64,000 bases of DNA, taken from the NCBI RefSeq assembly GCF_001686925.1, contig NZ_LVEN01000044.1, forward strand, positions 248,001-312,000, in the 5' to 3' direction. Under the pieces are notes generated by a model. That model saw only the letters and a list, made by a program, of their open reading frames with translations, made no database searches and was not told the origin of the DNA. Source of the stretch: Flavobacterium piscis (lineage in GTDB: Bacteria; Bacteroidota; Bacteroidia; Flavobacteriales; Flavobacteriaceae). Made by a program: the position numbers and the translations under genes. Shown here in pieces: positions 1 to 64,000 of this stretch (within the stretch, counting starts at the first letter, position 1; every line of letters begins with the position of its first letter).

Positions 1-454
1 TTCCGGCTGCTTTTTGTGCCAGATCGGGACGGCCAACATCGCCAATAAATAAGGTGTCTCCAGAGAAAATAGCGTGATCTTTTCCGTTTTCGTCGATCAG
101 TAAATAAGTCGTGCTTTCCATGGTGTGACCAGGCGTATGCAAAGCTTTTATGGTGATTTTCCCGATTTTAAATTCTTGTCCGTCTTCGGCAGAAATGCAG
201 TCGAATTCGCAAGCAGCATTTGGCCCGTAAACAATGGGTGCCTGAGTTTCTTTGCTTAAATCGACATGTCCGGAAACAAAATCAGCGTGGAAATGTGTTT
301 CGAAAATGTATTTCAGTTTCACCTCATCGCGTTCTAAACGATCCAGATAAGGCTGAATTTCACGAAGCGGATCAATAATCGCAGCTTCGCCATTTGAGGT
401 TATATAGTAAGCACCTTGTGCTAAACATCCGGTGTAAATTTGTTCTATTTTCAT
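1..454 (-). CDS. MBL-fold metallo-hydrolase (persulfide dioxygenase-like), C-terminus cut by window edge
   Basis: Reading the minus strand from the ATG at 454 gives 151 codons that run off the window start. The frame shows the metallo-beta-lactamase metal site: THFHAD (H54, H56, D58), H63, HTPGH (H110) and SGDTLFIGDVGRPD (D133). The TLFIGDVGRPDL signature is typical of the ETHE1/BLH group, which oxidises glutathione persulfide or detoxifies sulfide and is often fused to rhodanese domains. The Crp/Fnr regulator, TSUP transporter and rhodanese farther on fit a dispersed sulfur-handling set. Whether a C-terminal rhodanese domain follows cannot be seen. The substrate is inferred from family only. 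Confidence 0.88.
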   Translation of the reverse strand, partial: MKIEQIYTGCLAQGAYYITSNGEAAIIDPLREIQPYLDRLERDEVKLKYIFETHFHADFVSGHVDLSKETQAPIVYGPNAACEFDCISAEDGQEFKIGKITIKALHTPGHTMESTTYLLIDENGKDHAIFSGDTLFIGDVGRPDLAQKAAG

Positions 455-480
455 GATATGTATTCTAAAAGAAGGGAATA

Positions 481-488
481 CAAAGGTA
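481..488 (-). promoter_or_regulatory. Bacteroidota -7 promoter box for the MBL-fold gene
   Basis: The minus strand reads TACCTTTG here, an exact match to the Bacteroidota -7 consensus TAnnTTTG, 26 nt upstream of the ATG at 454. No clear TTTG -33 element was found, so the call rests on the -7 box and its position. Confidence 0.5.
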
Positions 489-728
489 ACCTACTTTTTG
501 CTTAAAATAGGTGACTAATGTTACACAAATTTGATTTTTGTGTAAAAAAAGACAAGGTGTTTTTACCATATAAAGCCCATAGGAAATTTAAAAATACACA
601 TTTAAAAATTAATAATAGTTTTAAAATTGACGGTTTGCGTAATCTGCATTATGATAAAATGAACTTACATTACTTATATGGTGGAAGAAAAAAATCTACG
701 TAATTTTACAACTAACGAAATTATTGAT

Positions 729-1322
729 ATGAAAACAGAAGATTTATTAAATCAAATCGCTTTTATAAAAGAGATTGATAAATTGAAATATATCCAGCGA
801 AAAACAAAATTATTTAATAGTGATCGACACGAAAATGATGCAGAACACAGCTGGCATTTGGCTTTGATGGCGATTGTTTTGGCGGAACATTCAAACGAAC
901 CAATTGATATTCTAAAAGTAGTAAAAATGGTTCTGATACATGATATTGTCGAAATCGATGCCGGAGATGTCTTTATATACGATACACAAAAAAGTCATGA
1001 TAATACTGATGAAGAGCGATTGGCGGCGAATCGTATTTTCGGGTTATTGCCTACAAAGCAAGCTGATGAAATGATCGCTATTTGGGAAGAGTTTGAAGCC
1101 GGTGAAACCAACGAAGCCAAGTTTGCAAAATCGATGGACAGACTAGAACCTTTATTGCAAAACACTTCTAATAACGGAGGAACCTGGAAAGAATTTGATG
1201 TACGTTATAAAAAAGTATATGAAAAAAAGAGCGTTATAAAAGAAGGTTCAAAAACGATATGGAGTTATGCCGAAGGATTAATAAATGAAAGTGTTGCAAA
1301 AGGAATTTTGAAAGATGAATAA
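729..1322 (+). CDS. HD-domain phosphohydrolase (YfbR/HDDC2-like 5'-deoxynucleotidase family)
   Basis: The 197-residue product has the HD metal site in family order: ENDAEHSWH (H40, H43), IHDIVEIDAGD (H71, D72) and a downstream DRLEPLLQ aspartate. The relatives YfbR and HDDC2 are cytosolic enzymes that dephosphorylate deoxynucleoside monophosphates. An in-frame ATG at 678 would add 17 residues unlike the family, so the ATG at 729 (MKTEDLLNQ) is preferred. The gene stands alone, between the divergent MBL-fold gene and cydA. Family membership is strong; substrate is inferred. Confidence 0.85.
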   Translation: MKTEDLLNQIAFIKEIDKLKYIQRKTKLFNSDRHENDAEHSWHLALMAIVLAEHSNEPIDILKVVKMVLIHDIVEIDAGDVFIYDTQKSHDNTDEERLAANRIFGLLPTKQADEMIAIWEEFEAGETNEAKFAKSMDRLEPLLQNTSNNGGTWKEFDVRYKKVYEKKSVIKEGSKTIWSYAEGLINESVAKGILKDE

Positions 1323-1522
1323 TTAATTTTACCCTATAATTGTATAAGTTCATTTTAGGTTTTGCGAATTTTATATTTATATTAAATGTATTAAATGAAT
1401 TTTTTTATTGCAGTATGTTTAACCTTTTCAGATTAAGCTAAGGTTATATTTTCTTATCTAACTTATATGGTTTAAAAAAGAAAAAACTTCTTTTAAAGGC
1501 AGGGAATTCAGGTTTTAATGGG

Positions 1523-1530
1523 TAAATTTG
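1523..1530 (+). promoter_or_regulatory. Putative -7 box upstream of cydAB
   Basis: TAAATTTG, an exact TAnnTTTG match, lies 27 nt before the cydA ATG at 1558. No TTTG -33 element was recognised at the usual spacing. No clear Fnr-type palindrome was seen. Confidence 0.4.
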
Positions 1531-1557
1531 AGGAGACTTCATAAATAAATTACCGCC

Positions 1558-2904
1558 ATGGAAGAAATGCTTTTTTATGACCGAATGCAATTCGCCTTCA
1601 CCATTACTTTTCACTATCTTTTTCCGCAACTTACAATGGGTCTTTCGCTGATCATTGTTTATTTTAAATGGAAATATCTTAAAACTAAAGACGATCAATA
1701 CAATCACGCCACTCATTTCTGGATGAAAATTTTCGCTTTGAATTTTGCGATGGGTGTTGTAACGGGAATTCCAATGGAGTTTCAGTTTGGAACCAATTGG
1801 GCAAAATTCTCTGAATTAACCGGAGGAATTATTGGCCAAACACTCGCAATGGAAGGGATGTTCTCTTTCTTCTTAGAATCCTCATTTCTGGGTATCTTTT
1901 TGTTTGGAGAAAAAATAATTGGACATAAATGGCATTTTGTAACCGGCTTATTAATTATGATTGGTTCCTGGGCAAGTGGATACCTTATTATAGCCACACA
2001 TTCTTGGATGCAAAATCCTGTAGGTTATGAAATTCTCGAAAACGGAAAATTTGTGTTGACGAATTTTAAAGCCTTATTCCTGAATCCGTGGTTATGGCCT
2101 TCGTATTTACACAATCAGGCAGCATCTTTGGTTACAAGTTCATTTGTTGTGGCCGGAATTGGAGCTTTTTATATTTTGAGTAAAAAGAATGTTGCTTTCG
2201 GAAAAATGTTCGTGAAAACAGGCGTAATCTTCGGATTGATTTCTAGTGTTATTGTAGCGGTTCCAACGGGAGATTTACTGGCTAAAAATGTCGTAAAATA
2301 CCAACCTGTAACTTTTGCAGCAATGGAGGGAATTTTTCATACCGAAAAGAAAGGTTCTGAAATTGTTTTAATTGGGCAACCCGATGTAAAAGATAAAAAA
2401 CTGGATAATAAAATTGCCGTTCCTAATATCCTGAGTTTCCTTACTTACGGAAGCTGGCATCAGGAAATAAAAGGTCTGGATCAGTTTGAAGAAGATCTTC
2501 ACCCAACCAATATTTCCGGTTTATATTATGCTTATCATATTATGGTAGGACTCGGAACCATATTTATAGGTTTGATGGCTTTTGCACTTTTTCAGTTAAT
2601 TAGAAAGAAATTATTCGAAACCAAATGGGTTTTGTGGTCGCTGATGTTTATGATGCCATTTCCGTATATTGCCAATACCACAGGCTGGTACACGGCCGAA
2701 TTAGGAAGACAACCCTGGTTGGTTTATAATTTGTTGCGAACTTCTGCGGGAGCGTCACCAACGGTTTCGTCCGGAAATACCTTATTTACTTTGTTAGGTT
2801 TTATAGGATTGTATCTTTTACTTGGAATGTTGTTTTTGCTTTTGATTGGAAAAATCATCAATAAAGGACCACATAATGTTGAACTGAATTCAGAAAAAAT
2901 ATAA
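1558..2904 (+). CDS. cydA: Cytochrome bd quinol oxidase subunit I
   Basis: Subunit I of the cytochrome bd oxidase, an inner-membrane terminal oxidase that oxidises quinol and reduces oxygen at high affinity. Key residues line up with the E. coli enzyme: H19 (axial ligand of the high-spin heme b595 in the E. coli enzyme), H185 and M329 (heme b558 ligands, in YLHNQA and YHIMVG), E99 and E107 (proton path), E257 in the quinol site (KYQPVTFAAMEG) and the GRQPW signature at 383-387. At 448 residues with a short Q-loop, it is of the CydA type common in Bacteroidota. It is followed after 2 nt by cydB, so the two form an operon. The start gives MEEMLFYDRMQF, the usual family N-terminus. Confidence 0.97.
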   Translation: MEEMLFYDRMQFAFTITFHYLFPQLTMGLSLIIVYFKWKYLKTKDDQYNHATHFWMKIFALNFAMGVVTGIPMEFQFGTNWAKFSELTGGIIGQTLAMEGMFSFFLESSFLGIFLFGEKIIGHKWHFVTGLLIMIGSWASGYLIIATHSWMQNPVGYEILENGKFVLTNFKALFLNPWLWPSYLHNQAASLVTSSFVVAGIGAFYILSKKNVAFGKMFVKTGVIFGLISSVIVAVPTGDLLAKNVVKYQPVTFAAMEGIFHTEKKGSEIVLIGQPDVKDKKLDNKIAVPNILSFLTYGSWHQEIKGLDQFEEDLHPTNISGLYYAYHIMVGLGTIFIGLMAFALFQLIRKKLFETKWVLWSLMFMMPFPYIANTTGWYTAELGRQPWLVYNLLRTSAGASPTVSSGNTLFTLLGFIGLYLLLGMLFLLLIGKIINKGPHNVELNSEKI

Positions 2905-2906
2905 TT

Positions 2907-3983
2907 ATGGAATTTTTTTGGTACGTTGTTTTAATGGGAATTCTGGCCGTTTATATTGTATTAGACGGTTACGATTTTGGAGCAGGAATTATTCATTTAT
3001 TTTTTGCGAAAGAAGAAAAAGATAAAAAAGCAATTACAAGCGCTATTGGTCCGTTTTGGGATGCGAACGAAGTTTGGATTATTGCTGCGGGAGGTGTTTT
3101 GTTTTTTGCTTTCCCCACTTTATATGCGTCATCTTTCAGCGGATTTTATTTGCCGTTGATTATGATTTTATGGTTGTTGATTTTCCGTGCGATTGGTCTT
3201 GAAATGCGCGGGCAAGTGCATCATCCTATGTGGGAAGCGATTTGGGATAAAGCTTTTGGGATCGCCAGTTTGCTTTTGGCTTTATTCTTCGGGATTGCTT
3301 TGGGGAATATTGTTCGTGGTGTAAACTTAGGAATGGTAACCAACGGTGTTTCGACTCAGGAAGCACATTTTTTCTTTTTGCCTTTATGGAATCCAACTTT
3401 TAGTCCGCAGGCGAATGAGTTGGGAATTATTGATTGGTTCACACTTTTTCTGGGAATTGTGAGTGTTGTTGCGCTGACAATTCATGGTGCGAACTGGATT
3501 ATTTATAAAACGAATTCGGCATTGAATCCAAAACTGAAAAATGTAGTTTTTAAACTAAATATTGTTTTATTGGTTTTAGTTTGTATTTCGCTGCAAATCT
3601 GGCATTTTATTGAGCCAAAACCGTTTCATAATTTCGTCGAGAATCCAATTCTTTGGTTTTTTCCGTTAATGACTTTTGTTGGCATTTTAGGTTTGTTTAA
3701 AGTTCGTTCCTGGCAAAAAGACGGAATGGGATTTTTGTTTTCGACTTTGTTTCTGGTTGGAGGATTTGCTTCAACGGCGGTTTCGATTTTTCCGAATGTT
3801 TTGCCTTCAACTAATAATGTCAATCCGTCATTGACTATTTATAATACTGCTGCCGGAGAATATGGATTAAACGCCGGATTGAGCTGGTTTTTTATCGCTT
3901 TGTTTCTGGTAATTATTTATTTTATTATCCAGTACAGAGTTTTTAGCGGGAAGATGGATGATGTTGGGTATGGAGAACATTAA
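2907..3983 (+). CDS. cydB: Cytochrome bd quinol oxidase subunit II
   Basis: The 358-residue polytopic partner of CydA. The N-terminal DGYDFGAGI motif and the FWDANEVW stretch are CydB signatures, and about eight hydrophobic segments follow. It lies 2 nt after cydA and is surely co-transcribed with it; a strong hairpin with a T tract follows the stop. No small CydX-like gene was recognised behind it. Confidence 0.96.
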   Translation: MEFFWYVVLMGILAVYIVLDGYDFGAGIIHLFFAKEEKDKKAITSAIGPFWDANEVWIIAAGGVLFFAFPTLYASSFSGFYLPLIMILWLLIFRAIGLEMRGQVHHPMWEAIWDKAFGIASLLLALFFGIALGNIVRGVNLGMVTNGVSTQEAHFFFLPLWNPTFSPQANELGIIDWFTLFLGIVSVVALTIHGANWIIYKTNSALNPKLKNVVFKLNIVLLVLVCISLQIWHFIEPKPFHNFVENPILWFFPLMTFVGILGLFKVRSWQKDGMGFLFSTLFLVGGFASTAVSIFPNVLPSTNNVNPSLTIYNTAAGEYGLNAGLSWFFIALFLVIIYFIIQYRVFSGKMDDVGYGEH

Positions 3984-4029
3984 GTTTTTGTTTTTTGCTA
4001 CTAATTACACAAATTAATTATATGAATAG

Positions 4030-4057
4030 CCGTTGGTTTTAACCAACGGTTTTTTTA
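4030..4057 (+). terminator. Rho-independent terminator after cydAB
   Basis: Perfect 7-bp stem (CCGTTGG/CCAACGG) with a 6-nt TTTTAA loop, followed by seven Ts. It lies 46 nt after the cydB stop. Similar hairpins are frequent Flavobacterium intergenic repeats, so it may also be a repeat element. Confidence 0.75.
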
Positions 4058-4368
4058 TGCAGCAGTGTTGGCTTTAGCTAAATTGTTGAGTATATTTGGC
4101 TAAATCCAAGGAGGTTAGTTTCTTGTTCAGTGGGCTATAACCCAAGGTTGTCAAATGTCAATAATGATTGATTTTTCTATTGCCGTTGCTTTGTTTATCG
4201 CAAGAAGGTACGTATATACTTGCTAGGAACGAAGCGATCTCAATATGTAGTAATTATGTGTTTTTAAATTATTTGATGGCTTTGCGCAGTAAGTTTTTTA
4301 TTTAGAAGATAAATCTTATTTTTGGTATGCTTAAAAGAGGTTTGAAATTTTAAAAATAATAATAATAG
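4058..4368. other. Gene-free stretch with repeat-like half-sites
   Basis: No supported gene. It contains TTGGCTTTAGCTAAA and TTTGGCTAAATCCAA as a loose inverted pair at 4069-4125, then a GGGCTATAACCC near-palindrome at about 4132-4143. These look like remnants of the same interspersed repeat as the preceding terminator hairpin. The last 60 nt are AT-rich and may hold the promoter of the next gene. Confidence 0.45.
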
Positions 4369-4944
4369 ATGAAGGTTAAAATTGCAATAGGTGTTGTAGT
4401 ATTTTTTTTAATTGTATTTTATTCTTTAACGGAAATAAATTTTTTAGCTTACGAAAGTCCAAAAAAATATGATGAAATAGATAAAATTACGTTTAATGAT
4501 TTTAAGGGTTTAGAGTTTTTTCAAAATTCATTATATGGAAATAAACATTTTGCCTATATAAAAACATCAATTAATTATCAAATAGAAGAGGATTCAGTAA
4601 AAGTAGAATCATTTTTCCATCCTTCCAGTTCATATGTTTATAACAAGGATCTTTTTAGTAAGGAATTATTAACTCATGAGTTATATCATTTTAAGATAAC
4701 AGAACTATTTTCCAGAATGATAAAGAAAAAAATTTTCGAATCGAAAAACAGAGATAATATTCAAATTGAAAACTTGATTAATGAGTTAAAAATCAAAGAA
4801 AGACAATTTCAATTTAAGTATGATGATGATACTTTTCATAGCTATGTTTTTAGTGAACAAAGAAAGTATCAAAATGATATAGATAGTTTGTTAAATTTAC
4901 ACAGTAATTTTAAAAATCCCAAAGTTTATATAAATGAAAAATAA
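4369..4944 (+). CDS. DUF922-like membrane-anchored putative zinc protease
   Basis: A 191-residue protein with one N-terminal hydrophobic segment (about residues 4-22) and an exterior domain. The stretch ITFNDFKGLEF followed later by ELLTHELYHFKITELFSRM resembles the DUF922 pattern of a W/F-x-DFKG strand and an LLxHExxHF helix. HELYH is a literal HExxH zinc-binding motif. DUF922 proteins are predicted zinc metallopeptidases of unknown substrate. The last 11 nt overlap the following lipoprotein gene, which implies coupled expression. The pair is more AT-rich than its neighbours. Catalytic activity is inferred from the motif alone. Confidence 0.6.
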   Translation: MKVKIAIGVVVFFLIVFYSLTEINFLAYESPKKYDEIDKITFNDFKGLEFFQNSLYGNKHFAYIKTSINYQIEEDSVKVESFFHPSSSYVYNKDLFSKELLTHELYHFKITELFSRMIKKKIFESKNRDNIQIENLINELKIKERQFQFKYDDDTFHSYVFSEQRKYQNDIDSLLNLHSNFKNPKVYINEK

Positions 4945-5701
4945 TACAATTTTACTTTTTGCTTTTCTCTTGTTATGTTTAGTTAGTTGTAAAGAAGAGA
5001 ATAAATTTCCCCTTGAAAAAAAATATTGGGATGTTACAGATTATGATAACGTAATTAGAGAGGTTAAATACGGAACTAAACCAGATGAAAAATTACCAAC
5101 ATTTGATAATCCGGAAACTAAGCTTTTACTTGAGAAATTAACAGATCAGGAGAATTTTAAAGTTGTATTAGATGATAAAGAGTTAGGGCTTAAACACAGA
5201 AATGAAATAGCGCAACAATTTTTTGATAAATGGAAAGATATGACTACCATTTATAATGCAATTGACAGGACAGATAAATATATTTATGAAAAAGAATATC
5301 TTGAGGTTTTTAATTTTGGATTAGGCTTACAATTAAGATATTTCAAACTTGGAAATGATGAAATTATTGAAAAGGCAGATGATCCAAACTCATTATCAGT
5401 ACTAAATACGATAAATAGGAATACACAAACTCTTGTTAATAATATGATTATTTATTTGGATGAAATAAATAATGAAAAATCATATAGTGATCTAGGGTTG
5501 AATTTGATTGCTAATGGAATAGATAAGAATTTTACTGAATTAATTAATATTTATCCTAATTTTAATTACGATGATCTACTAGAAAAAGTTAATCTTATGT
5601 TGAAGAAAACAAAGTCTGAAAATATAAAACAATCATTGACAAAATTAAAACAACTTATTGAATCAAAAAAATCTACGAAAGTTGAACATTCTGAATTGTA
5701 G
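4934..5701 (+). CDS. Lipoprotein of unknown function paired with the DUF922-like gene
   Basis: The 255-residue product begins with a clear lipoprotein signal peptide (MKNNTILLFAFLLLCLVSC, lipobox LVSC, Cys19). The rest is charged and helical, with no domain I recognise. The start overlaps the upstream gene by 11 nt, so the two are likely translationally coupled and may act together at the envelope. Codon use is AT-rich like its partner. Function is unknown. Confidence 0.75.
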   Translation: MKNNTILLFAFLLLCLVSCKEENKFPLEKKYWDVTDYDNVIREVKYGTKPDEKLPTFDNPETKLLLEKLTDQENFKVVLDDKELGLKHRNEIAQQFFDKWKDMTTIYNAIDRTDKYIYEKEYLEVFNFGLGLQLRYFKLGNDEIIEKADDPNSLSVLNTINRNTQTLVNNMIIYLDEINNEKSYSDLGLNLIANGIDKNFTELINIYPNFNYDDLLEKVNLMLKKTKSENIKQSLTKLKQLIESKKSTKVEHSEL

Positions 5702-5852
5702 AATTTGATGCTTTAGTTTTTTATTTAATTGCTTCGTTCATTCAATTTTGCGTGTGTTCTTGAAAGTACTGAAGCAATCTTCTTCTGGGATATTGGTTTT
5801 ATTGATCGTACAATTTTTTTTAACTAAAATTTCTATTTCACACAAGTTTGCG

Positions 5853-5925
5853 TTAGGGATAGGAGCGATATCCTTTTTCTTGCTTCTTTAGCAAGAAAAA
5901 GATATAGCGGATAGCCCGTTCGCCG
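5853..5925 (+). repeat. Interspersed stem-loop repeat, family A copy 1
   Basis: Contains a perfect 10-bp stem, TTTTTCTTGC (5874-5883) and GCAAGAAAAA (5891-5900), with a 7-nt loop, then GATATAGCGGAT. The same layout recurs at 61547-61630 and, inverted, at 63679-63761. The surrounding 5702-6080 stretch shows no other gene or repeat that I can support. Confidence 0.8.
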
Positions 5926-6080
5926 CGGCGAAAACGCCCAAAACATTAACACCTTTTTATTTGTTGAAAATACCAGCTTAAACGTTTTAAATACTGGATG
6001 ATCTTGTTTTATATAAACTGGACTATAAGTGAGTTTGCTCTTTGCTATACTTTCGCTTTTTTAATCAAAATATCTAAACA

Positions 6081-6527
6081 ATGAATTACCAAATCAAAAA
6101 AGCAAGTATTGAAGACCTTGACGAAGCAGCGGAACTTTTTAACCTGTATCGTGTTTTTTACCGTCAGGAATCTGATGTCGAAAAAGGAAAAGCATTTCTG
6201 AAAGAGCGATTATTAAACAATGAGTCGGATATTTTTTTAGCAATGGTGGGCGAAAAAGCGGTTGGCTTTGTGCAGCTTTACAAATTATTTCATTATACCA
6301 AATTGCAAAAACAATGGCTGTTAAGTGATCTTTTTGTACATCCTGATTATAGAGGCAAAGGATTTTCGGTAGCCTTAATTGACCGAAGTAAACAATGGTG
6401 TGAGGAAACAAATGCCTGCGGTTTGATGCTGGAAACTGAAAAGACAAATGATATAGGCAATACATTATATCCGCGTTGTGGATTTGAATATGACGGACTG
6501 CATAATTATTACCATTGGTGGAAATAA
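6081..6527 (+). CDS. GNAT-family N-acetyltransferase
   Basis: A 148-residue single-domain GNAT protein. Family landmarks are the N-terminal ASIEDLDEAAELFNLYR strand-helix, the central FLAMVGEKAVGFVQLY strand pair and the acetyl-CoA loop LSDLFVHPDYRGKGFSVAL (R/Q-x-x-G-x-G/A type), then a C-terminal LYPRCGFEYDG motif. GNAT enzymes transfer acetyl from acetyl-CoA to amines or protein N-termini; the acceptor cannot be told here. It is monocistronic with a hairpin terminator behind it. Confidence 0.9.
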   Translation: MNYQIKKASIEDLDEAAELFNLYRVFYRQESDVEKGKAFLKERLLNNESDIFLAMVGEKAVGFVQLYKLFHYTKLQKQWLLSDLFVHPDYRGKGFSVALIDRSKQWCEETNACGLMLETEKTNDIGNTLYPRCGFEYDGLHNYYHWWK

Positions 6528-6534
6528 ATAATAA

Positions 6535-6572
6535 AAAATGGGGAAGCAGTAATTGTTTCCCCATTTTGGTTT
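6535..6572 (+). terminator. Hairpin terminator after the GNAT gene, possibly bidirectional
   Basis: Perfect 11-bp stem, AAAATGGGGAA (6535-6545) and TTCCCCATTTT (6557-6567), followed by GGTTTTC. The A-rich left side could also serve the convergent TSUP gene. Confidence 0.75.
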
Positions 6573-6576
6573 TCAT

Positions 6577-6607
6577 CTTTGTCGAAGTTCAAAACTTTGA
6601 CGAAGAT
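6577..6607. repeat. Short inverted repeat, TTTGTC-AAGTTCAAAACTTTGAC type
   Basis: CTTTGTCGAAGTT and AACTTTGACGAAG are separated by CAA. It is the same design as the perfect 15-bp inverted repeat at 44288-44320, so it appears to be a dispersed repeat. Confidence 0.5.
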
Positions 6608-6647
6608 TACACTACAAGTAAACTAAATCTGTGAGAAACAAAAAAAC

Positions 6648-7433
6648 TTAAAACAAAACCTCTTTGGTAATAATATAAAATCCCATTACGAGTACAAACC
6701 ATCCAAAAAGAGGCTTGAGTTTCGTTCCGTCAATTTTTTTCGAAAGCTGACTTCCGATAATCATTCCGAAAAGTGCCATGGCAGAAACGCCTAATAAAAA
6801 CGGATAATTTATGGGTGTGCCAATGTATAAATCGCCTCCAAAACCTATGGTTGAATTGATGGTAATAATCAGTAATGATGTTCCAACGGCTTGTTTCATA
6901 GGTAAATTGGCAAAAAAGAGCAGGGCAGGAATGATTAGAAATCCGCCTCCGGCACCCAGAAATCCGGTAATGATTCCGACTACGAAACCTATTATGCTTA
7001 ATTGTATGTAATTGGTTTCGGTTGTTTTTATTTTAGGTTTGTTTTTTCTAATCATGGAGATTGCTGCTGTGATCATCAAAACTGAAAAAATAATCATAAT
7101 TAGAAAATCTTTTGAAACGGAATAGGAAGCGATAGAAAATAGGGTAGAAGCAATCTGCGGAAAAATAACTTCACGAATAATCAGAATCGAAATCACAGAA
7201 GGAATCGCAAAGTACAATGCCGATTTGAGTTTAAGATTTCCCATTTTATAATGGCTATAACTCCCAAACATGGCAGTCAATCCCACAATAAACAAAGAAT
7301 AAGAGGTAGCCTGCTCCGGATTTACTTTAAACAAATACACTAAAATAGGAATGGTCAGGATCGATCCGCCTCCGCCAATTAAGCCCAGCGAAATCCCGAT
7401 AATAATCGAAGCAAAATAACCTAAATATTCCAT
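6648..7433 (-). CDS. Sulfite exporter TauE/SafE (TSUP) family permease
   Basis: A 261-residue, very hydrophobic inner-membrane protein with the two related TSUP halves. Each half opens with a glycine-rich helix: GLIGGGGSILTIPIL near the N-terminus and GFLGAGGGFLIIPALL after the central loop. TSUP proteins carry sulfite, thiosulfate, sulfoacetate or other organosulfur anions. An upstream extension to 7511 would add 26 cysteine-rich residues not expected in the family, so the ATG at 7433 is taken as start. The neighbouring Crp/Fnr regulator, rhodanese and MBL-fold gene support a sulfur role. Confidence 0.88.
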   Translation of the reverse strand: MEYLGYFASIIIGISLGLIGGGGSILTIPILVYLFKVNPEQATSYSLFIVGLTAMFGSYSHYKMGNLKLKSALYFAIPSVISILIIREVIFPQIASTLFSIASYSVSKDFLIMIIFSVLMITAAISMIRKNKPKIKTTETNYIQLSIIGFVVGIITGFLGAGGGFLIIPALLFFANLPMKQAVGTSLLIITINSTIGFGGDLYIGTPINYPFLLGVSAMALFGMIIGSQLSKKIDGTKLKPLFGWFVLVMGFYIITKEVLF

Positions 7434-7507
7434 TGCATTTGTTTTATGCAAAGGTGCTTGGATAAAAAGAAATCTACAGTAACATTTATCACATAAAAAA
7501 AATAAAC

Positions 7508-7530
7508 ACAAATTTCACGAATTTGCACAA
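7508..7530. repeat. Short dispersed repeat of AATTTCACGAATT type, copy 1
   Basis: AAATTTCACGAATTTGCAC recurs with small changes at 7741-7764 (inverted) and 8631-8655. The 7434-7743 interval holds no gene that I can support. Confidence 0.6.
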
Positions 7531-7740
7531 ATTGATTTGTCAGTTAGAGCGAATTCCATAACGCGCAAAGCATTTCGACTTCGCTCAATGTGACAACTGT
7601 TGTCTTTAAATATTAATTTTACCATTAAGATATTAAGAAAGTTAAGTTAGCTTCTTTATCTCTTAATAACTAAAAAGGGAATTAAGCATTAATCTTAATT
7701 TTTCTTAATACCTTAAATGGTTAAAATAAAAAAAAACTTA

Positions 7741-7764
7741 GTGTTAATTCGTGAAATTCGTGTT
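7741..7764 (-). repeat. AATTTCACGAATT-type dispersed repeat, copy 2, overlapping the end of the Crp/Fnr gene
   Basis: The minus strand reads AACACGAATTTCACGAATTA, matching the copies at 7508 and 8631. It encodes the final residues and stop codon of the regulator. Confidence 0.65.
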
Positions 7765-8385
7765 TAAAAGCTCAATTTGGCTGCGATTAAGTTTGACCAA
7801 ACCTCTTTGTTCCATTTTTTTGAGTAATCTTGAAATGACTTCACGTGAAGTATTCAATTCGGTTGCGATTTCCTGATGCGACAAATTAACTTCAGAACAT
7901 CCGCAGGCATCAGAATGTCTTTTGAGGTAAAATTCCAAACGTTCATCCATAGAGCGAAAAGCAATGTTGTCTACTACTTCAAGAACTTCCTCAAAACGGC
8001 TTCTGTAGGTTTCGATAACAAATTCGTACCAGGTTCTGTGTTCCATCATCCATTTGTCCATCATTTGCAGCGGAATCATCATGACCGTAACATCTTCGAC
8101 TACTTTGGCCATAATCTGGCTTTTTTCGCTTTTGGCGGTGCAAATCATAGAAATCGCGCAGGCTTGTCCGGGTTGTAAATAATACATTAAAAACTCACCG
8201 CCATCTTCGCCTTCACGATAGATTTTGATTTTTCCTTTGGTGATCAAAACGGTGTTTTTTATGTATTGTCCGGTTCGCATTAAAATGGTTCCGGTTTCAA
8301 AATCTTGCAGGCTTCCGTTCTCTTCTATGGTTGAAATGAGTTCGTTGGAGAAATTAGGAAAAATATTTTTAAGTGAGTTTTGCAT
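7744..8385 (-). CDS. Crp/Fnr-family transcriptional regulator
   Basis: The 213-residue product has an N-terminal cyclic-nucleotide-binding-like beta-barrel (about residues 20-125, with FETGTILMRTGQYIKNTVLITKGKIKIYRE) and a C-terminal winged helix-turn-helix (VNLSHQEIATELNTSREVISRLLKKMEQRGLV). There is no N-terminal FNR-type cysteine cluster, though a CGC motif lies at about residues 156-158 before the helix-turn-helix. It is probably a sensor-regulator of the nearby sulfur genes. The last codons (NTNFTN and stop) come from a dispersed repeat that crosses the gene end. Confidence 0.9.
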   Translation of the reverse strand: MQNSLKNIFPNFSNELISTIEENGSLQDFETGTILMRTGQYIKNTVLITKGKIKIYREGEDGGEFLMYYLQPGQACAISMICTAKSEKSQIMAKVVEDVTVMMIPLQMMDKWMMEHRTWYEFVIETYRSRFEEVLEVVDNIAFRSMDERLEFYLKRHSDACGCSEVNLSHQEIATELNTSREVISRLLKKMEQRGLVKLNRSQIELLNTNFTN

Positions 8386-8473
8386 ATGTTAATTGTGGTA
8401 ATAATAGCCCACGGATTTTACGGTTTGAACTGTTTTTCACAGATATAATTTTAAAAAAATCAAGGATTGAATT

Positions 8474-8615
8474 TTTAAACACATAGAAACATAGCTTTTA
8501 GTTACTCAAAAAAAGGCGTTTCACTTGCATTAATGCACATAGCTATGTGTAAATAATGTGTTATTTATTTTGCTCTAAACTTAACAAAATATACCTATGT
8601 TTCTATGTGTTTAAA
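8474..8615. repeat. Palindromic element bounded by AAACACATAGAAACATAG, family B copy 1
   Basis: The left arm TTTAAACACATAGAAACATAG-type sequence (8474-8494) and its exact reverse complement (8595-8615) bracket about 100 nt. A perfect 14-bp palindrome, CACATAGCTATGTG, lies inside at 8536-8549. A second copy with the same arms lies at 44391-44574. There is no coding capacity inside. Confidence 0.8.
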
Positions 8616-8630
8616 TTTTATTTTTTGCGA

Positions 8631-8655
8631 CGAATTTCACGAATTAGCACGAATT
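8631..8655. repeat. AATTTCACGAATT-type dispersed repeat, copy 3
   Basis: CGAATTTCACGAATTAGCAC at 8631-8650 matches the copies at 7508 and 7741. It directly follows the family B element. Confidence 0.6.
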
Positions 8656-8690
8656 AATTAATGAGAATTAGTGCAATTCTTAGCAAACAA

Positions 8691-8728
8691 TTTTAATCAT
8701 TCTAATCATTTTAATCTGTGGCAAAAAA
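8691..8728 (-). repeat. GCCAC-GATTAAA-type dispersed repeat (inverted)
   Basis: The minus strand reads GCCACAGATTAAAATGATTA, the same phrase as at 63551-63593 and, interrupted, 44203-44252. The whole 8386-9026 interval is a stack of repeats with no supportable gene. Confidence 0.55.
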
Positions 8729-8782
8729 ATATTGGTGGCCAACTTTTTTTATCAAATTAAGATTTAAACCTTTAATTTTATA

Positions 8783-8790
8783 CAAAGATA
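8783..8790 (-). promoter_or_regulatory. Putative promoter -7 box for the Crp/Fnr gene
   Basis: The minus strand reads TATCTTTG, a perfect TAnnTTTG match, about 400 nt upstream of the regulator's ATG. If used, the transcript leader would span the repeat stack at 8474-8728. Confidence 0.35.
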
Positions 8791-9026
8791 GCAGATTGAA
8801 ATCGTATTAATTGTCAGAAAACTGTTTTTAAGATGCATTTTATGAAAATGCAAAAATCCTATTTTCTATCGATTTTATAGAGTGTAATTTTAAAAATAGT
8901 AAGTAAATTTGTATTTCACTGATTATAATACTTTCTCTAAAACGTTTTCTGAGAATAATAATCGAAATCGCATTGAGCACGTTTTTAATTAATAGAAACG
9001 TCGTAATTTTACAAAAAACAGATACT

Positions 9027-9338
9027 ATGAATTTATCACAAGAAGATTGGGTTAATCAGCTTGCTGCTGACGAGAATGCAGTTATACTGGACGTAAGAAC
9101 TGAAGACGAATTTAATGACGGTTATATTGAGAAAGCCGTAAACATTGACATCAATAAAGGACAAGGTTTTATTTACGAAATCGAAGAACTTGATAAAAAT
9201 AAAAATTATTATGTGTATTGCCGTTCTGGAGCCAGAAGTGCTAAAGCATGTCAGATTATGAATGAGCTAGGTATAGATAATGCCTACAACTTGCTTGGCG
9301 GAATACTGGATTGGGAAGGCGAAACCGTAAATCCATAA
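9027..9338 (+). CDS. Single-domain rhodanese-like sulfurtransferase
   Basis: A 103-residue cytosolic rhodanese domain: AVILDVRTEDEF near the N-terminus, the active-site loop YVYCRSGARSAKA with the catalytic cysteine, and the closing NLLGGILDWEG. Such proteins accept and pass on persulfide sulfur. An upstream ATG at 8973 would add 18 residues outside the domain and would overlap a promoter-like stretch, so the ATG at 9027 (MNLSQEDW) is preferred. It probably belongs to the sulfur set with the Crp/Fnr, TSUP and MBL-fold genes. Confidence 0.92.
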   Translation: MNLSQEDWVNQLAADENAVILDVRTEDEFNDGYIEKAVNIDINKGQGFIYEIEELDKNKNYYVYCRSGARSAKACQIMNELGIDNAYNLLGGILDWEGETVNP

Positions 9339-9347
9339 AAATAAATG

Positions 9348-9375
9348 AAGAGGCGCAAAAAAGCCTCTTTTTTCT
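9348..9375 (+). terminator. Rho-independent terminator after the rhodanese gene
   Basis: AAGAGGC (9348-9354) pairs with GCCTCTT (9363-9369), followed by a T tract. Confidence 0.85.
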
Positions 9376-9415
9376 TTTAATAAACTATTAATAACCAAAC
9401 AAAAATTACCAGATT

Positions 9416-10996
9416 ATGAGTTTGATACCGGAAGAATACCAGATTAAAAACCTTATAAATCAAGATACTTATCTTGTAAATGGCGAATTAAAACAATGGA
9501 CAGGACAAACTACTCCTGTGTTTTCAACGATTTCATCTACAGAACAATATACTCCAACATTATTAGGATCTATTCCGTTTATGGCCGAAAAAGAAGCTGC
9601 AGAAGTAGTTGAAGCTGCCAACGCGGCATATAACAAAGGTCAGGGATTATGGCCAACCATGAAAGTAGTTGACCGTATAAAATGTATGGAAAATTTTGTG
9701 AAGCAAATGAAGGAAACCCGCGAAGAAGTGGTTAAACTTTTGATGTGGGAAATTGGAAAAAACCTTGGCGATTCGCAAAAAGAATTTGACAGAACAGTTG
9801 AATATATTTACGATACTATTGCCAGCTATAAAGAATTAAACGGACGTAGTTCGCATTTTGAAAAAGTACAAGGTGTAAATGCTATGATTCGCCGCGGACC
9901 TCTTGGAGTTGTATTGTGTCTTGGACCATACAATTATCCTCTTAATGAAACTTTTTCATTGTTGATCCCAGCTCTAATTATGGGAAATACAGTGATCTTC
10001 AAACCTGCTAAACATGGTGTTTTATGCATTTCTCCGTTATTGGAAGCTTTTAGAAGCAGTTTTCCAAAAGGGGTAATTAATATTGTTTATGGAAGAGGCC
10101 GTGAAGTTGCTTCTCCGATCATGAAATCAGGAAAAATTGATGTTTTGGCATTAATTGGAAATAGTAAGTCGGCAATTGCTTTGCAGGACCAACATCCAAA
10201 TAAAAACAGATTGCGTTTGATTTTAGGTTTAGAAGCTAAAAATCCGGCGATTATTTTACCGGATGCCGATTTGGATTTGGCGATTCAGGAATGTATTGCA
10301 GGAACTTTATCTTTTAACGGACAACGTTGTACGGCTTTAAAAGTGCTATATGTTCATGAATCTGTTAGGGAAGAATTCAACAAGCGTTTTTCTGAAAAAG
10401 TAGATGCGTTGACTTTTGGAAATCCTTGGGAAAAAGGAGTTTCTCTAACACCGCTTCCTGAAACTGAAAAACCTAATTATATTCAGGGGTTAATTGATGA
10501 TGCCACAAGTAAAGGCGCAAAAATATTAAATGAAAAAGGTGGAAAACATACCGAGAATTATATTTTCCCTGCAGTTTTATATCCTGTAAATAAAGATATG
10601 CGTGTGTATCACGAAGAACAATTTGGACCAGTAGTGCCTATTATTTCTTTTAAAAATATCGATGAACCACTGGAAGATATGGCCGAATCAAATTATGGTC
10701 AACAAGTAAGTTTGTTTGGGAAAGATATAAAAACCTTAGCACCGCTTATTGACTCGTTAGTAAATTTGGTTTGTAGAGTAAACCTCAACAGTTCTTGCCA
10801 GAGAGGTCCGGATGCATTCCCGTTTGCAGGTCGTAAAGATTCTGCTGTAGGAACATTGAGTATTCCGGATGCTTTACGTTCATTCTCAATCCGTACGTTT
10901 GTTGCTTCAAAAGATATCGATTATAATAATGAAATTTTGCAGGAATTGCTAAATAGCAAAGAATCGAATTTTATTAATACCGATTATATTTTGTAG
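9416..10996 (+). CDS. gapN: NADP-dependent glyceraldehyde-3-phosphate dehydrogenase-like aldehyde dehydrogenase
   Basis: A 526-residue aldehyde dehydrogenase. The oxyanion/general-base region [18 protein letters not shown] (E273) and the nucleophile [12 protein letters not shown] (C305) are intact. GLEAKNP in place of the usual ELGGKNP, together with [10 protein letters not shown], points to the plant-type non-phosphorylating GAPDH group, which oxidises glyceraldehyde 3-phosphate directly to 3-phosphoglycerate with NADP+. It is flanked by a terminator on each side, so it is a single-gene unit. Assignment to GapN over other aldehyde dehydrogenases is good but rests on motifs. Confidence 0.85.
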
Positions 10997-11024
10997 TAAT
11001 CAAGGTTATATATTAATTGTAAAT

Positions 11025-11062
11025 ACCGTCTTTTTCTTTTTTAGAATTAGACGGTTTTTCTT
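11025..11062 (+). terminator. Terminator after gapN
   Basis: ACCGTCT (11025-11031) pairs with AGACGGT (11049-11055), then TTTTCTTTT. Confidence 0.75.
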
Positions 11063-11086
11063 TTGTAGTGGTTTTAGATTACTGTT

Positions 11087-11121
11087 TTTGTGTAAAATAA
11101 AAAACTATAGTTTTAAATTTG
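11087..11121 (+). promoter_or_regulatory. Bacteroidota promoter for the M1 peptidase gene
   Basis: A TTTG -33 element at 11087-11090 and TAAATTTG -7 element at 11114-11121, spacer 23 nt, lie about 70 nt upstream of the ATG at 11190. Confidence 0.5.
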
Positions 11122-11189
11122 TGTAACATTAAGTTAAAAACATCAACTAATATTTTAATCAATTTATCATCAAAATCTTAAAATCATTT

Positions 11190-13061
11190 ATGAAAAAACA
11201 ATCAATCATACTGCTCCTTACAGTCTTTGCTTTTTTAACCCAAAACAGCTTTGCCCAAGAACTTTATATGCCAAGAAATATAAAAGAGGCTTACAAAAAA
11301 GGTACGCGTTCTATAGACGGAAAACCTGGAAAAAACTATTGGCAAAATCATGGAAAATATACCATGGATATTTCGGTAGATCCTAAAACAAGACTTGTCA
11401 GCGGAACAGAAACTATCGTTTACGAAAATAATAGCAATGATACTTTAAGGAATTTAGTTGTTCGATTTGTAAATAATCTGCATAAACCATCTTCACCGCG
11501 AAGCGGAACTGTAAGTGATGATTTTTTGAGTGATGGATTGACCATTACTTCTTTAAAAATTGAAAGTGAAATCTATAAGGAAGATGCACGAAGCTGGGGT
11601 ACGGTTGGGAATGTAAAAATGAAAAAAGGTATTCCTCCTCATTCTAAAGCTACAATTAATATCGATTGGAATTATCCTTTGTCTAAAGAAAGCGGAAGGG
11701 AAGGACAGATCGATGAAACTACTTTTTTTGTAGCTTATAGTTATCCTCGTGTTAGTGTTTTTGATGATTACAACGGTTGGGACAGATTGCCACATACAGA
11801 TCGTCAGGAATTTTATAATGATTTTAATGACTATGTATTTTCTGTAAAAGCACCTAAAAATTATGTGGTGTATGCAACGGGAGATTTCTTAAATCCTGAC
11901 GAAGTTTTGCAACCCGAGTTTGCAGCGCGTTTGAAAAAATCATATGTAACAGATGAAATTTTACATATTGCAAATGAGACTGAACTAAAAAGCAGATTAG
12001 TAACGAAACAAAATGAATGGAATGTATGGAAATTCGAAGCGCAGAATATCTCAGATGTTTGTTTTGGGTTAAGTGATCACTATTTATGGGATGCCAGCAG
12101 TGTTGTGGTGGATAAAAAAACAAATCGCCGCGCGAGTGTGCAGGCAGCCTATGATATAAAAGGAACCGATTTTGTAAATTCGGTAAAAAACAATCAATAT
12201 GCTTTAGACTTCTTTTCGAACAATTGGCCGGGAGTACCGTATCCATTTTCTAAAATGACTGCTTTTCAGGGTTTTGCAGATATGGAATATCCTATGATGT
12301 GTAACGACTCGCAAATGGGAGATCCTGTTTTTGCACAACTGGTTCAGGATCATGAAGTGGCACATACTTATTTTCCGTTTTATATGGGAATCAACGAAAC
12401 ACGTTATGCTTTTATGGATGAAGGATGGGCAACAACTTTTGAATACTTAATTGGAATTGCAGAACACGGAAAAGAAGCCGCTGATAAATTTTATAAAGAA
12501 TTTAGAGTTCAGAATTATATCAAAGATGAATCTACAGAAGAAGATCAGCCTATCATTTCGATGTCTACACAGGTTTCAGGTTCCGGATACGGAAATAATT
12601 CCTATGGTAAAGCATCACTTTCTTATTTGGCTTTAAAAGATTTGCTTGGCGATGATCTGTTCAAAAAATCCCTTCATGCTTATATGGATAACTGGAATGG
12701 TAAACATCCTATTCCGTGGGATTATTTTAATTCTATGAATACAGCTTCAGGACAAAATCTGAATTGGTTTTTCAATAACTGGTTTTTTACGAATAATTAC
12801 ATAGATCTTTCAATAAAAAATGTCGCTAAGAATGTAGTTTCAGTAGAAAATGTTGGTGGTTTTGCAGTTCCTTTTGATGTAAATGTTGTTTATGCAGATA
12901 ATTCGACAGAAACTTTACACCAGACTCCTGAGATCTGGAAAGCCAATCAAAAAAGAACTGCTATTGCATTAAAAAACAAAAAACAAATCAAGCAAGTAAC
13001 TTTAGACGGAGGCATTTTTATGGATGCCACGCCATCAAATAATACTTTGATTATAAAATAA
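11190..13061 (+). CDS. Secreted M1-family zinc aminopeptidase
   Basis: A 623-residue protein with a cleavable signal peptide (MKKQSIILLLTVFAFLTQNSFA). The M1 catalytic motif is present: HEVAH at 388-392, followed 19 residues later by the third zinc ligand E411 (DEGWATTFEY). The exopeptidase GAMEN equivalent reads ADMEY a little upstream. The N-terminal half is the usual beta-sandwich. Family members trim N-terminal residues from peptides in the periplasm or outside. The ACT-domain gene follows after 9 nt and is probably co-transcribed. Confidence 0.92.
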   Translation: MKKQSIILLLTVFAFLTQNSFAQELYMPRNIKEAYKKGTRSIDGKPGKNYWQNHGKYTMDISVDPKTRLVSGTETIVYENNSNDTLRNLVVRFVNNLHKPSSPRSGTVSDDFLSDGLTITSLKIESEIYKEDARSWGTVGNVKMKKGIPPHSKATINIDWNYPLSKESGREGQIDETTFFVAYSYPRVSVFDDYNGWDRLPHTDRQEFYNDFNDYVFSVKAPKNYVVYATGDFLNPDEVLQPEFAARLKKSYVTDEILHIANETELKSRLVTKQNEWNVWKFEAQNISDVCFGLSDHYLWDASSVVVDKKTNRRASVQAAYDIKGTDFVNSVKNNQYALDFFSNNWPGVPYPFSKMTAFQGFADMEYPMMCNDSQMGDPVFAQLVQDHEVAHTYFPFYMGINETRYAFMDEGWATTFEYLIGIAEHGKEAADKFYKEFRVQNYIKDESTEEDQPIISMSTQVSGSGYGNNSYGKASLSYLALKDLLGDDLFKKSLHAYMDNWNGKHPIPWDYFNSMNTASGQNLNWFFNNWFFTNNYIDLSIKNVAKNVVSVENVGGFAVPFDVNVVYADNSTETLHQTPEIWKANQKRTAIALKNKKQIKQVTLDGGIFMDATPSNNTLIIK

Positions 13062-13070
13062 TACATAACC

Positions 13071-13463
13071 ATGTCGGGAGAAAAGGATTTAGAAAAATTG
13101 CTTAAAAGTATGAAACCTGAACACGTTTCAGGAGATTATGTTTTTTGTAAAGTGGAGAAATTTGAAAATCTGGATTTGAATAACGTTGTAATGTTATTCA
13201 AGGAAAAAGAAGCTATTACATTAATTCTAAAAAAAGAAATAGCCGATCAATTACAATTTGATTATTCGGGTGTGATGTCCTGGATAACGCTAACAGTCCA
13301 TTCTTCACTTGAGGCCGTTGGTCTTACAGCAGCGTTTTCGAAAGCACTTTCTGAGAAAAATATTAGTTGTAATGTCGTTGCTGCCTATTATCACGATCAT
13401 ATTTTTGTTAATCAAAAAGATGTGAACAAAGCAATGGAAATTTTGTATTCATTTTCGGTTTAA
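13071..13463 (+). CDS. Small ACT-domain protein
   Basis: A 130-residue protein of tandem ACT-like fold, as in the ACT_7/DUF2241 group: an N-terminal half (YVFCKVEKFENL...AITLILKKEIADQL) and a C-terminal ACT half (WITLTVHSSLEAVGLTAAFSKALSEKNISCNVVAAYYHDHIFV). ACT domains bind amino acids or other small ligands and regulate metabolism. It starts 9 nt after the M1 peptidase gene and is followed by a clear terminator. The ligand is unknown. Confidence 0.85.
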   Translation: MSGEKDLEKLLKSMKPEHVSGDYVFCKVEKFENLDLNNVVMLFKEKEAITLILKKEIADQLQFDYSGVMSWITLTVHSSLEAVGLTAAFSKALSEKNISCNVVAAYYHDHIFVNQKDVNKAMEILYSFSV

Positions 13464-13493
13464 CGTATTATTAATTAGGTTTTAATACATATT

Positions 13494-13533
13494 AAAAGAG
13501 AGTATCTAACAATTTAGATGCTCTCTTTTTTAT
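13494..13533 (+). terminator. Terminator after the ACT-domain gene
   Basis: AAAAGAGAGTATCTAA pairs with TTAGATGCTCTCTTTT around a 3-4 nt loop, with one internal mismatch, followed by Ts. Confidence 0.85.
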
Positions 13534-13633
13534 TTAATGAAGGGAAGTTTTTGGTAAAAAAATCATGAAATGCTATAAAAGTTTTAGAATTAAAAAACTA
13601 GGTTTGCAAAAAAATACAAAACCTACTACAAAA

Positions 13634-14251
13634 ATGAAAAAACTTTTACTTTTAATTGTTTTATTTATTGTTTCTAAAACAGTCGCTCAAAACGATCCGA
13701 AAACAGCATTTCAAAAAAGTCGATACGAATTAGCACTATCGTACTATAAAAAAGCTGATTTTAAAAAAGCCTTAGATCTATTTCATCTCGCTTCCAGAAT
13801 TAAACCTGAAACCGAAATTGGTAAAGAATCCATTCAAAAAGTAGATACTTTGAAAACTGTTTTGAGAGACTCGATTTTGACTCAGGCATTGGGAACCTGG
13901 AAAATGAATGGAAATAAACCGGTTTGGGCATTTAACCAAAACGAAAGTCCTGCTGAAAAAGATGCTGAGGAATTTATTGCTATTCTGCCAAATGAAATTT
14001 TATTTTATGAGAAGAATAAAAAGACACAGGAAAAGAAATTAATCAAAACAGAACCTTTGGTTTATTATAATCAACATAAGTCAGATGCCTTGTTTTCGGA
14101 TGTGATTTTATCAGATGGTACAATATGGAATTGTTCTATTAATGAAAAATCAGATGAACTTCGTGTAATAAATGTTGGTAAAACTGGCGATAATGGTATA
14201 GAAAAAATAGAAAACAATAATATAGAACGCTTTTATATTAAAGTAAAATAA
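13634..14251 (+). CDS. Secreted protein with a TPR-like N-terminus, function unknown
   Basis: A 205-residue product. The ATG at 13634 gives a clean signal peptide (MKKLLLLIVLFIVSKTVAQ); the longer frame from 13565 would bury it behind 23 charged residues, so it is rejected. After the signal, YELALSYYKKADFKKALDLFHLASRIKPE looks like one tetratricopeptide repeat. The C-terminal half has alternating strands (YYNQHKSDALFSDVILSDGTIWNCSINEKSDELRVINVGK) that I do not recognise. It is monocistronic between two terminators. Confidence 0.75.
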   Translation: MKKLLLLIVLFIVSKTVAQNDPKTAFQKSRYELALSYYKKADFKKALDLFHLASRIKPETEIGKESIQKVDTLKTVLRDSILTQALGTWKMNGNKPVWAFNQNESPAEKDAEEFIAILPNEILFYEKNKKTQEKKLIKTEPLVYYNQHKSDALFSDVILSDGTIWNCSINEKSDELRVINVGKTGDNGIEKIENNNIERFYIKVK

Positions 14252-14255
14252 CAAG

Positions 14256-14290
14256 AAAGGGAATCTAAAATAATCAGATTCCCTTTTTTT
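14256..14290 (+). terminator. Terminator between convergent genes
   Basis: AAAGGGAATCT (14256-14266) pairs perfectly with AGATTCCCTTT (14276-14286), followed by Ts. It can serve both the plus-strand gene and the minus-strand beta-barrel gene. Confidence 0.85.
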
Positions 14291-14304
14291 ATGTTTAATT
14301 TTTT

Positions 14305-14868
14305 TTATAAAAACTTAAAACCAAGCGAAATATTAGAAACTGCAGTTTTTACATTTCTGCCAGACGGATCAAGGTCTGAAACTCCGGCAAGATATCTGTA
14401 ATCTAACGTCAGTTTCCATAAATCGACACCAGCTCCTCCAAGAATGCTGCTGTTGTTTTTTTCAAAAGCAATATAATTCAAGCTATTATTGGCTTTAATA
14501 TCAGAGTAACTCTTCCAGTTATATCCGGCAAAAATGCGAACATTTCCTAATTTTCCTAAAGGAACAACTTTAAAACCAATCAGTAAGGTAGCATCAGTTC
14601 CTGATAATTTATACTCAGTTTCTCCAATTCCGGTTTGCGAAAGACTAAATTCTGATTTAGCATAACCAAATTCTGCCTGTCCATAAAAAAGCAATAAATT
14701 TACCCTGGCAAATCCTGCAATGCCAAATCCTGTTCCGGAGCTTTTTGAACTAAAGTCATCCGTAAGCGGAGAAGTAATATTATAAGAAAACTGAGGTCCA
14801 ACTTGTATCAATTGTGCAAAACCATTTATACTAATACATAGTAATACTGCTAAAATGAATTTTTTCAT
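14305..14868 (-). CDS. Outer-membrane beta-barrel protein
   Basis: A 187-residue protein with signal peptide MKKFILAVLLCISINGFAQ, then eight or so amphipathic strands of alternating polarity (for example LFYGQAEFGYAKSEF, ATLLIGFKVVPL, VRIFAGYNWKSY, LTLDYRYLAGVSD), ending in the aromatic residue typical of outer-membrane barrels (SLGFKFL). The size and strand number suit the OmpA/OmpX-like small-porin group of Bacteroidota. No specific role can be read. Confidence 0.8.
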   Translation of the reverse strand: MKKFILAVLLCISINGFAQLIQVGPQFSYNITSPLTDDFSSKSSGTGFGIAGFARVNLLLFYGQAEFGYAKSEFSLSQTGIGETEYKLSGTDATLLIGFKVVPLGKLGNVRIFAGYNWKSYSDIKANNSLNYIAFEKNNSSILGGAGVDLWKLTLDYRYLAGVSDLDPSGRNVKTAVSNISLGFKFL

Positions 14869-15043
14869 AACTGGATTTATTATTTTTAGATACTATAAAA
14901 ATAAATATTATTAATTGAAAAAGAACGATTTGTATTATTTATTTGTTGTATGTTTTTGATAATCAATAAAATGAAAATTTTTGGTTTTAGAGAATATGAT
15001 TTTTAAATCCTCTAAATTTGTATACCCGAAGAAATAATGTTTT

Positions 15044-15448
15044 ATGGAAATCAAACCAATTAAAGCGTCGCAAACCTGGCAAATCAGGCACGAAGTAATG
15101 TGGCCGGATCAGCCTTTAGAATTTGTACAATTAGAAGAAGATAATTTAGGATTGCATTTTGGTGTTTTCGATCAGAAAAAATTGATTTCGATAGTTTCCT
15201 GCTTTGTTGTCGATGAGGAAATGCAATTTAGAAAACTGGCTACTTTAAAAGAATTTCAGGGCAAAGGAAGTGCTTCTCAACTGCTGCATTATATTTTGAA
15301 GCTTGCAAAAGAAAACAACTTAAAAAAAGTTTGGTGTAATGCAAGAACCAATAAAAAATCTTTTTACGAGAAATTCGGAATGAAAGATACTCTTAAAACT
15401 TTTATTAAAGCAAATCAGGAATTTACAATAATGGAAATTATTTTATAG
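15044..15448 (+). CDS. GNAT-family N-acetyltransferase
   Basis: A 134-residue compact GNAT domain. The acetyl-CoA loop is RKLATLKEFQGKGSASQLLHYIL, and the terminal motif VWCNARTNKKSFYEKFGM is family-typical. Similar small proteins in Bacteroidota are annotated ElaA-like or generic GNAT. The gene is alone, 175 nt from the divergent barrel gene. The acceptor substrate is unknown. Confidence 0.85.
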   Translation: MEIKPIKASQTWQIRHEVMWPDQPLEFVQLEEDNLGLHFGVFDQKKLISIVSCFVVDEEMQFRKLATLKEFQGKGSASQLLHYILKLAKENNLKKVWCNARTNKKSFYEKFGMKDTLKTFIKANQEFTIMEIIL

Positions 15449-15671
15449 AAACTATAATCGTAATAATGGAGTTAAAACGACCAATATTAAACAATTACAT
15501 TTTTATCGTCTTTAATGTGTGTTATTTTTCTTTCATATTTAGTTTATTTTTATAAGCAATTTTAAGATAATTAGCCATAAAAAAATAGCGATTTAATAGA
15601 TTTCATAAATAAAAAATCAATGAAAACGTTTTCGCTTTTATTAAATGTTAAAGCTTATAAAAAAATCTTTT

Positions 15672-15698
15672 TTTGTTTCGATACTTTGCTTACTTTCG
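15672..15698 (+). promoter_or_regulatory. Promoter of the small protein before the RND operon
   Basis: TTTG at 15672-15675 and TACTTTCG (one mismatch to TAnnTTTG) at 15691-15698. The ATG at 15706 is only 7 nt past the -7 box, so the transcript would be leaderless or nearly so. A TACTTTGC at 15682 is an alternative box. Confidence 0.4.
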
Positions 15699-15705
15699 CA
15701 GCCAA

Positions 15706-16089
15706 ATGAGAAAGTTAATAGTATTTTTAGTATTCATGAATTTGCTTCTGCTTGGCGGAGGGCAATATCTTAATGCGGGTACTCCTAAAAACTTTCATCA
15801 CCATACCCTTGAGAAAAAGCACCGAGTGAAATTCACGAATCAGGATCAGGGCAGTTCAATCATTGAAGATGCCGATGTAGATCTTGAAGAGGAATATCTT
15901 GGAAGTGATGATCTTAAAGATGGGCTTACAAACAAGTTTTTTCCAACAAATTACAGTTTACTTGACAATTGGTACTTATCCTTTTCAAGCCAGACTATTG
16001 TAAATGATTACAATCGTTTTAAAATCTTCGTGCCATTCTGTGGCCAGTCAAATCCTATTTACATTACCCAACAGGTTTTAAGAATTTGA
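15706..16089 (+). CDS. Small secreted protein of unknown function upstream of the RND efflux operon
   Basis: A 127-residue product. The ATG at 15706 (MRKLIVFLVFMNLLLLGGGQYLNA) gives a signal peptide; the frame open from 15673 would overlap the promoter. The mature part starts with a histidine-rich FHHH segment and contains an acidic stretch (EDADVDLEEEYLGSDDLKD). No domain was recognised. It lies 176 nt before the RND adaptor gene and may be expressed with it or be a separate unit. Confidence 0.65.
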   Translation: MRKLIVFLVFMNLLLLGGGQYLNAGTPKNFHHHTLEKKHRVKFTNQDQGSSIIEDADVDLEEEYLGSDDLKDGLTNKFFPTNYSLLDNWYLSFSSQTIVNDYNRFKIFVPFCGQSNPIYITQQVLRI

Positions 16090-16265
16090 TTCAACAGTAT
16101 ACATCGGTTACCTAAGTTGTGATCCGTAATATTTTGTTGAAGTATATTTTTTTCTACCTCATCTTATATGAAAGTTAAGTTATAACTAAGGCTGCCTGAT
16201 GCATTTTTTCATCTAAAGGAATCACTGTATTCCAAGCATTCAATCGCTTAATTTCCATTAAAATC

Positions 16266-17348
16266 ATGAAAAGAATTATCTTGTTCACAGGCTTATTTGC
16301 CCTTGTGTGCCTTACTAGTTGTACAACTAAAAAAGAAGAAAAAGAAGAAGCAGAAAAATTCACCGTAACTAATCCGGTTAGAATTGATACTTCGTTTACA
16401 AAGGAGTATGTTTCGCAAATTAAATCTGTTCGAAATATCGAGCTTCGTGCCCAGGAAAAAGGGTTTTTACAAAACATTTATGTTGATGAAGGACAGTTTG
16501 TGAAAAAAGGACAACTGTTGTTTAAAATTATGCCCAATATGTATCAGGCTGAATTGCTTAAAGCACAGGCTGAACAAAAATCAGTAGAAATTGAATTGCA
16601 AAATTCAAAATTACTGGCCGATAAAAATATCGTTTCTAAAAACGAATTAAGTGTAGCTCAGGCAAAACTGCAATCTGCAAAAGCCGAAGTTGCATTGGCA
16701 AAATTGCATTTATCATTTACCGAAATCAGAGCTCCGTTTGACGGAACTATTGACCGTATACCTTTAAAATTAGGAAGTCTTATCGACGAAGGCGAATTAT
16801 TGACAAGCCTTTCAGACAACAGTCAGATGTTTGCCTATTTCAACGTATCAGAACCTGAATATCTACAGTATCAAACTGACGTAAAAGACCGTGCTGACAA
16901 TAAAGTTAGCCTTGTTTTAGCGAATGGAGATATTTTTAAAGAAAAAGGAAATGTTGAAGTTATAGAAAGTGAATTTAATAATGAAACCGGAAATATTGCT
17001 TTTAGAGCGAGATTCCCTAATTCAGCAAAATTACTTCGAAATGGTGAAACCGGACAAGTTCAAATGATGGTTCCTCTTAAAAACGCCATTGTAATTCCGC
17101 AGAAAGCGACTTACGAAATTCAGGATAAAAAATATGTTTTTGTTGTGGATAAAAACAATAAAGTAAGTTCAAGAGAAATTACAATTACAGGCGAAATACC
17201 TGATTTATATGTGATTAAAACCGGACTTACTGAGAACGACAAGATTTTACTTGAAGGAGTTCAAAAAGTAAAAGAAAACGATAAAATTAAATTCGAATAC
17301 CAAGCTCCTCAAACGGTTATCAATCATTTGCGCGTAAAAGCAGAATAG
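16266..17348 (+). CDS. RND efflux periplasmic adaptor (membrane fusion protein)
   Basis: A 360-residue lipoprotein (lipobox LTSC after MKRIILFTGLFALVC). It has the adaptor architecture: a lipoyl-like half (RAQEKGFLQNIYVDEGQFVKKGQLLF), a short coiled-coil hairpin rich in A, E and K (QAELLKAQAEQKSVEIELQNSKLL), the second lipoyl half (FTEIRAPFDGTIDRI), a beta-barrel and a membrane-proximal domain. It is of the AcrA/MexA class, bridging the pump and the outer-membrane factor. First gene of a three-gene operon; the pump follows after 25 nt. No adjacent regulator was seen. Confidence 0.93.
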   Translation: MKRIILFTGLFALVCLTSCTTKKEEKEEAEKFTVTNPVRIDTSFTKEYVSQIKSVRNIELRAQEKGFLQNIYVDEGQFVKKGQLLFKIMPNMYQAELLKAQAEQKSVEIELQNSKLLADKNIVSKNELSVAQAKLQSAKAEVALAKLHLSFTEIRAPFDGTIDRIPLKLGSLIDEGELLTSLSDNSQMFAYFNVSEPEYLQYQTDVKDRADNKVSLVLANGDIFKEKGNVEVIESEFNNETGNIAFRARFPNSAKLLRNGETGQVQMMVPLKNAIVIPQKATYEIQDKKYVFVVDKNNKVSSREITITGEIPDLYVIKTGLTENDKILLEGVQKVKENDKIKFEYQAPQTVINHLRVKAE

Positions 17349-17373
17349 GTTTAATCATTAAAAAAATATAAAA

Positions 17374-20300
17374 ATGTTTAATAAATTTATTCAAAGACCT
17401 GTACTGTCGATAGTAATATCGCTTATAATTGTCTTTTTAGGAATATTGTCGGTGTTGAATTTACCTATCACCCAGTTTCCTTCCATCTCGCCACCGATGG
17501 TAAACGTTACAGCAGATTACCCTGGATCGAATGGAGAGTTAATGATCAAATCAGTAGTTATTCCGTTAGAAAGAGCCCTAAATGGAGTTCCCGGAATGAA
17601 ATACATGACTTCTGATGCAGGAAATGATGGTGAAGCAAGTATTCAGGTTGTATTTAATTTGGGTACAGATCCTAATCAGGCTGCAATTAATGTTCAAAAC
17701 CGTGTAGCTTCTGTAACCAATAAACTACCGCCATTGGTAGTTCGGGAAGGTGTAAAAATTACTCGTGAAGTTCCGAGTATGTTAATGTACGTGAATCTTT
17801 ATAGTACGGATAAGAACACCGACATGAAGTTCTTGTATAACTACGCTGATATCAACGTATTATCTGAACTAAAAAGGGTAAACGGTATTGGATCAGGAGA
17901 TATCTTGGGAACACGTGAATATGCCATGCGTATTTGGTTAAAACCAGATCGTATGTTAGCTTATAAAATTTCTGCAGATGAGATCATGGAGGCTTTATCA
18001 AGTCAGAGTTTAGAAGCTTCTCCTGGTAAAACAGGAGAAAGTTCCGGTAAGCGTTCTCAGGCATTTGAATATGTATTAAAATATTCAGGACGTTTTACAA
18101 CCAAAGAACAATACGAGAATATTGTGGTAAAATCAAACGCTAACGGGGAACTTTTACGTTTGAAAGATGTTGCCAAAGTAGAATTTGGAAGCTCGATGTA
18201 TGATATTTATTCGAACTTAAACGGAAGACCATCGGCAGCGATTGTATTAAAACAGTCTTTTGGAAGTAACGCGAATCAGGTTATTGAAGATGTAAAGGCA
18301 AAACTCGAAAAAATAAAACAAAAATTCCCAAAAGGAATGGATTATGAAATCTCTTATGACGTTTCTAAATTCCTTGATGCTTCTATCGAAAAAGTAATTC
18401 ACACTTTGATTGAGGCGTTTATTCTGGTAGGTTTGGTTGTATTTCTTTTCTTAGGCGATTGGCGTTCTACAATTATCCCGGCTATTGCAGTACCGGTTTC
18501 CCTGATAGGAACCTTTATTTTCATGACTTTCTTTGATATTTCATTGAACTTAATTACCCTATTTGCTTTGGTGTTAGCAATTGGAGTCGTCGTCGATGAT
18601 GCTATTGTAGTTATCGAAGCCGTTCACGCCAAGATGGAAGAAGAACATCTTTCTCCGCTTAAAGCGACCAAAAAAGCGATGCACGAAATTGCAGGAGCTA
18701 TTGTTGCGATTACATTCTTAATGGCTGCAGTATTTATTCCGGTTGCGTTTATGTCAGGTCCTGTTGGAGTTTTCTACAGACAGTTCTCGATCACGATGGC
18801 AACAGCAATTATACTTTCTGGTATTGTAGCTTTGACTTTGACACCGGCACTTTGTGCGATGATGTTAAAAAATAATCATGCGACACCTAAAAAGAGAACT
18901 CCTATAAATAGATTTATAGATGGTTTTAACAACAAGTTTAATCTTGCACAAGGAAAATACCAAAATGTACTAGGTAAAATTGTAAACAGAAGAGCCGTTA
19001 CTATTATTGCCCTTTTAGTTTTTTGTGCCGGAACATGGTTAATTAGCAGTACAGTTCCTTCAGGGTTTATTCCAAATGAGGATCAGGGAATGTTTTATGC
19101 TATTATACAAACGCCTCCGGGTTCATCATTAGAAAGAACCAATAATATTGCTGAGAAATTACAAAAAATAGCCGAAACGGTAGACGGAGTAAAATCGGTT
19201 TCTTCATTGGCGGGTTATGAAATTTTGACAGAGGGAACGGGATCTAATGCCGGAACATGTTTGATCAACTTAAAAGACTGGAGCGATCGTAAACAATCTG
19301 TACAGGAAGTTATGACCGAACTAGAAGAAAAATCAAAAGATATTCCAGGAGCAAACATCGAATTTTTCCAGCCGCCAGCAGTACCCGGATATGGAGCAGC
19401 AGGAGGATTTGAGCTTCGTTTACTGGACAAAACAGGTTCTGGTGATTTCAAAAAAATGGAAGCTGTTAACAAAGAGTTTGTAGAAGAACTGAACAAACGT
19501 CCGGAATTATCGAATGTGTTTAGTTTCTTTAGTGCGAGTTTCCCTCAATATATGATGAAAGTCGACAATGATCTGGCACAGCAAAAAGGTGTTTCTATCG
19601 AAAATGCCATGAATACTTTGTCAACTCTTGTAGGTAGTAACTATGAAATTAGTTTTATTAAATACGGAATTAATTATAAAGTTATCGTTCAGGCGTCTCC
19701 TGAATATCGCGCACAACCGGATGATATTTTAAAACTTTATGTAAAAAATAATCGTGATGAAATGGTTCCTTTTTCGGCCTTTATGAAATTAGAAAAAGTG
19801 TACGGTCTTTCAGAAATTACGAGACATAACATGTACAATTCTACTGAAATTAGTGGTGGACCCGCTGTTGGATATAGTTCAGGTACCGCTATTAAAGTGA
19901 TTCAGGAAGTTGCAGAGAAAAAATTACCAAGAGGGTATGATATTGACTGGGCAGGTATTTCTGCAGATGAGGTGGCTCAGGGTAATCAGGCCATTTGGGT
20001 ATTCATGATTTGTTTAGGATTCGTATACCTTGTGTTAGCGGCTCAATATGAGAGTTTTATTTTACCATTATCTGTAATTCTTTCTTTACCGGCAGGTATT
20101 TTTGGAGCTTTCTTATTGCTGAAATTAACAGGATTAGAAAACAACATTTATGCTCAGGTAGCAATGGTAATGCTTATTGGTTTACTAGGTAAAAATGCCG
20201 TACTGATTGTAGAGTTTGCGATACAGCGACATGCAGCAGGAAGATCAGTGCTTGAAGCCGCAATGGAGGGAGCGAAAGCGAGGTTCCGTCCTATTTTGAT

Positions 20301-20541
20301 GACTTCATTTGCTTTTATTGCGGGATTATTGCCACTTGCTTTTGCTAGTGGTCCGGGTAAAATTGGTAACAGAACCATTGGTACTGCAGCTGCTGGAGGT
20401 ATGCTTATAGGTACTATTTGTGGGGTATTTGTAATTCCGGGCTTGTATTTCATTTTTGCTAAAATTGCAGAAAAGCATAAACTGGTAAAAAATGAAGAAG
20501 AAAATCCATTAACAGAAGAAATTGATGATAACCATGTATAA
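17374..20541 (+). CDS. RND multidrug efflux pump, inner-membrane transporter (HAE1/AcrB type)
   Basis: A 1055-residue hydrophobe/amphiphile-efflux RND pump. It starts with the classic MFNKFIQRPVLSIVISLIIVFLGIL segment and has the PITQFPSISPPMVNVTADYPG loop. Helix 4 keeps the proton-relay aspartate pair (GVVVDDAIVVIE), and there are 12 hydrophobic segments in two repeats with two large periplasmic loops. It uses proton influx to expel drugs or bile-like amphiphiles through the adaptor and outer-membrane factor. The end overlaps the next gene by a few nucleotides. Substrates cannot be inferred. Confidence 0.95.
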   Translation: MFNKFIQRPVLSIVISLIIVFLGILSVLNLPITQFPSISPPMVNVTADYPGSNGELMIKSVVIPLERALNGVPGMKYMTSDAGNDGEASIQVVFNLGTDPNQAAINVQNRVASVTNKLPPLVVREGVKITREVPSMLMYVNLYSTDKNTDMKFLYNYADINVLSELKRVNGIGSGDILGTREYAMRIWLKPDRMLAYKISADEIMEALSSQSLEASPGKTGESSGKRSQAFEYVLKYSGRFTTKEQYENIVVKSNANGELLRLKDVAKVEFGSSMYDIYSNLNGRPSAAIVLKQSFGSNANQVIEDVKAKLEKIKQKFPKGMDYEISYDVSKFLDASIEKVIHTLIEAFILVGLVVFLFLGDWRSTIIPAIAVPVSLIGTFIFMTFFDISLNLITLFALVLAIGVVVDDAIVVIEAVHAKMEEEHLSPLKATKKAMHEIAGAIVAITFLMAAVFIPVAFMSGPVGVFYRQFSITMATAIILSGIVALTLTPALCAMMLKNNHATPKKRTPINRFIDGFNNKFNLAQGKYQNVLGKIVNRRAVTIIALLVFCAGTWLISSTVPSGFIPNEDQGMFYAIIQTPPGSSLERTNNIAEKLQKIAETVDGVKSVSSLAGYEILTEGTGSNAGTCLINLKDWSDRKQSVQEVMTELEEKSKDIPGANIEFFQPPAVPGYGAAGGFELRLLDKTGSGDFKKMEAVNKEFVEELNKRPELSNVFSFFSASFPQYMMKVDNDLAQQKGVSIENAMNTLSTLVGSNYEISFIKYGINYKVIVQASPEYRAQPDDILKLYVKNNRDEMVPFSAFMKLEKVYGLSEITRHNMYNSTEISGGPAVGYSSGTAIKVIQEVAEKKLPRGYDIDWAGISADEVAQGNQAIWVFMICLGFVYLVLAAQYESFILPLSVILSLPAGIFGAFLLLKLTGLENNIYAQVAMVMLIGLLGKNAVLIVEFAIQRHAAGRSVLEAAMEGAKARFRPILMTSFAFIAGLLPLAFASGPGKIGNRTIGTAAAGGMLIGTICGVFVIPGLYFIFAKIAEKHKLVKNEEENPLTEEIDDNHV

Positions 20542-21985
20542 ATTCAAATCATATCAATATGGTATTGCGTTAGGTATATGTCTTACGGTTGCAGGGTGTA
20601 AAGCCCCTGCGCCTGAGGCAGCACCTACAACCAGTACACCAGTTCCTGAATCGTTTGGTACAACAACCCAAACTCAGGACGCAAACAATAATACCTCAGC
20701 TTTAGTCTGGAAAGATTACTTTAAAGATCAAAATCTGGTTGATTTAATTGATGTTGCCCTGAAAAACAATCAGGAATTAAATATCACTTTACAGGAAATT
20801 GAAATTGCTAAAAATGATATTCGTGTAAAAAAAGGACTTTTATTACCCACTGTTGGTGTTCGCGCCGGAGCTGGAGTAGAAAAAGTAGGTAGATATACCA
20901 GTCAGGGTGCGGGTGATGCTACTACCGAAATTAAACCGGGAGTAGAAACTCCTGATCCATTGGGAGATTTTACTATTTCGGCTTACGCCAATTGGGAAGT
21001 GGATATCTGGAAAAAATTGCGCAATTCTAAAAAAGCGGCATTAAACAGATATTTGGCTACAGTTGAAGGTAAAAACTTTGTGATTACCAACCTTATTGCT
21101 GAAGTTGCCGATTCTTATTACGAATTATTGGCCTTGGATACGCAGTTGGATATTGTAAAACAAACAATCAAATTGCAGACTAATGCTTTAGAAATTGTAA
21201 AAATCCAAAAGCAGGCTGCAAGAGCAACAGAATTAGGAGTTAAGAAATTTGAAGCAGAGGTTTTGACTTCGCAAAGTTTGGAGTTTGGAATTTTGCAGCA
21301 AATCAAAGAAACAGAGAATAAAATCAACTTTTTGTTGGGTAGATATCCACAGGAAATCAAGAGAACAAATACTAACAACTTTTTAAGTTTATTGCCGGCT
21401 GCTGTAAGTTCAGGAATTCCGTCTCAGTTATTGGCGAATCGTCCTGATGTAAAACAAGCTGAATTAGAATTGGTAGCTTCAAAATTAGATGTAAAAGTAG
21501 CCCGTGCTGAGTTTTATCCTTCATTGGATATTTCTGCAGCTGTAGGAGTTCAGGCTTTTAAACCATCTTATTTGTTTACGTTTCCGGAATCTATTTTATA
21601 CTCGTTAGCGGGAGATCTTGCTGCACCGTTAATCAACAGAAATGCGATCAAAGCAGAATTTGCAAGCGCCAATGCAAGACAGCTTCAGGCATTGTACAAT
21701 TACGATCGTACGGTTTTAAATGCTTATTTAGAAGTTTCGAACCAACTTTCTAAAATCGAAAATCTTCAAAAAGGTTATGATCTTAAATCGAAACAAGTAG
21801 ACGCTTTAAATACTTCTATTGATGTGTCAAACGATTTGTTTAAATCAGCGAGAGTTGATTATTTCGAAGTATTGATGACGCAGCGTGATGCATTAGAAGC
21901 GAAATTAGAATTGGTAGATACTAAAAAAGAACAACTAAATGCTGCTGTCCATGTTTATAGAGACTTAGGCGGCGGATGGAAATAA
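20534..21985 (+). CDS. Outer-membrane efflux lipoprotein (TolC/NodT family)
   Basis: About 483 residues with lipoprotein signal (MYKFKSYQYGIALGICLTVAGC) and two outer-membrane-efflux repeats of long helices (LVDLIDVALKNNQELNITLQE; SQLLANRPDVKQAELELVASKLDVKVARAEFYPSLDIS). SQLLANRPDVKQAE is the signature of NodT-type factors. The start is ambiguous between a TTG at 20522 and ATGs at 20525 and 20534; the last gives the neatest signal peptide and an 8-nt overlap with the pump gene. It completes the tripartite RND efflux system. Confidence 0.92.
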   Translation: MYKFKSYQYGIALGICLTVAGCKAPAPEAAPTTSTPVPESFGTTTQTQDANNNTSALVWKDYFKDQNLVDLIDVALKNNQELNITLQEIEIAKNDIRVKKGLLLPTVGVRAGAGVEKVGRYTSQGAGDATTEIKPGVETPDPLGDFTISAYANWEVDIWKKLRNSKKAALNRYLATVEGKNFVITNLIAEVADSYYELLALDTQLDIVKQTIKLQTNALEIVKIQKQAARATELGVKKFEAEVLTSQSLEFGILQQIKETENKINFLLGRYPQEIKRTNTNNFLSLLPAAVSSGIPSQLLANRPDVKQAELELVASKLDVKVARAEFYPSLDISAAVGVQAFKPSYLFTFPESILYSLAGDLAAPLINRNAIKAEFASANARQLQALYNYDRTVLNAYLEVSNQLSKIENLQKGYDLKSKQVDALNTSIDVSNDLFKSARVDYFEVLMTQRDALEAKLELVDTKKEQLNAAVHVYRDLGGGWK

Positions 21986-22010
21986 TATTGCCTGTTAATT
22001 TGTAGAAGAA

Positions 22011-22047
22011 AAAGCCTTTCAAGAGTAAAATTTTGAAAGGCTTTTTT
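22011..22047 (+). terminator. Bidirectional terminator after the RND operon
   Basis: AAAGCCTTTCAA (22011-22022) pairs perfectly with TTGAAAGGCTTT (22033-22044), then TTTGTA. It sits between convergent transcripts. Confidence 0.85.
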
Positions 22048-22075
22048 GTAATTATCATGTCTAAATTTAATTTGA

Positions 22076-23797
22076 CTATTTGGGCATTATTATTTTTGCT
22101 TTAAAGCCTTTGCCAGGTTCTGTGTCAAAATTAATAGTTCCTTTAACAGCCTGAATACGGTTTTCCATGTTTTGGAGACCATTTTGTACCATCTCGGTTT
22201 TTTCGCAGCCTTTACCGTTATCCGTATAATTTATTAAGATTGATTTAGGATCAGTTTCAAATTTTATGACCACTAGATTGGCTTCACTGTGTTTTTTCAT
22301 ATTCACCATTAATTCCTGTAAAACCCTGCTAATGGTAATCTTTTTTATCTCATCGATATTTTCCCAGTGTATGGTTTCTACATTGGTAACCATGATGTTT
22401 CTTTCGCTGGTATTGTAAGTCGAAAGCATATCTTTTAAGCTTTTTATAAAATCGGTACCAGTCTCAATTTTATTGTTTTCTCTTGAAATTCCCCTCACAC
22501 GTCCATAAATATCATCTAATTTCTGAAGTAGATTTTCTTTGGTGCTTTCTGTAGATAATGGCTGAGATTCGGTAAAAGCAATGACGTTAAAGACATCGTT
22601 GGCCAATTCGTCATGAATTTTTTTAGCAATTCGGGTTTCGGTGTTGTACGAAGTCTTAAATTCTATAGCCCTGTTCTTATTTTTATAATAGCGTATTAAA
22701 ATAACGATCAAAATGACTAAAAATACAAATACAATTACAAATACAATTCGGAGGTAAGTAGCTTTTTGAAGCGATAATAGGTTTTCTGCTTTTTCTAAAC
22801 GAAGTTTTGCGTTTTCATCCTTTTCTTTTTTTGCATCGTATTTTATTTTTGCGAACTTATTTTTAAAATTATTTCTAACCTTAATAATACTGTCGTTTAA
22901 CGCAAAATACCTTTGCACATATTGATTGTTTTGAGCACTGTGATCATTTGAAATTAAAATTTGCAATGCTTCTAATCTTTCATCGACACTATTTAGCTTT
23001 GTAGCAATATTGTAAGCTGCGAGAGCATTTATATTTGATTTTTGGATATCTTTTTTAGTGTAATAATCGGCAAGGTGAAGATAGCTTTCGATGCTTTTAT
23101 ATTCACTTTTAAATTCATTTCTCGTCTGGAGTGCTTCATTCATTAAAAGCAACCCCTTTTCATCCATTCCTTTCTTAAAATAAGCATAGCCCAAATTGTC
23201 TATAATTGTTGCATTGTCAATTGGTTGAACTTTGTTTTTTAAAGATTTATTTAAAAGGGATTCTAAAAGAATAATTGCCTTATCGAATTTTTTTTGCTGG
23301 ATATAAACTGCCGCAATATTGCTTATTGGAATTTGCTTCTGAATAGGATCTATGATATCTTTTGCTGCTTCTTTATAGTAAAGAATGGCATCATCGTAAA
23401 TAGAAAGTTCTTTATCAGCAATCCCTAATGTATTGTTTATTTCAGCCGTGTAAGCACTGTTCTTTTTAACATAAAGTAATGCTTCAGTAACTGTTTCCTT
23501 ACTACCATAATAATCTCCGTTGACTTGCTGTATTGCTGCCATTTGAGTAAGTATATAACCTATATTGGCACTATCTTTTTTTCCGCTTTCTTTTAAAGTT
23601 TCATAAAGTTGTTTTGATTTATAAAACTCATCAAAGGCAGTATTGAAATTTTGATTACCGTAATTTTCAATAGCTTTATTTCTTAAAGTAAGGGCCTCTT
23701 TTCGGATAGATTCTTTGCTAGTATTTATGGTCTTTTTTTCTTCGCACGAAAAAAGAAAAAGAAGTAGAATAAAATAAAAAAACGGGGACCGTAACAT
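22076..23797 (-). CDS. TPR-containing membrane sensor histidine kinase, module copy 1
   Basis: A 573-residue kinase. The N-terminus looks like a lipoprotein signal (MLRSPFFYFILLLFLFSC). Residues about 35-310 are tetratricopeptide repeats predicted to be outside the membrane, followed by a basic coiled coil, one membrane helix (about 345-370) and a cytoplasmic NarL/DesK-type kinase core: H395 in RIAKKIHDELANDV, N-box ELMVNMKKHSEAN, G-box DNGKGC and GLQNMENR. It is closely similar throughout to the kinase at 32898-34601. No response regulator is adjacent; the regulator at 32222 is a candidate partner. A tiny lipoprotein gene lies 54 nt upstream. Confidence 0.9.
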   Translation of the reverse strand: MLRSPFFYFILLLFLFSCEEKKTINTSKESIRKEALTLRNKAIENYGNQNFNTAFDEFYKSKQLYETLKESGKKDSANIGYILTQMAAIQQVNGDYYGSKETVTEALLYVKKNSAYTAEINNTLGIADKELSIYDDAILYYKEAAKDIIDPIQKQIPISNIAAVYIQQKKFDKAIILLESLLNKSLKNKVQPIDNATIIDNLGYAYFKKGMDEKGLLLMNEALQTRNEFKSEYKSIESYLHLADYYTKKDIQKSNINALAAYNIATKLNSVDERLEALQILISNDHSAQNNQYVQRYFALNDSIIKVRNNFKNKFAKIKYDAKKEKDENAKLRLEKAENLLSLQKATYLRIVFVIVFVFLVILIVILIRYYKNKNRAIEFKTSYNTETRIAKKIHDELANDVFNVIAFTESQPLSTESTKENLLQKLDDIYGRVRGISRENNKIETGTDFIKSLKDMLSTYNTSERNIMVTNVETIHWENIDEIKKITISRVLQELMVNMKKHSEANLVVIKFETDPKSILINYTDNGKGCEKTEMVQNGLQNMENRIQAVKGTINFDTEPGKGFKAKIIMPK

Positions 23798-23851
23798 ATA
23801 AATTTACTTTCCCCGAAAATAGTAATTAATTAGATACTAAAAGTATATTTA

Positions 23852-24037
23852 TTAATCTTTTGGTATTGGTGGCGGTGGTTTCGTAACATCATCACCAGGA
23901 CCATCTGCATAAGTTGCTTTTACAGGATTAACAGCTTTTTCTGTATCCTTTTTTGGTTGTGTCTCATACTCATCAGGAGTACAAGAAAATATAGTGAACA
24001 ATAGCGCAAAAGCTATAAAAAGTATAAATTTTTTCAT
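23852..24037 (-). CDS. Tiny YADGPGD lipoprotein, module copy 1
   Basis: A 61-residue product: signal peptide with lipobox IFSC (Cys19), a short polar linker, then the C-terminal YADGPGDDVTKPPPPIPKD. The same ending (YADGPGD, a short gap, a run of prolines and a lysine) occurs in the 55-residue lipoprotein at 34665-34832, which likewise precedes a TPR kinase. It is therefore a conserved gene, not a chance frame. Its role is unknown; it may signal to, or be sensed by, the kinase encoded just downstream. Confidence 0.8.
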   Translation of the reverse strand: MKKFILFIAFALLFTIFSCTPDEYETQPKKDTEKAVNPVKATYADGPGDDVTKPPPPIPKD

Positions 24038-24059
24038 TTTGATTTAATTTAGAAATTAG

Positions 24060-24270
24060 ACATAGGTATTGCTGTCCGGAGTTAACCAGAACTTGTTTGG
24101 AGCAATACCAAATTGATTTTTAGGAAGTAAATCGTGTAGAACAGTAAGACGTTATTTATACTTCCTGAATAAACTCAGTCTTACGGTTTTTACACTGTTA
24201 ATTTGAACTAGTTTTTATATTTGTTTTAGTCTGCAGACAAAACCTGAACTAATTTCTATTGCAAAGGAAA
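24060..24270 (-). ncRNA. Candidate structured 5' leader of lipoprotein-kinase module 1 (pseudoknot-like)
   Basis: This region aligns over about 200 nt with 34850-35065, which sits in the same place before the second module. In the plus-strand view, helix A pairs GTGTA (24134-24138) with TACAC (24191-24195) and GTAAGAC (24144-24150) with GTCTTAC (24178-24184). Helix B pairs AGGAAGT (24122-24128) with ACTTCCT (24160-24166). The helices interleave as in an H-type pseudoknot. The minus-strand TTCCTTTG (24262-24269) may be a degenerate -7 box. It could instead be a DNA-level operator. Confidence 0.5.
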
Positions 24271-24442
24271 GGTGCTTTTAGACCTTTGTAGATAAGGGAT
24301 TCCCGGAATTCCCGCGTTTTCCCAAGATTCCCGAAAATTCCTAAAAACAAAATACAATACATGGTAAATTTAGGCTCGTTAGAACGTGTTAGTGGAATGA
24401 AAAACCAATCTGACCTTTTATTATATAGAGACAAAAAGCGCT

Positions 24443-24691
24443 AAAAAGGTTGGATTAGATGATAAAAAAAGATGAATTGATAATATTGAACAAATTAATA
24501 AATTGAGATTAGTAGTAGAACCAATTCAGGCATCGGAAAATGATAAATAAATCATAGCATTACATTTTAATTTATTGGAAATTGAACATAAAGAGTCGAA
24601 AGAAGATCCTGAAAAAGGAAATCTTTTCTTTAATTTCAGAAATATATTTCTAGAAAAATGTCTTAGAAAATATATTTGGAAAAATGATTAG
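24443..24691 (+). pseudogene. Possible decayed reading frame with two internal stops
   Basis: One frame reads protein-like sequence (IDNIEQINKLRLVVEPIQASENDK, then IIALHFNLLEIEHKESKEDPEK, then LEKCLRKYIWKND) but is broken by TGA at 24473-24475 and TAA at 24548-24550 before ending at 24689. It stands where module 2 has the intact 337-residue gene at 35167, but I see no clear similarity between them. It may be a relic or chance. From 24692 to 25126 nothing is supportable except AT-rich sequence. Confidence 0.25.
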
Positions 24692-25126
24692 GATTGTAAA
24701 TGGAGCGGTTGCTCTAATGTCATCTGCAAATTTGTATTTTGTGCAGCATAAAGATTAAAGTGAAAAATTTCGAAATGAAATTTTAAAGCATTTTCAAAAA
24801 TAAAATGCGTAAAGAAGTAAAAATAATAATTTTTTAAGGAGTAATTCTGGCTTTTAAAGAGTTTGTTTTTTGGCATATATTTTCTGTTATTTATACTATA
24901 AAGATAAGAAAAAATAACCGTTAAACCTAATAAATACAAGGGAAAAGGTCGTTTTTTTATTTTTTTTCAGTAAATAATTTTTCATTTTTCAGGGTTTTAA
25001 ATTTCTAATATTTAAAGCTATAAAACTTACTTTTTCTAGTGGTTGAATTGTAATAAAATTATCTATATTTATAAAAATATTGCATTAGGTTTTAATTTCT
25101 ATTTACTTTCATTTTAAAAATATCTT

Positions 25127-25495
25127 ATGAAAAAGCTTCTACTACTATGTATTGTTTTATGCACTTTTGGTTGCAAAAAATATGTTGTCTCGTTTGAACA
25201 GCCAACAGATATGAAACTGGATAACTTAAAACTTGAAGTACTTCTGGATAAAAAGAAAGTTCAGGAAATTAAATTAAAAGCAACAAATGAAATGCCTACT
25301 TATGAAACGGCAAAACTGCCAGTATCAGATGAAGGAAAACATTTGCTTCAGGTTAAAGTAAATGATACGATCTTTAGTTATAATATAAATTATCCCGAAG
25401 AAAGATATCTTCTTGTGACCACCCATTTAAAAAACAATGGCAAGATTACTATTGGAATTTTAAAACAACAATATCCTTTTAGAGTTCAACGATAA
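25127..25495 (+). CDS. Small lipoprotein of unknown function
   Basis: A 122-residue product with lipoprotein signal MKKLLLLCIVLCTFGC (lipobox TFGC, Cys16). The mature part reads as alternating beta strands (KLDNLKLEVLLDKKKVQEIKL; HLLQVKVNDTIFSYNINY; RYLLVTTHLKNNGKITIGIL), suggesting a single immunoglobulin-like or transthyretin-like sandwich. No family was recognised. A strong shared terminator follows. Confidence 0.7.
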   Translation: MKKLLLLCIVLCTFGCKKYVVSFEQPTDMKLDNLKLEVLLDKKKVQEIKLKATNEMPTYETAKLPVSDEGKHLLQVKVNDTIFSYNINYPEERYLLVTTHLKNNGKITIGILKQQYPFRVQR

Positions 25496-25515
25496 ATGAT
25501 TTTATTTTAGATAAA

Positions 25516-25556
25516 AAAAGCCTTTCACAACTTAATTGCGAAAGGCTTTTATATTT
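25516..25556. terminator. Bidirectional terminator between the lipoprotein and the beta-glucosidase
   Basis: AAAAGCCTTTC (25516-25526) pairs perfectly with GAAAGGCTTTT (25540-25550); A tracts and T tracts on both sides suit convergent termination. Confidence 0.85.
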
Positions 25557-25569
25557 TTAAGGATTAGTT

Positions 25570-26922
25570 TTAGGATAAAAAATCCTTAAACCACAATCCC
25601 GAATGTTTTATGGTGCGTTGCTGCGTGTCGAAATCGACATGAATTAAGCCGAATCTTGCGTTGTAACCTTCAGCCCACTCAAAGTTATCGGTAAGGCTCC
25701 ATACAAAATAACCTTCTACATTTAAACCGTCTTTTCTGGCCTTTAGAATTTGCTCTAAATGATCCTGAATATAATGAGTACGTTTGATATCGTAAACTTT
25801 TCCGTTGCTTAGAGTGTCGGGAAAAGCGGCGCCGTTTTCGGTAATGATAATTTTTTTAATGCCTTTATATTCGTTGAATTTTTTAAGGACGTGATATAAT
25901 GCGGGAGGATAAACCTCCCAACCCATTTCGGTTGAAATTACATTTCTCTTTTCGGCACTTATAAGTTCAGCACCTATGTACGGAATCAGCATTGATGATT
26001 TTACAACTTCGCGAGTATAACATTGCAGGCCTATAAAATCAAAATCAAAAGCCAGATTATCGAGATCACCGTCTAAAATATAATTATTAAGTTTTTTTAA
26101 TACCGGCAAATCAGTTTGCGGATAACCCAATCCCAGGATAGGTTCTATAAAAGTTCTGTTCAGTAAAGTGTCTACACGTTTTGCGGCTTCAATATCTTTA
26201 GGGCTTTCTGTTGCGGCTTCAATATGCGTACAGGAGAAAGTTGTACCAATATTAGCATTCGGAATCCTGTTTCGCACTATTTTCGCGCCTGCTGCAGTAG
26301 CCAGCGTTACGTGATGCATGGCTTTAAGATAATTGGTGATACCTTTTTTGCCCGGAGCATGAATACCCAGAAAATATCCTGCGCCTGTAAAAACAGAGGG
26401 TTCGTTGATCACCATCCAGTTTTTTACGCGATCTCCAAAATATTGTGCACAAACTTCTACATACTCTGAAAACCAGGAAACTGATTCGCGATTGGTCCAG
26501 CCACCTTTTGTCTCTAAGGCATGTGGCAGATCCCAATGATAAAGTGTTATCCAGGGTTCTATTCCGGACGCAAGTAAAGAGTCGATGATTTTGTTGTAAT
26601 ATTCTATTCCGGCTTGATTTACAGGATGAGTTCCTGTAGGCATAATTCTGGGCCAACTGATAGAGAACCTAAAATTCGGAATATTTAATTCTCGTATTAA
26701 GTCAATATCGTTTTGGTACGAATTATAAAAGTCACAAGCGGTTAAAGCATGATGTCCGTTTTTAATTTTTCCTTTTTGCGATGTAAAAACATCCCAAATA
26801 GAAGAACCTTTTCCATCGGCATCGTGTGCTCCCTCAATTTGGAAAGCGGCGGTCGAAACACCCCACAAGAAATCATCTCCAAATTGGTCTTTGTTCAAAA
26901 ATGAGTTCTCTATTTTATTCAT
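25570..26922 (-). CDS. Glycoside hydrolase family 1 beta-glucosidase
   Basis: A 450-residue GH1 enzyme. It has the N-terminal FLWGVSTAAFQIEGA and SIWDVF signatures, the acid/base glutamate E174 in NWMVINEPSVF, and the nucleophile E362 in IIITENGAAF. The C-terminal EGYFVWSLTDNFEWAEGY completes the sugar-binding wall. There is no signal peptide, so it is probably cytosolic and hydrolyses beta-linked di- and oligosaccharides after uptake. It is monocistronic; no SusCD-like genes are adjacent. Confidence 0.95.
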   Translation of the reverse strand: MNKIENSFLNKDQFGDDFLWGVSTAAFQIEGAHDADGKGSSIWDVFTSQKGKIKNGHHALTACDFYNSYQNDIDLIRELNIPNFRFSISWPRIMPTGTHPVNQAGIEYYNKIIDSLLASGIEPWITLYHWDLPHALETKGGWTNRESVSWFSEYVEVCAQYFGDRVKNWMVINEPSVFTGAGYFLGIHAPGKKGITNYLKAMHHVTLATAAGAKIVRNRIPNANIGTTFSCTHIEAATESPKDIEAAKRVDTLLNRTFIEPILGLGYPQTDLPVLKKLNNYILDGDLDNLAFDFDFIGLQCYTREVVKSSMLIPYIGAELISAEKRNVISTEMGWEVYPPALYHVLKKFNEYKGIKKIIITENGAAFPDTLSNGKVYDIKRTHYIQDHLEQILKARKDGLNVEGYFVWSLTDNFEWAEGYNARFGLIHVDFDTQQRTIKHSGLWFKDFLS

Positions 26923-27134
26923 TCAAATAAGTTTTCCTTTATTTTTATTGTAATTTATTAATGAAGGAAAGACGATTGCATAGCTCTTAAAAACAGCCAT
27001 TCTTTGAACGAAACCAGAAAATTTAGGTTGAAGAATTTCATAACGTTTAGTTTTAATCAAATTAATAAAACTAATGTGAATTTAACGTAAAGTCATTATT
27101 ATCAAATGATTAAATAAAAAAAATGGAAAGATTT

Positions 27135-27347
27135 TTAATCTTCCCATCCGCAAAGTGTAAGGCCTAAACCTTTTGCCTGTTTCAGGGATGTTTTTACAGT
27201 TCCGTGATTACAAGATGATAAGCCGCGGCAGGTTTCATTAAAATGATACTTTTTTGCACCGGTTGGGCCACAAATATAAACAGCGGCTTCAGGAGGCATA
27301 AAAGAAGTTAAAAAAACAAATAGTAAGAGTAAGGAATATTTTATCAT
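27135..27347 (-). CDS. Small secreted cysteine-containing protein
   Basis: A 70-residue product with an N-terminal signal peptide (MIKYSLLLLFVFLTSFMPPEAA) and a short mature domain with four cysteines: VYICGPTGAKKYHFNETCRGLSSCNHGTVKTSL...LTLCGWED. The pattern (YICxxxGAKKYH, NxTCRGLSxC, LGLTLCGWED) is a recurrent small Bacteroidota protein of unknown function, as far as I recall. It follows the lipoprotein gene by 5 nt, so the two form an operon. The cysteines could form disulfides or bind a metal. Confidence 0.75.
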   Translation of the reverse strand: MIKYSLLLLFVFLTSFMPPEAAVYICGPTGAKKYHFNETCRGLSSCNHGTVKTSLKQAKGLGLTLCGWED

Positions 27348-27352
27348 AGTTT

Positions 27353-27763
27353 TTATTTGACAATTAATTGGTATTTATTTCCTTGTAAATCGGTGGCATT
27401 TAGTTTTCCGTACGCAACCCATTCAGTGTTAATTTCAATATCAGGAATAGTATCGTTAAGTAAAATCCCGGCACCGTATTTTCCCTGAACATTGATATTT
27501 CCGAAAACCGAATCGCCGTCAATGTCTATTCCTTTCACATCATAATTGTATTCGTATTGCCCGGAATGTCCGGTTCTGTATTGGTATTGGTAAGTGTCGT
27601 TGACATGATACGTTTTTGCTTCTTCGGCTTTTATTGTTTTTCGATCATCGGGCGTAATTACTTGTTTTAAAAACGAATTAATTTCCGGTGGAGGAGGAGC
27701 AGAAGCTTTTTTACAGGAAAAAAACGTAATTAATAAAAATAAGATGAGGTAGTTTTTTTGCAT
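27353..27763 (-). CDS. Lipoprotein of unknown function
   Basis: A 136-residue product with lipoprotein signal MQKNYLILFLLITFFSC (lipobox FFSC). A PPPPEI segment follows, then a beta-rich domain (YQYQYRTGHSGQYEYNYDVKGIDIDGDSVFGNINVQGKYGAG...EWVAYGKLNATDLQGNKYQLIV). It is the first gene of a two-gene unit with the small cysteine protein 5 nt behind it. No function is known to me. Confidence 0.72.
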   Translation of the reverse strand: MQKNYLILFLLITFFSCKKASAPPPPEINSFLKQVITPDDRKTIKAEEAKTYHVNDTYQYQYRTGHSGQYEYNYDVKGIDIDGDSVFGNINVQGKYGAGILLNDTIPDIEINTEWVAYGKLNATDLQGNKYQLIVK

Positions 27764-27799
27764 AGGCGTTTTGAATAAAAAAAATTATTTAGTCAAATG

Positions 27800-27838
27800 T
27801 AAACTCATTTAGAATCGATATTTTATGGAAATCCGTAA
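27800..27838. repeat. Direct repeat flanking the ATPase-nuclease cassette, left copy
   Basis: TATTTTATGGAAATCCGTAA at 27819-27838 is identical to 32124-32143. The 19 nt before it also align, with seven differences that are all transitions. Offset between the copies is 4305 bp. Confidence 0.75.
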
Positions 27839-27874
27839 ATAAACAATGATATAGCATAAATTTTATTGGCTCAA

Positions 27875-28906
27875 TCAAATTTCATTAATATCCTTTTCGA
27901 TTAATTTAAACTTATCTTTTACATCATCTCCTGTATAAAAATCTAATAAATCTTTCTTTGTTAATGTTCCAATATTTAAAAAACGTTTTAAATATTCTTG
28001 ATTAAATTCCATTAATAATATTGACTTTTCTAATTGTTTTAGAATTGCTTTATTATTTTCAATATTGTTTATTACTAATGATTTAATAGAAAGTATTTCA
28101 TTGATGTCTTTGATAATTCTATTTACAATCATTGCAAGAACATTTTTATCAAGTTCAATTTCTTTTGAATTTAAAGCGATATCACGTGCAAGCATATAGG
28201 CAATGGCAAGATTAGAATAATCTCCTTTTTGTGAGTTTATGATAGCAATAAAACCTACGCTTGGAATGTAACCAACATTATCAAAATTTTTAAGTATTGA
28301 ATTGTCAATTAATGAAATATCAAAAACAATTAAACTCACTTTTGAATCCCTGTTTGCTTGTGTTTCTATTAATTGACTCCAAGCTGTATCACTTTTTCTT
28401 GTGAATATTTCTTTATTTTCAATTTCTCCAAAGCGAATGCTTTTATCAAACTTACATTCAATCGCAATTTTTAAATCAGACATTCCATTTACTTCGCAAA
28501 TAATATCTCCAGTTTTGTTTCTAGGAATATTTCCACTGGTATTTCCAGTTAAGAAAGCCCTGTCCTTTAATCTCTTTTCTGAGAAATAATTGTTGAGATA
28601 GTCTGCAATATCATCTTCAGCAAGTGAACCTTTTATTGTCGATTTATAAAAAAGTTCTTTTTTCATTTCGAAAATCATTTTGAGACTTTCAAGTTCTGTT
28701 CCCAATTCATTATTAGTTTTCGCTAAGAATGAAGAAATTCTATCTTCCATTAATGCTAAAACTCCAATATAAATTGCACGTAAAAGTTTTTCATCTCTTT
28801 CGCTTACAGAAAGGTTATCAAAGTAATTGAAAACGATTTGGTTTTCTATTTCAAACTCTTGGATTTCTAAGCGTTTGAGTTGCTGGTTTAGTTTTATTGT
28901 TGACAT
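27875..28906 (-). CDS. Putative PD-(D/E)xK nuclease of a candidate defence cassette
   Basis: A 343-residue protein. Residues 93-152 look like a restriction-endonuclease core: a helix with a conserved glutamate (KGSLAEDDIADYLNNYF, E97), then GDIICEVNG (D134), then the strand LKIAIECKFDK giving E150-x-K152. A following strand, SKVSLIVFDISL, fits the fold. The long N-terminal helix and C-terminal coiled region are unassigned. The gene starts 2 nt after the ABC ATPase stop, so it is surely co-expressed. The nuclease role is inferred from motif spacing only. Confidence 0.6.
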   Translation of the reverse strand: MSTIKLNQQLKRLEIQEFEIENQIVFNYFDNLSVSERDEKLLRAIYIGVLALMEDRISSFLAKTNNELGTELESLKMIFEMKKELFYKSTIKGSLAEDDIADYLNNYFSEKRLKDRAFLTGNTSGNIPRNKTGDIICEVNGMSDLKIAIECKFDKSIRFGEIENKEIFTRKSDTAWSQLIETQANRDSKVSLIVFDISLIDNSILKNFDNVGYIPSVGFIAIINSQKGDYSNLAIAYMLARDIALNSKEIELDKNVLAMIVNRIIKDINEILSIKSLVINNIENNKAILKQLEKSILLMEFNQEYLKRFLNIGTLTKKDLLDFYTGDDVKDKFKLIEKDINEI

Positions 28907-28908
28907 GA

Positions 28909-31218
28909 TTAGTTTATTGTTGAAGCTTCTAATGCATCATAATGTAGTTTGTCATTTGTTTTTATTAATTCTATAAGATCATCGCATGCATGTTCTATAT
29001 CTGAAATAAAATTACTGTGCGTTTGTAATCGATCAAGGTTATTAAAATGACTGAAGTAATGCAATAATTTAAGAATACGTTTTGATTCTTGTTTTCCAAA
29101 AACAACTTCGGCTCTCCCATCTACTTCCTCTTTCATATTAGGATATTTTGTTAATGTATACATTTCTAAAAATCTTCTTACTATATTAGGTATTGTAAAC
29201 AATTTTGGAGATAATGTCCTGTCTGGATTCTTTGTAAACTCTAGTATTTCACCAAATAAGAAATGATATTCAGATGATATTGTACTAAATATAGCGGGTA
29301 ATTTTTGGATTTCAGCTTCATTTTTATTTCTTGAAATAAAATATTTTGATTCCTTATTATTAAATGCTCCTTTTTTGGGTAATTCCTTTAGTAAATTTAA
29401 AAACTCTAAATTATGTGTTGAAACAAAAAGCTGTTTACATTTGAGAACCCACTGTAGGTTTTGAGGTTTATTAGGATCTATGATTTTTTTATCAAAAAAA
29501 ATTTCCTTCAATAATGAATTAATTTGAAAAATATGATTACTATCCAAACTTGATATTGGATCATCAATGTATATGATATAATTATTTAATTTACCCTTTT
29601 CTTCTATACTTTTTAGATTAACAAAAAAATGTGAAAAAGAAATTGCCATTTTCTCCCCTTCGCTTAGATTTTCTGCTAATTCGCTTCCTCTCATTAAATT
29701 AAATTTTTTTGTTGATGTATTTAATCTAATTTCTATATCATCTCTACTTAAAAAACTCTGGATAAAAGAATTGAATAATATTGATCCTGCAGCATCACTT
29801 TCTTTAGATGAGTTAAGTTGAAATATTTCATTTGTATATTTCTTAACTTTTTGATCTAATATTTCTAAATGATTTTTAGCTTTTTCATATTTATTTTTTT
29901 TAGATAAATATTTTGTATTTTTTAAATATATTGCAACTAAATGATTTTTATAATGATCTCTCTCCTTAGTCATAATTTCATTGAAGTCATCAAAAAAATT
30001 ATTATTTTCTTTAATAAGTTGATTAAAAGAATCAACACATTTTAAAGTATTAATATTACCATTTGTTTTAAAATTTATTTTGACGTTTGAATAAATTTTA
30101 CTGGTATATTTCGATTGTAAAATCTTTGTAATTTTATTTAAATGTTTTTTGTAATTATAAATTTCCTTTGAAATACTAGTTTCTAATTTTGTAAACTGAT
30201 GTTGAAAGTTTTCATTTAAATCATTTATGCTTAAAGGTATATTTAATTCTTTAAGTTTAACTTCTTCTTCCTCAATTAGAAAAAGAATGTCATCAATATC
30301 TTGCTTTAGTTTAGACGATTCATTTTGAAAGTAATTTAATAAATTTTTATACTTGGCATTACTTATTTGATTTCCACAAAATTTGCAATTATCATTCAAT
30401 TCGTGAATCTCTAATCCTTTTTTTGCCCAATAATATGCTTTAGGATCATCATCTAAAATTTTTATTACATTAGATTTAGAAGGAATTGATGACAGCGCCG
30501 CTTTTGTTAATTCAATTATTTGTTCATAAGAACTTATAAAATTGATGTTTTCAATTTTAGGCTTAGCATTTTCAATTTTTACAGTTTTTACAATTTTTTC
30601 TAGATCTGGCTTTGATTTAATAATATGTTTTTCTAAGTCAGGAATAATTTTGTCTCTAATTTTTTTTAAATGTGCTTTATTGAATTCTATAAGGCTTGAA
30701 AAAGAATCGTTTTTAATTCTACCAGCTTCAATAGTAAATAGATTTTCGAAATCTTCATATTGTTGCATTATGATTTCTAAGTTTTCCTTTTTACCTTTAA
30801 TAGATGAGGTACCAATAATTAAATCTATTAAGTTATTAAGTCTGTCTATTTCAGAAGAAATTTTAGCATTATTTCCAACTTCAAAAAAAATTGCATTTAT
30901 ATTCTCATCAAATTCCCATCGCAAATTTTCTTTAGCATACTCTGCATTAAAAACTAATACTTCATAAGGAAATGTGACTAAGTTGGTTTTATCATAACTA
31001 ATATTGTCACACGATAATTTAAACGATCCATTTTTGTAGCTATTATGTATAGTCTTATCTCTCAAAGACGAAAATATTCTTGATAATGTTGTCTTTCCCG
31101 AATAATTCCATCCATAAATAATATTTTTTTCTTTAAAATTTTCAATATCTATAATGTTATTCCATTCGAAATTTTTATAGATGCCAAAATTTTTGATAAA
31201 ATCAATTTTTGTTATCAT
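28909..31218 (-). CDS. AAA_13-type ABC ATPase resembling RloC/PrrC anticodon nucleases
   Basis: A 769-residue ATPase. The Walker A is GWNYSGKT (36-43), the ABC signature LSEGEK (518-523), Walker B IIYIDDP (548-554) and the switch His602 (STHN). The middle is long coiled coil carrying a CKFC pair (Cys278, Cys281), like the zinc hook of RloC. The C-terminus has IPNIVRRFLE (R681, E685) and a later LHYFSH (H720, H724). The R-x3-E then His order resembles the PrrC catalytic triad R320, E324, H356. So it may be a DNA-damage or phage-triggered tRNA nuclease, or only an ATPase working with the adjacent nuclease gene. Confidence 0.75.
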   Translation of the reverse strand: MITKIDFIKNFGIYKNFEWNNIIDIENFKEKNIIYGWNYSGKTTLSRIFSSLRDKTIHNSYKNGSFKLSCDNISYDKTNLVTFPYEVLVFNAEYAKENLRWEFDENINAIFFEVGNNAKISSEIDRLNNLIDLIIGTSSIKGKKENLEIIMQQYEDFENLFTIEAGRIKNDSFSSLIEFNKAHLKKIRDKIIPDLEKHIIKSKPDLEKIVKTVKIENAKPKIENINFISSYEQIIELTKAALSSIPSKSNVIKILDDDPKAYYWAKKGLEIHELNDNCKFCGNQISNAKYKNLLNYFQNESSKLKQDIDDILFLIEEEEVKLKELNIPLSINDLNENFQHQFTKLETSISKEIYNYKKHLNKITKILQSKYTSKIYSNVKINFKTNGNINTLKCVDSFNQLIKENNNFFDDFNEIMTKERDHYKNHLVAIYLKNTKYLSKKNKYEKAKNHLEILDQKVKKYTNEIFQLNSSKESDAAGSILFNSFIQSFLSRDDIEIRLNTSTKKFNLMRGSELAENLSEGEKMAISFSHFFVNLKSIEEKGKLNNYIIYIDDPISSLDSNHIFQINSLLKEIFFDKKIIDPNKPQNLQWVLKCKQLFVSTHNLEFLNLLKELPKKGAFNNKESKYFISRNKNEAEIQKLPAIFSTISSEYHFLFGEILEFTKNPDRTLSPKLFTIPNIVRRFLEMYTLTKYPNMKEEVDGRAEVVFGKQESKRILKLLHYFSHFNNLDRLQTHSNFISDIEHACDDLIELIKTNDKLHYDALEASTIN

Positions 31219-31227
31219 ATTTTATGG

Positions 31228-31476
31228 TTAAAATTCGACTTTCCATCTAGGGCTATACATATTCTCTGTAATTTTTATGTCATTAATTGAAGAAATAATA
31301 CCCCCTCTTATTGCTCCTTTATTTAAATCATGAGCAAAAAATATTTCGATTCCTCCTTTAATTCTAAAACTATAAGGTTCAACTTCTCTCAATCCTTCAT
31401 TGCTTCCATCTTTTTCTGTATAATCGATGAAAATTATTTTTAAATTTTGACCTGCATATATAATTGAATCTTTCAT
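31228..31476 (-). CDS. Small WYL-like domain protein of the cassette
   Basis: An 82-residue protein. The stretch REVEPYSFRIKGGIEIFFAHDLNKGAIRGGIISSINDIKITEN resembles the second half of WYL domains, an SH3-like ligand-binding fold common in regulators of prokaryotic defence. There is no DNA-binding domain. It lies 2 nt after the KTSC-like gene and 9 nt before the ATPase gene, inside a tight operon. It may sense a nucleotide-type ligand for the ATPase. The family call is tentative. Confidence 0.55.
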   Translation of the reverse strand: MKDSIIYAGQNLKIIFIDYTEKDGSNEGLREVEPYSFRIKGGIEIFFAHDLNKGAIRGGIISSINDIKITENMYSPRWKVEF

Positions 31477-31478
31477 AG

Positions 31479-31694
31479 TTAATCATATTTAAATTTTACA
31501 TGAGAATTAATATAACTGTTCAATCCAGAACCTGCTGAAGCTAATCTTTTCATATTTTCGACATTAACTTGTCCTGCTTTTCTATAGCTATATTGATAAG
31601 TACTTCCTGAAGAAAATCTTACCCTTATGTAATCTGATCCAATTTCATAAGCTGAAACTCCCGATCCACTGCTTCTATTTGCATATCTTTCCAT
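31479..31694 (-). CDS. Small KTSC-like domain protein of the cassette
   Basis: A 71-residue protein: SSGSGVSAYEIGSDYIRVRFSSGSTYQYSYRKAGQVNVENMKRLASAGSGLNSYINSHVK. It has the KTSC-domain layout: a short beta meander with F-x-S/x-GSTYxY, then a helix and a small-residue-rich stretch ending in an N-x-I segment. KTSC domains are small, of unclear role, and occur near nucleases and replication or repair genes. It is second in the five-gene cassette, with 2-nt spacing on both sides. Confidence 0.6.
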   Translation of the reverse strand: MERYANRSSGSGVSAYEIGSDYIRVRFSSGSTYQYSYRKAGQVNVENMKRLASAGSGLNSYINSHVKFKYD

Positions 31695-31696
31695 AA

Positions 31697-31984
31697 TTAT
31701 ATCTCAGCATAAATTTCAGACATTCCTTGATCACCTCTTTTATAATCATTTCGAGTACTAAAAGTATCATTAGTAACTTCTATGTCGTCGGCTTTTCTAA
31801 GGTCATATATTTTCCATCCCATTTTTCCAGATGATGAAAATCCGTCAATTTGATAAGCTCTTATTGCTTCATTCCCTGCAGTAGTTTTTCCGTAACAATG
31901 TGGTTCAACGACTCTTGATTTTCCTTCGTATGAAAACTCAATGATGTTTTGATTTTCGATTGCTTCAATAATTTGATTGTTCAT
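31697..31984 (-). CDS. Small WYL-domain-like protein, first gene of the cassette
   Basis: A 95-residue protein: IIEAIENQNIIEFSYEGKSRVVEPHCYGKTTAGNEAIRAYQIDG, then GWKIYDLRKADDIEVTNDTFS. The pattern of a strand, R-x-VEPHxYG, NExxRAYQxxG and GWKxYDLxK is that of short WYL-like proteins without a helix-turn-helix. As first gene it could sense a ligand or modulate the cassette. It is preceded by an operator-like inverted repeat at 32043-32063. Confidence 0.6.
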   Translation of the reverse strand: MNNQIIEAIENQNIIEFSYEGKSRVVEPHCYGKTTAGNEAIRAYQIDGFSSSGKMGWKIYDLRKADDIEVTNDTFSTRNDYKRGDQGMSEIYAEI

Positions 31985-32042
31985 AATTTTGGTTTTATAG
32001 TTAATAGATTAATTTTCTAAATCTAATTAGAATTGAGTTACT

Positions 32043-32063
32043 CAGGTAGAGTACTAATACCTG
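32043..32063 (-). promoter_or_regulatory. Operator-like inverted repeat before the cassette
   Basis: CAGGTA (32043-32048) and TACCTG (32058-32063) form a 6-bp inverted repeat with a 9-nt spacer, about 60 nt upstream of the first cassette gene. It could bind an autoregulator; the binder is unknown. Confidence 0.3.
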
Positions 32064-32104
32064 ATTTTGTTTTACCTAATTATTTTTTTTAAACAATTCA
32101 AACT

Positions 32105-32143
32105 TAAACCTATTTGAAACCAGTATTTTATGGAAATCCGTAA
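32105..32143. repeat. Direct repeat flanking the ATPase-nuclease cassette, right copy
   Basis: Second copy of the repeat at 27800-27838, in the same orientation: 32 of 39 positions identical, with the last 20 perfect. It lies outside the first cassette gene and just before the terminator of the response regulator operon. Confidence 0.75.
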
Positions 32144-32170
32144 TCCGTATTTTTTTAAATTTTAAGCCAT

Positions 32171-32193
32171 AAAAAAAGCCCCCGAAGGAGCTC
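32171..32193 (-). terminator. Terminator of the kinase/response-regulator operon
   Basis: On the minus strand AGCTCC and GGGGCT pair around a TTCG tetraloop (one G-U pair), followed by seven Ts. It lies 28 nt past the regulator's stop. Confidence 0.8.
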
Positions 32194-32221
32194 TATAGAA
32201 TTAATAATTTATAACGAGATT

Positions 32222-32890
32222 TTAAATAATCCCCATATCTTTTGCAATAGAAACCAGATGAACGGTATTATTTGCTTTAAAAAAGTCTTTTAGTTTAGAA
32301 AGTCTTTTTTCCATTGCACTTTTGCTGTTGGGTTTGATGCCTAAGTCTTTAAAGATTTGTATGATTTCGTCTTGTGCAGTTCCAGATGATAGGTGTTTTA
32401 AGATTTGAATGTCTAAATCATCGATTTCAAAATTGCTTTTTTCCTGAAGCGCCGCAGCAACTTCATAAGAAATAAATTTTTGATCTGAAGTCGAAGTGAT
32501 ATGAATTGCCTTTTTTAGATCTTCAATACTATTTCGGCCTTTTAATACAAAGCCATCAATATCAGCATTATCAAAAAGAGACTTAATGCGATGGCTTTTA
32601 TCTTCTACAGAATAGGCTATAATTTTAATATCTGGCTGTAATTCCCTAACTTTTTCAACAAGTTCATCGCCACATGTAATCTGTACATCACGATGGTCTT
32701 TTTTAAAAGAAAGATCACTAATTAATAAGTCATAAGGTTCATTATCCAGAATGGCTTTTCGTATTTTTAGAAAAGCATCATCACAATATTTTGCATGCTG
32801 AAAATTGACAATATCTAAGTTTTTTAAGGTTTGCTCGATTCCTAAATTTATATCTTCAAGATCTTCGGCAATTATTACTTTTTTAAACAT
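32222..32890 (-). CDS. Response regulator of the TPR-kinase module
   Basis: A 222-residue protein. The receiver domain keeps the acidic pocket (E9, D10) and the phosphoacceptor D59 in PYDLLISDLSF. The C-terminal part (about 150-222, DLDIQILKHLSSGTAQDEIIQIFKDLGIKPNSKSAMEKRLSKLKDFF) is a divergent LuxR/NarL-type helix-turn-helix. The start lies 7 nt downstream of the stop of the kinase at 32898, so they form a two-component pair. The distant paralogous kinase at 22076 may also signal to it. Confidence 0.88.
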   Translation of the reverse strand: MFKKVIIAEDLEDINLGIEQTLKNLDIVNFQHAKYCDDAFLKIRKAILDNEPYDLLISDLSFKKDHRDVQITCGDELVEKVRELQPDIKIIAYSVEDKSHRIKSLFDNADIDGFVLKGRNSIEDLKKAIHITSTSDQKFISYEVAAALQEKSNFEIDDLDIQILKHLSSGTAQDEIIQIFKDLGIKPNSKSAMEKRLSKLKDFFKANNTVHLVSIAKDMGII

Positions 32891-32897
32891 AAGGCTT

Positions 32898-34601
32898 TTA
32901 TTTAGGCAGAGTTATTTTTACTTTGAATCCTTTATCAGGTTCAGTGTCAAAAGTAATAGTTCCTTTTATGGCCAGAATACGGTTTTCCATATTTTGCAAA
33001 CCATTTTTTGCAATTTGATTTTTTTGGCAGCCTTTTCCGTTATCCGTATAATCAATAAAAATAATTTTTCCGTTGCTGTCAAACTTTACAACAACCAATG
33101 TGGCCTGACTATGTTTTGTCATGTTGACCATTAACTCTTGCAGAATTCTGTGAATAGCGACTTTTTTTATATTATCGACTAATTCCCAATTCACTTTTTC
33201 GATATTATTTATAATGACGTTTGTAATGTTGGTATTATAAGTCGAAAGCATTTCTTTTAAGTTACCGGCATAATTTGTTGTAACATCAATAGTACTATTT
33301 TCCTGCGAAATTCTGCGAACGCGGGAATAAATATGATCTAGTTTTTGAATCAGCGTTTCCTTTGCATTCTCGCTGCTTAAGGGCTGCGTCTGGGTAAAAG
33401 TCATGGCATAAAAAACATCGTTTGCCAGTTCATCATGAATATCTTTGGCAATACGGGTTTCGGTATCGTAGGCGGTTTTTATTTTTTCGATTCGGCCTCT
33501 GTTTCTATAATAGCGTATTAGAATAACAATAACAATTATCAAGAAGATCACCCCAATTCCGGCCACTACTTTTTGATATTTTTGTTCCTGTATCGACAAT
33601 AAATTCTCTGCTTTTTCTAATCGCAGTTTTTGATTTTCGTCTTTTTCTTTTTTAGAATCGTATTTAATTTTGGCAAACTTGTTTTTAAAGTTGTTGCGAA
33701 CCTTTATAATACTATCATTTATAGTAATATACTTTTGTGCATATTGTGCATTTTTATTTCCGGAATCATTAGAGATTAAAAACGATAAAGCTTTCAAACG
33801 TTCATCGACACTATTAAATCTTGTAGCGATTTCATATGCCGCCTGAGCATATTGATTAGATTTTTTAGAATCAGTTTTTAAAAAATATTCTGCGAGGTGT
33901 AAATTGCTTTCGATGCTTCCGTAAAAATCATCAATTTGTTTTCTCAATTGATAACCTTCGTTCATTAGGGAAAGTCCTTTTTCGGTTATTCCATTTTTAA
34001 AATAAGCAAACCCTAAATTGTCAAGAATCCGTGCTTTTCTAACAGGATCTTTGCCAAGAGACTTTTCGTTTAGAATAGGTTCTAAGATAGTTATGGCTTT
34101 ATCATATTTTTTTTGATGAGTATATACAACAGCAATATTATTTAAAGGAGATTGTTTTGATCCTTCATCTGTGCAATCTTTTAGCGCTTCTTTATAATAA
34201 AAAATAGCATCATTATAAAGAGAAAGTTCTTTATCTGCAATTCCAAAGAAATTATTTATCGAAGCACTATATACATCTTTCTTTTTAAGATAGGGTAAAG
34301 CTTCTGTTAGTGTTTCTTTACTGCCATAATAATCGCCGTTTATTTGTTGAATAGAGGCCATTTGAATAAGGTTGTAAACAATATTTACACTGTCTTTAAT
34401 TGTTTCAAAATTTATTTTTGATTTATTAAAAGAATAAAAAGCACTATTAAAATTCTTATTCTGGACATTTGTTATTCCAATTTTTTGAAATTCGACAGCT
34501 ACTTTTATAATGGATGTTCTATCTACAGGCTTTATGTTTTCTTTTTTGCAGGAAAGAAAACATAAAAAGATAATACAACAAAAAAACGGGGATCGTAACA
34601 T
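32898..34601 (-). CDS. TPR-containing membrane sensor histidine kinase, module copy 2
   Basis: A 567-residue paralogue of the kinase at 22076: an N-terminal lipobox-like signal (MLRSPFFCCIIFLCFLSC), tetratricopeptide repeats, the shared KVRNNFKNKFAKIKYD segment, a coiled coil, one membrane helix (IGVIFLIIVIVILIRYYRN), then the NarL-type core with phosphoacceptor RIAKDIHDELANDV, N-box ELMVNMTKHSQAT, DNGKGC and GLQNMENR. The response regulator follows after 7 nt and the tiny lipoprotein lies 63 nt upstream. The N-terminus suggests lipid anchoring before a normal membrane crossing, which would be unusual for a kinase. Confidence 0.92.
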   Translation of the reverse strand: MLRSPFFCCIIFLCFLSCKKENIKPVDRTSIIKVAVEFQKIGITNVQNKNFNSAFYSFNKSKINFETIKDSVNIVYNLIQMASIQQINGDYYGSKETLTEALPYLKKKDVYSASINNFFGIADKELSLYNDAIFYYKEALKDCTDEGSKQSPLNNIAVVYTHQKKYDKAITILEPILNEKSLGKDPVRKARILDNLGFAYFKNGITEKGLSLMNEGYQLRKQIDDFYGSIESNLHLAEYFLKTDSKKSNQYAQAAYEIATRFNSVDERLKALSFLISNDSGNKNAQYAQKYITINDSIIKVRNNFKNKFAKIKYDSKKEKDENQKLRLEKAENLLSIQEQKYQKVVAGIGVIFLIIVIVILIRYYRNRGRIEKIKTAYDTETRIAKDIHDELANDVFYAMTFTQTQPLSSENAKETLIQKLDHIYSRVRRISQENSTIDVTTNYAGNLKEMLSTYNTNITNVIINNIEKVNWELVDNIKKVAIHRILQELMVNMTKHSQATLVVVKFDSNGKIIFIDYTDNGKGCQKNQIAKNGLQNMENRILAIKGTITFDTEPDKGFKVKITLPK

Positions 34602-34664
34602 AAATGGTACTTTCCCCGAAAATAGTGATTAATTGTAAATTAAAGACTTTTATTGATTATTATT

Positions 34665-34832
34665 TTATTGTTTTGGCGGTGGTGGTGGCGGAACCACGAT
34701 AGGAGAATCTCCAGGTCCGTCAGCGTATGCTGGTATTTCAGGTTTTGTTTTAGTATCTTCGAAATCATCAGCAGTACAAGAAATCATAGTTGTCAATAGA
34801 GCGCACGCTCCCAATAATATTAGCTTTTTCAT
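34665..34832 (-). CDS. Tiny YADGPGD lipoprotein, module copy 2 (55 residues)
   Basis: Read directly from the minus strand: ATG at 34832, stop TAA at 34665-34667. The product has signal peptide MKKLILLGACALLTTMISC (lipobox MISC, Cys19), an acidic linker (TADDFEDTKTK) and the C-terminus YADGPGDSPIVVPPPPPPKQ. The ending matches the 61-residue protein at 23852-24037, and both stand directly before a TPR kinase. It is too short for many gene callers. Preservation of signal, lipobox and tail in both copies argues for selection. Role unknown. Confidence 0.8.
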   Translation of the reverse strand: MKKLILLGACALLTTMISCTADDFEDTKTKPEIPAYADGPGDSPIVVPPPPPPKQ

Positions 34833-34849
34833 TTTTTTTTATATTTAAG

Positions 34850-35065
34850 GATTAAGCATGAGTATTGCTGTTCGGAACTTTTCCGGAACTTTTAGTGCAA
34901 CATCATTTTGTGTTGGGAAGTGAAGTGTGTAGACAGTAAAATTTTATTTATACTTCCCGGATAAACTCCGTTTTACGGTTTTCCACACTTTGTTAATTAA
35001 ACTAGTTTGTACATTTGTTCTAATCGCGAAATAAAACAAGAACTAATTTTGTTATTGCAAATGTA
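34850..35065 (-). ncRNA. Candidate structured 5' leader of lipoprotein-kinase module 2 (pseudoknot-like)
   Basis: Homologous to 24060-24270. In the plus-strand view, helix A pairs GTGT (34927-34930) with ACAC (34985-34988) and GTAAAA (34936-34941) with TTTTAC (34971-34976). Helix B pairs GGGAAGT (34915-34921) with ACTTCCC (34952-34958). Compared with copy 1, a G-C pair became A-T in helix A and an A-T pair became G-C in helix B. The minus strand TACATTTG at 35058-35065 is a perfect -7 promoter box, giving a leader of about 215 nt. Confidence 0.55.
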
Positions 35066-35166
35066 AAGCGCTTATTCGCCAGTGTTTATGCGGAATTCCA
35101 GGAAGTCCTAACTTTCCGATTATGTACTGAAAATCCTAAAAGAAATCCTAAAAATCCTGAAAGCTT

Positions 35167-36180
35167 ATGGAAAAAATTACTCGAGAAAATATTGAAAAGA
35201 ACTACAGAGAGGCTATTATAAAGAAGTATAGAAGTGAAAAAGTTGATGGAAAATATTCACATTATCTAGATAATCCTTCGCAAGCACTTCTCAGAGATTT
35301 ATGTTGGGAAATTTTTAGTTTATCCCCTAAGGAAAATGATTTAGTTGTATATCGAAATTTTTTTAGATTTGATTTTAACTCAAAAGATGAAAATACTTCG
35401 ATTACTTATACTAATAAATTTAAAAAAGTCGGAGCTTTTTTTCGTGAGGATAAAGTACCAGCAAAAATTACGACTGTAGAATTAGCAGCAATTTTAGTCG
35501 ATTATGAACCACGACCTTTTAAAAAGTTTAGAGAAAAGGGTATACCTATTATTGAGCAACCCATAGGTAGCCCTAAAATTCCTTTTGCATTTGGTATAAA
35601 GGATAAGAGAGAAGAGGAAATTGAAATTGAAGGGAATGAAATTGAGAATGAAAATAAAAATTATCAGGAAGACCAAATTGCTAATCCTGCTAATCAAGAA
35701 ACATCTCCTTATAGTGAAGAAGAAGTTGAGATTGAACAAATAGTACCACAAAGAATCAGTTTATTTTTAATTATAAAAGAGAAACTCTTAAATAGACTAA
35801 AAAGAAAAATTAAAGTAACAGCGATAGGAGTTGCCATTGTGTTATGCGTAGGGTTTGCCGCGATTTATGAGTTTTTTCCAAGTAAAGGCTGCATGCAATG
35901 GACTGGTACTAAATACGAGATAGTAGATTGTGATTTGAAAGCACCAGATAATAACATTGAACTATTAGATGCAAATCAGGTTAACATGGAAAGGATTAAA
36001 GTTTGCGATACAACGGCATTTTTTGTAAACGAGAAAGCAGTTGTTTTTTATGCCAGATCATCAGATTCATTAGAATGCTTTAATCAAATAGGATATCATC
36101 CTGAAAGAAGAAGTTTGTATTTAAAACCTATAACTCATTATATGATTGGTAGATACGTAAGTAATAAGCCATATAAATAA
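35167..36180 (+). CDS. Single-pass membrane protein of unknown function
   Basis: A 337-residue product. The N-terminal about 150 residues are cytosolic and helical, resembling a small DNA- or protein-binding fold with a REDKVPAKITTVELAAILVDYEPRPFKKF stretch. A very acidic linker (about 150-195) is followed by a membrane helix (about 217-240, VTAIGVAIVLCVGFAAIYEFF) and a short exterior domain starting GCMQWTGTKYEIVDC. That CMQW-YExVDC segment is a recurrent Bacteroidota motif of unknown role, as far as I recall. It is transcribed divergently from module 2. Confidence 0.7.
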   Translation: MEKITRENIEKNYREAIIKKYRSEKVDGKYSHYLDNPSQALLRDLCWEIFSLSPKENDLVVYRNFFRFDFNSKDENTSITYTNKFKKVGAFFREDKVPAKITTVELAAILVDYEPRPFKKFREKGIPIIEQPIGSPKIPFAFGIKDKREEEIEIEGNEIENENKNYQEDQIANPANQETSPYSEEEVEIEQIVPQRISLFLIIKEKLLNRLKRKIKVTAIGVAIVLCVGFAAIYEFFPSKGCMQWTGTKYEIVDCDLKAPDNNIELLDANQVNMERIKVCDTTAFFVNEKAVVFYARSSDSLECFNQIGYHPERRSLYLKPITHYMIGRYVSNKPYK

Positions 36181-36314
36181 TCGTTTTGAATTCAATTTCG
36201 TAAAGCAATTCTTTAAACCTGAATAAAATTATGTAAATCAAACCGAAAATTATAGAACATTGTTGGCTGACTTTAAAACTAATTTAGCATAAAATAATTT
36301 TAAAGAAATCAAAC

Positions 36315-36731
36315 ATGAAAACTAAAAGAATATTATTCGGATTATTATTGAGCATTGGTTTATTTGCAGGATCTTGTAGCAGCGATGACAATGACGGGGA
36401 AACAATCGTTCCAATTCAGGGGAAATACAACCTTAGCCAAACAGGAGTAATTATCGATGGGAAAGAAGTTTTAACAGATGCTCCGCAAAATCAAGCAGGA
36501 TGTAGTAGAGATTATTTAGATCTAAGATTGAGTAATGCAGCAGTTATTGGTGATTACAATGGTTCTGATTGTGCCTTAGTAGAAACTGCAGGAACTTACG
36601 TAAGATCTCATAATGATTTAACGCTTACTATTGGTGCTTTAAGCTCAACTAGTGATATCATGAACCTTACAAACAAAGAGCTGAAATTGAAAGATAAAGC
36701 AACTGGTATTATTACTGTTTATACAAGATAA
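36315..36731 (+). CDS. Lipocalin-like lipoprotein
   Basis: A 138-residue product with lipoprotein signal ending AGSC (MKTKRILFGLLLSIGLFAGSC), a SSDDND linker, and a small beta domain: GKYNLSQTGVIIDGKEVL, DYLDLRLSNAAVIGDYNG, AGTYVRSHNDLTLTIG, NKELKLKDKATGIITVYTR. This strand order is like the short lipocalin-like domains common among Bacteroidota lipoproteins. Two cysteines (QAGCSRD, GSDCALVE) may form a disulfide. Ligand unknown. Confidence 0.7.
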   Translation: MKTKRILFGLLLSIGLFAGSCSSDDNDGETIVPIQGKYNLSQTGVIIDGKEVLTDAPQNQAGCSRDYLDLRLSNAAVIGDYNGSDCALVETAGTYVRSHNDLTLTIGALSSTSDIMNLTNKELKLKDKATGIITVYTR

Positions 36732-36777
36732 TTTATCAAAGTAAATTTTTCTAATTCCTTGGGAGAATTAGAAACGA

Positions 36778-36817
36778 AAACGGAAACGACTTTCTAAAAG
36801 TTGTTTCCGTTTTTTAT
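36778..36817. terminator. Bidirectional terminator between the lipocalin-like gene and the PAS kinase
   Basis: AAACGGAAACGACTT (36778-36792) pairs with AAGTTGTTTCCGTTT (36798-36812), with one G-T pair, followed by Ts. A weaker hairpin precedes it (TTCTAATTC/GAATTAGAA). Confidence 0.85.
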
Positions 36818-36827
36818 TGTTTTAATT

Positions 36828-39800
36828 TTAAACTACAGGGATATAAATATCAAAAGTAGCTCCTTTATTTTTTTCGCCTTTTGCAGTGATGATTCCGTTG
36901 TGGTTTTCTACTATTTTTTTTACGATTGCAAGGCCAATTCCTGTTCCGGTGTATTCGAGTTTTCCGTGTAAACGCTGAAAAACTTCGAATATCTTTTTGC
37001 TGTACTGGGGTTCAAAACCAATACCATTATCCGATAAACTAATGTGGCAGTAAGTTGCTTCTTTAACTAAAGATTCATGATCTAAATTTTCGCCTTTGGT
37101 AAATTCACAGTTTATTTTTATTACAGTAGGGATATCCGGATTGGCAAATTTTATGGAATTACTGGCCAGATTATACAATAATTGTCTGAACTGAAACGGA
37201 ATAATATTTGCTTCGCAGGTATTTTCAATTTCTATTATGGCTCCTTTTTGCTCCAGTTCTTCTTTCAGGTCTTCTTTTACCTCATCGATAATGGTAGAAA
37301 GATTGACTTTTTCGAATTTTCTTTCCTGAATATTGGTTCTCGAGTAGGAGAGCAAATCATTAATAAGCGTTTGCATTCGCTGTGCTGCATTTTGCATTCG
37401 CTGAAATTTATCTTTTCCTGAATCGGATAAATTCTCAGATTCTTTCTCGATAATCTGCGTTGCAAAAGTTTGAATTTTTCTTAAAGGTTCCTGTAAATCG
37501 TGACTCGAAATATAGGCAAACGACTGAAGCTCTTTGTTCATTTGCTCCAGTTCGACATTTTTTTGCGCGAGTTCTTTGGTACGCGCAGTAACTTGTTCTT
37601 CTAATTCCTGGGTAAAAGCTTTTTCTGTCTGGATATCGGTAAAAGCACCTACCCATTTAATGATTTTATTGTCTTTATTCAAAACAGGTTCACCAAGAAC
37701 AGAGTGCCATCTATACGTTCCGTCTTTCCTTAAAACCCTCACATCTGCTTTATACATTGCTCCGGTTGCCAGGCTTTTACTCCATACTTTATTGTTTTCC
37801 TCAAAATCGTCAGGATGAATCATGGCTTTCCATACTTCTTCACCACTAGGAACTACTCCTGTATATTCAAACCATTTGCCTGATGTAAACAAAGCGTTTC
37901 CTTTATCATCTGTTTCCCAAATAAGCTGCGGAATACTTTCGGTGAGGGAACGGAATCTTTTTTCGCTTTCTTCTATTTTTTTTCTTGCCTCTACTTTTTC
38001 GGTGACATCAATCATGGTGATTTTTATCCCTGAAATGCTATCGTCTAACTCGCGCTGAGGTGCAAATTCAAAATCGATATACATTTTATGGTCAATATTA
38101 TCAATAGTAATATAAAATAAAGACTCAGATTCTGAATGCAGATTTCCGCTCGTATAAACGTCATTTAGCAGTTGGGCATATTTTTGTTTTTGGAGTTCCG
38201 GGAAAACCTCTAATATATTTTTACCCTGAATGTCTTTTTCATTTTTTCTCCAGATATTTTTCAATAAGGCACCATTGACCATTTCGATCAACATGTCTTT
38301 CCCTTTTAAAATTGCTTTAGGAACGGGAGATTCCATTACCAGTCTACGGAATCTTTTTTCGCTGGCTTCAAGTTCCTGCTGGTGATTTTTTTCGTCGGTA
38401 ATATCTCGTATAGTTCCTAACAATCTTTCAGGATTGTTTTCGGAGTCATAAAATACTTTCCCTTTTGCTTCTACCCAATGAATAGATTGATCATCCCATA
38501 TTACCCTGGCTTCATAATGAATGTTTCCTAAGGCAATAGCTTCTTTAAAAGCTTTCTCCCGTATGTGTAAATCATCAGGGTGAACATGGCTAAGAAGTTG
38601 GGCATGAGTTAGATATTCCTTGTTTTTATAACCTGTTACTATTTCCAGATATCGGTTGGAATATTGAAGGTTTTTTGTTTTTACATACAATTCCCAAGTG
38701 CCCAGTTCACTGGCTTCAACTATAATATTGAGCCTCTCTTCGTTAAGTTCCGTTTTCTTTCTGGCCTCAACTTTTTCAGTAACTTCGGTTGCGGTAACGA
38801 TGATGCCTGAAATTTCTCCATTTTCTTCTTTTAAAGGATGGTAAAGAAAATCAAAATAGAAAATTTCCGGATCTCCAGATCTATTGATCGGCACCGGCAA
38901 TTCATTTCCGTGATAAGGAATACCGGTTGAATACACAGTATCCAAAAGCTCGCCAACGGTTCCTTTTACTTCCGGCAAAGAATCGAACAAAGGTTTGCCA
39001 ACAAAGGCACTTTCTTCTTTTCCTACCAATTTTAAATAAGCTTCATTGGCCATTTCTGCTACGTGGTTAGGACCGCGTAAAATCGTAATTCCTACAGGAG
39101 CTTGTTTCACCGTATTTCTGAAACGTTTGTCAGCTTCTTCAACTTTTTGTCGGGCATGTACCTGCGGTGTATTGTCCAATACCCAAATGGCAATTTTGGT
39201 TACTTTTCCTTCTGTATTTTTTAGCGGAGCATAAACAAAAGTGACATATATTTTTTCTTCTTTGCCATGTCTGATGAGATTCATCTCCACCTCATTGGCA
39301 TAAAACGGATTACCTTCTTCAATTACCTTTTGCAACGGAACTTCGTAGGCAGCTCTTACCTCAGCAAAAGCTTCCCAATAATTTTTTCCTGCAATTTCCT
39401 CGTATTTTTTTCCTGCAACTTCTATGAAACTGTCGTTTACAATTTCAGTTATTAAAGTTGCTGCATCCAATACGCAGATACCAATAGGCGATTGCGACAC
39501 CATACTACGCAGGTTTTGTTCGCTTTCCTCTGTTTTTTTCTTGGCTAAATTCAGATCAGTCAAATCGACTCCGGTATTCATTACGCCATATACATTGCCG
39601 TTTACGTCATATATAGGCGTTAGGCTGTAATTAAAATAATAAGTATGTAATTTTCCGTCAACAGTAAGATCAAGAGGCGTATTTTGGGTATGAAAAGATT
39701 TTCCACTGGTTAAGACTTCACTAATTTGTTCAAAAACCAATTGGTTATCCAGTTCCGGAAGCACATCTTTAAATGATTTTCTGATAACGTCATTCCCTTT

Positions 39801-40808
39801 TCCCCATATTTTTATAATAGAATCATTGGCGAGTTCAACAATCATGTCTTTTCCGGCATACAATGCAATTGGGAAAGGTGCATTTTCGACCAGCTCTCTT
39901 ACTTTTTGCTCACTTTCTACCACTTTTGATCGCGAAAGCACTTGCGAAGTTACTTCTATCGCAATTCCTACAACTCCGGAAATAGTGCCATCGGCTTCTC
40001 TCAGGGCTTCATAAACAAAATTCAAGTACGTATCTTCTATTTTGCCGTTTCGGGGCAGCTTAACAAGTTGCTCGTTGGCAACAAATTTTATTCCGGTTTT
40101 GTACACACTATTGAGTACATCTTCAAGATATTGATTTCTTGTTTCGGGTAAAGCGTCAAAAACAGGTTTGTTAATAATTTCACTGGCTTCGACTCCCCAT
40201 AACTGAATCATCTGATCGTTGGCAATTTCTACAACATGATCTGGTCCTCTCATAACACACATGGCTACGGGAGCCTGCATGATGTTGTTTCTAAATCTGT
40301 GATTACTTTCTTTAAGAGCTTCAGTTGCTCTTACTTTTTCTGTAGTTTCAATCACCGTTACCAGAAGACCGCCTACAACGCCATTTTCTTTTTTAATGGG
40401 GCTGTACGAGAAATTAAAATAGCAATCTTCATCATATCCATTTCTGTCTAATGTGAGCTTAAAATCAGGAAAACTAACAGAACTTCCATTCATTACATCA
40501 TGAAACATAGGAGCAAGGATATCCCAAACTTCTGAGAATGTGGTTTGAGAACTAATCCCTAAAGCTTTAGGATGTTTTGAACCCAGAATTTGACTGTAAG
40601 TATCGTTGTATATTTGGGTATAATCTTCTCCCCAAACCACTAACATTCCAAAGGGATTGTTGAGCATTAGGGCCACAATGGTTTTAAGGCTTTGCGGCCA
40701 GTTTTCAGGATCGCCTAAAGATGTTGTACTCCAATCTTTAGCGCGTATCAATTTGCCCATTTCTCCACCATCGGATAGAAAATAATGTTTATGATCTGTA
40801 AAACTCAT
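36828..40808 (-). CDS. Soluble multi-PAS sensor histidine kinase
   Basis: A 1326-residue kinase with no membrane helix. It has about eight consecutive PAS/PAC units (roughly residues 30-1085), several of them near-duplicates around phrases such as VVEIANDQMIQLWG and YFNFSYSPIKKENG. A dimerisation domain follows with the phosphoacceptor in ISSHDLQEPLRKIQTFA, then an HATPase with N-box LLYNLASNSIKF, DNGIGFEP and GTGIGLAIVKKIV. It is cytosolic, so it probably senses internal signals. A CheY-like regulator gene lies 12 nt upstream and is co-transcribed. Confidence 0.93.
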   Translation of the reverse strand: MSFTDHKHYFLSDGGEMGKLIRAKDWSTTSLGDPENWPQSLKTIVALMLNNPFGMLVVWGEDYTQIYNDTYSQILGSKHPKALGISSQTTFSEVWDILAPMFHDVMNGSSVSFPDFKLTLDRNGYDEDCYFNFSYSPIKKENGVVGGLLVTVIETTEKVRATEALKESNHRFRNNIMQAPVAMCVMRGPDHVVEIANDQMIQLWGVEASEIINKPVFDALPETRNQYLEDVLNSVYKTGIKFVANEQLVKLPRNGKIEDTYLNFVYEALREADGTISGVVGIAIEVTSQVLSRSKVVESEQKVRELVENAPFPIALYAGKDMIVELANDSIIKIWGKGNDVIRKSFKDVLPELDNQLVFEQISEVLTSGKSFHTQNTPLDLTVDGKLHTYYFNYSLTPIYDVNGNVYGVMNTGVDLTDLNLAKKKTEESEQNLRSMVSQSPIGICVLDAATLITEIVNDSFIEVAGKKYEEIAGKNYWEAFAEVRAAYEVPLQKVIEEGNPFYANEVEMNLIRHGKEEKIYVTFVYAPLKNTEGKVTKIAIWVLDNTPQVHARQKVEEADKRFRNTVKQAPVGITILRGPNHVAEMANEAYLKLVGKEESAFVGKPLFDSLPEVKGTVGELLDTVYSTGIPYHGNELPVPINRSGDPEIFYFDFLYHPLKEENGEISGIIVTATEVTEKVEARKKTELNEERLNIIVEASELGTWELYVKTKNLQYSNRYLEIVTGYKNKEYLTHAQLLSHVHPDDLHIREKAFKEAIALGNIHYEARVIWDDQSIHWVEAKGKVFYDSENNPERLLGTIRDITDEKNHQQELEASEKRFRRLVMESPVPKAILKGKDMLIEMVNGALLKNIWRKNEKDIQGKNILEVFPELQKQKYAQLLNDVYTSGNLHSESESLFYITIDNIDHKMYIDFEFAPQRELDDSISGIKITMIDVTEKVEARKKIEESEKRFRSLTESIPQLIWETDDKGNALFTSGKWFEYTGVVPSGEEVWKAMIHPDDFEENNKVWSKSLATGAMYKADVRVLRKDGTYRWHSVLGEPVLNKDNKIIKWVGAFTDIQTEKAFTQELEEQVTARTKELAQKNVELEQMNKELQSFAYISSHDLQEPLRKIQTFATQIIEKESENLSDSGKDKFQRMQNAAQRMQTLINDLLSYSRTNIQERKFEKVNLSTIIDEVKEDLKEELEQKGAIIEIENTCEANIIPFQFRQLLYNLASNSIKFANPDIPTVIKINCEFTKGENLDHESLVKEATYCHISLSDNGIGFEPQYSKKIFEVFQRLHGKLEYTGTGIGLAIVKKIVENHNGIITAKGEKNKGATFDIYIPVV

Positions 40809-40820
40809 TCTGGAAACGAA

Positions 40821-41270
40821 TTAGGGGTGGAGTATAAATTGCTCTCTTAACGGTTGCCTGAAATTATTTTCGGACGCCAAAATAAGGGCGTTTTCGATTA
40901 CTTTTTTTAATTGAGAAAATTCGCCGGGTTTACGAATGTAATACGTTGCACCTTTTGCATACATCACGTCGACAATTGCATTGTCCAGCGAAGTAGAAAA
41001 AATAATCACCGGAAGGTTTTTGAGATTTTCACTTTCTTTTATTTCTTTTAGACATTCAGAACCATTTTTTCGGGGCATATTAAGATCCAGAAAAAGCAGG
41101 TCCGGTAAATTGTCTCTGGAATGATCTGCTAAAAAATCCATAAGCTGCACGCCATCATTAACAGTTACGAGAGATACGGGAAGCGTTAATTCATCCAGTG
41201 CTTCTTTAAAAAAATCGCAATCATCTTCATCATCATCCGCCAGCAATAAATTGTAATTCTGTTTAATCAT
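40821..41270 (-). CDS. Single-domain CheY/Rcp-like response regulator
   Basis: A 149-residue receiver with no output domain: the acidic cluster LLADDDEDDCDFF, the phosphoacceptor D62 in PDLLFLDLNMPRKNG, then ESENLKNLPVIIFSTS and a C-terminal KKVIENAL lysine helix. The ATG at 41270 (MIKQNYNLLLADDDED) is preferred to the longer frame from 41309. It is first gene of the operon with the multi-PAS kinase, so it is likely its phosphorylation partner, as in Rcp1-type pairs. Confidence 0.92.
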   Translation of the reverse strand: MIKQNYNLLLADDDEDDCDFFKEALDELTLPVSLVTVNDGVQLMDFLADHSRDNLPDLLFLDLNMPRKNGSECLKEIKESENLKNLPVIIFSTSLDNAIVDVMYAKGATYYIRKPGEFSQLKKVIENALILASENNFRQPLREQFILHP

Positions 41271-41618
41271 TTTGAATATTATAAATTTTTTACTTTTCCA
41301 GCAATTCAATTCACATTTTACTTTTTTGCATTATCCTGTTTTGAACTGTCTTTCTCTTAATTAGAGATCATATTTAATTTAAAATCGATTTAATTCTGCT
41401 AAGATAGAACTAATTTTATTACTATTAATCAGTACTATACCGATAAATTTAACGCTTTAGATTCTAAATCAATAATTTGTGAATTTTGGGTATTGTTTTT
41501 AAAATTAATGGTTTACGGTTTTTTATAGGTTCTTTTTTACTGAATTATAAAAATAAAAAAAGAGTTTACATTGTACAACAATTGTTACTATCTGCTTATC
41601 ACGGAAATTAACCTCAAA

Positions 41619-41653
41619 AAAAATCCGTCAAAAATTTAATTTAACGGATTTTA
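41619..41653 (-). terminator. Terminator after the MscS-type channel gene
   Basis: AAAAATCCGT (41619-41628) pairs with ACGGATTTTA-type sequence (41644-41653); the minus strand ends in a T-rich run. The rest of 41271-41687 is AT-rich with no supportable gene. Confidence 0.65.
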
Positions 41654-41687
41654 ATATAGCATCTTGGTTAATATTAGTTTGTAAATA

Positions 41688-44078
41688 TTATGTTGAGATG
41701 GTTAAACCTTTAGCTTTAAAATTGCTAAAAAGTACCTGACGCGCACTGCTGATAGTTTCTTCGGTACGGTAAATACTGCACCAGAATTTTATTTGCAGTT
41801 TGAATTTTTCATCGGCAATTGCAGTGTAATAAATATGCGGAGGTTTCGTATTGTTTACCAAATCCATGCTTTCAAGAGAGGATAATATTAAGGCATTAAT
41901 GTCTTCCGGCATAACATCTCCGCTGACTTCTGCAGCAATTTCTACCAGTTTAAAATTATCAGTATACGTCCAGTTCGTAATGTTTTGCGACAATAAATTA
42001 CCATTTGGTATAATAATTTCCGCACCGTTTGCCGAGTTGATTTTGGTGGTACGCAATCCCATCGATTTTACTCGCCCGGATTCTGAACTAATATTGATTA
42101 CGTCTCCAATTTGTATGGGTTTATCAAAAATCAAAATAATCCCCGAAACGAAATTGTTCACCACACTCTGAAGTCCAAGTCCGACACCAACACCCAAAGC
42201 TCCCAGTAAAATACTCAGTTTGTCTAAAGGCATTCCGGATGCAGCAACGGCCAAAAGGTAACCGCAAATTAAAACCACAAGTCTCGTGATCAATAATTTA
42301 GAATGTTGCTTTTTGTTGATGTTTTCTTCGTTTTCATCATCAACTTCACCAAAAAAGTACGCTACATAATTCTGCAATAAATGCGCAACCCAGATAATGA
42401 TAAAAAACAGTACGATGTTTCCAAGCGTAAAAGTGATACTTCCGATGGTATTGGGATGACTTAATAATGAATTTAAACCCGTACGTAAAGATTCCCAAAT
42501 GTTTAAATTGGCTGCAATGACTACAATCCACATATAACTAATCACGATGATGAAAGGTTTTTTGAGTGTTTCAGACAAGCTTTCGTAATCAAAAATCTTT
42601 TCGATACCACGTTTTACACGGGTCGTATAAATTTGTAAAAGGATAATTTCCAAAATTATTTTCAAAAGTACGCTTAGTGCAACAATTTGAGTAAGCGATA
42701 TAAAAGCAGTTATGCTTAACATATTGGCAAGAGAAACTCTTCCAAAAAGATTATTAAGGATTGCCAGTACATTCAGACCAATAAAAATGATCGTTGCCCA
42801 TTTAAAAAATCCTTTGTAGTAAAGCTGATCTTTTAGGGTTTTAATTTGAACGAATCCATAACGAACACCCAAAATATTGATGATAATAAAAGCGCAGCGT
42901 TGTATAAACCCAACGGCTATAAATAAGTCAAGGAAACACAATACAAAAAATAAAACTAAAAGCAACAGCCAATTGCGCATCGCCACTTTTGACCAATTGT
43001 CTTTGAAGAGAATCGTAATAAGTCCCAAAAGACCAAGCTGAATAAGCTCTATAAACATCGCCGGAGCATACAAATTACTCACTACCGCAATATTAAGACC
43101 TACTACAGCAACTGGAACGATGATGCCGTTATTGATATATTTAAAGTTAAATTCAGATAAATGTTCTTCGTGGCCATTATTTTTAAGGTATTTTAAATTA
43201 CGAAAAATGTACCAGCCCAATAATCCCATTAATAATACCAAAAAGATCAATGCGCCTGCTTTATAACTCAAATAGTACGAAGCGACATTTTCTTCGATAA
43301 TTATTTTAGCCCTGATATTTTTTCCGACTAATTTTTTAGAAGTAGAATCGCTGATATTCCACAAAGCAGGATATTCTTTTCTGAGCATGCTTATTCCGGA
43401 TTGTTCCAATTTACCTTCTACGGTAATTAGCGCATTCGAAACGGCAATTTTTCGTTCTACGGTAAGTCTTTTATTGGTATTTAAAATGCCCTGATTTTTG
43501 TTCATTAAACTGTCTGTGCTCAGGTATCTTTCTTTAAGATTGGCAAATTCTTTTTTAAATTGCTGGCGTTTAATGGTATCTTTCAAAAGTCCCATTAAAG
43601 TCTTATCCTTGCGCAAATCAATTACCCTGCCTTTGATTTTTTCAAGCGCCAGATTGCGGGAATTAATTGCCGTATTTTGTTCGTCAAGTTCGTGTTCGAT
43701 TTCTTTGAGCACAATACGATACATTTGCTGGTTGCGCACGTTAGGGTTTGCCCCTTTTAAGCTTACCAGAATAAGATCGAGTTTTCCCTGCGTTCTTTTA
43801 ATTTCTCCAAACAAACGATGACTGTTTCCGTCAAATTCGGTGTCATTATGAGCAGATTCCAAAACTTCTCCGGCTTTTTCGATCGCCATCAAATAATCGC
43901 TGTCGGTAGCACTTTCTTCAAAAAGTTTCGATTTGGTCTGGGTTTTAGGCGGAGTAGTATCAGCTTTAACCGGTGCAGTTTCAGTTGTAGCCGCTTTGGT
44001 TTGTGAATAGGTTAACGGCGCATAAAAAAAGACAGCTAACAGGGTCAGTAAACCAATAAAATTTCTTTTCTGAATCAT
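41688..44078 (-). CDS. Large MscS-family mechanosensitive channel
   Basis: About 796 residues. It has a signal peptide (MIQKRNFIGLLTLLAVFFYAPLTYSQ), an exterior helical domain (about 60-265), around ten membrane helices, and a C-terminal MscS core: LGALGVGVGLGLQSVVNNFVSGIILIFDKPIQIGDVINI, with the glycine/alanine-rich pore helix, then the beta domain. The layout matches the MscK/MscM-type large homologues that release solutes on hypo-osmotic shock. The ATG at 44078 is chosen over an upstream TTG at 44090. Confidence 0.9.
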   Translation of the reverse strand: MIQKRNFIGLLTLLAVFFYAPLTYSQTKAATTETAPVKADTTPPKTQTKSKLFEESATDSDYLMAIEKAGEVLESAHNDTEFDGNSHRLFGEIKRTQGKLDLILVSLKGANPNVRNQQMYRIVLKEIEHELDEQNTAINSRNLALEKIKGRVIDLRKDKTLMGLLKDTIKRQQFKKEFANLKERYLSTDSLMNKNQGILNTNKRLTVERKIAVSNALITVEGKLEQSGISMLRKEYPALWNISDSTSKKLVGKNIRAKIIIEENVASYYLSYKAGALIFLVLLMGLLGWYIFRNLKYLKNNGHEEHLSEFNFKYINNGIIVPVAVVGLNIAVVSNLYAPAMFIELIQLGLLGLITILFKDNWSKVAMRNWLLLLVLFFVLCFLDLFIAVGFIQRCAFIIINILGVRYGFVQIKTLKDQLYYKGFFKWATIIFIGLNVLAILNNLFGRVSLANMLSITAFISLTQIVALSVLLKIILEIILLQIYTTRVKRGIEKIFDYESLSETLKKPFIIVISYMWIVVIAANLNIWESLRTGLNSLLSHPNTIGSITFTLGNIVLFFIIIWVAHLLQNYVAYFFGEVDDENEENINKKQHSKLLITRLVVLICGYLLAVAASGMPLDKLSILLGALGVGVGLGLQSVVNNFVSGIILIFDKPIQIGDVINISSESGRVKSMGLRTTKINSANGAEIIIPNGNLLSQNITNWTYTDNFKLVEIAAEVSGDVMPEDINALILSSLESMDLVNNTKPPHIYYTAIADEKFKLQIKFWCSIYRTEETISSARQVLFSNFKAKGLTIST

Positions 44079-44202
44079 AATATAAGGCAATGAATTTAAG
44101 GGTCAAATGTAATTTTTTTTGGGTTATTTATGATGGAAAGTATGATAAAATTTGGTTAAAAGAGGTTTTGCGGGGTTGAGTTTAATTGTGTTGGGTGTTA
44201 TT

Positions 44203-44252
44203 TTTTTGCCACTCCCGATAGCTATCGGGATAAAGGATTAAAATGATTTTTT
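44203..44252 (+). repeat. GCCAC-GATTAAA dispersed repeat carrying an inserted 16-bp palindrome
   Basis: The repeat phrase also found at 63551-63593 is interrupted by CCCGATAGCTATCGGG (44214-44229), a perfect palindrome that sits exactly between GCCACT and ATAAAGGATTAAAA. Confidence 0.6.
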
Positions 44253-44287
44253 GAAAGATGGAAATTTTAAAAATTAATGATGTCACC

Positions 44288-44320
44288 AACTTTGTCAAAG
44301 TTCAAAACTTTGACAAAGTT
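44288..44320. repeat. Perfect 15-bp inverted repeat
   Basis: AACTTTGTCAAAGTT (44288-44302) and AACTTTGACAAAGTT (44306-44320) are exact reverse complements with a CAA loop. A degenerate relative lies at 6577-6607. It has no T tract of a classic terminator. Confidence 0.65.
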
Positions 44321-44390
44321 CTCAAAAGGAGTATTTTTTGTTACTGCATTTTATTTCAACATTGTATTTTTTTAATCAGTGGCTATAATT

Positions 44391-44574
44391 TTTAAACACA
44401 TAGAAACATAGCTTTAGAGGGCGAAAAAAAAGTCGTTTCACTTCAACATGAATTCACATAGTAAGCTGTCAGGAAATCATCGGTTTTTGATATAGGTTAT
44501 AGCTATGTGAGAAAATCAGGATTTTTTAAAATCATCTTCAATAAAGTTTTAATCTATGTTTCTATGTGTTTAAA
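44391..44574. repeat. Palindromic element bounded by AAACACATAGAAACATAG, family B copy 2
   Basis: Left arm 44391-44411 and exact reverse-complement right arm 44554-44574 match the arms at 8474-8615. The interior shares GTCGTTTCACTT-like sequence and AGCTATGTG with copy 1 but is about 40 nt longer. It lies just upstream of the antiporter gene. Confidence 0.8.
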
Positions 44575-44644
44575 AAAATTAACGCAAAGTTTAAAAATAT
44601 TATATTCGTACTCTAAATACCAGGATTACCAAAACAATCAGAAA

Positions 44645-46246
44645 ATGGAAAATATTACCGTAATTATCATGTTACTATTTGGTGTTGCTTTTTTGAGCCT
44701 CATCAGTAAAAAATACAATTTCCCCATTCCGATTGTGCTGGTACTTTGCGGCGTAATCATTAGTGTAATTCCGGGGCTTCCGGTCATTGCTTTAAGTCCC
44801 GAAGTGGTTTTTATTGTCTTCTTGCCGCCACTTTTGTATCACGCGGCGTGGTACACCAGTTGGTCAGATTTTAAACAAACCATTCGTCCCATTACTTTGG
44901 CGGCTGTAGGTTTGGTACTTTTTACCACCGTGGCCGTAGCCATTGCAGCCCATATGCTGATAGATGATATCTCCTGGCCGTTAGCGTTTTTACTGGGTGC
45001 GATTGTTTCTCCTCCTGATGCGGTTTCGGCTACTTCCATAACAAAAGGTTTGGGTTTGCACCCAAGATTAATTGCAATTCTGGAAGGCGAAAGTCTGGTG
45101 AATGATGCCAGTGGTCTGGTCGCTTACAAATATGCTTTGACCGCTATTACTGCTGGAAATTTTGTACTGTGGCAAGCCGGACTGAATTTTGTGATCATGT
45201 CGGTTTTAGGAATCGCTATTGGTTTGGGCGTAGGCTATATCATGAGTTTTATTCATAAAAAGTTTGTCTGCGATGAGGTGATCGAAGCGACATTAACTTT
45301 ACTAACGCCCTTTGCATCGTATTTAATTGCCGAACATTTTGAAGCTTCGGGAGTTTTGGCCGTAGTGGCAACCGGACTTTTTCTTTCGGCAAGATCCGGA
45401 ACGATTTTCACGCACGAAAGCCGAATCATGACGGGAACAATTTGGAGTGTTCTAACCAATATCTTAAACGGATTGATCTTTATTTTAATCGGATTGCAGT
45501 TGCGACAAATTATCGAAGGGATCGGGGATTACTCCGGTTGGTCTTTGTTTATTTGGGGCGCTTCGGTAAGTTTGGTCGTGATTTTGGTACGCTTTTTATG
45601 GGTGATTCCGGCGACATTGCTGCCAAGATATATCAGTAAAAAAATCCGTTTGCAGGAAGAATTCGATTTCCGGAACATGATCGTTTTCGGCTGGTCAGGA
45701 ATGCGTGGTGTGGTGTCGATGGCGGCTGCTTTGGCGCTTCCGCTAATGATGAACGAAACGGAAGCATTCCCATTGCGAAACCTCATCATTTATCTGGTAT
45801 TTTGTGTGATTCTTTCGACTTTGGTCATTCAGGGACTGACATTGCCCTGGCTGATCAAAAAATTAAAAATCGAAAAATATTCCATCATCGCCGAAGAATA
45901 CGAGATAAGAAACATCATCGTTTCGCAAACCATCACCCATATCGAAGATAATTTCTCGTTACTCAACGATGATTTGCTGCACAACATCAAAAGCAAATAC
46001 GAGGTAAAATTCAACCGCCTCCAAAAAACCGAACTCCCAGCCAATTTCTTCGGAAAAGGAAATATAATGGGCGGCGAGATCTTTAACGACTTCACCAAAC
46101 TTCAAATCGATCTTCTAAACGTAGAACGCAATAAATTAGAATCGATGCATAAATCGGGTTCTGTCAATGAAGAGATTTTCAGGAAGATTGAGAAGGAGTT
46201 GGATTTGGAGGAGACGAGGTTGTGGATGGAGATGTATGAGGAGTAG
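44645..46246 (+). CDS. CPA1-family Na+/H+ antiporter
   Basis: A 533-residue membrane antiporter. It has about 12 hydrophobic helices, including the ion-site helix with the paired motif VSPPDAVSATSI and the later ALEGESLVNDASGLVAYK-like ILEGESLVNDASG, both CPA1 signatures. A hydrophilic C-terminal tail (about 420-533) is cytosolic. It exchanges sodium (or potassium) for protons in pH and salt homeostasis. The frame is open from 44507, but that extension reads through the family B repeat, so the ATG at 44645 (MENITVIIML) is chosen. Confidence 0.93.
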   Translation: MENITVIIMLLFGVAFLSLISKKYNFPIPIVLVLCGVIISVIPGLPVIALSPEVVFIVFLPPLLYHAAWYTSWSDFKQTIRPITLAAVGLVLFTTVAVAIAAHMLIDDISWPLAFLLGAIVSPPDAVSATSITKGLGLHPRLIAILEGESLVNDASGLVAYKYALTAITAGNFVLWQAGLNFVIMSVLGIAIGLGVGYIMSFIHKKFVCDEVIEATLTLLTPFASYLIAEHFEASGVLAVVATGLFLSARSGTIFTHESRIMTGTIWSVLTNILNGLIFILIGLQLRQIIEGIGDYSGWSLFIWGASVSLVVILVRFLWVIPATLLPRYISKKIRLQEEFDFRNMIVFGWSGMRGVVSMAAALALPLMMNETEAFPLRNLIIYLVFCVILSTLVIQGLTLPWLIKKLKIEKYSIIAEEYEIRNIIVSQTITHIEDNFSLLNDDLLHNIKSKYEVKFNRLQKTELPANFFGKGNIMGGEIFNDFTKLQIDLLNVERNKLESMHKSGSVNEEIFRKIEKELDLEETRLWMEMYEE

Positions 46247-46269
46247 GGGGTTAAAATAATTGATTAACC

Positions 46270-47529
46270 TTATTGTGGATCGATAAACCAATCTATTATT
46301 TCATTGCCAATGTTTTTATTTAATTCAGATCCATTTTTTTCGAAAATAGAAAGTTTCCCCAAACCACATTGATGTTGTTTTATTTCTTCATTTTTCCCAT
46401 TGTTTATTCTGTATTTTTGTATACTATGATCTTCAAATGATTTAAATAGAGGTGGTTCTGTTTTATTTGATGGATATAACAATATTGCCTTATCAGAATT
46501 CCAATAGTCGTTATAAACATACATTTGACGTAAATCGTGTGTTGAAGTTTTATCGTTTGAAATGTTTTTCCATTTTGTGTCAATAATAAATTTATTGTTC
46601 ACATGTTCAAGTACAATATCAGGTCTTATTGAAATGCTATTCCAAAAAGTTGTAGACTGTTGACCGCGAACAGTTACTTTTCTTTCTGATTGTTTCAATC
46701 TTGCCAATATATATTCTTCCCATAAATTATTCATATCGAATAATAAGGCTAACATGTTTTCTGAACCACTTGAAATATTGGGAGCGAAATTTAATATAAT
46801 AAATTTTGAAATTGCTAAAGCGGTTTCATAAGGAGCGGTTTTTCTGGTTTTGGGAATTTTTGAAAATGTTGCTTCAGTAACTGAAATGTTTTTTACTTCT
46901 GGGAAATCCAGTTGTACGGTTTTGCATTTAGAATATAAATAGTTGCCTTTGGTACATTTTTCTACAATATCTAAAGCTTTAGAAATTATTTGATGAACAA
47001 GATGATCTTTGTCATAGACTTGATGAGTAGTAAAAAATCGCTCTTTATGAACAAGATTTTTACTGATGTGTCCTGCAAATTCTAATTTACCTTTTAATGC
47101 TTTGACATTTCCGGTTTCTTTATAATATTGTTTGATCAAACCTTGATGAATTAAGGATTGAACTTCATTTAAAAACCACTCAAAGTAGAGGTCCAGTAAA
47201 TGAATATTTTGTCTGTTTACATTTGCCTGATCTACTTTTTGGACTTTCAATTTTTTTGTAACGCGAAGCATTTCTATTAAAGCTTTTTGCCACACATTAG
47301 TACTTTTACCGTCATTATCAATTTTAGGCAAGATCTCAATTGTTAAACCGTCAACCTGAATAACACCAACGAATTGTTTGAACACTACACCATTGTGTTT
47401 TAAATCAAAATACTGATAATTATGTAGTGCATTAAGTTTAGAAAGAGCCACAAAATGTCGTGGCTCGAACTTACCTTTAATTGGAAGAAAGCCATGTTCA
47501 AAAACTTGGATAGTGTTTTCTTTTGACAT
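46270..47529 (-). CDS. mcrC: McrC-like nuclease subunit of a McrBC-type restriction system
   Basis: A 419-residue McrC-family protein. The N-terminal half carries the McrC pattern (IKGKFEPRHFVALSKLNALHNYQYFDLKHNGVVFKQFVGVIQVDGLTIEILPKI). The C-terminal part has the PD-(D/E)xK site in SIRPDIVLEHVNNKFIIDTKWKN (D, then D-x-K). McrC cuts DNA when driven by the McrB GTPase. It starts 2 nt after mcrB and is the last gene of the island, converging on the antiporter with a 23-nt gap. Confidence 0.92.
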   Translation of the reverse strand: MSKENTIQVFEHGFLPIKGKFEPRHFVALSKLNALHNYQYFDLKHNGVVFKQFVGVIQVDGLTIEILPKIDNDGKSTNVWQKALIEMLRVTKKLKVQKVDQANVNRQNIHLLDLYFEWFLNEVQSLIHQGLIKQYYKETGNVKALKGKLEFAGHISKNLVHKERFFTTHQVYDKDHLVHQIISKALDIVEKCTKGNYLYSKCKTVQLDFPEVKNISVTEATFSKIPKTRKTAPYETALAISKFIILNFAPNISSGSENMLALLFDMNNLWEEYILARLKQSERKVTVRGQQSTTFWNSISIRPDIVLEHVNNKFIIDTKWKNISNDKTSTHDLRQMYVYNDYWNSDKAILLYPSNKTEPPLFKSFEDHSIQKYRINNGKNEEIKQHQCGLGKLSIFEKNGSELNKNIGNEIIDWFIDPQ

Positions 47530-47531
47530 AT

Positions 47532-49898
47532 TTAAATTAATAAAGTCTCTATCGCGGATTTAAAATCAATTTCATTGAAAGGAATCAATTCGTATGATTT
47601 AATTATATCAATATCATTTTTAGTATCAAAATCTGCAAAAACAGAAGCAGTATTATTTTTGGAAATTTCTTTTTCTCTTACAAAACCTCTTCCTAAAACT
47701 AAACCTATTTTTCCACAATCATTATAGAAATATTCTTGTAGTAAAGGTATAATCTCATTTTTAAAAGAATTTTCAAAATCTTCTTTAATAAAATAAGAAT
47801 GACCTAAAGTGTAGTTGCGATCTAATAGTAATTCAACTCTTTGATTAATCTTCTCCATAATTAAAACTCGATCGTTAAAGTTTTTCTTTTCAAGTACTTT
47901 TGGATCTGGCATCATTTCAACAAAACAAAAACGTCTTCTTAGAGCTGTATCTAATGCTTCTACACTTCTGTCTGCAGTGTTCATTGTGCCGACGATATAT
48001 AAATTTGACGGAACTCCAAATTCTCTTTTAGAGTAAGGTAATTTTATTTTAAGTTCATTAGTGGCACCAAGCCTTTTGTCTTCTTCAATTAAGGTAATCA
48101 ATTCACCAAAAATTGCAGAAACATTCCCTCTATTGATTTCATCAATAAAAATGGCATAATTACTTCCTGGATCCGCTTCAGCTTTTAAACATAGTTTTTT
48201 AAATATCCCATCTTTAATTTCAAAACTTAATTCAGTTTCTCCATCCTCTAATTTAGGTTTTATTCCTTCTATAAAATCTTCATAGCTAAATGATTGATGG
48301 AAGGTTACAAAGTCGTAGTTTTTTATCGTTATTCCTTCATTTCCTGTAAAGTTTTTAATAGATTCTAAAATATCAAAAGCTTCTGGATAATATTGGTTTA
48401 ATAATTCATTATCTATCGTCCAATTTGATTCTTTATCTTTACTGAAATATAGTGGTTCTGATCTTTCTCGGGCATTTACATTAGGGCAATTTAAAATTGT
48501 ATGTCTTTGTAATTGTCCCCATATTGTAGGTCTTACTGTTATCGAATCAGATAATTTTTCTTTAATTCTAATTAATTCATGGTCGTATATTTCATTAACT
48601 TTTGCAGTCTTTAAGTCAAATAATGCAATACTAATAACCTGCCACCAACTCAATTCTGAAACTAAATTTTCAAGAAATTGTTCTCTAGTAATTGAGGATT
48701 CTTTAAGCGTGAAATTTTCAAAAAACTCACTTTGTAATTTATACGTTTTTCCTGTTCCAGGCGGTCCATATAAGATTTGGTTTTTAGGAATATCCATATT
48801 ATTAGGAAGGTTATTATCTTCTATAGAAGTGTTTTCTTTAATTGGTTGTTCACTATCGTACCATATTGCTTGAATATGATCTTTATTATTAATCTCCTTG
48901 ATGGTATGCCTAATGTAAGAGCCGATAGGAACTTCGAAAGGTATAAAATCTTCTTCCCATTCTATTTCGAGGTTATGTCCATCTTGCAGGTTTTTTTGAA
49001 CAATACCTCTAGCTTTAATCATCATTACTGATGTTTTCCGTTCTCTTACATAAGAGGCTTTTATTGCTATATGGCTTCCTTCGGGTACCTTATTTACATC
49101 ATCTACTAATTCTGTTTCAAAACCATTTTGCCAGAAACTTTCTTTCAAAAAAGTATTTGTCATGTCTTCTGGGGTATGTCCTTTCCAAAAAGCACCAACT
49201 AGAAAATACTTTTCGCTATTTTTATATTCGCAAAAAAAAGTATCGTAAAAACTTCTTAATCCTATTTGCTTGTAGGTAATTGTGGCTGGCAAATCATTTA
49301 CTGCATTAGAGAAATATTCTAATACATTATCTTTCATTCTTGCGCCTTTTCCTTTTTTATCTAGATTGTCAACAAATTCTTTTTTTATTGAATTTGCAAT
49401 GAAATTATTGTCGAAAAGATGAAGTTTATTATCCTCATAAATTAATTGAATATCTTCCGAATTTTCGATAACATCTTCTTTTTTGATAATTCTGATTGTT
49501 CTGAATAATTCAGGATTTTTATAAAATTGAGAATTAGATAAATTTGTTAAAGGAATATCTTTTAACATCTCCAATTTAAAAAAAGCTTTACTTCGGGCTG
49601 ATCTTGAAGTTAGAACGGCTAAAGCTTTTGTTAACTTTAAAAATTTTAGTGTAATTAATTGAGAAACATTAACTCCTAAATCAGAATTTATAATATCAAA
49701 AATCAAAGATTCCTTATCATTTTTAATTCCCCATTCTTTGGCTTGCCAAAATTGTACTTTATCGCCACCAATCATATACACATAATCGCCAAGTTGGAGT
49801 TCTCCAAACCATGAAGATTCTTTTGGGGCAGTGTAATATCCTTCTATTAACTGTACAATATCAAACTTTTGCGAAATTTTACCGAAAAATATATTCAT
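47532..49898 (-). CDS. mcrB: McrB-like AAA+ GTPase of a McrBC-type system, with a novel N-terminus
   Basis: A 788-residue protein. The C-terminal motor has Walker A GPPGTGKT (about 378-385), Walker B FIDEINRGNVSAIFGELITLIE and the McrB signature GTMNTADRSVEALDTALRRRF. The N-terminal about 110 residues (LQLGDYVYMIGGDKVQFWQAKEWG) look like an EVE/PUA-type modified-base reader. The middle (about 190-350, IAIKASYVRERKTSVMMIKARGIV) is an extra beta-rich domain. McrB recognises modified DNA and powers McrC. It starts 28 nt after the HNH gene of the same operon. Confidence 0.92.
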   Translation of the reverse strand: MNIFFGKISQKFDIVQLIEGYYTAPKESSWFGELQLGDYVYMIGGDKVQFWQAKEWGIKNDKESLIFDIINSDLGVNVSQLITLKFLKLTKALAVLTSRSARSKAFFKLEMLKDIPLTNLSNSQFYKNPELFRTIRIIKKEDVIENSEDIQLIYEDNKLHLFDNNFIANSIKKEFVDNLDKKGKGARMKDNVLEYFSNAVNDLPATITYKQIGLRSFYDTFFCEYKNSEKYFLVGAFWKGHTPEDMTNTFLKESFWQNGFETELVDDVNKVPEGSHIAIKASYVRERKTSVMMIKARGIVQKNLQDGHNLEIEWEEDFIPFEVPIGSYIRHTIKEINNKDHIQAIWYDSEQPIKENTSIEDNNLPNNMDIPKNQILYGPPGTGKTYKLQSEFFENFTLKESSITREQFLENLVSELSWWQVISIALFDLKTAKVNEIYDHELIRIKEKLSDSITVRPTIWGQLQRHTILNCPNVNARERSEPLYFSKDKESNWTIDNELLNQYYPEAFDILESIKNFTGNEGITIKNYDFVTFHQSFSYEDFIEGIKPKLEDGETELSFEIKDGIFKKLCLKAEADPGSNYAIFIDEINRGNVSAIFGELITLIEEDKRLGATNELKIKLPYSKREFGVPSNLYIVGTMNTADRSVEALDTALRRRFCFVEMMPDPKVLEKKNFNDRVLIMEKINQRVELLLDRNYTLGHSYFIKEDFENSFKNEIIPLLQEYFYNDCGKIGLVLGRGFVREKEISKNNTASVFADFDTKNDIDIIKSYELIPFNEIDFKSAIETLLI

Positions 49899-49926
49899 TG
49901 TGTGTTTTTGATTTATTATTATGTCT

Positions 49927-50982
49927 TTATATTATATCCAGATCTTTTAAAATATCACTTTTAAATTTACTTAATGGCAGTTTATGAAAATCATTTGAAT
50001 CATATTCAACACCAAATAAAATTCGGTAAACCTCTGGTTTAGAGAGTTTATTTCCAAATAATTTTTCAATACTTTCAATGTATGATTTTGAATAGTTTTT
50101 TTTGATTTTTATCAAATCTCTTAACTCACTTTGATGCGAATTGTACATTTCGTCAATATACATTCCTTCTAGTGTTTTTCTTGCTTTACTATTTGAAATC
50201 TTTACGTCCTGAAGATATATCCTATAATTATTTAACTTAGAATTATATCGATATTTAAAAGAAAAATTTTCTGTTTGTAATTCGTCAACATACGGATGAA
50301 TATGGTTATTAAGATTAAAATTAGTTGCTCCTTTTACTGAACTATTGCAATTTGAACAGGAAGGAATTAAATTGTAAAAAGATAAAGCTAGTAATGGAAA
50401 ATCACTTTGAGGAAACCAATGATCTAAAGTTGGTCTAATTATCTTATTTCCTTTTTTATTTATTATTGTTGAAGTATATACACGATTACAATAGGTACAA
50501 GAATTTCTATCAAGGCTCTTTGCTAAATCATAAGCAGAATAATATTTTTTATTTTTATCAATAAACCAGTCGTAATTAATTATTTTGTTCAAATCATCGA
50601 TGAAGTATTTGTACAAAATACCAGAAACATACCTTTTAGGGGATAAAGAACGAGGAGTCAAATTCTTTCGGTCGAAATAACCAATCCAAGTTATAATATC
50701 AAAACCAGGAATCAATAGTTTCCAAAATTCATTATTTAATAAGCTAAGACCTTCTGGCTCTGAATTTATTAACAGCTCTAAATTCATTTGATCTAAAAAA
50801 AAAGCTTTTAAGGCTGAATTATGGATATCAACTCTCTTAATTTTTGACTTGCATATTTTACAATTTAAAGCTATTGCGCAAGAAGGTCCTCCAACTTTTT
50901 TATTGATAAAACATCTAATTTGCTTAAAATGATATTCTTTAGCTGAGATTATGTTCGGATCTAAGGGATTAATATAAATCAT
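49927..50982 (-). CDS. HNH endonuclease partnered with an ABC-type ATPase (Septu PtuB-like)
   Basis: A 351-residue protein. The HNH site is complete: CTYC (C162, C165), TLDHWFPQSDFP (D187, H188), YNLIPSCSNCN (N204, C209, C212, N213). An additional CKIC pair occurs near residues 41-44. The gene starts 2 nt after the ATPase stop. ATPase plus HNH in one unit is the Septu (PtuA/PtuB) arrangement, and also that of retron-linked effectors. It is longer than the PtuB proteins I recall, so it is Septu-like rather than proven Septu. Confidence 0.82.
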   Translation of the reverse strand: MIYINPLDPNIISAKEYHFKQIRCFINKKVGGPSCAIALNCKICKSKIKRVDIHNSALKAFFLDQMNLELLINSEPEGLSLLNNEFWKLLIPGFDIITWIGYFDRKNLTPRSLSPKRYVSGILYKYFIDDLNKIINYDWFIDKNKKYYSAYDLAKSLDRNSCTYCNRVYTSTIINKKGNKIIRPTLDHWFPQSDFPLLALSFYNLIPSCSNCNSSVKGATNFNLNNHIHPYVDELQTENFSFKYRYNSKLNNYRIYLQDVKISNSKARKTLEGMYIDEMYNSHQSELRDLIKIKKNYSKSYIESIEKLFGNKLSKPEVYRILFGVEYDSNDFHKLPLSKFKSDILKDLDII

Positions 50983-50984
50983 AA

Positions 50985-52961
50985 TTATAAATCATCTTTT
51001 GTTAAACCACTCTCTTCCAGTAAACGCTTTATTTTTTCTGCTCTTATTTTTTTATGATTTTCAATGAAAACTTCTTCATACATTTCTAATAGTTTATGCC
51101 TAATTACTGGTTCTCCAATTATATTAATCGTTTTCAGAATTATACTATTTGTTTTTTCACTTTCGATGTCTGCAATGGATAATGTGATGTTGTTTTTATT
51201 TGATATTATTTTGATTTCTGAATTGATTTTTTTTAATTCTTCTTCTTTTGTTTTCTTTTCAATTGCTACAATTTTATCAAGAACATCTATTTGTTTTAAA
51301 AGTTTAAAATAATTAAGTTTTAATATAATTGATTCTATTTTTTCTCTTGCAAAATCGCCTATTAATTCGTCATTAAGAAAAAAGCTACTTGATAATAGTT
51401 CATTTATATTGGTTGCGAATGTTTTTTGATTAATACTATTTTCAAATATCTGCAATTTATTATCATGCATCTTTTGAAGATATATAATATTTGAATTTGC
51501 TATATCAGACAATGTTAGCGGATCGTGGGATGTGAAAATTATTTGAATATTACTTATATCCTTGCTAATTTCTTTATAAAGTTCAGGAAGTATATGAATA
51601 ATGGAATTTATAAATTTCTTTTTCCATTCAGGATGAAAACCTAATTCAGGTTCGTCTAGAAGTAAAACTACCGTGTTACAATTAACTTGTTTATTATCAT
51701 AAATAGAGGAGAAAAAATTTAAAAGAGATTCTTCTCCTAATGATAAATGTTTATTTGGTTTAAAAGTTAAAAAATTAAGATTTTTTAATTTACCATCATT
51801 ATTGTTATTTTCTAACATCGCTAACAACTGAAAGTATGATTTCATAAATTGTTCCAGAATATTGAATTCAAGGTCCTTGAAATTTTGTATGCCAACAAAT
51901 TCTTGTACGTTAGAAATGATTGAATTAATTGACTCTTCTATATTTGAAGAATCAAACTTAAGTGAAATACTAAATGATGAAATAAGGCTTTTAAATAAAT
52001 CGATGGACATTGAACCATTTTCGATTGCATTTTTTGTTTTCAAAAAATCGGCTTCTATTTCTCCAACAACTTTAGCTAGAGAATAATTGCTAGCCATTAT
52101 GAAGAAATATAAAAATCTATAATATAGACTTATAAAAACTCTGTTTTGATCAGAAGGCACTTTTTTGTAAAGTTGGTTTAATTCAAAAAAGAAAGATTTA
52201 TAATTCTGTGGAAGATGTTTATCAGATGTGTTTTCCTTAAAAAATTTTTCTGAGTCATGTATTTCGAAATCATCTATAAAATTATCTTTAATAATTATTG
52301 TCAATGATTCATATGAAGGAAAGTCATGATAAACTTTTTTTAATCTATCTATTAGCTCTAGATTAAATAAAAAATTTATCTGGCGAAGTATTATTTCATT
52401 ATTTATGTTAATAATATTATTGTCATGATCTTTTACAATAAAATCATCTACTGATTTTAATCTAGGATTATAATTTGATAAAACGGAATAATAAAAATAT
52501 TTAATCTTGGATTTTTTTTTAATGAGCACTCCATCGGAATCACTAGACTCTTCATATTCTTCCAATTCTGAAAATATCCGATCATTATAAAAAATATTTT
52601 CATCGAAAGAAATTTCTAAAAGACTTGTAAATTTTTCTTCTAATTCGAATATTCTACTATTTTTACGATGAACTATATAGGTTTTATTTTCGTGTTCGTA
52701 AATAAAAAATGCTCTTTGATTTATATCTTTTATATGCTTTAAAATTGTTGTTTTGCCGGATCCGTTTTGTCCAATAATGGCTGATAAAGAAGAAATTTGA
52801 CTATGATAAAATCCTTCTATAAATGAGCTGTTTTTTTCTCTTTTTATTTCAACAGTAAAATCGCCAACAAGATCTATTTTATAAAAATATTGTCCACCAA
52901 AATTTAAAGTTTCCTTACCTAATCTATTATTATTGATAAAATATACAGCAACTAATCTCAT
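50985..52961 (-). CDS. ABC/AAA-type ATPase partnered with an HNH nuclease (Septu PtuA-like)
   Basis: A 658-residue ATPase. Walker A is GQNGSGKT (64-71), the signature is LSLGEESLL (about residue 405), Walker B LLLDEPELGFHPEW (D436, E437), and the switch region IIFTSHDPLTLSDI. A long helical insertion lies between the halves and a lysine/glutamate coiled tail ends the protein. Such OLD/SMC-like ATPases activate an associated nuclease upon phage infection. It lies 18 nt behind hsdS and 2 nt before the HNH gene. Base composition is more AT-rich than hsdM. Confidence 0.82.
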   Translation of the reverse strand: MRLVAVYFINNNRLGKETLNFGGQYFYKIDLVGDFTVEIKREKNSSFIEGFYHSQISSLSAIIGQNGSGKTTILKHIKDINQRAFFIYEHENKTYIVHRKNSRIFELEEKFTSLLEISFDENIFYNDRIFSELEEYEESSDSDGVLIKKKSKIKYFYYSVLSNYNPRLKSVDDFIVKDHDNNIININNEIILRQINFLFNLELIDRLKKVYHDFPSYESLTIIIKDNFIDDFEIHDSEKFFKENTSDKHLPQNYKSFFFELNQLYKKVPSDQNRVFISLYYRFLYFFIMASNYSLAKVVGEIEADFLKTKNAIENGSMSIDLFKSLISSFSISLKFDSSNIEESINSIISNVQEFVGIQNFKDLEFNILEQFMKSYFQLLAMLENNNNDGKLKNLNFLTFKPNKHLSLGEESLLNFFSSIYDNKQVNCNTVVLLLDEPELGFHPEWKKKFINSIIHILPELYKEISKDISNIQIIFTSHDPLTLSDIANSNIIYLQKMHDNKLQIFENSINQKTFATNINELLSSSFFLNDELIGDFAREKIESIILKLNYFKLLKQIDVLDKIVAIEKKTKEEELKKINSEIKIISNKNNITLSIADIESEKTNSIILKTINIIGEPVIRHKLLEMYEEVFIENHKKIRAEKIKRLLEESGLTKDDL

Positions 52962-52979
52962 GTAAATATTTTCTTATTG

Positions 52980-54383
52980 TTATATAACTTGTTTAGTCAA
53001 TTTCTTTTTAACTCCTGTTTGATCTTTCAACTCCTGTATTTCCTTCAACAACTCCCTCGCATCACCGTCACTATCCAACTGCTCCGTAAGTTCTCCCTTA
53101 AAAGCTTTATGCAATAAGGCTTGTGGCAAAGTATCCATTTTTTGTTTTAATGTTTTGTATTGTTCTTCAATAGAATTTGCTTTACCAAACAAACTTTCTA
53201 CGCGATTAACGATTTCTTGTTGTTCTTTGATTGAAGGTAAAATGATTGGAGTTTTACTAACTATTTCTTGATTTATTTTAGGCATATTTCCTGCTGTTCC
53301 AGAGGCATTATCTCTATAATACTTTCTAGTTTTTTGTGATGACAATACATACATCAAGAAATTATTTAATATTGAATCATTAGATTTTATCTTCATCATT
53401 ATGTCAGGATATATAAAATCAAAATCCTTACCATCGTAAATTGCTGGTGTTCCTACATAATCTAGAGAATTAGACCTTTGAATTAATATGTCTCCATTTT
53501 TTAACCATAAATGCGAATCTTTTTTAGGTGCTTCGATATCTAAATATTTTACATATGCTGCATTGAATTTTCCAGAAGTTGTAGCTGATAAAGCCAAACT
53601 TTTTAAAGATGTTTCGTATTCTACACTCTTAGGAGAATAACCATTTCTAGGTTTTTCAACTATCACATCTAAAAGCATGCAGTTGCTCCATTCTCTTAAT
53701 TTCTTCCCTTTCCTCCATTCCTCAGTCAATTTACCAGTAACCGCTTGCGTAAGCACTTGCTGACGAAAATCTTTAAGCAATAAAGGAATATTTGCCATAC
53801 TGGTTTTTATAGTTTCCAGTTGAGCAAAAAGTGTATCTAGCTTGGCTACAATTCGGTTTTGCTCTGCTAGTGGTGGTAATGGAAGATAAATTTGTTCATA
53901 TTCCTTATATTTTAAATTTCTAAGATTATTACTACCACCTTGATATTTCGTGATTTCTCCTGTAGAATAGAAATATTGTAAAAAATGATTTACATATTCG
54001 CTATTTATATTCTCATAGATTCTAACTAATCTTAAAAAATTAGTGCAAACCTTTTCAATATGTGACTCAAAATTTAATACTTCATTATCAATAAATACAG
54101 TTCGACCTACGGGTTGATCAGGGCCACCGCCTGAAATTTCTAATAAAATATCTCCGAATTTAAGACTCCTATTTGTAAGACTGCTTCTTTTTATTTTTCG
54201 TAATGATGCTGTATTTCCTTTGTTCTTAGTCCAATTTTTAATTTCACTTCCTCTTATACATAAAACTTCAATAAAATCATCATCAATTACCGAAGTATCT
54301 TTTCCCCAGTCACCACCGATTACAAAAGAGGTTATATTTTTAAATTCTGTTTCAATCCAATTTTTAGGTAATTGCTTTTCCAT
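52980..54383 (-). CDS. hsdS: Type I restriction-modification specificity subunit
   Basis: A 467-residue HsdS with two target-recognition domains and two conserved helical spacers: YLPLPPLAEQNRIVAKLDTLFAQLETI (about 165-200) and ILPSIKEQQEIVNRVESLFGKANSIEEQYK (about 385-420), followed by LPQALLHKAFKGELTEQ. It sets the bipartite DNA sequence recognised by the M2S and R2M2S complexes. The start codon shares one base with the hsdM stop (TAATG), so translation is coupled. Confidence 0.95.
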   Translation of the reverse strand: MEKQLPKNWIETEFKNITSFVIGGDWGKDTSVIDDDFIEVLCIRGSEIKNWTKNKGNTASLRKIKRSSLTNRSLKFGDILLEISGGGPDQPVGRTVFIDNEVLNFESHIEKVCTNFLRLVRIYENINSEYVNHFLQYFYSTGEITKYQGGSNNLRNLKYKEYEQIYLPLPPLAEQNRIVAKLDTLFAQLETIKTSMANIPLLLKDFRQQVLTQAVTGKLTEEWRKGKKLREWSNCMLLDVIVEKPRNGYSPKSVEYETSLKSLALSATTSGKFNAAYVKYLDIEAPKKDSHLWLKNGDILIQRSNSLDYVGTPAIYDGKDFDFIYPDIMMKIKSNDSILNNFLMYVLSSQKTRKYYRDNASGTAGNMPKINQEIVSKTPIILPSIKEQQEIVNRVESLFGKANSIEEQYKTLKQKMDTLPQALLHKAFKGELTEQLDSDGDARELLKEIQELKDQTGVKKKLTKQVI

Positions 54384-55843
54384 TAGTTTAACTCTTTAAT
54401 CATAGCATTTAATTGCTCGGTAATACTTTGCAATTCTAATAATGCCTCTTTTGCAATATCAATAGGTTCGCCTAGATCATCAGAATTAGTTAAAGAACTG
54501 TCAGCAATTAAACCTAAATCTAAGCTATACTTCTTTTTTTCGATTTCGGCACGAGATATACTTTGCCATCTTTCATCTTTAATGGTTTTTCTTTTCTCAT
54601 CAGAAACTAAACCATCATATTCTTTCTCTACTTTATTAAAAGGTATTCCACCTGTATATGCTAGAACGAAATCTTCAAAAGCTTTTTCAGTAAATGGTGT
54701 ACGTTTACCATAATTTGGAGCATTTGTACGCATATCATAGAACCAAATATTTTGTGTATTGTTGGTTTCTTTTTTTTCTCTTGTAAAAAATAATACATTG
54801 GTTTTTACACCTGCAGCATAAAAGATTCCGGTTGGTAATCGTAAAATAGTGTGCAGGTTACATTTGTCCATCAAGTCACGACGTATTTTTTGTCCATCAC
54901 CCTCCTCAAACAAAACATTATCAGGCAAGACTACTGCTGCTCTTGCTTTTCCGTCTTTCTTTAAACTACGATAAATGTGTTGCAAAAAGTTCAATTGTTT
55001 GTTGCTGGTCGGAAACGTAAAATCGTCACGTGTTGGGCGTTCACCACCTTGTTTGGTTCCAAATGGAGGATTGGCCAAAACACCGTCAAAATCTTTTAAG
55101 CTTTTACCAAATTCAGTTAACGTATCAGCTAAATGTATAGTACTTTCCATTCCGTGCAAACGAGCATTCATCAAAGCTAATCTATGTGCATCGGGAACTA
55201 ATTCAACACCAGAAAAAGCTTGAGTTGTTTGGAAATGTCTGTCTTTTTCAGATAAATGAAAATAACTATCAGTTTTACTTCGTAAATAGTGATCTGCAGA
55301 AATCATGAAACCAAAAGTTCCTGCAGCAGGATCTGTCCATTTTTCACCTAATTTCGGCGCCATTAAGTCAACCATGATATTAATCAATGGGCGAGGAGTG
55401 AAGTATTGTCCTGCACCACTTTTCTTTTCACCAGCATTTTTTTCTAAAAGGCTTTCGTAAATATCTCCCATAACATCGCGATCGTCTTCTTCATACCAAT
55501 CTAACTTGTCTATAGCAGTGATTAAAGAACGAAAATTTACAGGCTTACGTAAGCTTGTAGAGGCATTAATGTAAATTTCTTTTATACTTTGACTTTCAGT
55601 TTTATTACTTACGGTTGCTAAAAATTCACGGTAACGGGCGAAAGCTTCATTGTTGTCGTGTTCTTTTACAAAATATTGCCATTTATATTCTTCCGGAATT
55701 TTATCATCAAAACCTTTTACTTCACTTAATTTTAGAAAAAGAATATAGGTCAACTCATTTAAGTATTCGTGATAGGTAACACCATCATCACGTAATACAT
55801 TACAAAGATTCCAGAGTTTGTTGGCTATTTCTTGTGCGCTCAT
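54383..55843 (-). CDS. hsdM: Type I restriction-modification N6-adenine methyltransferase subunit
   Basis: A 486-residue HsdM. It has the N-terminal helical domain (EIANKLWNLCNVLRDDGVTYHEYLNELTYILFLKL), the AdoMet motif DPAAGTFGFMISA (about 167) and the catalytic NPPFGTKQGG (about 258). It methylates adenine at the HsdS-defined site. Its stop overlaps the hsdS start by one base. Upstream, 24 nt away, is the MORN-like gene that separates it from hsdR. Confidence 0.96.
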   Translation of the reverse strand: MSAQEIANKLWNLCNVLRDDGVTYHEYLNELTYILFLKLSEVKGFDDKIPEEYKWQYFVKEHDNNEAFARYREFLATVSNKTESQSIKEIYINASTSLRKPVNFRSLITAIDKLDWYEEDDRDVMGDIYESLLEKNAGEKKSGAGQYFTPRPLINIMVDLMAPKLGEKWTDPAAGTFGFMISADHYLRSKTDSYFHLSEKDRHFQTTQAFSGVELVPDAHRLALMNARLHGMESTIHLADTLTEFGKSLKDFDGVLANPPFGTKQGGERPTRDDFTFPTSNKQLNFLQHIYRSLKKDGKARAAVVLPDNVLFEEGDGQKIRRDLMDKCNLHTILRLPTGIFYAAGVKTNVLFFTREKKETNNTQNIWFYDMRTNAPNYGKRTPFTEKAFEDFVLAYTGGIPFNKVEKEYDGLVSDEKRKTIKDERWQSISRAEIEKKKYSLDLGLIADSSLTNSDDLGEPIDIAKEALLELQSITEQLNAMIKELN

Positions 55844-55867
55844 TGTTTATTTATTGTATTTTTAATT

Positions 55868-58072
55868 TTATTCTTTTAGAATACCTGTATTATAGGTTTC
55901 TTTTTTAATTGTTTTACCGTTATTGTCCTTATAGCGTGTAGTGCCATTTCTAAAACCGTCTTTTACTTTTCGTTCTTCAATAATTCCGTCTTCAAAATTT
56001 CTGAATATAAATTCACCTGAGAAGAAAGTGTTACTTTTTAAATCATAATATTGTTCAGATTGAACTATTCCATAACCATTATATTCAAAGCTTGTTTTTA
56101 TATTTTGATCGTAATAATAATTTACCCATGTTCCAACTTTTATATTGTTTGAGTAATTTCCTTCTTCTATAATTTTTTTATCCAGTGTTTGTTTTTTATA
56201 AGAACCATCTTTACTTTTTAAATTATTATCCAATGTTTCAAAGTCAATTGCAAATGTAGCAGGATTAATAGCTTTACCACTTTCTTTTTTGATACTAAAT
56301 TGAGTGGTAAAAAGACCGTCGGCTAATTTTTCAAATTTTTCGCATATTAACTTTGTATCGGAAACGGTTGTAATTTTATAATTGATTCTCGCGTTTTCAT
56401 TTGAATCTAAAAGAGTTAAATTGATAAGATCACCGTTGCTGAATAATCTTTTCTCTGTTATTCGGCCTTTAGAAAATAAAAGATGTTCTCCATCAATTAA
56501 ATCTTTTTTATAGAAATAAGATTCGATTAGTTTATTGTCAAAATCGAAACGTTCCCATTTTCCCTCTTTTGAGTCTGAGGTATAAAATCCTTTTTCTATT
56601 GTGTGATCATCAAATAAAGAAACTGCACTACTATTGAGATGTGTCCATTCTCCAGACTTCTTTCCGTTGAGATAAAATCCTTTTGCAATTACTTCATTTT
56701 TCTCATTTTTCATTTCGAAAGATCCGTTCAATAATCCTTTCGTGTAATGAACTTTCGCATTTACAGGTATGAATTCTTCAATAAAGCAATCACGATCTTC
56801 GGTATTTTCACAAGGAACTTCAACTTTTTTCAGAAAAGAATAACTCAGAACCTGTCCGTCTAATTCTCCTTGAACATAATTTTCTTCTGTATGTAATTTT
56901 CCGGAGTAGGGAAGTTCCTTATCTTTTTCGTCAATATATTTTTCATAATAAATTTTCCATTTTCCGGTTTTTAAACTGTCAGCATAATTGCCTTCGGCTT
57001 TTAGTAAACCTGATAGAGAATATTCTTTCCAATATCCGGTTTTTTTATTATTCAAAAAATGTCCTTCGCTGGTTTTCACTAATTTTGTTGTATCTGTTTG
57101 AATTGCATTTCCTAAAAATATTCTACTTAAGTCACGATAAACAATATATTTGCCATTAATCTGATCATTTTTATAAGTTCCATATATCAAGCTGTCACTT
57201 GTAAAATCTCTGAAATCTCCTTCTTTAATGTCATTTATATAGGTTTCATAAGATAAATTTCTTTCGGAGTTATTCTCAATAATATTAAATTGCCATTTTC
57301 CCGTTTTTGCTTCGTTCTTTATAATACCAAAATATTTACCATTAAGTTTTTTATCTGTATCGTCATAATAATAAGTGGTAGAAAGACCATCAGCGAGCCC
57401 AGCTTTAAAATTATCAACTCGTTTTAATGTTGCATCCTTATTAAACCATTTGACTTCTCCGCTTATTTTGCCATCTTTTAAAGTATATTCGGTATCAAGA
57501 TTTCCATCTTCATCGAATAAAACTTTTTTTCCATTATTAGGATCGTAAACGCCACCTTTTTTATAGACAGTAATTTCATAAGCCGTAAAACTGTTTTGTC
57601 CATAATCATTTTCATCATTTTCTTCTCTAGAATAAGTTAGCTCCAATACATAATTTGAATTAGTATATTTTGCAATTACTCTTTGGTTTAGAATTTCTTC
57701 ATCACTTAGTTTATAGCCATTAGCTGTTAGTTGATTTTTTACAGTGGTATAAAATGCCTTAGTTCTAAAACGATACATTACCTTATTTGGTAATCCGTCA
57801 AAAGTATAAATGTAAAACCACCCATTTGCTTTTTTATCGTCATAGTAATCTCTTTGAAAAGACCATGTTATAACATTGTAATTTTCATCATCGCCAACTT
57901 TGGAATTATAATATTCCCAGCCTTTAGATAATAAATATTTATTAGAAGTTTCCCAGTTTTTATTTGAACTTAAAGTATGAAGTTCTGCCAGAGAAATTTT
58001 CTGTGCATTTAATGAAAATGAAATAAATATGAATGCTGTTAAAATGTAAAATTGTTTCAATAAACGTTCCAT
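55868..58072 (-). CDS. Secreted MORN/YwqK-like repeat protein embedded in the type I R-M operon
   Basis: A 734-residue protein with a signal peptide (MERLLKQFYILTAFIFISFSLNAQ). From about residue 185 it is built of MORN_2-type repeats: recurrent G-x-W-x-x-Y/F and DG-x-x units such as GKWKIYYEKY, GYWKEYSLSG, GEWTHLNSS, GKWERFDFD, GTWVNYYYD and NGTTRYKDNNGK. The N-terminal about 160 residues are a separate domain (FQRDYYDDKKANGWFYIYTFDG). It lies 24 nt from hsdR and 24 nt from hsdM in the same orientation. A periplasmic or surface protein here is unexpected; its link to restriction is unknown. Confidence 0.8.
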   Translation of the reverse strand: MERLLKQFYILTAFIFISFSLNAQKISLAELHTLSSNKNWETSNKYLLSKGWEYYNSKVGDDENYNVITWSFQRDYYDDKKANGWFYIYTFDGLPNKVMYRFRTKAFYTTVKNQLTANGYKLSDEEILNQRVIAKYTNSNYVLELTYSREENDENDYGQNSFTAYEITVYKKGGVYDPNNGKKVLFDEDGNLDTEYTLKDGKISGEVKWFNKDATLKRVDNFKAGLADGLSTTYYYDDTDKKLNGKYFGIIKNEAKTGKWQFNIIENNSERNLSYETYINDIKEGDFRDFTSDSLIYGTYKNDQINGKYIVYRDLSRIFLGNAIQTDTTKLVKTSEGHFLNNKKTGYWKEYSLSGLLKAEGNYADSLKTGKWKIYYEKYIDEKDKELPYSGKLHTEENYVQGELDGQVLSYSFLKKVEVPCENTEDRDCFIEEFIPVNAKVHYTKGLLNGSFEMKNEKNEVIAKGFYLNGKKSGEWTHLNSSAVSLFDDHTIEKGFYTSDSKEGKWERFDFDNKLIESYFYKKDLIDGEHLLFSKGRITEKRLFSNGDLINLTLLDSNENARINYKITTVSDTKLICEKFEKLADGLFTTQFSIKKESGKAINPATFAIDFETLDNNLKSKDGSYKKQTLDKKIIEEGNYSNNIKVGTWVNYYYDQNIKTSFEYNGYGIVQSEQYYDLKSNTFFSGEFIFRNFEDGIIEERKVKDGFRNGTTRYKDNNGKTIKKETYNTGILKE

Positions 58073-58096
58073 GGATTTGTTAAGAAAAATGGTTGG

Positions 58097-61000
58097 TTAG
58101 GCAGTATATAAATTTTCATTTAATACCGTTAAAATATTATCTAAATCATTATTAAAGATTTTATTCAATCGGGAAAATCCTCCTTCATCACTAAAAGGTT
58201 TGGCATCTAAATCGGCTTTGGTTAGTACTGTTTCTACTAATAATTGCTTTTCAAAACGATCAAGCCATTTTATTTGGGTAGCATTCCACGTACGGCTATT
58301 TTTTACTTTAGTAACTGCATTTTTAATACGATCTTCATGACTTATCAAATCGGTATCTAATGCCAGAGTTCTAATAAAAGAAATAATATCAGCGGCTAAA
58401 TCTTCATTTTTTACAGTTTTCCAAGCTGTGGTCAATGTAATTTCATTGTAACCTTTCTGATCTAATAAAAGTTTTAATTCTTTAAGTGATTTTCGATCAA
58501 GTTCAGATGGCTTTGTACAGATAGTTTTTAGGGCTACTATTTGATTTCGATTTTCTTCAATAAATTTTTTAAATCCTTGAATGTAATCTTCTGGCTTTTC
58601 GGCTTTTCCGTATCCCCGTTCTATTCCAGTAACTTCATCTAAATGCTCTGAAACTAATTGCATTTTTGGTTGATATATTTTCTTATCCAGAAAATCCCAA
58701 AGGCTGGCATAATTAGCTAAAACTTTTTTGATATTATTATCTTCAATTTCTAATAAATTTTCAATAAATTCTTCAGGTGAATCGCCTTTCGCTAAATACA
58801 TGAAGTGTTCAAGTTGGCCTTGATTAATTTGCTTCTTTTTGCGTTGCAACTTAGCTACAATTTGTTCCAATTGTTTTTTAGCACGTTCAGGAGTATCAAT
58901 ATAATCTAATTCTTCAATCAATTTTTGAAAAGAAATAGAAGGATTTGAAACTGTTTTCATTTGAGTATAATCCTCTAAGGCTTCATAAACTCTTACAGCA
59001 TCATAAATTTTAAAAAATTGTTTGTCAATCTCAGGGCATAATCGTGTTGCTCTGCCTAACATTTGCTCAAAAAGAATACGAGAACGCACTCTGCGAATAA
59101 ATACTAAATTTACTATTTGAGGTACATCAATTCCTGTAGTTAATAAATCTACAGTAACTACAATATTTGGAAATTTTTCGTTTTTAAAACGTTTGGTTAA
59201 GTTTTCTACTTCGTATACTTTTCCTGTAAGCTTTTGTATTGCATCTTGAGGGACTTCAACTCCTATAGCTTCAAATTCTTCAAAAAGTAATTGTACAATT
59301 AAATCGGCATGGCTATCACGAACAGCAAAAATTAATGTTTTTTCATCGCCCTCAGGATCTAATCTTTGAACTAAATCTTTAATTACGGCACGATTAAAGG
59401 ATTCAGTAATTACTAATTTATTGAACTGCTCAATTTCTATGTGTAATTCATCTTCTAACTCTGCTAATTCTTCTATTTGATTAGTTTCAGAATTTAATAT
59501 TTTAGGTTTTTCTCCTTTTTCCCATAATATTCCTTCTTCACTTAGTCTTGTTTTAATAATATATGGTGGTTCGTGATCTGTTAGAAATCCGTCAATAACT
59601 GCTTCGCGATAAGAATAATTGTGTACAGGTTTTCCGAAAATTTCGGTTGTATGTAAGGCAGGCGTTGCTGTTAAGCCAACAATGTAAGCGTTAAAATATT
59701 CGATTACTCTTTTATACTGTCCAACATAATCATTCTCATCTTTAAAGGTTAAATCTTCTTCATTGATCTCTTTGTCTAAATTATACCCTCGGTGAGCTTC
59801 GTCAATAATAATACAATCATAGGTATCAATTGGTAAAATCTCATTTTCAGAATAAAACAATCGCTTTACCATACTTTGAACGGTAGCAAAATGCAAACGA
59901 GTATCAGGTTCAGGAATAATATTTTTCATTTCCTCCATTTTATAGATATTGGAAAAAGTATTAATATCTTCGACTTTATTATCCTTAAAATTACCTAAAG
60001 CCTGAAGTGCTAATAATCTACGATCAGTTAAAAATAGAATTCGCTTAAAACGATCTGATTTAATCATTCTGTAAACAAAACCTATAGTTGTTCTAGTTTT
60101 TCCTGTACCAGTTGCCATAACCAAAAGAGAGCGTTTGTCATCAGGATTATTGATAATCTTATCTTCAACCGCTTTTATTGCATCAATTTGATAATAGCGT
60201 AATCCTAATCCGTTTGGATTTTGCAAATAATTGTAATCACTTTCTTCTAATCGAGCGTTTGCTTTTTCAACATCCCTTGAGAATTGTTCAACAATTCCTT
60301 CTGGTGAAAACCATCCTCTTAAAGGATAGGCTCTATTACGATCCTTCCTTACATCTAAAAACCAAATTCCACTTTTGGTTTTTAATTGCTCAATATAAGT
60401 TCTCCCATTTGTAGAAAATAAAAATGGTGCTTTAAATGAATTCCATTCTCCTAATGTTTTGAAATTTGAAGAAATTTCTAAGCATTCTGCATATATTTTA
60501 GATTGACGTAAATCAGTTGAAATATCAGTTGAATATTTTTTAGCTTCGACAATTCCATATAATTCTGTGCCGACAAATAGAGCATAATCTGCCCATTTAC
60601 CATTACATGGCCACTCTGCAATAGCTTTGTTTTTACCTTTTTCAGGAAGTGTTTTATTATTTTTATAATTAATTGTAATAGAATCACATTCCCAGCCAGC
60701 ACTGGCCAATTGTTTATCAATTAATAATAATCTGGTATCTGCTTCATCGAGATTTATATTATTCGCGTTTTTATTAGATTTTTCTTTTCGCTTAGATATA
60801 ATATTTGTAGAAGCATTTAATGTTGCAATTTTAGATTGATAATCATTGACTTCTTTAGAAAGTTTGCTTAATTCATTATTAAGTGTTTCAATTGTTTTTT
60901 TATGGTCAATTTCTGGAAGAAGTTCATAATCGTCTTTTACTAAAATGCTACTTTCATAAGTTTCGTAAAACCATCTTGCTAACTGATAACATTTTTTTAA

Positions 61001-61318
61001 AACAAATAAAGCTTCTTGTTTTGAGCTATTTCCATCATGACTTGCTCTATTCCCCGATTTTCTAATAGAATGGAAAAGATCTTTTATAACTTCTGGTATA
61101 GAATTGCTATAAAATAATTTGTTTATTCGTTCTACCTGATTGCCATCAAATAAACCTAAATCTTCAAATTGCCAAATTAGAATTGTCATTTTTTCTGAAA
61201 ACAAACGCGATTTAGCTAGAGACGAATTTGGATCAACATAATATAACTTTTCTGACAATTCACTAATTGTGAATAGTTCAGGATAGTTACTTTGTAAAAA
61301 TGAAAATTTTGATGTCAT
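58097..61318 (-). CDS. hsdR: Type I restriction endonuclease, translocating subunit
   Basis: A 1073-residue HsdR. It starts with a DUF4145-like helical domain (about 10-130), then the PD-(D/E)xK nuclease (KWADYALFVGTELYGIVEAKKYS). The SF2 helicase follows, with Walker A ATGTGKTRT (about 401-409) and DEAH (506-509), the second RecA lobe ending in FEQMLGRATRLCPEI, and an EcoEI-type C-terminal domain that binds the methylase. It cuts unmodified DNA after ATP-driven translocation. First gene of the island, so its promoter should lie in 61319-61400; no convincing box was seen there. Confidence 0.95.
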   Translation of the reverse strand: MTSKFSFLQSNYPELFTISELSEKLYYVDPNSSLAKSRLFSEKMTILIWQFEDLGLFDGNQVERINKLFYSNSIPEVIKDLFHSIRKSGNRASHDGNSSKQEALFVLKKCYQLARWFYETYESSILVKDDYELLPEIDHKKTIETLNNELSKLSKEVNDYQSKIATLNASTNIISKRKEKSNKNANNINLDEADTRLLLIDKQLASAGWECDSITINYKNNKTLPEKGKNKAIAEWPCNGKWADYALFVGTELYGIVEAKKYSTDISTDLRQSKIYAECLEISSNFKTLGEWNSFKAPFLFSTNGRTYIEQLKTKSGIWFLDVRKDRNRAYPLRGWFSPEGIVEQFSRDVEKANARLEESDYNYLQNPNGLGLRYYQIDAIKAVEDKIINNPDDKRSLLVMATGTGKTRTTIGFVYRMIKSDRFKRILFLTDRRLLALQALGNFKDNKVEDINTFSNIYKMEEMKNIIPEPDTRLHFATVQSMVKRLFYSENEILPIDTYDCIIIDEAHRGYNLDKEINEEDLTFKDENDYVGQYKRVIEYFNAYIVGLTATPALHTTEIFGKPVHNYSYREAVIDGFLTDHEPPYIIKTRLSEEGILWEKGEKPKILNSETNQIEELAELEDELHIEIEQFNKLVITESFNRAVIKDLVQRLDPEGDEKTLIFAVRDSHADLIVQLLFEEFEAIGVEVPQDAIQKLTGKVYEVENLTKRFKNEKFPNIVVTVDLLTTGIDVPQIVNLVFIRRVRSRILFEQMLGRATRLCPEIDKQFFKIYDAVRVYEALEDYTQMKTVSNPSISFQKLIEELDYIDTPERAKKQLEQIVAKLQRKKKQINQGQLEHFMYLAKGDSPEEFIENLLEIEDNNIKKVLANYASLWDFLDKKIYQPKMQLVSEHLDEVTGIERGYGKAEKPEDYIQGFKKFIEENRNQIVALKTICTKPSELDRKSLKELKLLLDQKGYNEITLTTAWKTVKNEDLAADIISFIRTLALDTDLISHEDRIKNAVTKVKNSRTWNATQIKWLDRFEKQLLVETVLTKADLDAKPFSDEGGFSRLNKIFNNDLDNILTVLNENLYTA

Positions 61319-61546
61319 CTATGTTTATCTAGTTTTTGAATTCAGATGGGTATTGATTTTATTACTTAAAAGATATAAATACTAGGAATATACAAACATA
61401 CTGAAAAGCTTTAAAATTAAGGTACGGAAAACCATATTACACTAAAATATATTTATAACAAGAGTACCATTAATTATAAATACCACAATGCGTATTTATA
61501 CCCGAGTTTTCAAATTAATAAAAAAATGTTCTCACCACCCCAAAAC

Positions 61547-61630
61547 CCCTAGCCCAGACAGAAGCGACATCCTTTTTCTTGCTCCTTTAGCAAGGAAAAG
61601 ATATAGCGGATGGCTGGAAATAGCTCCTAA
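61547..61630 (+). repeat. Interspersed stem-loop repeat, family A copy 2
   Basis: CCCTAGCCCAGACAGAAGCG, then CTTTTTCTTGC paired with GCAAGGAAAAG around TCCTTTA, then GATATAGCGGAT and TAGCTCCT. It matches the inverted copy at 63679-63761 along the full length and copy 1 at 5853 over the core. No gene is supported elsewhere in 61319-61880. Confidence 0.85.
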
Positions 61631-61880
61631 AAATTAAATTCCAATATTTTAAATCCCAAACTCCAAAAATCCTTCAACTTCTCTCAGCATAACAATAATA
61701 AATCTCAGAAAGCGTTATAATAAAACTTCAAGCCCTCTCGGGCACAACAAAACCTCAACCCCAGAAACCTTTCAAACCCCCAATAAAAACTGTATACTGT
61801 ATCCCAAAAACGTATAATAATTACACACTCTCCAAAACACTAAGTCCCCTAAACAACTCAAAACCAGTAAAAACACATAA

Positions 61881-61895
61881 TGGCACAACGCTTGC
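61881..61895 (+). promoter_or_regulatory. Sigma-54 (RpoN) promoter upstream of the glycosyltransferase
   Basis: TGGCACAACGCTTGCA at 61881-61896 is an essentially perfect sigma-54 -24/-12 element (TGGCAC, five bases, TTGC), with GG and GC exactly 12 nt apart. Predicted initiation near 61907 gives a leader of about 94 nt to the ATG at 62001. Confidence 0.7.
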
Positions 61896-62000
61896 AAAAT
61901 GGGATAACGTAGATATTCCTTTCGATAAATGAAAATAACGAATCGAGGGGAAAGCAAATAAACTAAACGCCCATAGCAAGCAATCAAAAAGTAGTGTCAT

Positions 62001-63455
62001 ATGAAAAGTGAAACCTTAACAACAGAACAATTTTATACCTCGAAATCAGATCTTAATAACGAACAAGCCTTAAACAGTTCCATTTTTCGTATTAGTAATG
62101 ATCATGCAACAACAAAAAAAGTAAACGAGCGAACCAAAAGTAAGTTTGGATTATTTGTGCTGGTAAGTACTTTTATCTTAATGTTTGTTGGAGCTTATTC
62201 TGTTTATCATATGCAGGATGACTTCGATCAGTTTCAGATTGAGCGTCTGAACTCAAATTGGGGACTGCCATTTTTGATCATTGCGGGATTATTATTTTTC
62301 TTTCAGACAGGAGTTTTCCTGTACAATTTATACTTGTTTTTTAAATACAAGCCAATCGAATCCGTTTCGGATGAAATGTTGCCAACAGTTACCGTAATAG
62401 TTCCTGCGTATAACGAAGGAAAACTGGTTTGGGATACTTTATTGAGTTTGGCCGACAGTGATTTCCCTGCACATAAACTAGAAATATTAGCCGTTGATGA
62501 CGGAAGTAAAGATGATACCTGGTACTGGATGCAACAGGCCAAAATAAAATTAGGAGATCGTTTAACGATTTTTCAACAACCGGCAAACGCAGGAAAACGT
62601 CACGCCTTATACCGTGGATTTGAATTAGGAAAAGGTGAAATTTTTGTAACGGTAGATAGTGATTCGATCGTGAAAAAAGATACGCTACGTAATTTAGTTA
62701 GCCCGTTTGTGGTAGACGAAAAATGCGGAGCAGTGGCAGGAAACGTTCATGTTTTGAACAGCAAAAAAGCAATCTTACCAAAAATGCTGAATGTAAGTTT
62801 CGTAATGAGTTTCGAATTTATGCGTTCTGCCGAAAGCAAATTAGGTTCGGTTCTTTGTACTCCCGGAGCAGCGGCAGCTTACAGAAAAACAGCCGTTTTC
62901 GCTTGTCTTGACGAATGGATCAACCAGACTTTTATGGGACAACCATCAGACATTGGAGAAGATCGCGCCATGACCAATATGATTTTAAAACAAGGTCAAC
63001 ACGTATTGTTTCAGCGAAATGCGTATGTACTAACAAACGTTCCTGAAGAATACACCGGATTATATAAAATGTTTATCAGATGGAGTAGAAGTAATGTGCG
63101 TGAAAACATCGCAATGGCAAAATATGTTTTCACCGATTTTAGAGAAGGATCTAAATTTGGTTCAAGACTTTTATGGCTGAACCAGGCATTAAGAATCGTT
63201 ATGGCGTATCCGTTCATGCTTTTCATGTTCTTTTTTATCGCCATTCACCCACTATTGTTTTTAAGTTCAACATTTTTAGGAATCTTAATTGTATCAAGCT
63301 TTCCGGTTTTGTTTTACGCAAAAAGATATAATTTTTCAGATTCGCTTTGGGCGTATTCATACAGTGTTTTTTACACCTTTAGCCTATTCTGGATTACACC
63401 ATACGCCATTGTTACAGCCAATAAAAGAGGTTGGTTAACACGTGGTTTAGCATAA
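62001..63455 (+). CDS. Membrane processive glycosyltransferase family 2 (hyaluronan/chitin/PNAG-synthase-like)
   Basis: A 484-residue protein. A cytosolic N-terminal tail is followed by two membrane helices (about 50-70 and 90-115), the GT-A domain with VIVPAYNEG, DDGS (166-169), the metal-binding DSD (219-221), PGAAAAYR and the catalytic GED (319-321), then RWSRS (360-364) and several C-terminal helices. This order is that of inverting processive synthases that extrude beta-linked polysaccharide from UDP-sugars. It is driven by a likely sigma-54 promoter and ended by a strong terminator as a single gene. The polymer is unknown. Confidence 0.9.
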   Translation: MKSETLTTEQFYTSKSDLNNEQALNSSIFRISNDHATTKKVNERTKSKFGLFVLVSTFILMFVGAYSVYHMQDDFDQFQIERLNSNWGLPFLIIAGLLFFFQTGVFLYNLYLFFKYKPIESVSDEMLPTVTVIVPAYNEGKLVWDTLLSLADSDFPAHKLEILAVDDGSKDDTWYWMQQAKIKLGDRLTIFQQPANAGKRHALYRGFELGKGEIFVTVDSDSIVKKDTLRNLVSPFVVDEKCGAVAGNVHVLNSKKAILPKMLNVSFVMSFEFMRSAESKLGSVLCTPGAAAAYRKTAVFACLDEWINQTFMGQPSDIGEDRAMTNMILKQGQHVLFQRNAYVLTNVPEEYTGLYKMFIRWSRSNVRENIAMAKYVFTDFREGSKFGSRLLWLNQALRIVMAYPFMLFMFFFIAIHPLLFLSSTFLGILIVSSFPVLFYAKRYNFSDSLWAYSYSVFYTFSLFWITPYAIVTANKRGWLTRGLA

Positions 63456-63503
63456 AAATAAATATTAGAATTAGATTAGAAATTGAAATTAGATTTGTTT
63501 TTG

Positions 63504-63536
63504 AAACTCCTGTTCATCTGAGCAGGAGTTTTTTTA
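63504..63536 (+). terminator. Rho-independent terminator after the glycosyltransferase
   Basis: AAACTCCTG (63504-63512) pairs perfectly with CAGGAGTTT (63523-63531), followed by six more Ts. Confidence 0.9.
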
Positions 63537-63550
63537 TGGAATAAAGTGAG

Positions 63551-63593
63551 ATGTTTTTTTTAGCCACTGATTAAAGGATTAAAAAGATTTTTT
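63551..63593 (+). repeat. GCCAC-GATTAAA-type dispersed repeat
   Basis: GCCACTGATTAAAGGATTAA followed by AAAAGATTTTTT matches 44203-44252 (interrupted there by a palindrome) and 8691-8728 (inverted). Confidence 0.55.
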
Positions 63594-63678
63594 ATAAACA
63601 GGAGATTTTAAATTACGTATGGTTCTAATTTGGTCAAAGTTGTATATCTTGAAAGACACATTTAATTTATATTTTTTC

Positions 63679-63761
63679 AGGAGCTAATCCCGCTATCCGT
63701 TCCAATCTTTTCCTGGCTAAAGAAGCCAGAAAAAGGATTTCCACTTCTATCGGGGCTAGGG
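63679..63761 (-). repeat. Interspersed stem-loop repeat, family A copy 3 (inverted)
   Basis: On the minus strand it reads CCCTAGCCCCGATAGAAG, then CCTTTTTCTGGC and GCCAGGAAAAG around TTCTTTA, then CGGATAGCGGGATTAGCTCC. It matches the copy at 61547-61630 position for position, with the stem varying in compensated fashion (TTGC/GCAA against TGGC/GCCA). Confidence 0.85.
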
Positions 63762-63796
63762 CACTCATTTTCATAAGAATATTTTGGTTTAGTTTG

Positions 63797-63822
63797 TCAT
63801 TTCACAGAAGAAATCACATGTG
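63797..63822 (+). repeat. Partial TGTCATTTCA repeat
   Basis: TGTCATTTCACAGAAGAAATCACA is a shortened version of the left end of the element at 63846-63947. Confidence 0.5.
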
Positions 63823-63845
63823 TTCAAAGTTGATCTGCGCATTTT

Positions 63846-63947
63846 TGTCATTTCAACAGAAGGGAGAAATCACACACGAAACTCGACAAAGATTGTTGAT
63901 TTTCGTTGTCGAGTTTCGTGTGTGATCCTTCCTGCGTCAGGATGACA
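63846..63947. repeat. Long-hairpin repeat element with TGTCAT/ATGACA ends
   Basis: A perfect 21-bp stem, 63869-63889 with 63906-63926 (core ACACGAAACTCGACAA), has a 16-nt loop. Outer arms TGTCAT-AAGG and CCTT-ATGACA extend the pairing imperfectly to 102 bp. There is no coding capacity and no T tract. The rest of 63537-64000 is other repeats or plain sequence. Confidence 0.75.
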
Positions 63948-64000
63948 AGATTGTGGTGAATATTCATTGTCGAGCTACTTGCGGAGATTTTTCGTTCCTC

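Follow-up and report, generated by a model that had tools for sequence, protein, structure and literature searches.

Among described systems, the prior art closest to the locus analysed here consists of SIR2-HerA, the PADLOC entry PDC-S06 and one unpublished remark on HerA-KTSC-endoDNase loci. The prefix PDC-S presumably denotes a single-gene candidate. Modular systems described so far tend to conserve the sensor and vary the effector; here a predicted nuclease (NUC) remains constant and unrelated defence cores are exchanged ahead of it. SIR2-HerA is described as a two-gene system without NUC, and HerA-KTSC-endoDNase loci are mentioned as an unpublished observation, with an endoDNase in the sirtuin's stead (PMC9503650).

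The window, i.e. the whole analysed stretch of 64,000 nucleotides from Flavobacterium piscis, carries a tandem of five ORFs on the minus strand with gaps of 2, 2, 9 and 2 nt, and the calls reproduced the ORFs, lengths and tight spacing reported in an earlier note on this DNA. They encode the small WYL-like protein WYL1 (95 aa, 31697–31984), the small KTSC-like protein KTSCb (71 aa, 31479–31694), a second WYL-like protein, WYL2 (82 aa, 31228–31476), an AAA_13 ABC-type ATPase (769 aa, 28909–31218) and the predicted PD-(D/E)xK nuclease NUC (343 aa, 27875–28906). The same note had taken these genes for a candidate five-gene system; a fixed system of this kind is not supported, the exact order occurring in one of 86 NUC loci, and the persistent part is NUC with the small KTSC/WYL genes. 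The operon layout that we propose would place small KTSC and/or WYL proteins first, an exchangeable core (here the AAA_13 ATPase) second and NUC, the constant gene of the module, last.

Proteins of the cassette

Among the family names given earlier only AAA_13 is clear from the window proteins alone (PF13166, E = 1e-96). The ATPase matches PDC-S06 over its full length (residues 1–766 on 1–782 of 790, 9.1e-131) and contains Walker A GWNYSGKT at 36, CKFC at 278, LSEGEK at 518, IYIDDP at 549, SSLD at 556 and STHN at 600. A PDB sequence search with it at E ≤ 0.01 returned nothing, and none of 38 pattern matches registered in a scan of genome contigs was a relative. All other names fell under the Pfam cut-offs: WYL1 (E = 0.24), WYL2 (0.0047), KTSCb (0.0019) and NUC (PDDEXK_15, 2e-5, 25 bits at a family cut-off of 27). 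The names KTSC and PD-(D/E)xK are backed by profiles of relatives and a structure model, the name WYL weakly. The KTSCb profile built with relatives matches the solved KTSC protein 7x8c (2e-19) and also reaches 8wiv, a solved HerA with C-terminal KTSC, at its C-terminus (3e-15), and the joint profile of both WYL clusters reached 0.011 with the WYL protein 7qfz. Foldseek found no significant match for the KTSC model, but since it missed KTSC proteins that the sequence search did find, this fold search says little.

In NUC, residues E97, D134, E150, K152 and Q178 are invariant in 86 of 86 loci, and the first four form the E...D...ExK motif of the PD-(D/E)xK superfamily, from which we assume their catalytic roles. 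Such retention suggests that NUC is catalytic, and it probably cuts DNA. In the AF2 model (pLDDT 74.7, pTM 0.46) residues 84–248 were matched by VIA-align to Bax1 (Z 9.6), Can2 (9.0) and McrC (8.3), leaving the N- and C-terminal parts outside; according to the program's own note a best Z of 7–8 is often seen between proteins that are not akin, and the Rab and receiver folds, although unrelated, scored about 6. The seven best rows (Z 8.0–9.6, identity 9–18%) were Bax1 and Can2, twice each, Cdn1, McrBC and BsaWI, all of which we take to be of the PD-(D/E)xK fold class. Foldseek alone yielded nothing significant with this model (best E 0.37), and a PDB sequence search with NUC at E ≤ 1 gave no match. 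The VIA-align matches, obtained with a model of this pTM, support a PD-(D/E)xK core fold over residues 84–248.

The predicted nuclease gene and its changing partners

The 86 distinct NUC loci comprise the best 80 of 134 obtained in a scan with NUC patterns, the window and five further loci. They come from Bacteroidota and a few other phyla, and their NUC proteins are 71–93% identical to that of the window, a conservation that is inflated relative to the partners, since the loci were largely picked by NUC similarity. NUC is present in 7 of 199 genomes of the genus (83–93% identity outside the window's own genome) and in 10 of 397 genomes of the family (72–85% outside the own one), and weaker matches at E ≤ 1e-5 were absent from both sets. 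It was found in no phage record, in one plasmid record (pPZ02 of Paracoccus zhejiangensis) and in 1 of 22 candidate viral contigs.

The nearest partner of NUC was HerA in 34 loci (32 with SIR2), OLD in 21, AAA_13 in 16 and P820, an 820-aa protein with a 344-aa partner, in 6; SMC-like and PDC-S46-like proteins were nearest in 3 loci each, a reverse transcriptase and an AlbA-KTSC protein in 1 each, and one NUC (L088) had no recognisable core. These labels are single-linkage clusters of ORF calls, assigned by hand in L051, L075, L086, L088 and L106; fragments are counted with their class (AAA_13 in L047, L075 and L080, HerA in L042 and L057), and L092 and L102 are labelled OLD although OLD and NUC are separated there by a reverse transcriptase. 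The reverse transcriptase of L102 matches UG39 and that of L092 falls in the same cluster. Pfam or PADLOC searches were run on representatives, while HsdM, HsdS and other context names were given by eye. None of the six P820 proteins contained a strict Walker A pattern, a weak negative, as the same pattern missed the SMC-like (3/3) and PDC-S46-like (3/3) proteins. NUC sits 3′ of mutually unrelated cores, including SIR2+HerA, OLD/AAA_15, AAA_13 and reverse transcriptases, and in three loci two cores precede one NUC: SIR2-HerA followed by OLD (L064, L082) or by P820 (L068).

Small KTSC/WYL genes lie within six ORFs upstream of NUC in 75 of the 86 loci, and 4 of the other 11 are cut by contig ends; members of the WYL1 cluster occur in 16 and of the WYL2 cluster in 7 of the 86. 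Fusions occur as well, in which KTSC is joined C-terminally to HerA in L038 and L066, to an AlbA_2 protein in L051 and in five further members of its cluster, and to a PIN_8 protein in L057. A suspected KTSC-NUC fusion in L173 proved to be a long frame made of two adjoining genes.

Replacement of a core was registered directly by comparison with Flavobacterium sp. CF108, where DNA homology to the window ends at the KTSC gene and restarts 5 bp before NUC. The stretch 28912–31470 (minus strand) has no DNA match there, and a gene with OLD domains occupies the place of WYL2 and AAA_13 between KTSCb and NUC. KTSCb is 86–93% identical in CF108 and LHD-80, both with OLD cores. Exchange at this site is real, as a swap of the middle gene(s) with NUC kept. 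Across the NUC tree the partner class changed at least 39 times, with a least possible number of 8 and a shuffled mean of 45.5; the classes are slightly clustered, one of 200 shuffles giving a count this low. NUC distances are correlated with those of AAA_13 (Mantel r 0.54, p 0.014), with r of 0.23 for HerA and 0.19 for OLD. This clustering and correlation indicate that part of the NUC-partner pairing is inherited.

Cores also occur alone: NUC was lacking in 5 of 6 SIR2-HerA hits, 4 of 4 OLD hits and 4 of 7 AAA_13 hits, from which count one more (L155) was removed, as it ends inside the ATPase at a contig end before any NUC. Thus, NUC is not obligatory for the cores. In the NUC-less AAA_13 and OLD loci, for which some 1.5 kb of flank on either side was viewed, KTSC/WYL genes were seen near neither AAA_13 (0/4, and none in the cut fifth, versus 14/16 in NUC loci) nor OLD (0/4 versus 16/21). 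KTSC did accompany SIR2-HerA in 3 of 5 NUC-less loci and is, therefore, not specific to NUC; at one site (L144) the KTSCb gene itself stands without NUC. As the sequences show, a near-invariant NUC stays, unrelated defence genes replace the core and the KTSC/WYL genes go with NUC.

The explanation that we favour, and hold to be somewhat more probable than all others together, is that the cassette represents one form of a modular operon, probably directed against phages, that combines exchangeable cores with a common NUC and KTSC/WYL adaptors. The core would sense infection and/or have toxic activity of its own, the KTSC/WYL proteins would bind nucleic acids or ligands and couple the core to the nuclease, and NUC would cut DNA as a co-effector common to different cores. 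The defence role proposed in the earlier note is now supported by homology (PDC-S06, 9e-131) and by context (SIR2-HerA, OLD, reverse transcriptase and restriction-modification neighbours), from which a defence activity is predicted. More tentatively, NUC with KTSC/WYL could be a general effector chassis into which unrelated cores plug via KTSC/WYL, so that immunity is renewed by in-place core swap and a single NUC could be shared by several KTSC-tagged cores, including some encoded at other loci. The cores listed for this wider reading are SIR2-HerA, OLD, ABC ATPases, reverse transcriptases and Schlafen- and PIN-KTSC proteins.

Several partners possess effector domains of their own (SIR2, OLD-Toprim, reverse transcriptase) and occur without NUC, so the shared add-on need not supply toxicity. 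It might be a brake instead, an antitoxin-like or guard unit that keeps a variety of toxic cores switched off or detects phage inhibitors and is no effector at all, and WYL proteins are ligand-binding regulators in other defence loci (PMC9503650). A pure brake, however, does not need the catalysis suggested by the invariant nuclease residues, and we regard this alternative as rather unlikely. Less probable still is that NUC is a selfish or recombination-promoting, homing-like nuclease, which drives core exchange and has no part in defence. Core replacement does end beside NUC, and the gene is patchy in the family and reaches several phyla; its close packing against the core or overlap with it, its link with KTSC/WYL and its apparently very different surroundings (type I restriction-modification operons, a plasmid, the window site) argue against it. 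Mere clustering of defence genes, which would put NUC beside many systems as an ordinary defence-island neighbour, could explain why the unit lies inside type I restriction-modification operons in 7 of 86 loci (HsdR identified by Pfam in one, other Hsd names by eye). This seems improbable to a yet higher degree, since NUC is fixed directly 3′ of its neighbour, on the same strand as the gene immediately upstream in 86 of 86 loci and starting −40 to +20 nt from it in 80 of 86, with overlap in 19, and since the core was swapped in situ with NUC kept.

The repeat and the genomic site

The 39-bp repeats at 27800–27838 and 32105–32143 agree at 32 of 39 positions; identity is complete over the last 20, and all seven differences are transitions, exactly as described before. 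Of 100 Markov shuffles of 26501–33500 one produced an exact 20-mer repeat, so the repetition is more than chance. Searched against its own genome at E ≤ 0.001, the 81-bp stretch surrounding the downstream copy gave these two matches and no other, but the 16-bp dyad inside the repeat occurs there 7 times. On the minus strand, the upstream copy (32098–32143) combines the dyad at 32128–32143 with the −7 type box TAAGTTTG at 32099–32106 and is the probable promoter of the cassette, while the downstream one (27793–27838), with the dyad at 27823–27838 and the box TACATTTG at 27794–27801, is the probable promoter of a lipoprotein-like operon. The repeat consists of an operator-like dyad with a TAnnTTTG box at constant spacing, and it looks like a promoter/operator. 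The distance from the upstream dyad to WYL1 is 159 bp, and the stretch separating the promoter from the first gene gave no significant RNA leader signal (z −1.46).

The operon occupies a Flavobacterium site with a two-component system on one side and a lipoprotein-like operon on the other. One border is formed by a response-regulator-like gene (32222–32890, minus; Response_reg 2e-6, 28.3 bits versus a cut-off of 30.2) and a TPR histidine-kinase-like gene (32898–34601, minus; TPR_12 and HATPase_c above cut-off), both with homologues at 13 of 13 related sites, and the other, likewise conserved, by lipo136, a 136-aa lipoprotein-like gene named by eye (27353–27763, minus). A terminator-like hairpin (32175–32194, minus) follows the response regulator ahead of the cassette promoter; it is weak alone, 1 having been found with 1.1 expected by shuffles. 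The 13 sites, taken from 13 of 22 genomes with a lipo136 relative, carry cargo that varies between strains, and none of the 13 is empty. Cargo blocks open with the same dyad and TAnnTTTG promoter, and a putative reader of the dyad, and the likeliest, is the adjacent response regulator.

The repeat is real and the site does vary, but the mobile five-gene element of the earlier note, which would make the repeat a target-site duplication or an attachment site, is rejected as highly improbable: two copies are present in 10 of 13 related sites with other cargo and so are not tied to the cassette, the box stands at offset 36–37 in 29 of 32 copies, in relatives a start codon follows the dyad by 64–76 bp at 13 of 30 places, and, besides the occurrence of the exact gene order in 1 of 86 loci, no integrase or transposase match was found among the five ORFs, as the earlier note itself had stated for integrase.

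Comparison with described systems

If NUC is a shared co-effector, then NUC with KTSC/WYL would mark places where new defence cores can be found, for which the 820-aa protein and its 344-aa partner would already be one candidate, and renewal of defence operons would become directly testable by core swaps at one locus. The promoter dyad may give a handle on switching-on of such operons in Flavobacterium.

RloC and PrrC anticodon nucleases share with the cassette an AAA_13 ATPase bearing Walker and ABC motifs and CxxC (CKFC at 278), the CxxC hook being a feature of RloC; as to a C-terminal anticodon nuclease domain, the PrrC profile aligned best over its positions 76–262 of 372, taken as the ATPase part. 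WYL regulators CapW/BrxR are an accessory common to different defence systems; they are transcription factors, whereas the cassette has a nuclease and separate small WYL/KTSC proteins. Bax1 and McrC, which together with Can2 provided the best structural matches to the NUC core, work with an ATPase partner (structure entry titles name XPB and McrB). OLD proteins of the Gabija GajA family (AAA_15 with Toprim) are the second commonest partner of NUC; they have their own Toprim domain and are absent from the window cassette.

SIR2-HerA is the commonest partner in the sample, with KTSC separate or fused to HerA. Both SIR2 and HerA are absent from the cassette, and no HerA relative at E ≤ 1e-50 was found in the window's genome. 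The loci of the unpublished remark likewise bring together a HerA ATPase, a KTSC protein and a predicted endoDNase; they differ in that NUC coexists with SIR2 and with non-HerA cores. PDC-S06 is a candidate AAA_13 system whose profile is matched by the ATPase over its full length. In the cassette this ATPase shares an operon with KTSC/WYL and NUC, whereas 4 of 4 NUC-less AAA_13 relatives are without those small genes, and this operon context suggests that the PDC-S06-like ATPase has partners.

Constancy of NUC and exchange of its partners

The five cassette genes have the lengths and the 2–9 nt spacing described in the earlier note. Of the family names given there, AAA_13 is certain (1e-96), while the KTSC, WYL and PD-(D/E)xK labels stayed below Pfam cut-offs for the window proteins alone and gained support from relatives. 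The KTSC profile built with them matched solved KTSC proteins, and the corresponding WYL profile matched a WYL protein weakly (0.011). For NUC, the predicted nuclease of 343 aa (27875..28906, minus strand), model residues 84–248 matched PD-(D/E)xK enzymes with a best Z of 9.6, Foldseek alone giving no significant match, and E97, D134, E150 and K152 are invariant in all 86 distinct loci, the window included.

NUC was found in 7 of 199 genomes of the genus (83–93% identity outside the window's own), in 10 of 397 genomes of the family including its own (others 72–85%) and, among 375 genomes of the phylum, as two full copies, one of them its own, and one 33-residue fragment. A scan of GTDB contigs registered 134 relatives, of which the best 80 were kept (71–93% identity). 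Relatives from a Paracoccus plasmid (61%, annotated as a hypothetical protein) and from a contig of a viral collection (58%) both lie 3' of SIR2-HerA-KTSC.

The gene shares the strand of its predecessor in 86/86 loci, at a distance of −40 to +20 nt in 80 of them. Neighbours of the 86 NUC genes were clustered and named from scanned representatives, giving as partners SIR2 with HerA, OLD-like AAA_15/Toprim, AAA_13, PDC-S46-like and SMC-like proteins, reverse transcriptases (AbiA-like and UG39 types in the representatives) and a protein of 820 aa. Two such cores precede a single NUC in three loci (L064, L068, L082), and a relative of the window's ATPase stands 5' of NUC in only one of the six other loci of the genus (48% identity). 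Type I restriction-modification operons enclose the core-NUC unit in seven loci (L028, L031, L077, L089, L092, L096, L102), where it sits with HsdM-HsdS on one side and HsdR on the other; HsdR was checked in L089, the remaining Hsd names being assigned by eye or by cluster.

The cleanest case of core exchange is the comparison of the window with Flavobacterium sp. CF108, where the site and its borders are the same, the 71-aa KTSCb is 86% and NUC 93% identical, and the genes between them are WYL2 and AAA_13 in the window vs an OLD gene (AAA_15, 4e-35; Toprim, 3e-18) in CF108. DNA homology stops at 31471 and resumes 5 bp ahead of the start codon of NUC, at 28911. The NUC tree requires at least 39 changes of partner class, against a possible minimum of 8 and an average of 45.5 for shuffled labels; only 1 of 200 shuffles was as low, and partner classes are therefore only slightly clustered. 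Host families change 19 times (minimum 11; shuffled 24.2, as low in 0 of 200), with 32 of the 86 rows carrying no family and one family split into two labels. When two loci share a partner class, their NUC proteins resemble each other more closely than the partners do in 85% (HerA) or 97–100% (SIR2, OLD, AAA_13, P820, the last being the class of the 820-aa protein) of pairs, which is partly a matter of selection, because the loci were picked by NUC. NUC and partner distances show some correlation (Mantel r: AAA_13 0.54, HerA 0.23, OLD 0.19); some pairs were therefore inherited together.

KTSC/WYL proteins and the role of NUC

In 75 of the 86 loci a KTSC or WYL domain is encoded among the six ORFs that precede NUC; four of the remaining 11 loci are truncated by a contig end. 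With AAA_13 they accompany 14/16 NUC loci vs 0/4 NUC-less relatives; a fifth relative, cut inside the ATPase and left out of the four, has no KTSC/WYL upstream either. For OLD the proportions are 16/21 vs 0/4. The SIR2-HerA class differs, since KTSC is present in 3/5 of its NUC-less loci. L038 and L066, two loci devoid of a separate KTSC gene, encode a HerA-KTSC fusion, and KTSC is also fused to AlbA_2 and PIN_8 proteins. PMC9503650 describes the domain as DNA-binding, and PMC8541194 gives its function as unknown with possible RNA binding. Phages also carry KTSC-like domains: the proteins of the window (31479-31694) and of locus L082 (6625-6846) match phrog_17428 (1e-21), phrog_24656 (2e-11), a virion structural protein, and phrog_3292 (3e-20).

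At the level of sequence, the constancy of NUC, the exchange of cores and their link with KTSC/WYL are shown, as is the promoter-like make-up of the repeat. Since cores also occur without NUC, it is an add-on and not a component they need to be complete. Under the modular reading, which we consider rather probable, NUC would act as a co-effector nuclease beside exchangeable cores, joined to it by the KTSC/WYL proteins, which presumably couple the two. The main rival, in which NUC is a brake or guard, appears unlikely. The cassette as a whole would serve against phages.

The variable site and its duplicated repeat

All 13 related sites examined, from 13 of the 22 genomes with a lipo136 relative, have the same border genes: homologues of the histidine kinase and response regulator on one side and of lipo136, a lipoprotein-like gene of 136 aa, on the other. 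All 13 hold other cargo between the border genes, and NUC was found in none of them. Part of this cargo is a stand-alone HSDR_N nuclease-like protein of 351–355 aa (3e-14; L034:10115-11170), as conserved as NUC: at six sites (L137, L138, L139, L140, L143, L145) it is 90–94% identical to that of LHD-80. Its gene often has a dyad of its own 70–71 bp upstream.

The 39-bp repeat (27800-27838 and 32105-32143) indeed has 32 matching positions, an identical 20-bp end and seven differences, all transitions. Its interpretation as a mark of a mobile cassette did not hold, as two copies occur in 10 of the 13 related sites, all with other cargo and without NUC. At least one copy (up to 4 mismatches) lies between the response regulator and lipo136 in 11 of them, L148 having none and L149 a sole copy beyond lipo136. 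Of 32 copies, 29 are followed, at offset 36 or 37, by a TAnnTTTG box, which we take to be the −7 box of Bacteroidota promoters.

The dyad inside the repeat, TTAYGGWTTTCCRTAA, occurs 7 times in the window's own genome and between 2 and 12 times in each of nine relatives, vs 0 in all of them for a control pattern. Among 30 of its 60 places in relatives, the box is present in either orientation in 10/10 at this site and 8/20 elsewhere (shuffles of all 30: mean 0.7, maximum 3), and a start codon lies 64–76 bp behind the dyad in 13. In the window this distance is 75 bp for lipo136 and 159 bp for WYL1. Given its independence of the cassette, the spacing of the box and the start-codon distances, the repeat most plausibly represents a regulated promoter present twice, which would drive the cargo in one case and the lipoprotein-like operon in the other.

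Between the putative promoter of the cassette and WYL1 (95 aa), the leader at 31985-32095 contains a TCAGGTA...TACCTGA hairpin sequence (folding z −1.46, not significant), with DNA matches recurring in L034 at 6580-6638 and 11166-11227 and a similar stretch seen by eye in L176. Elsewhere in the window's own genome the dyad precedes an OLD-like gene with a UvrD-like helicase behind it, the arrangement of Gabija (L177, dyad at 3940), and another OLD-like gene (L178); the second gene behind it is Mrr restriction-endonuclease-like in L179 and HNH in L176. The fifth place outside the site (L177, 14747) had no such defence-like gene, and in relatives (L180-L209) the dyad also precedes, by eye, lipoprotein-like genes and others. 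Possibly the dyad defines a regulon to which defence operons belong.

Relation to known defence systems

A protein of P820 type (803–826 aa, 618 aa in L048) replaces the ATPase before NUC in L037, L045, L048, L068, L069 and L097 and is followed by a protein of 322–356 aa (344 aa in the scanned representative). The one 820-aa representative scanned had no Pfam match, and the pair gave a weak PADLOC match to LmuB (3e-11); it is a candidate new defence core. A nuclease shared by these systems was described in none of the titles and abstract beginnings retrieved from open-licence PMC papers. SIR2-HerA, OLD, PDC-S06 and PDC-S46 are already known as PADLOC entries, and HerA-KTSC-endoDNase loci, with the endoDNase in place of a sirtuin, are the subject of one remark in PMC9503650.
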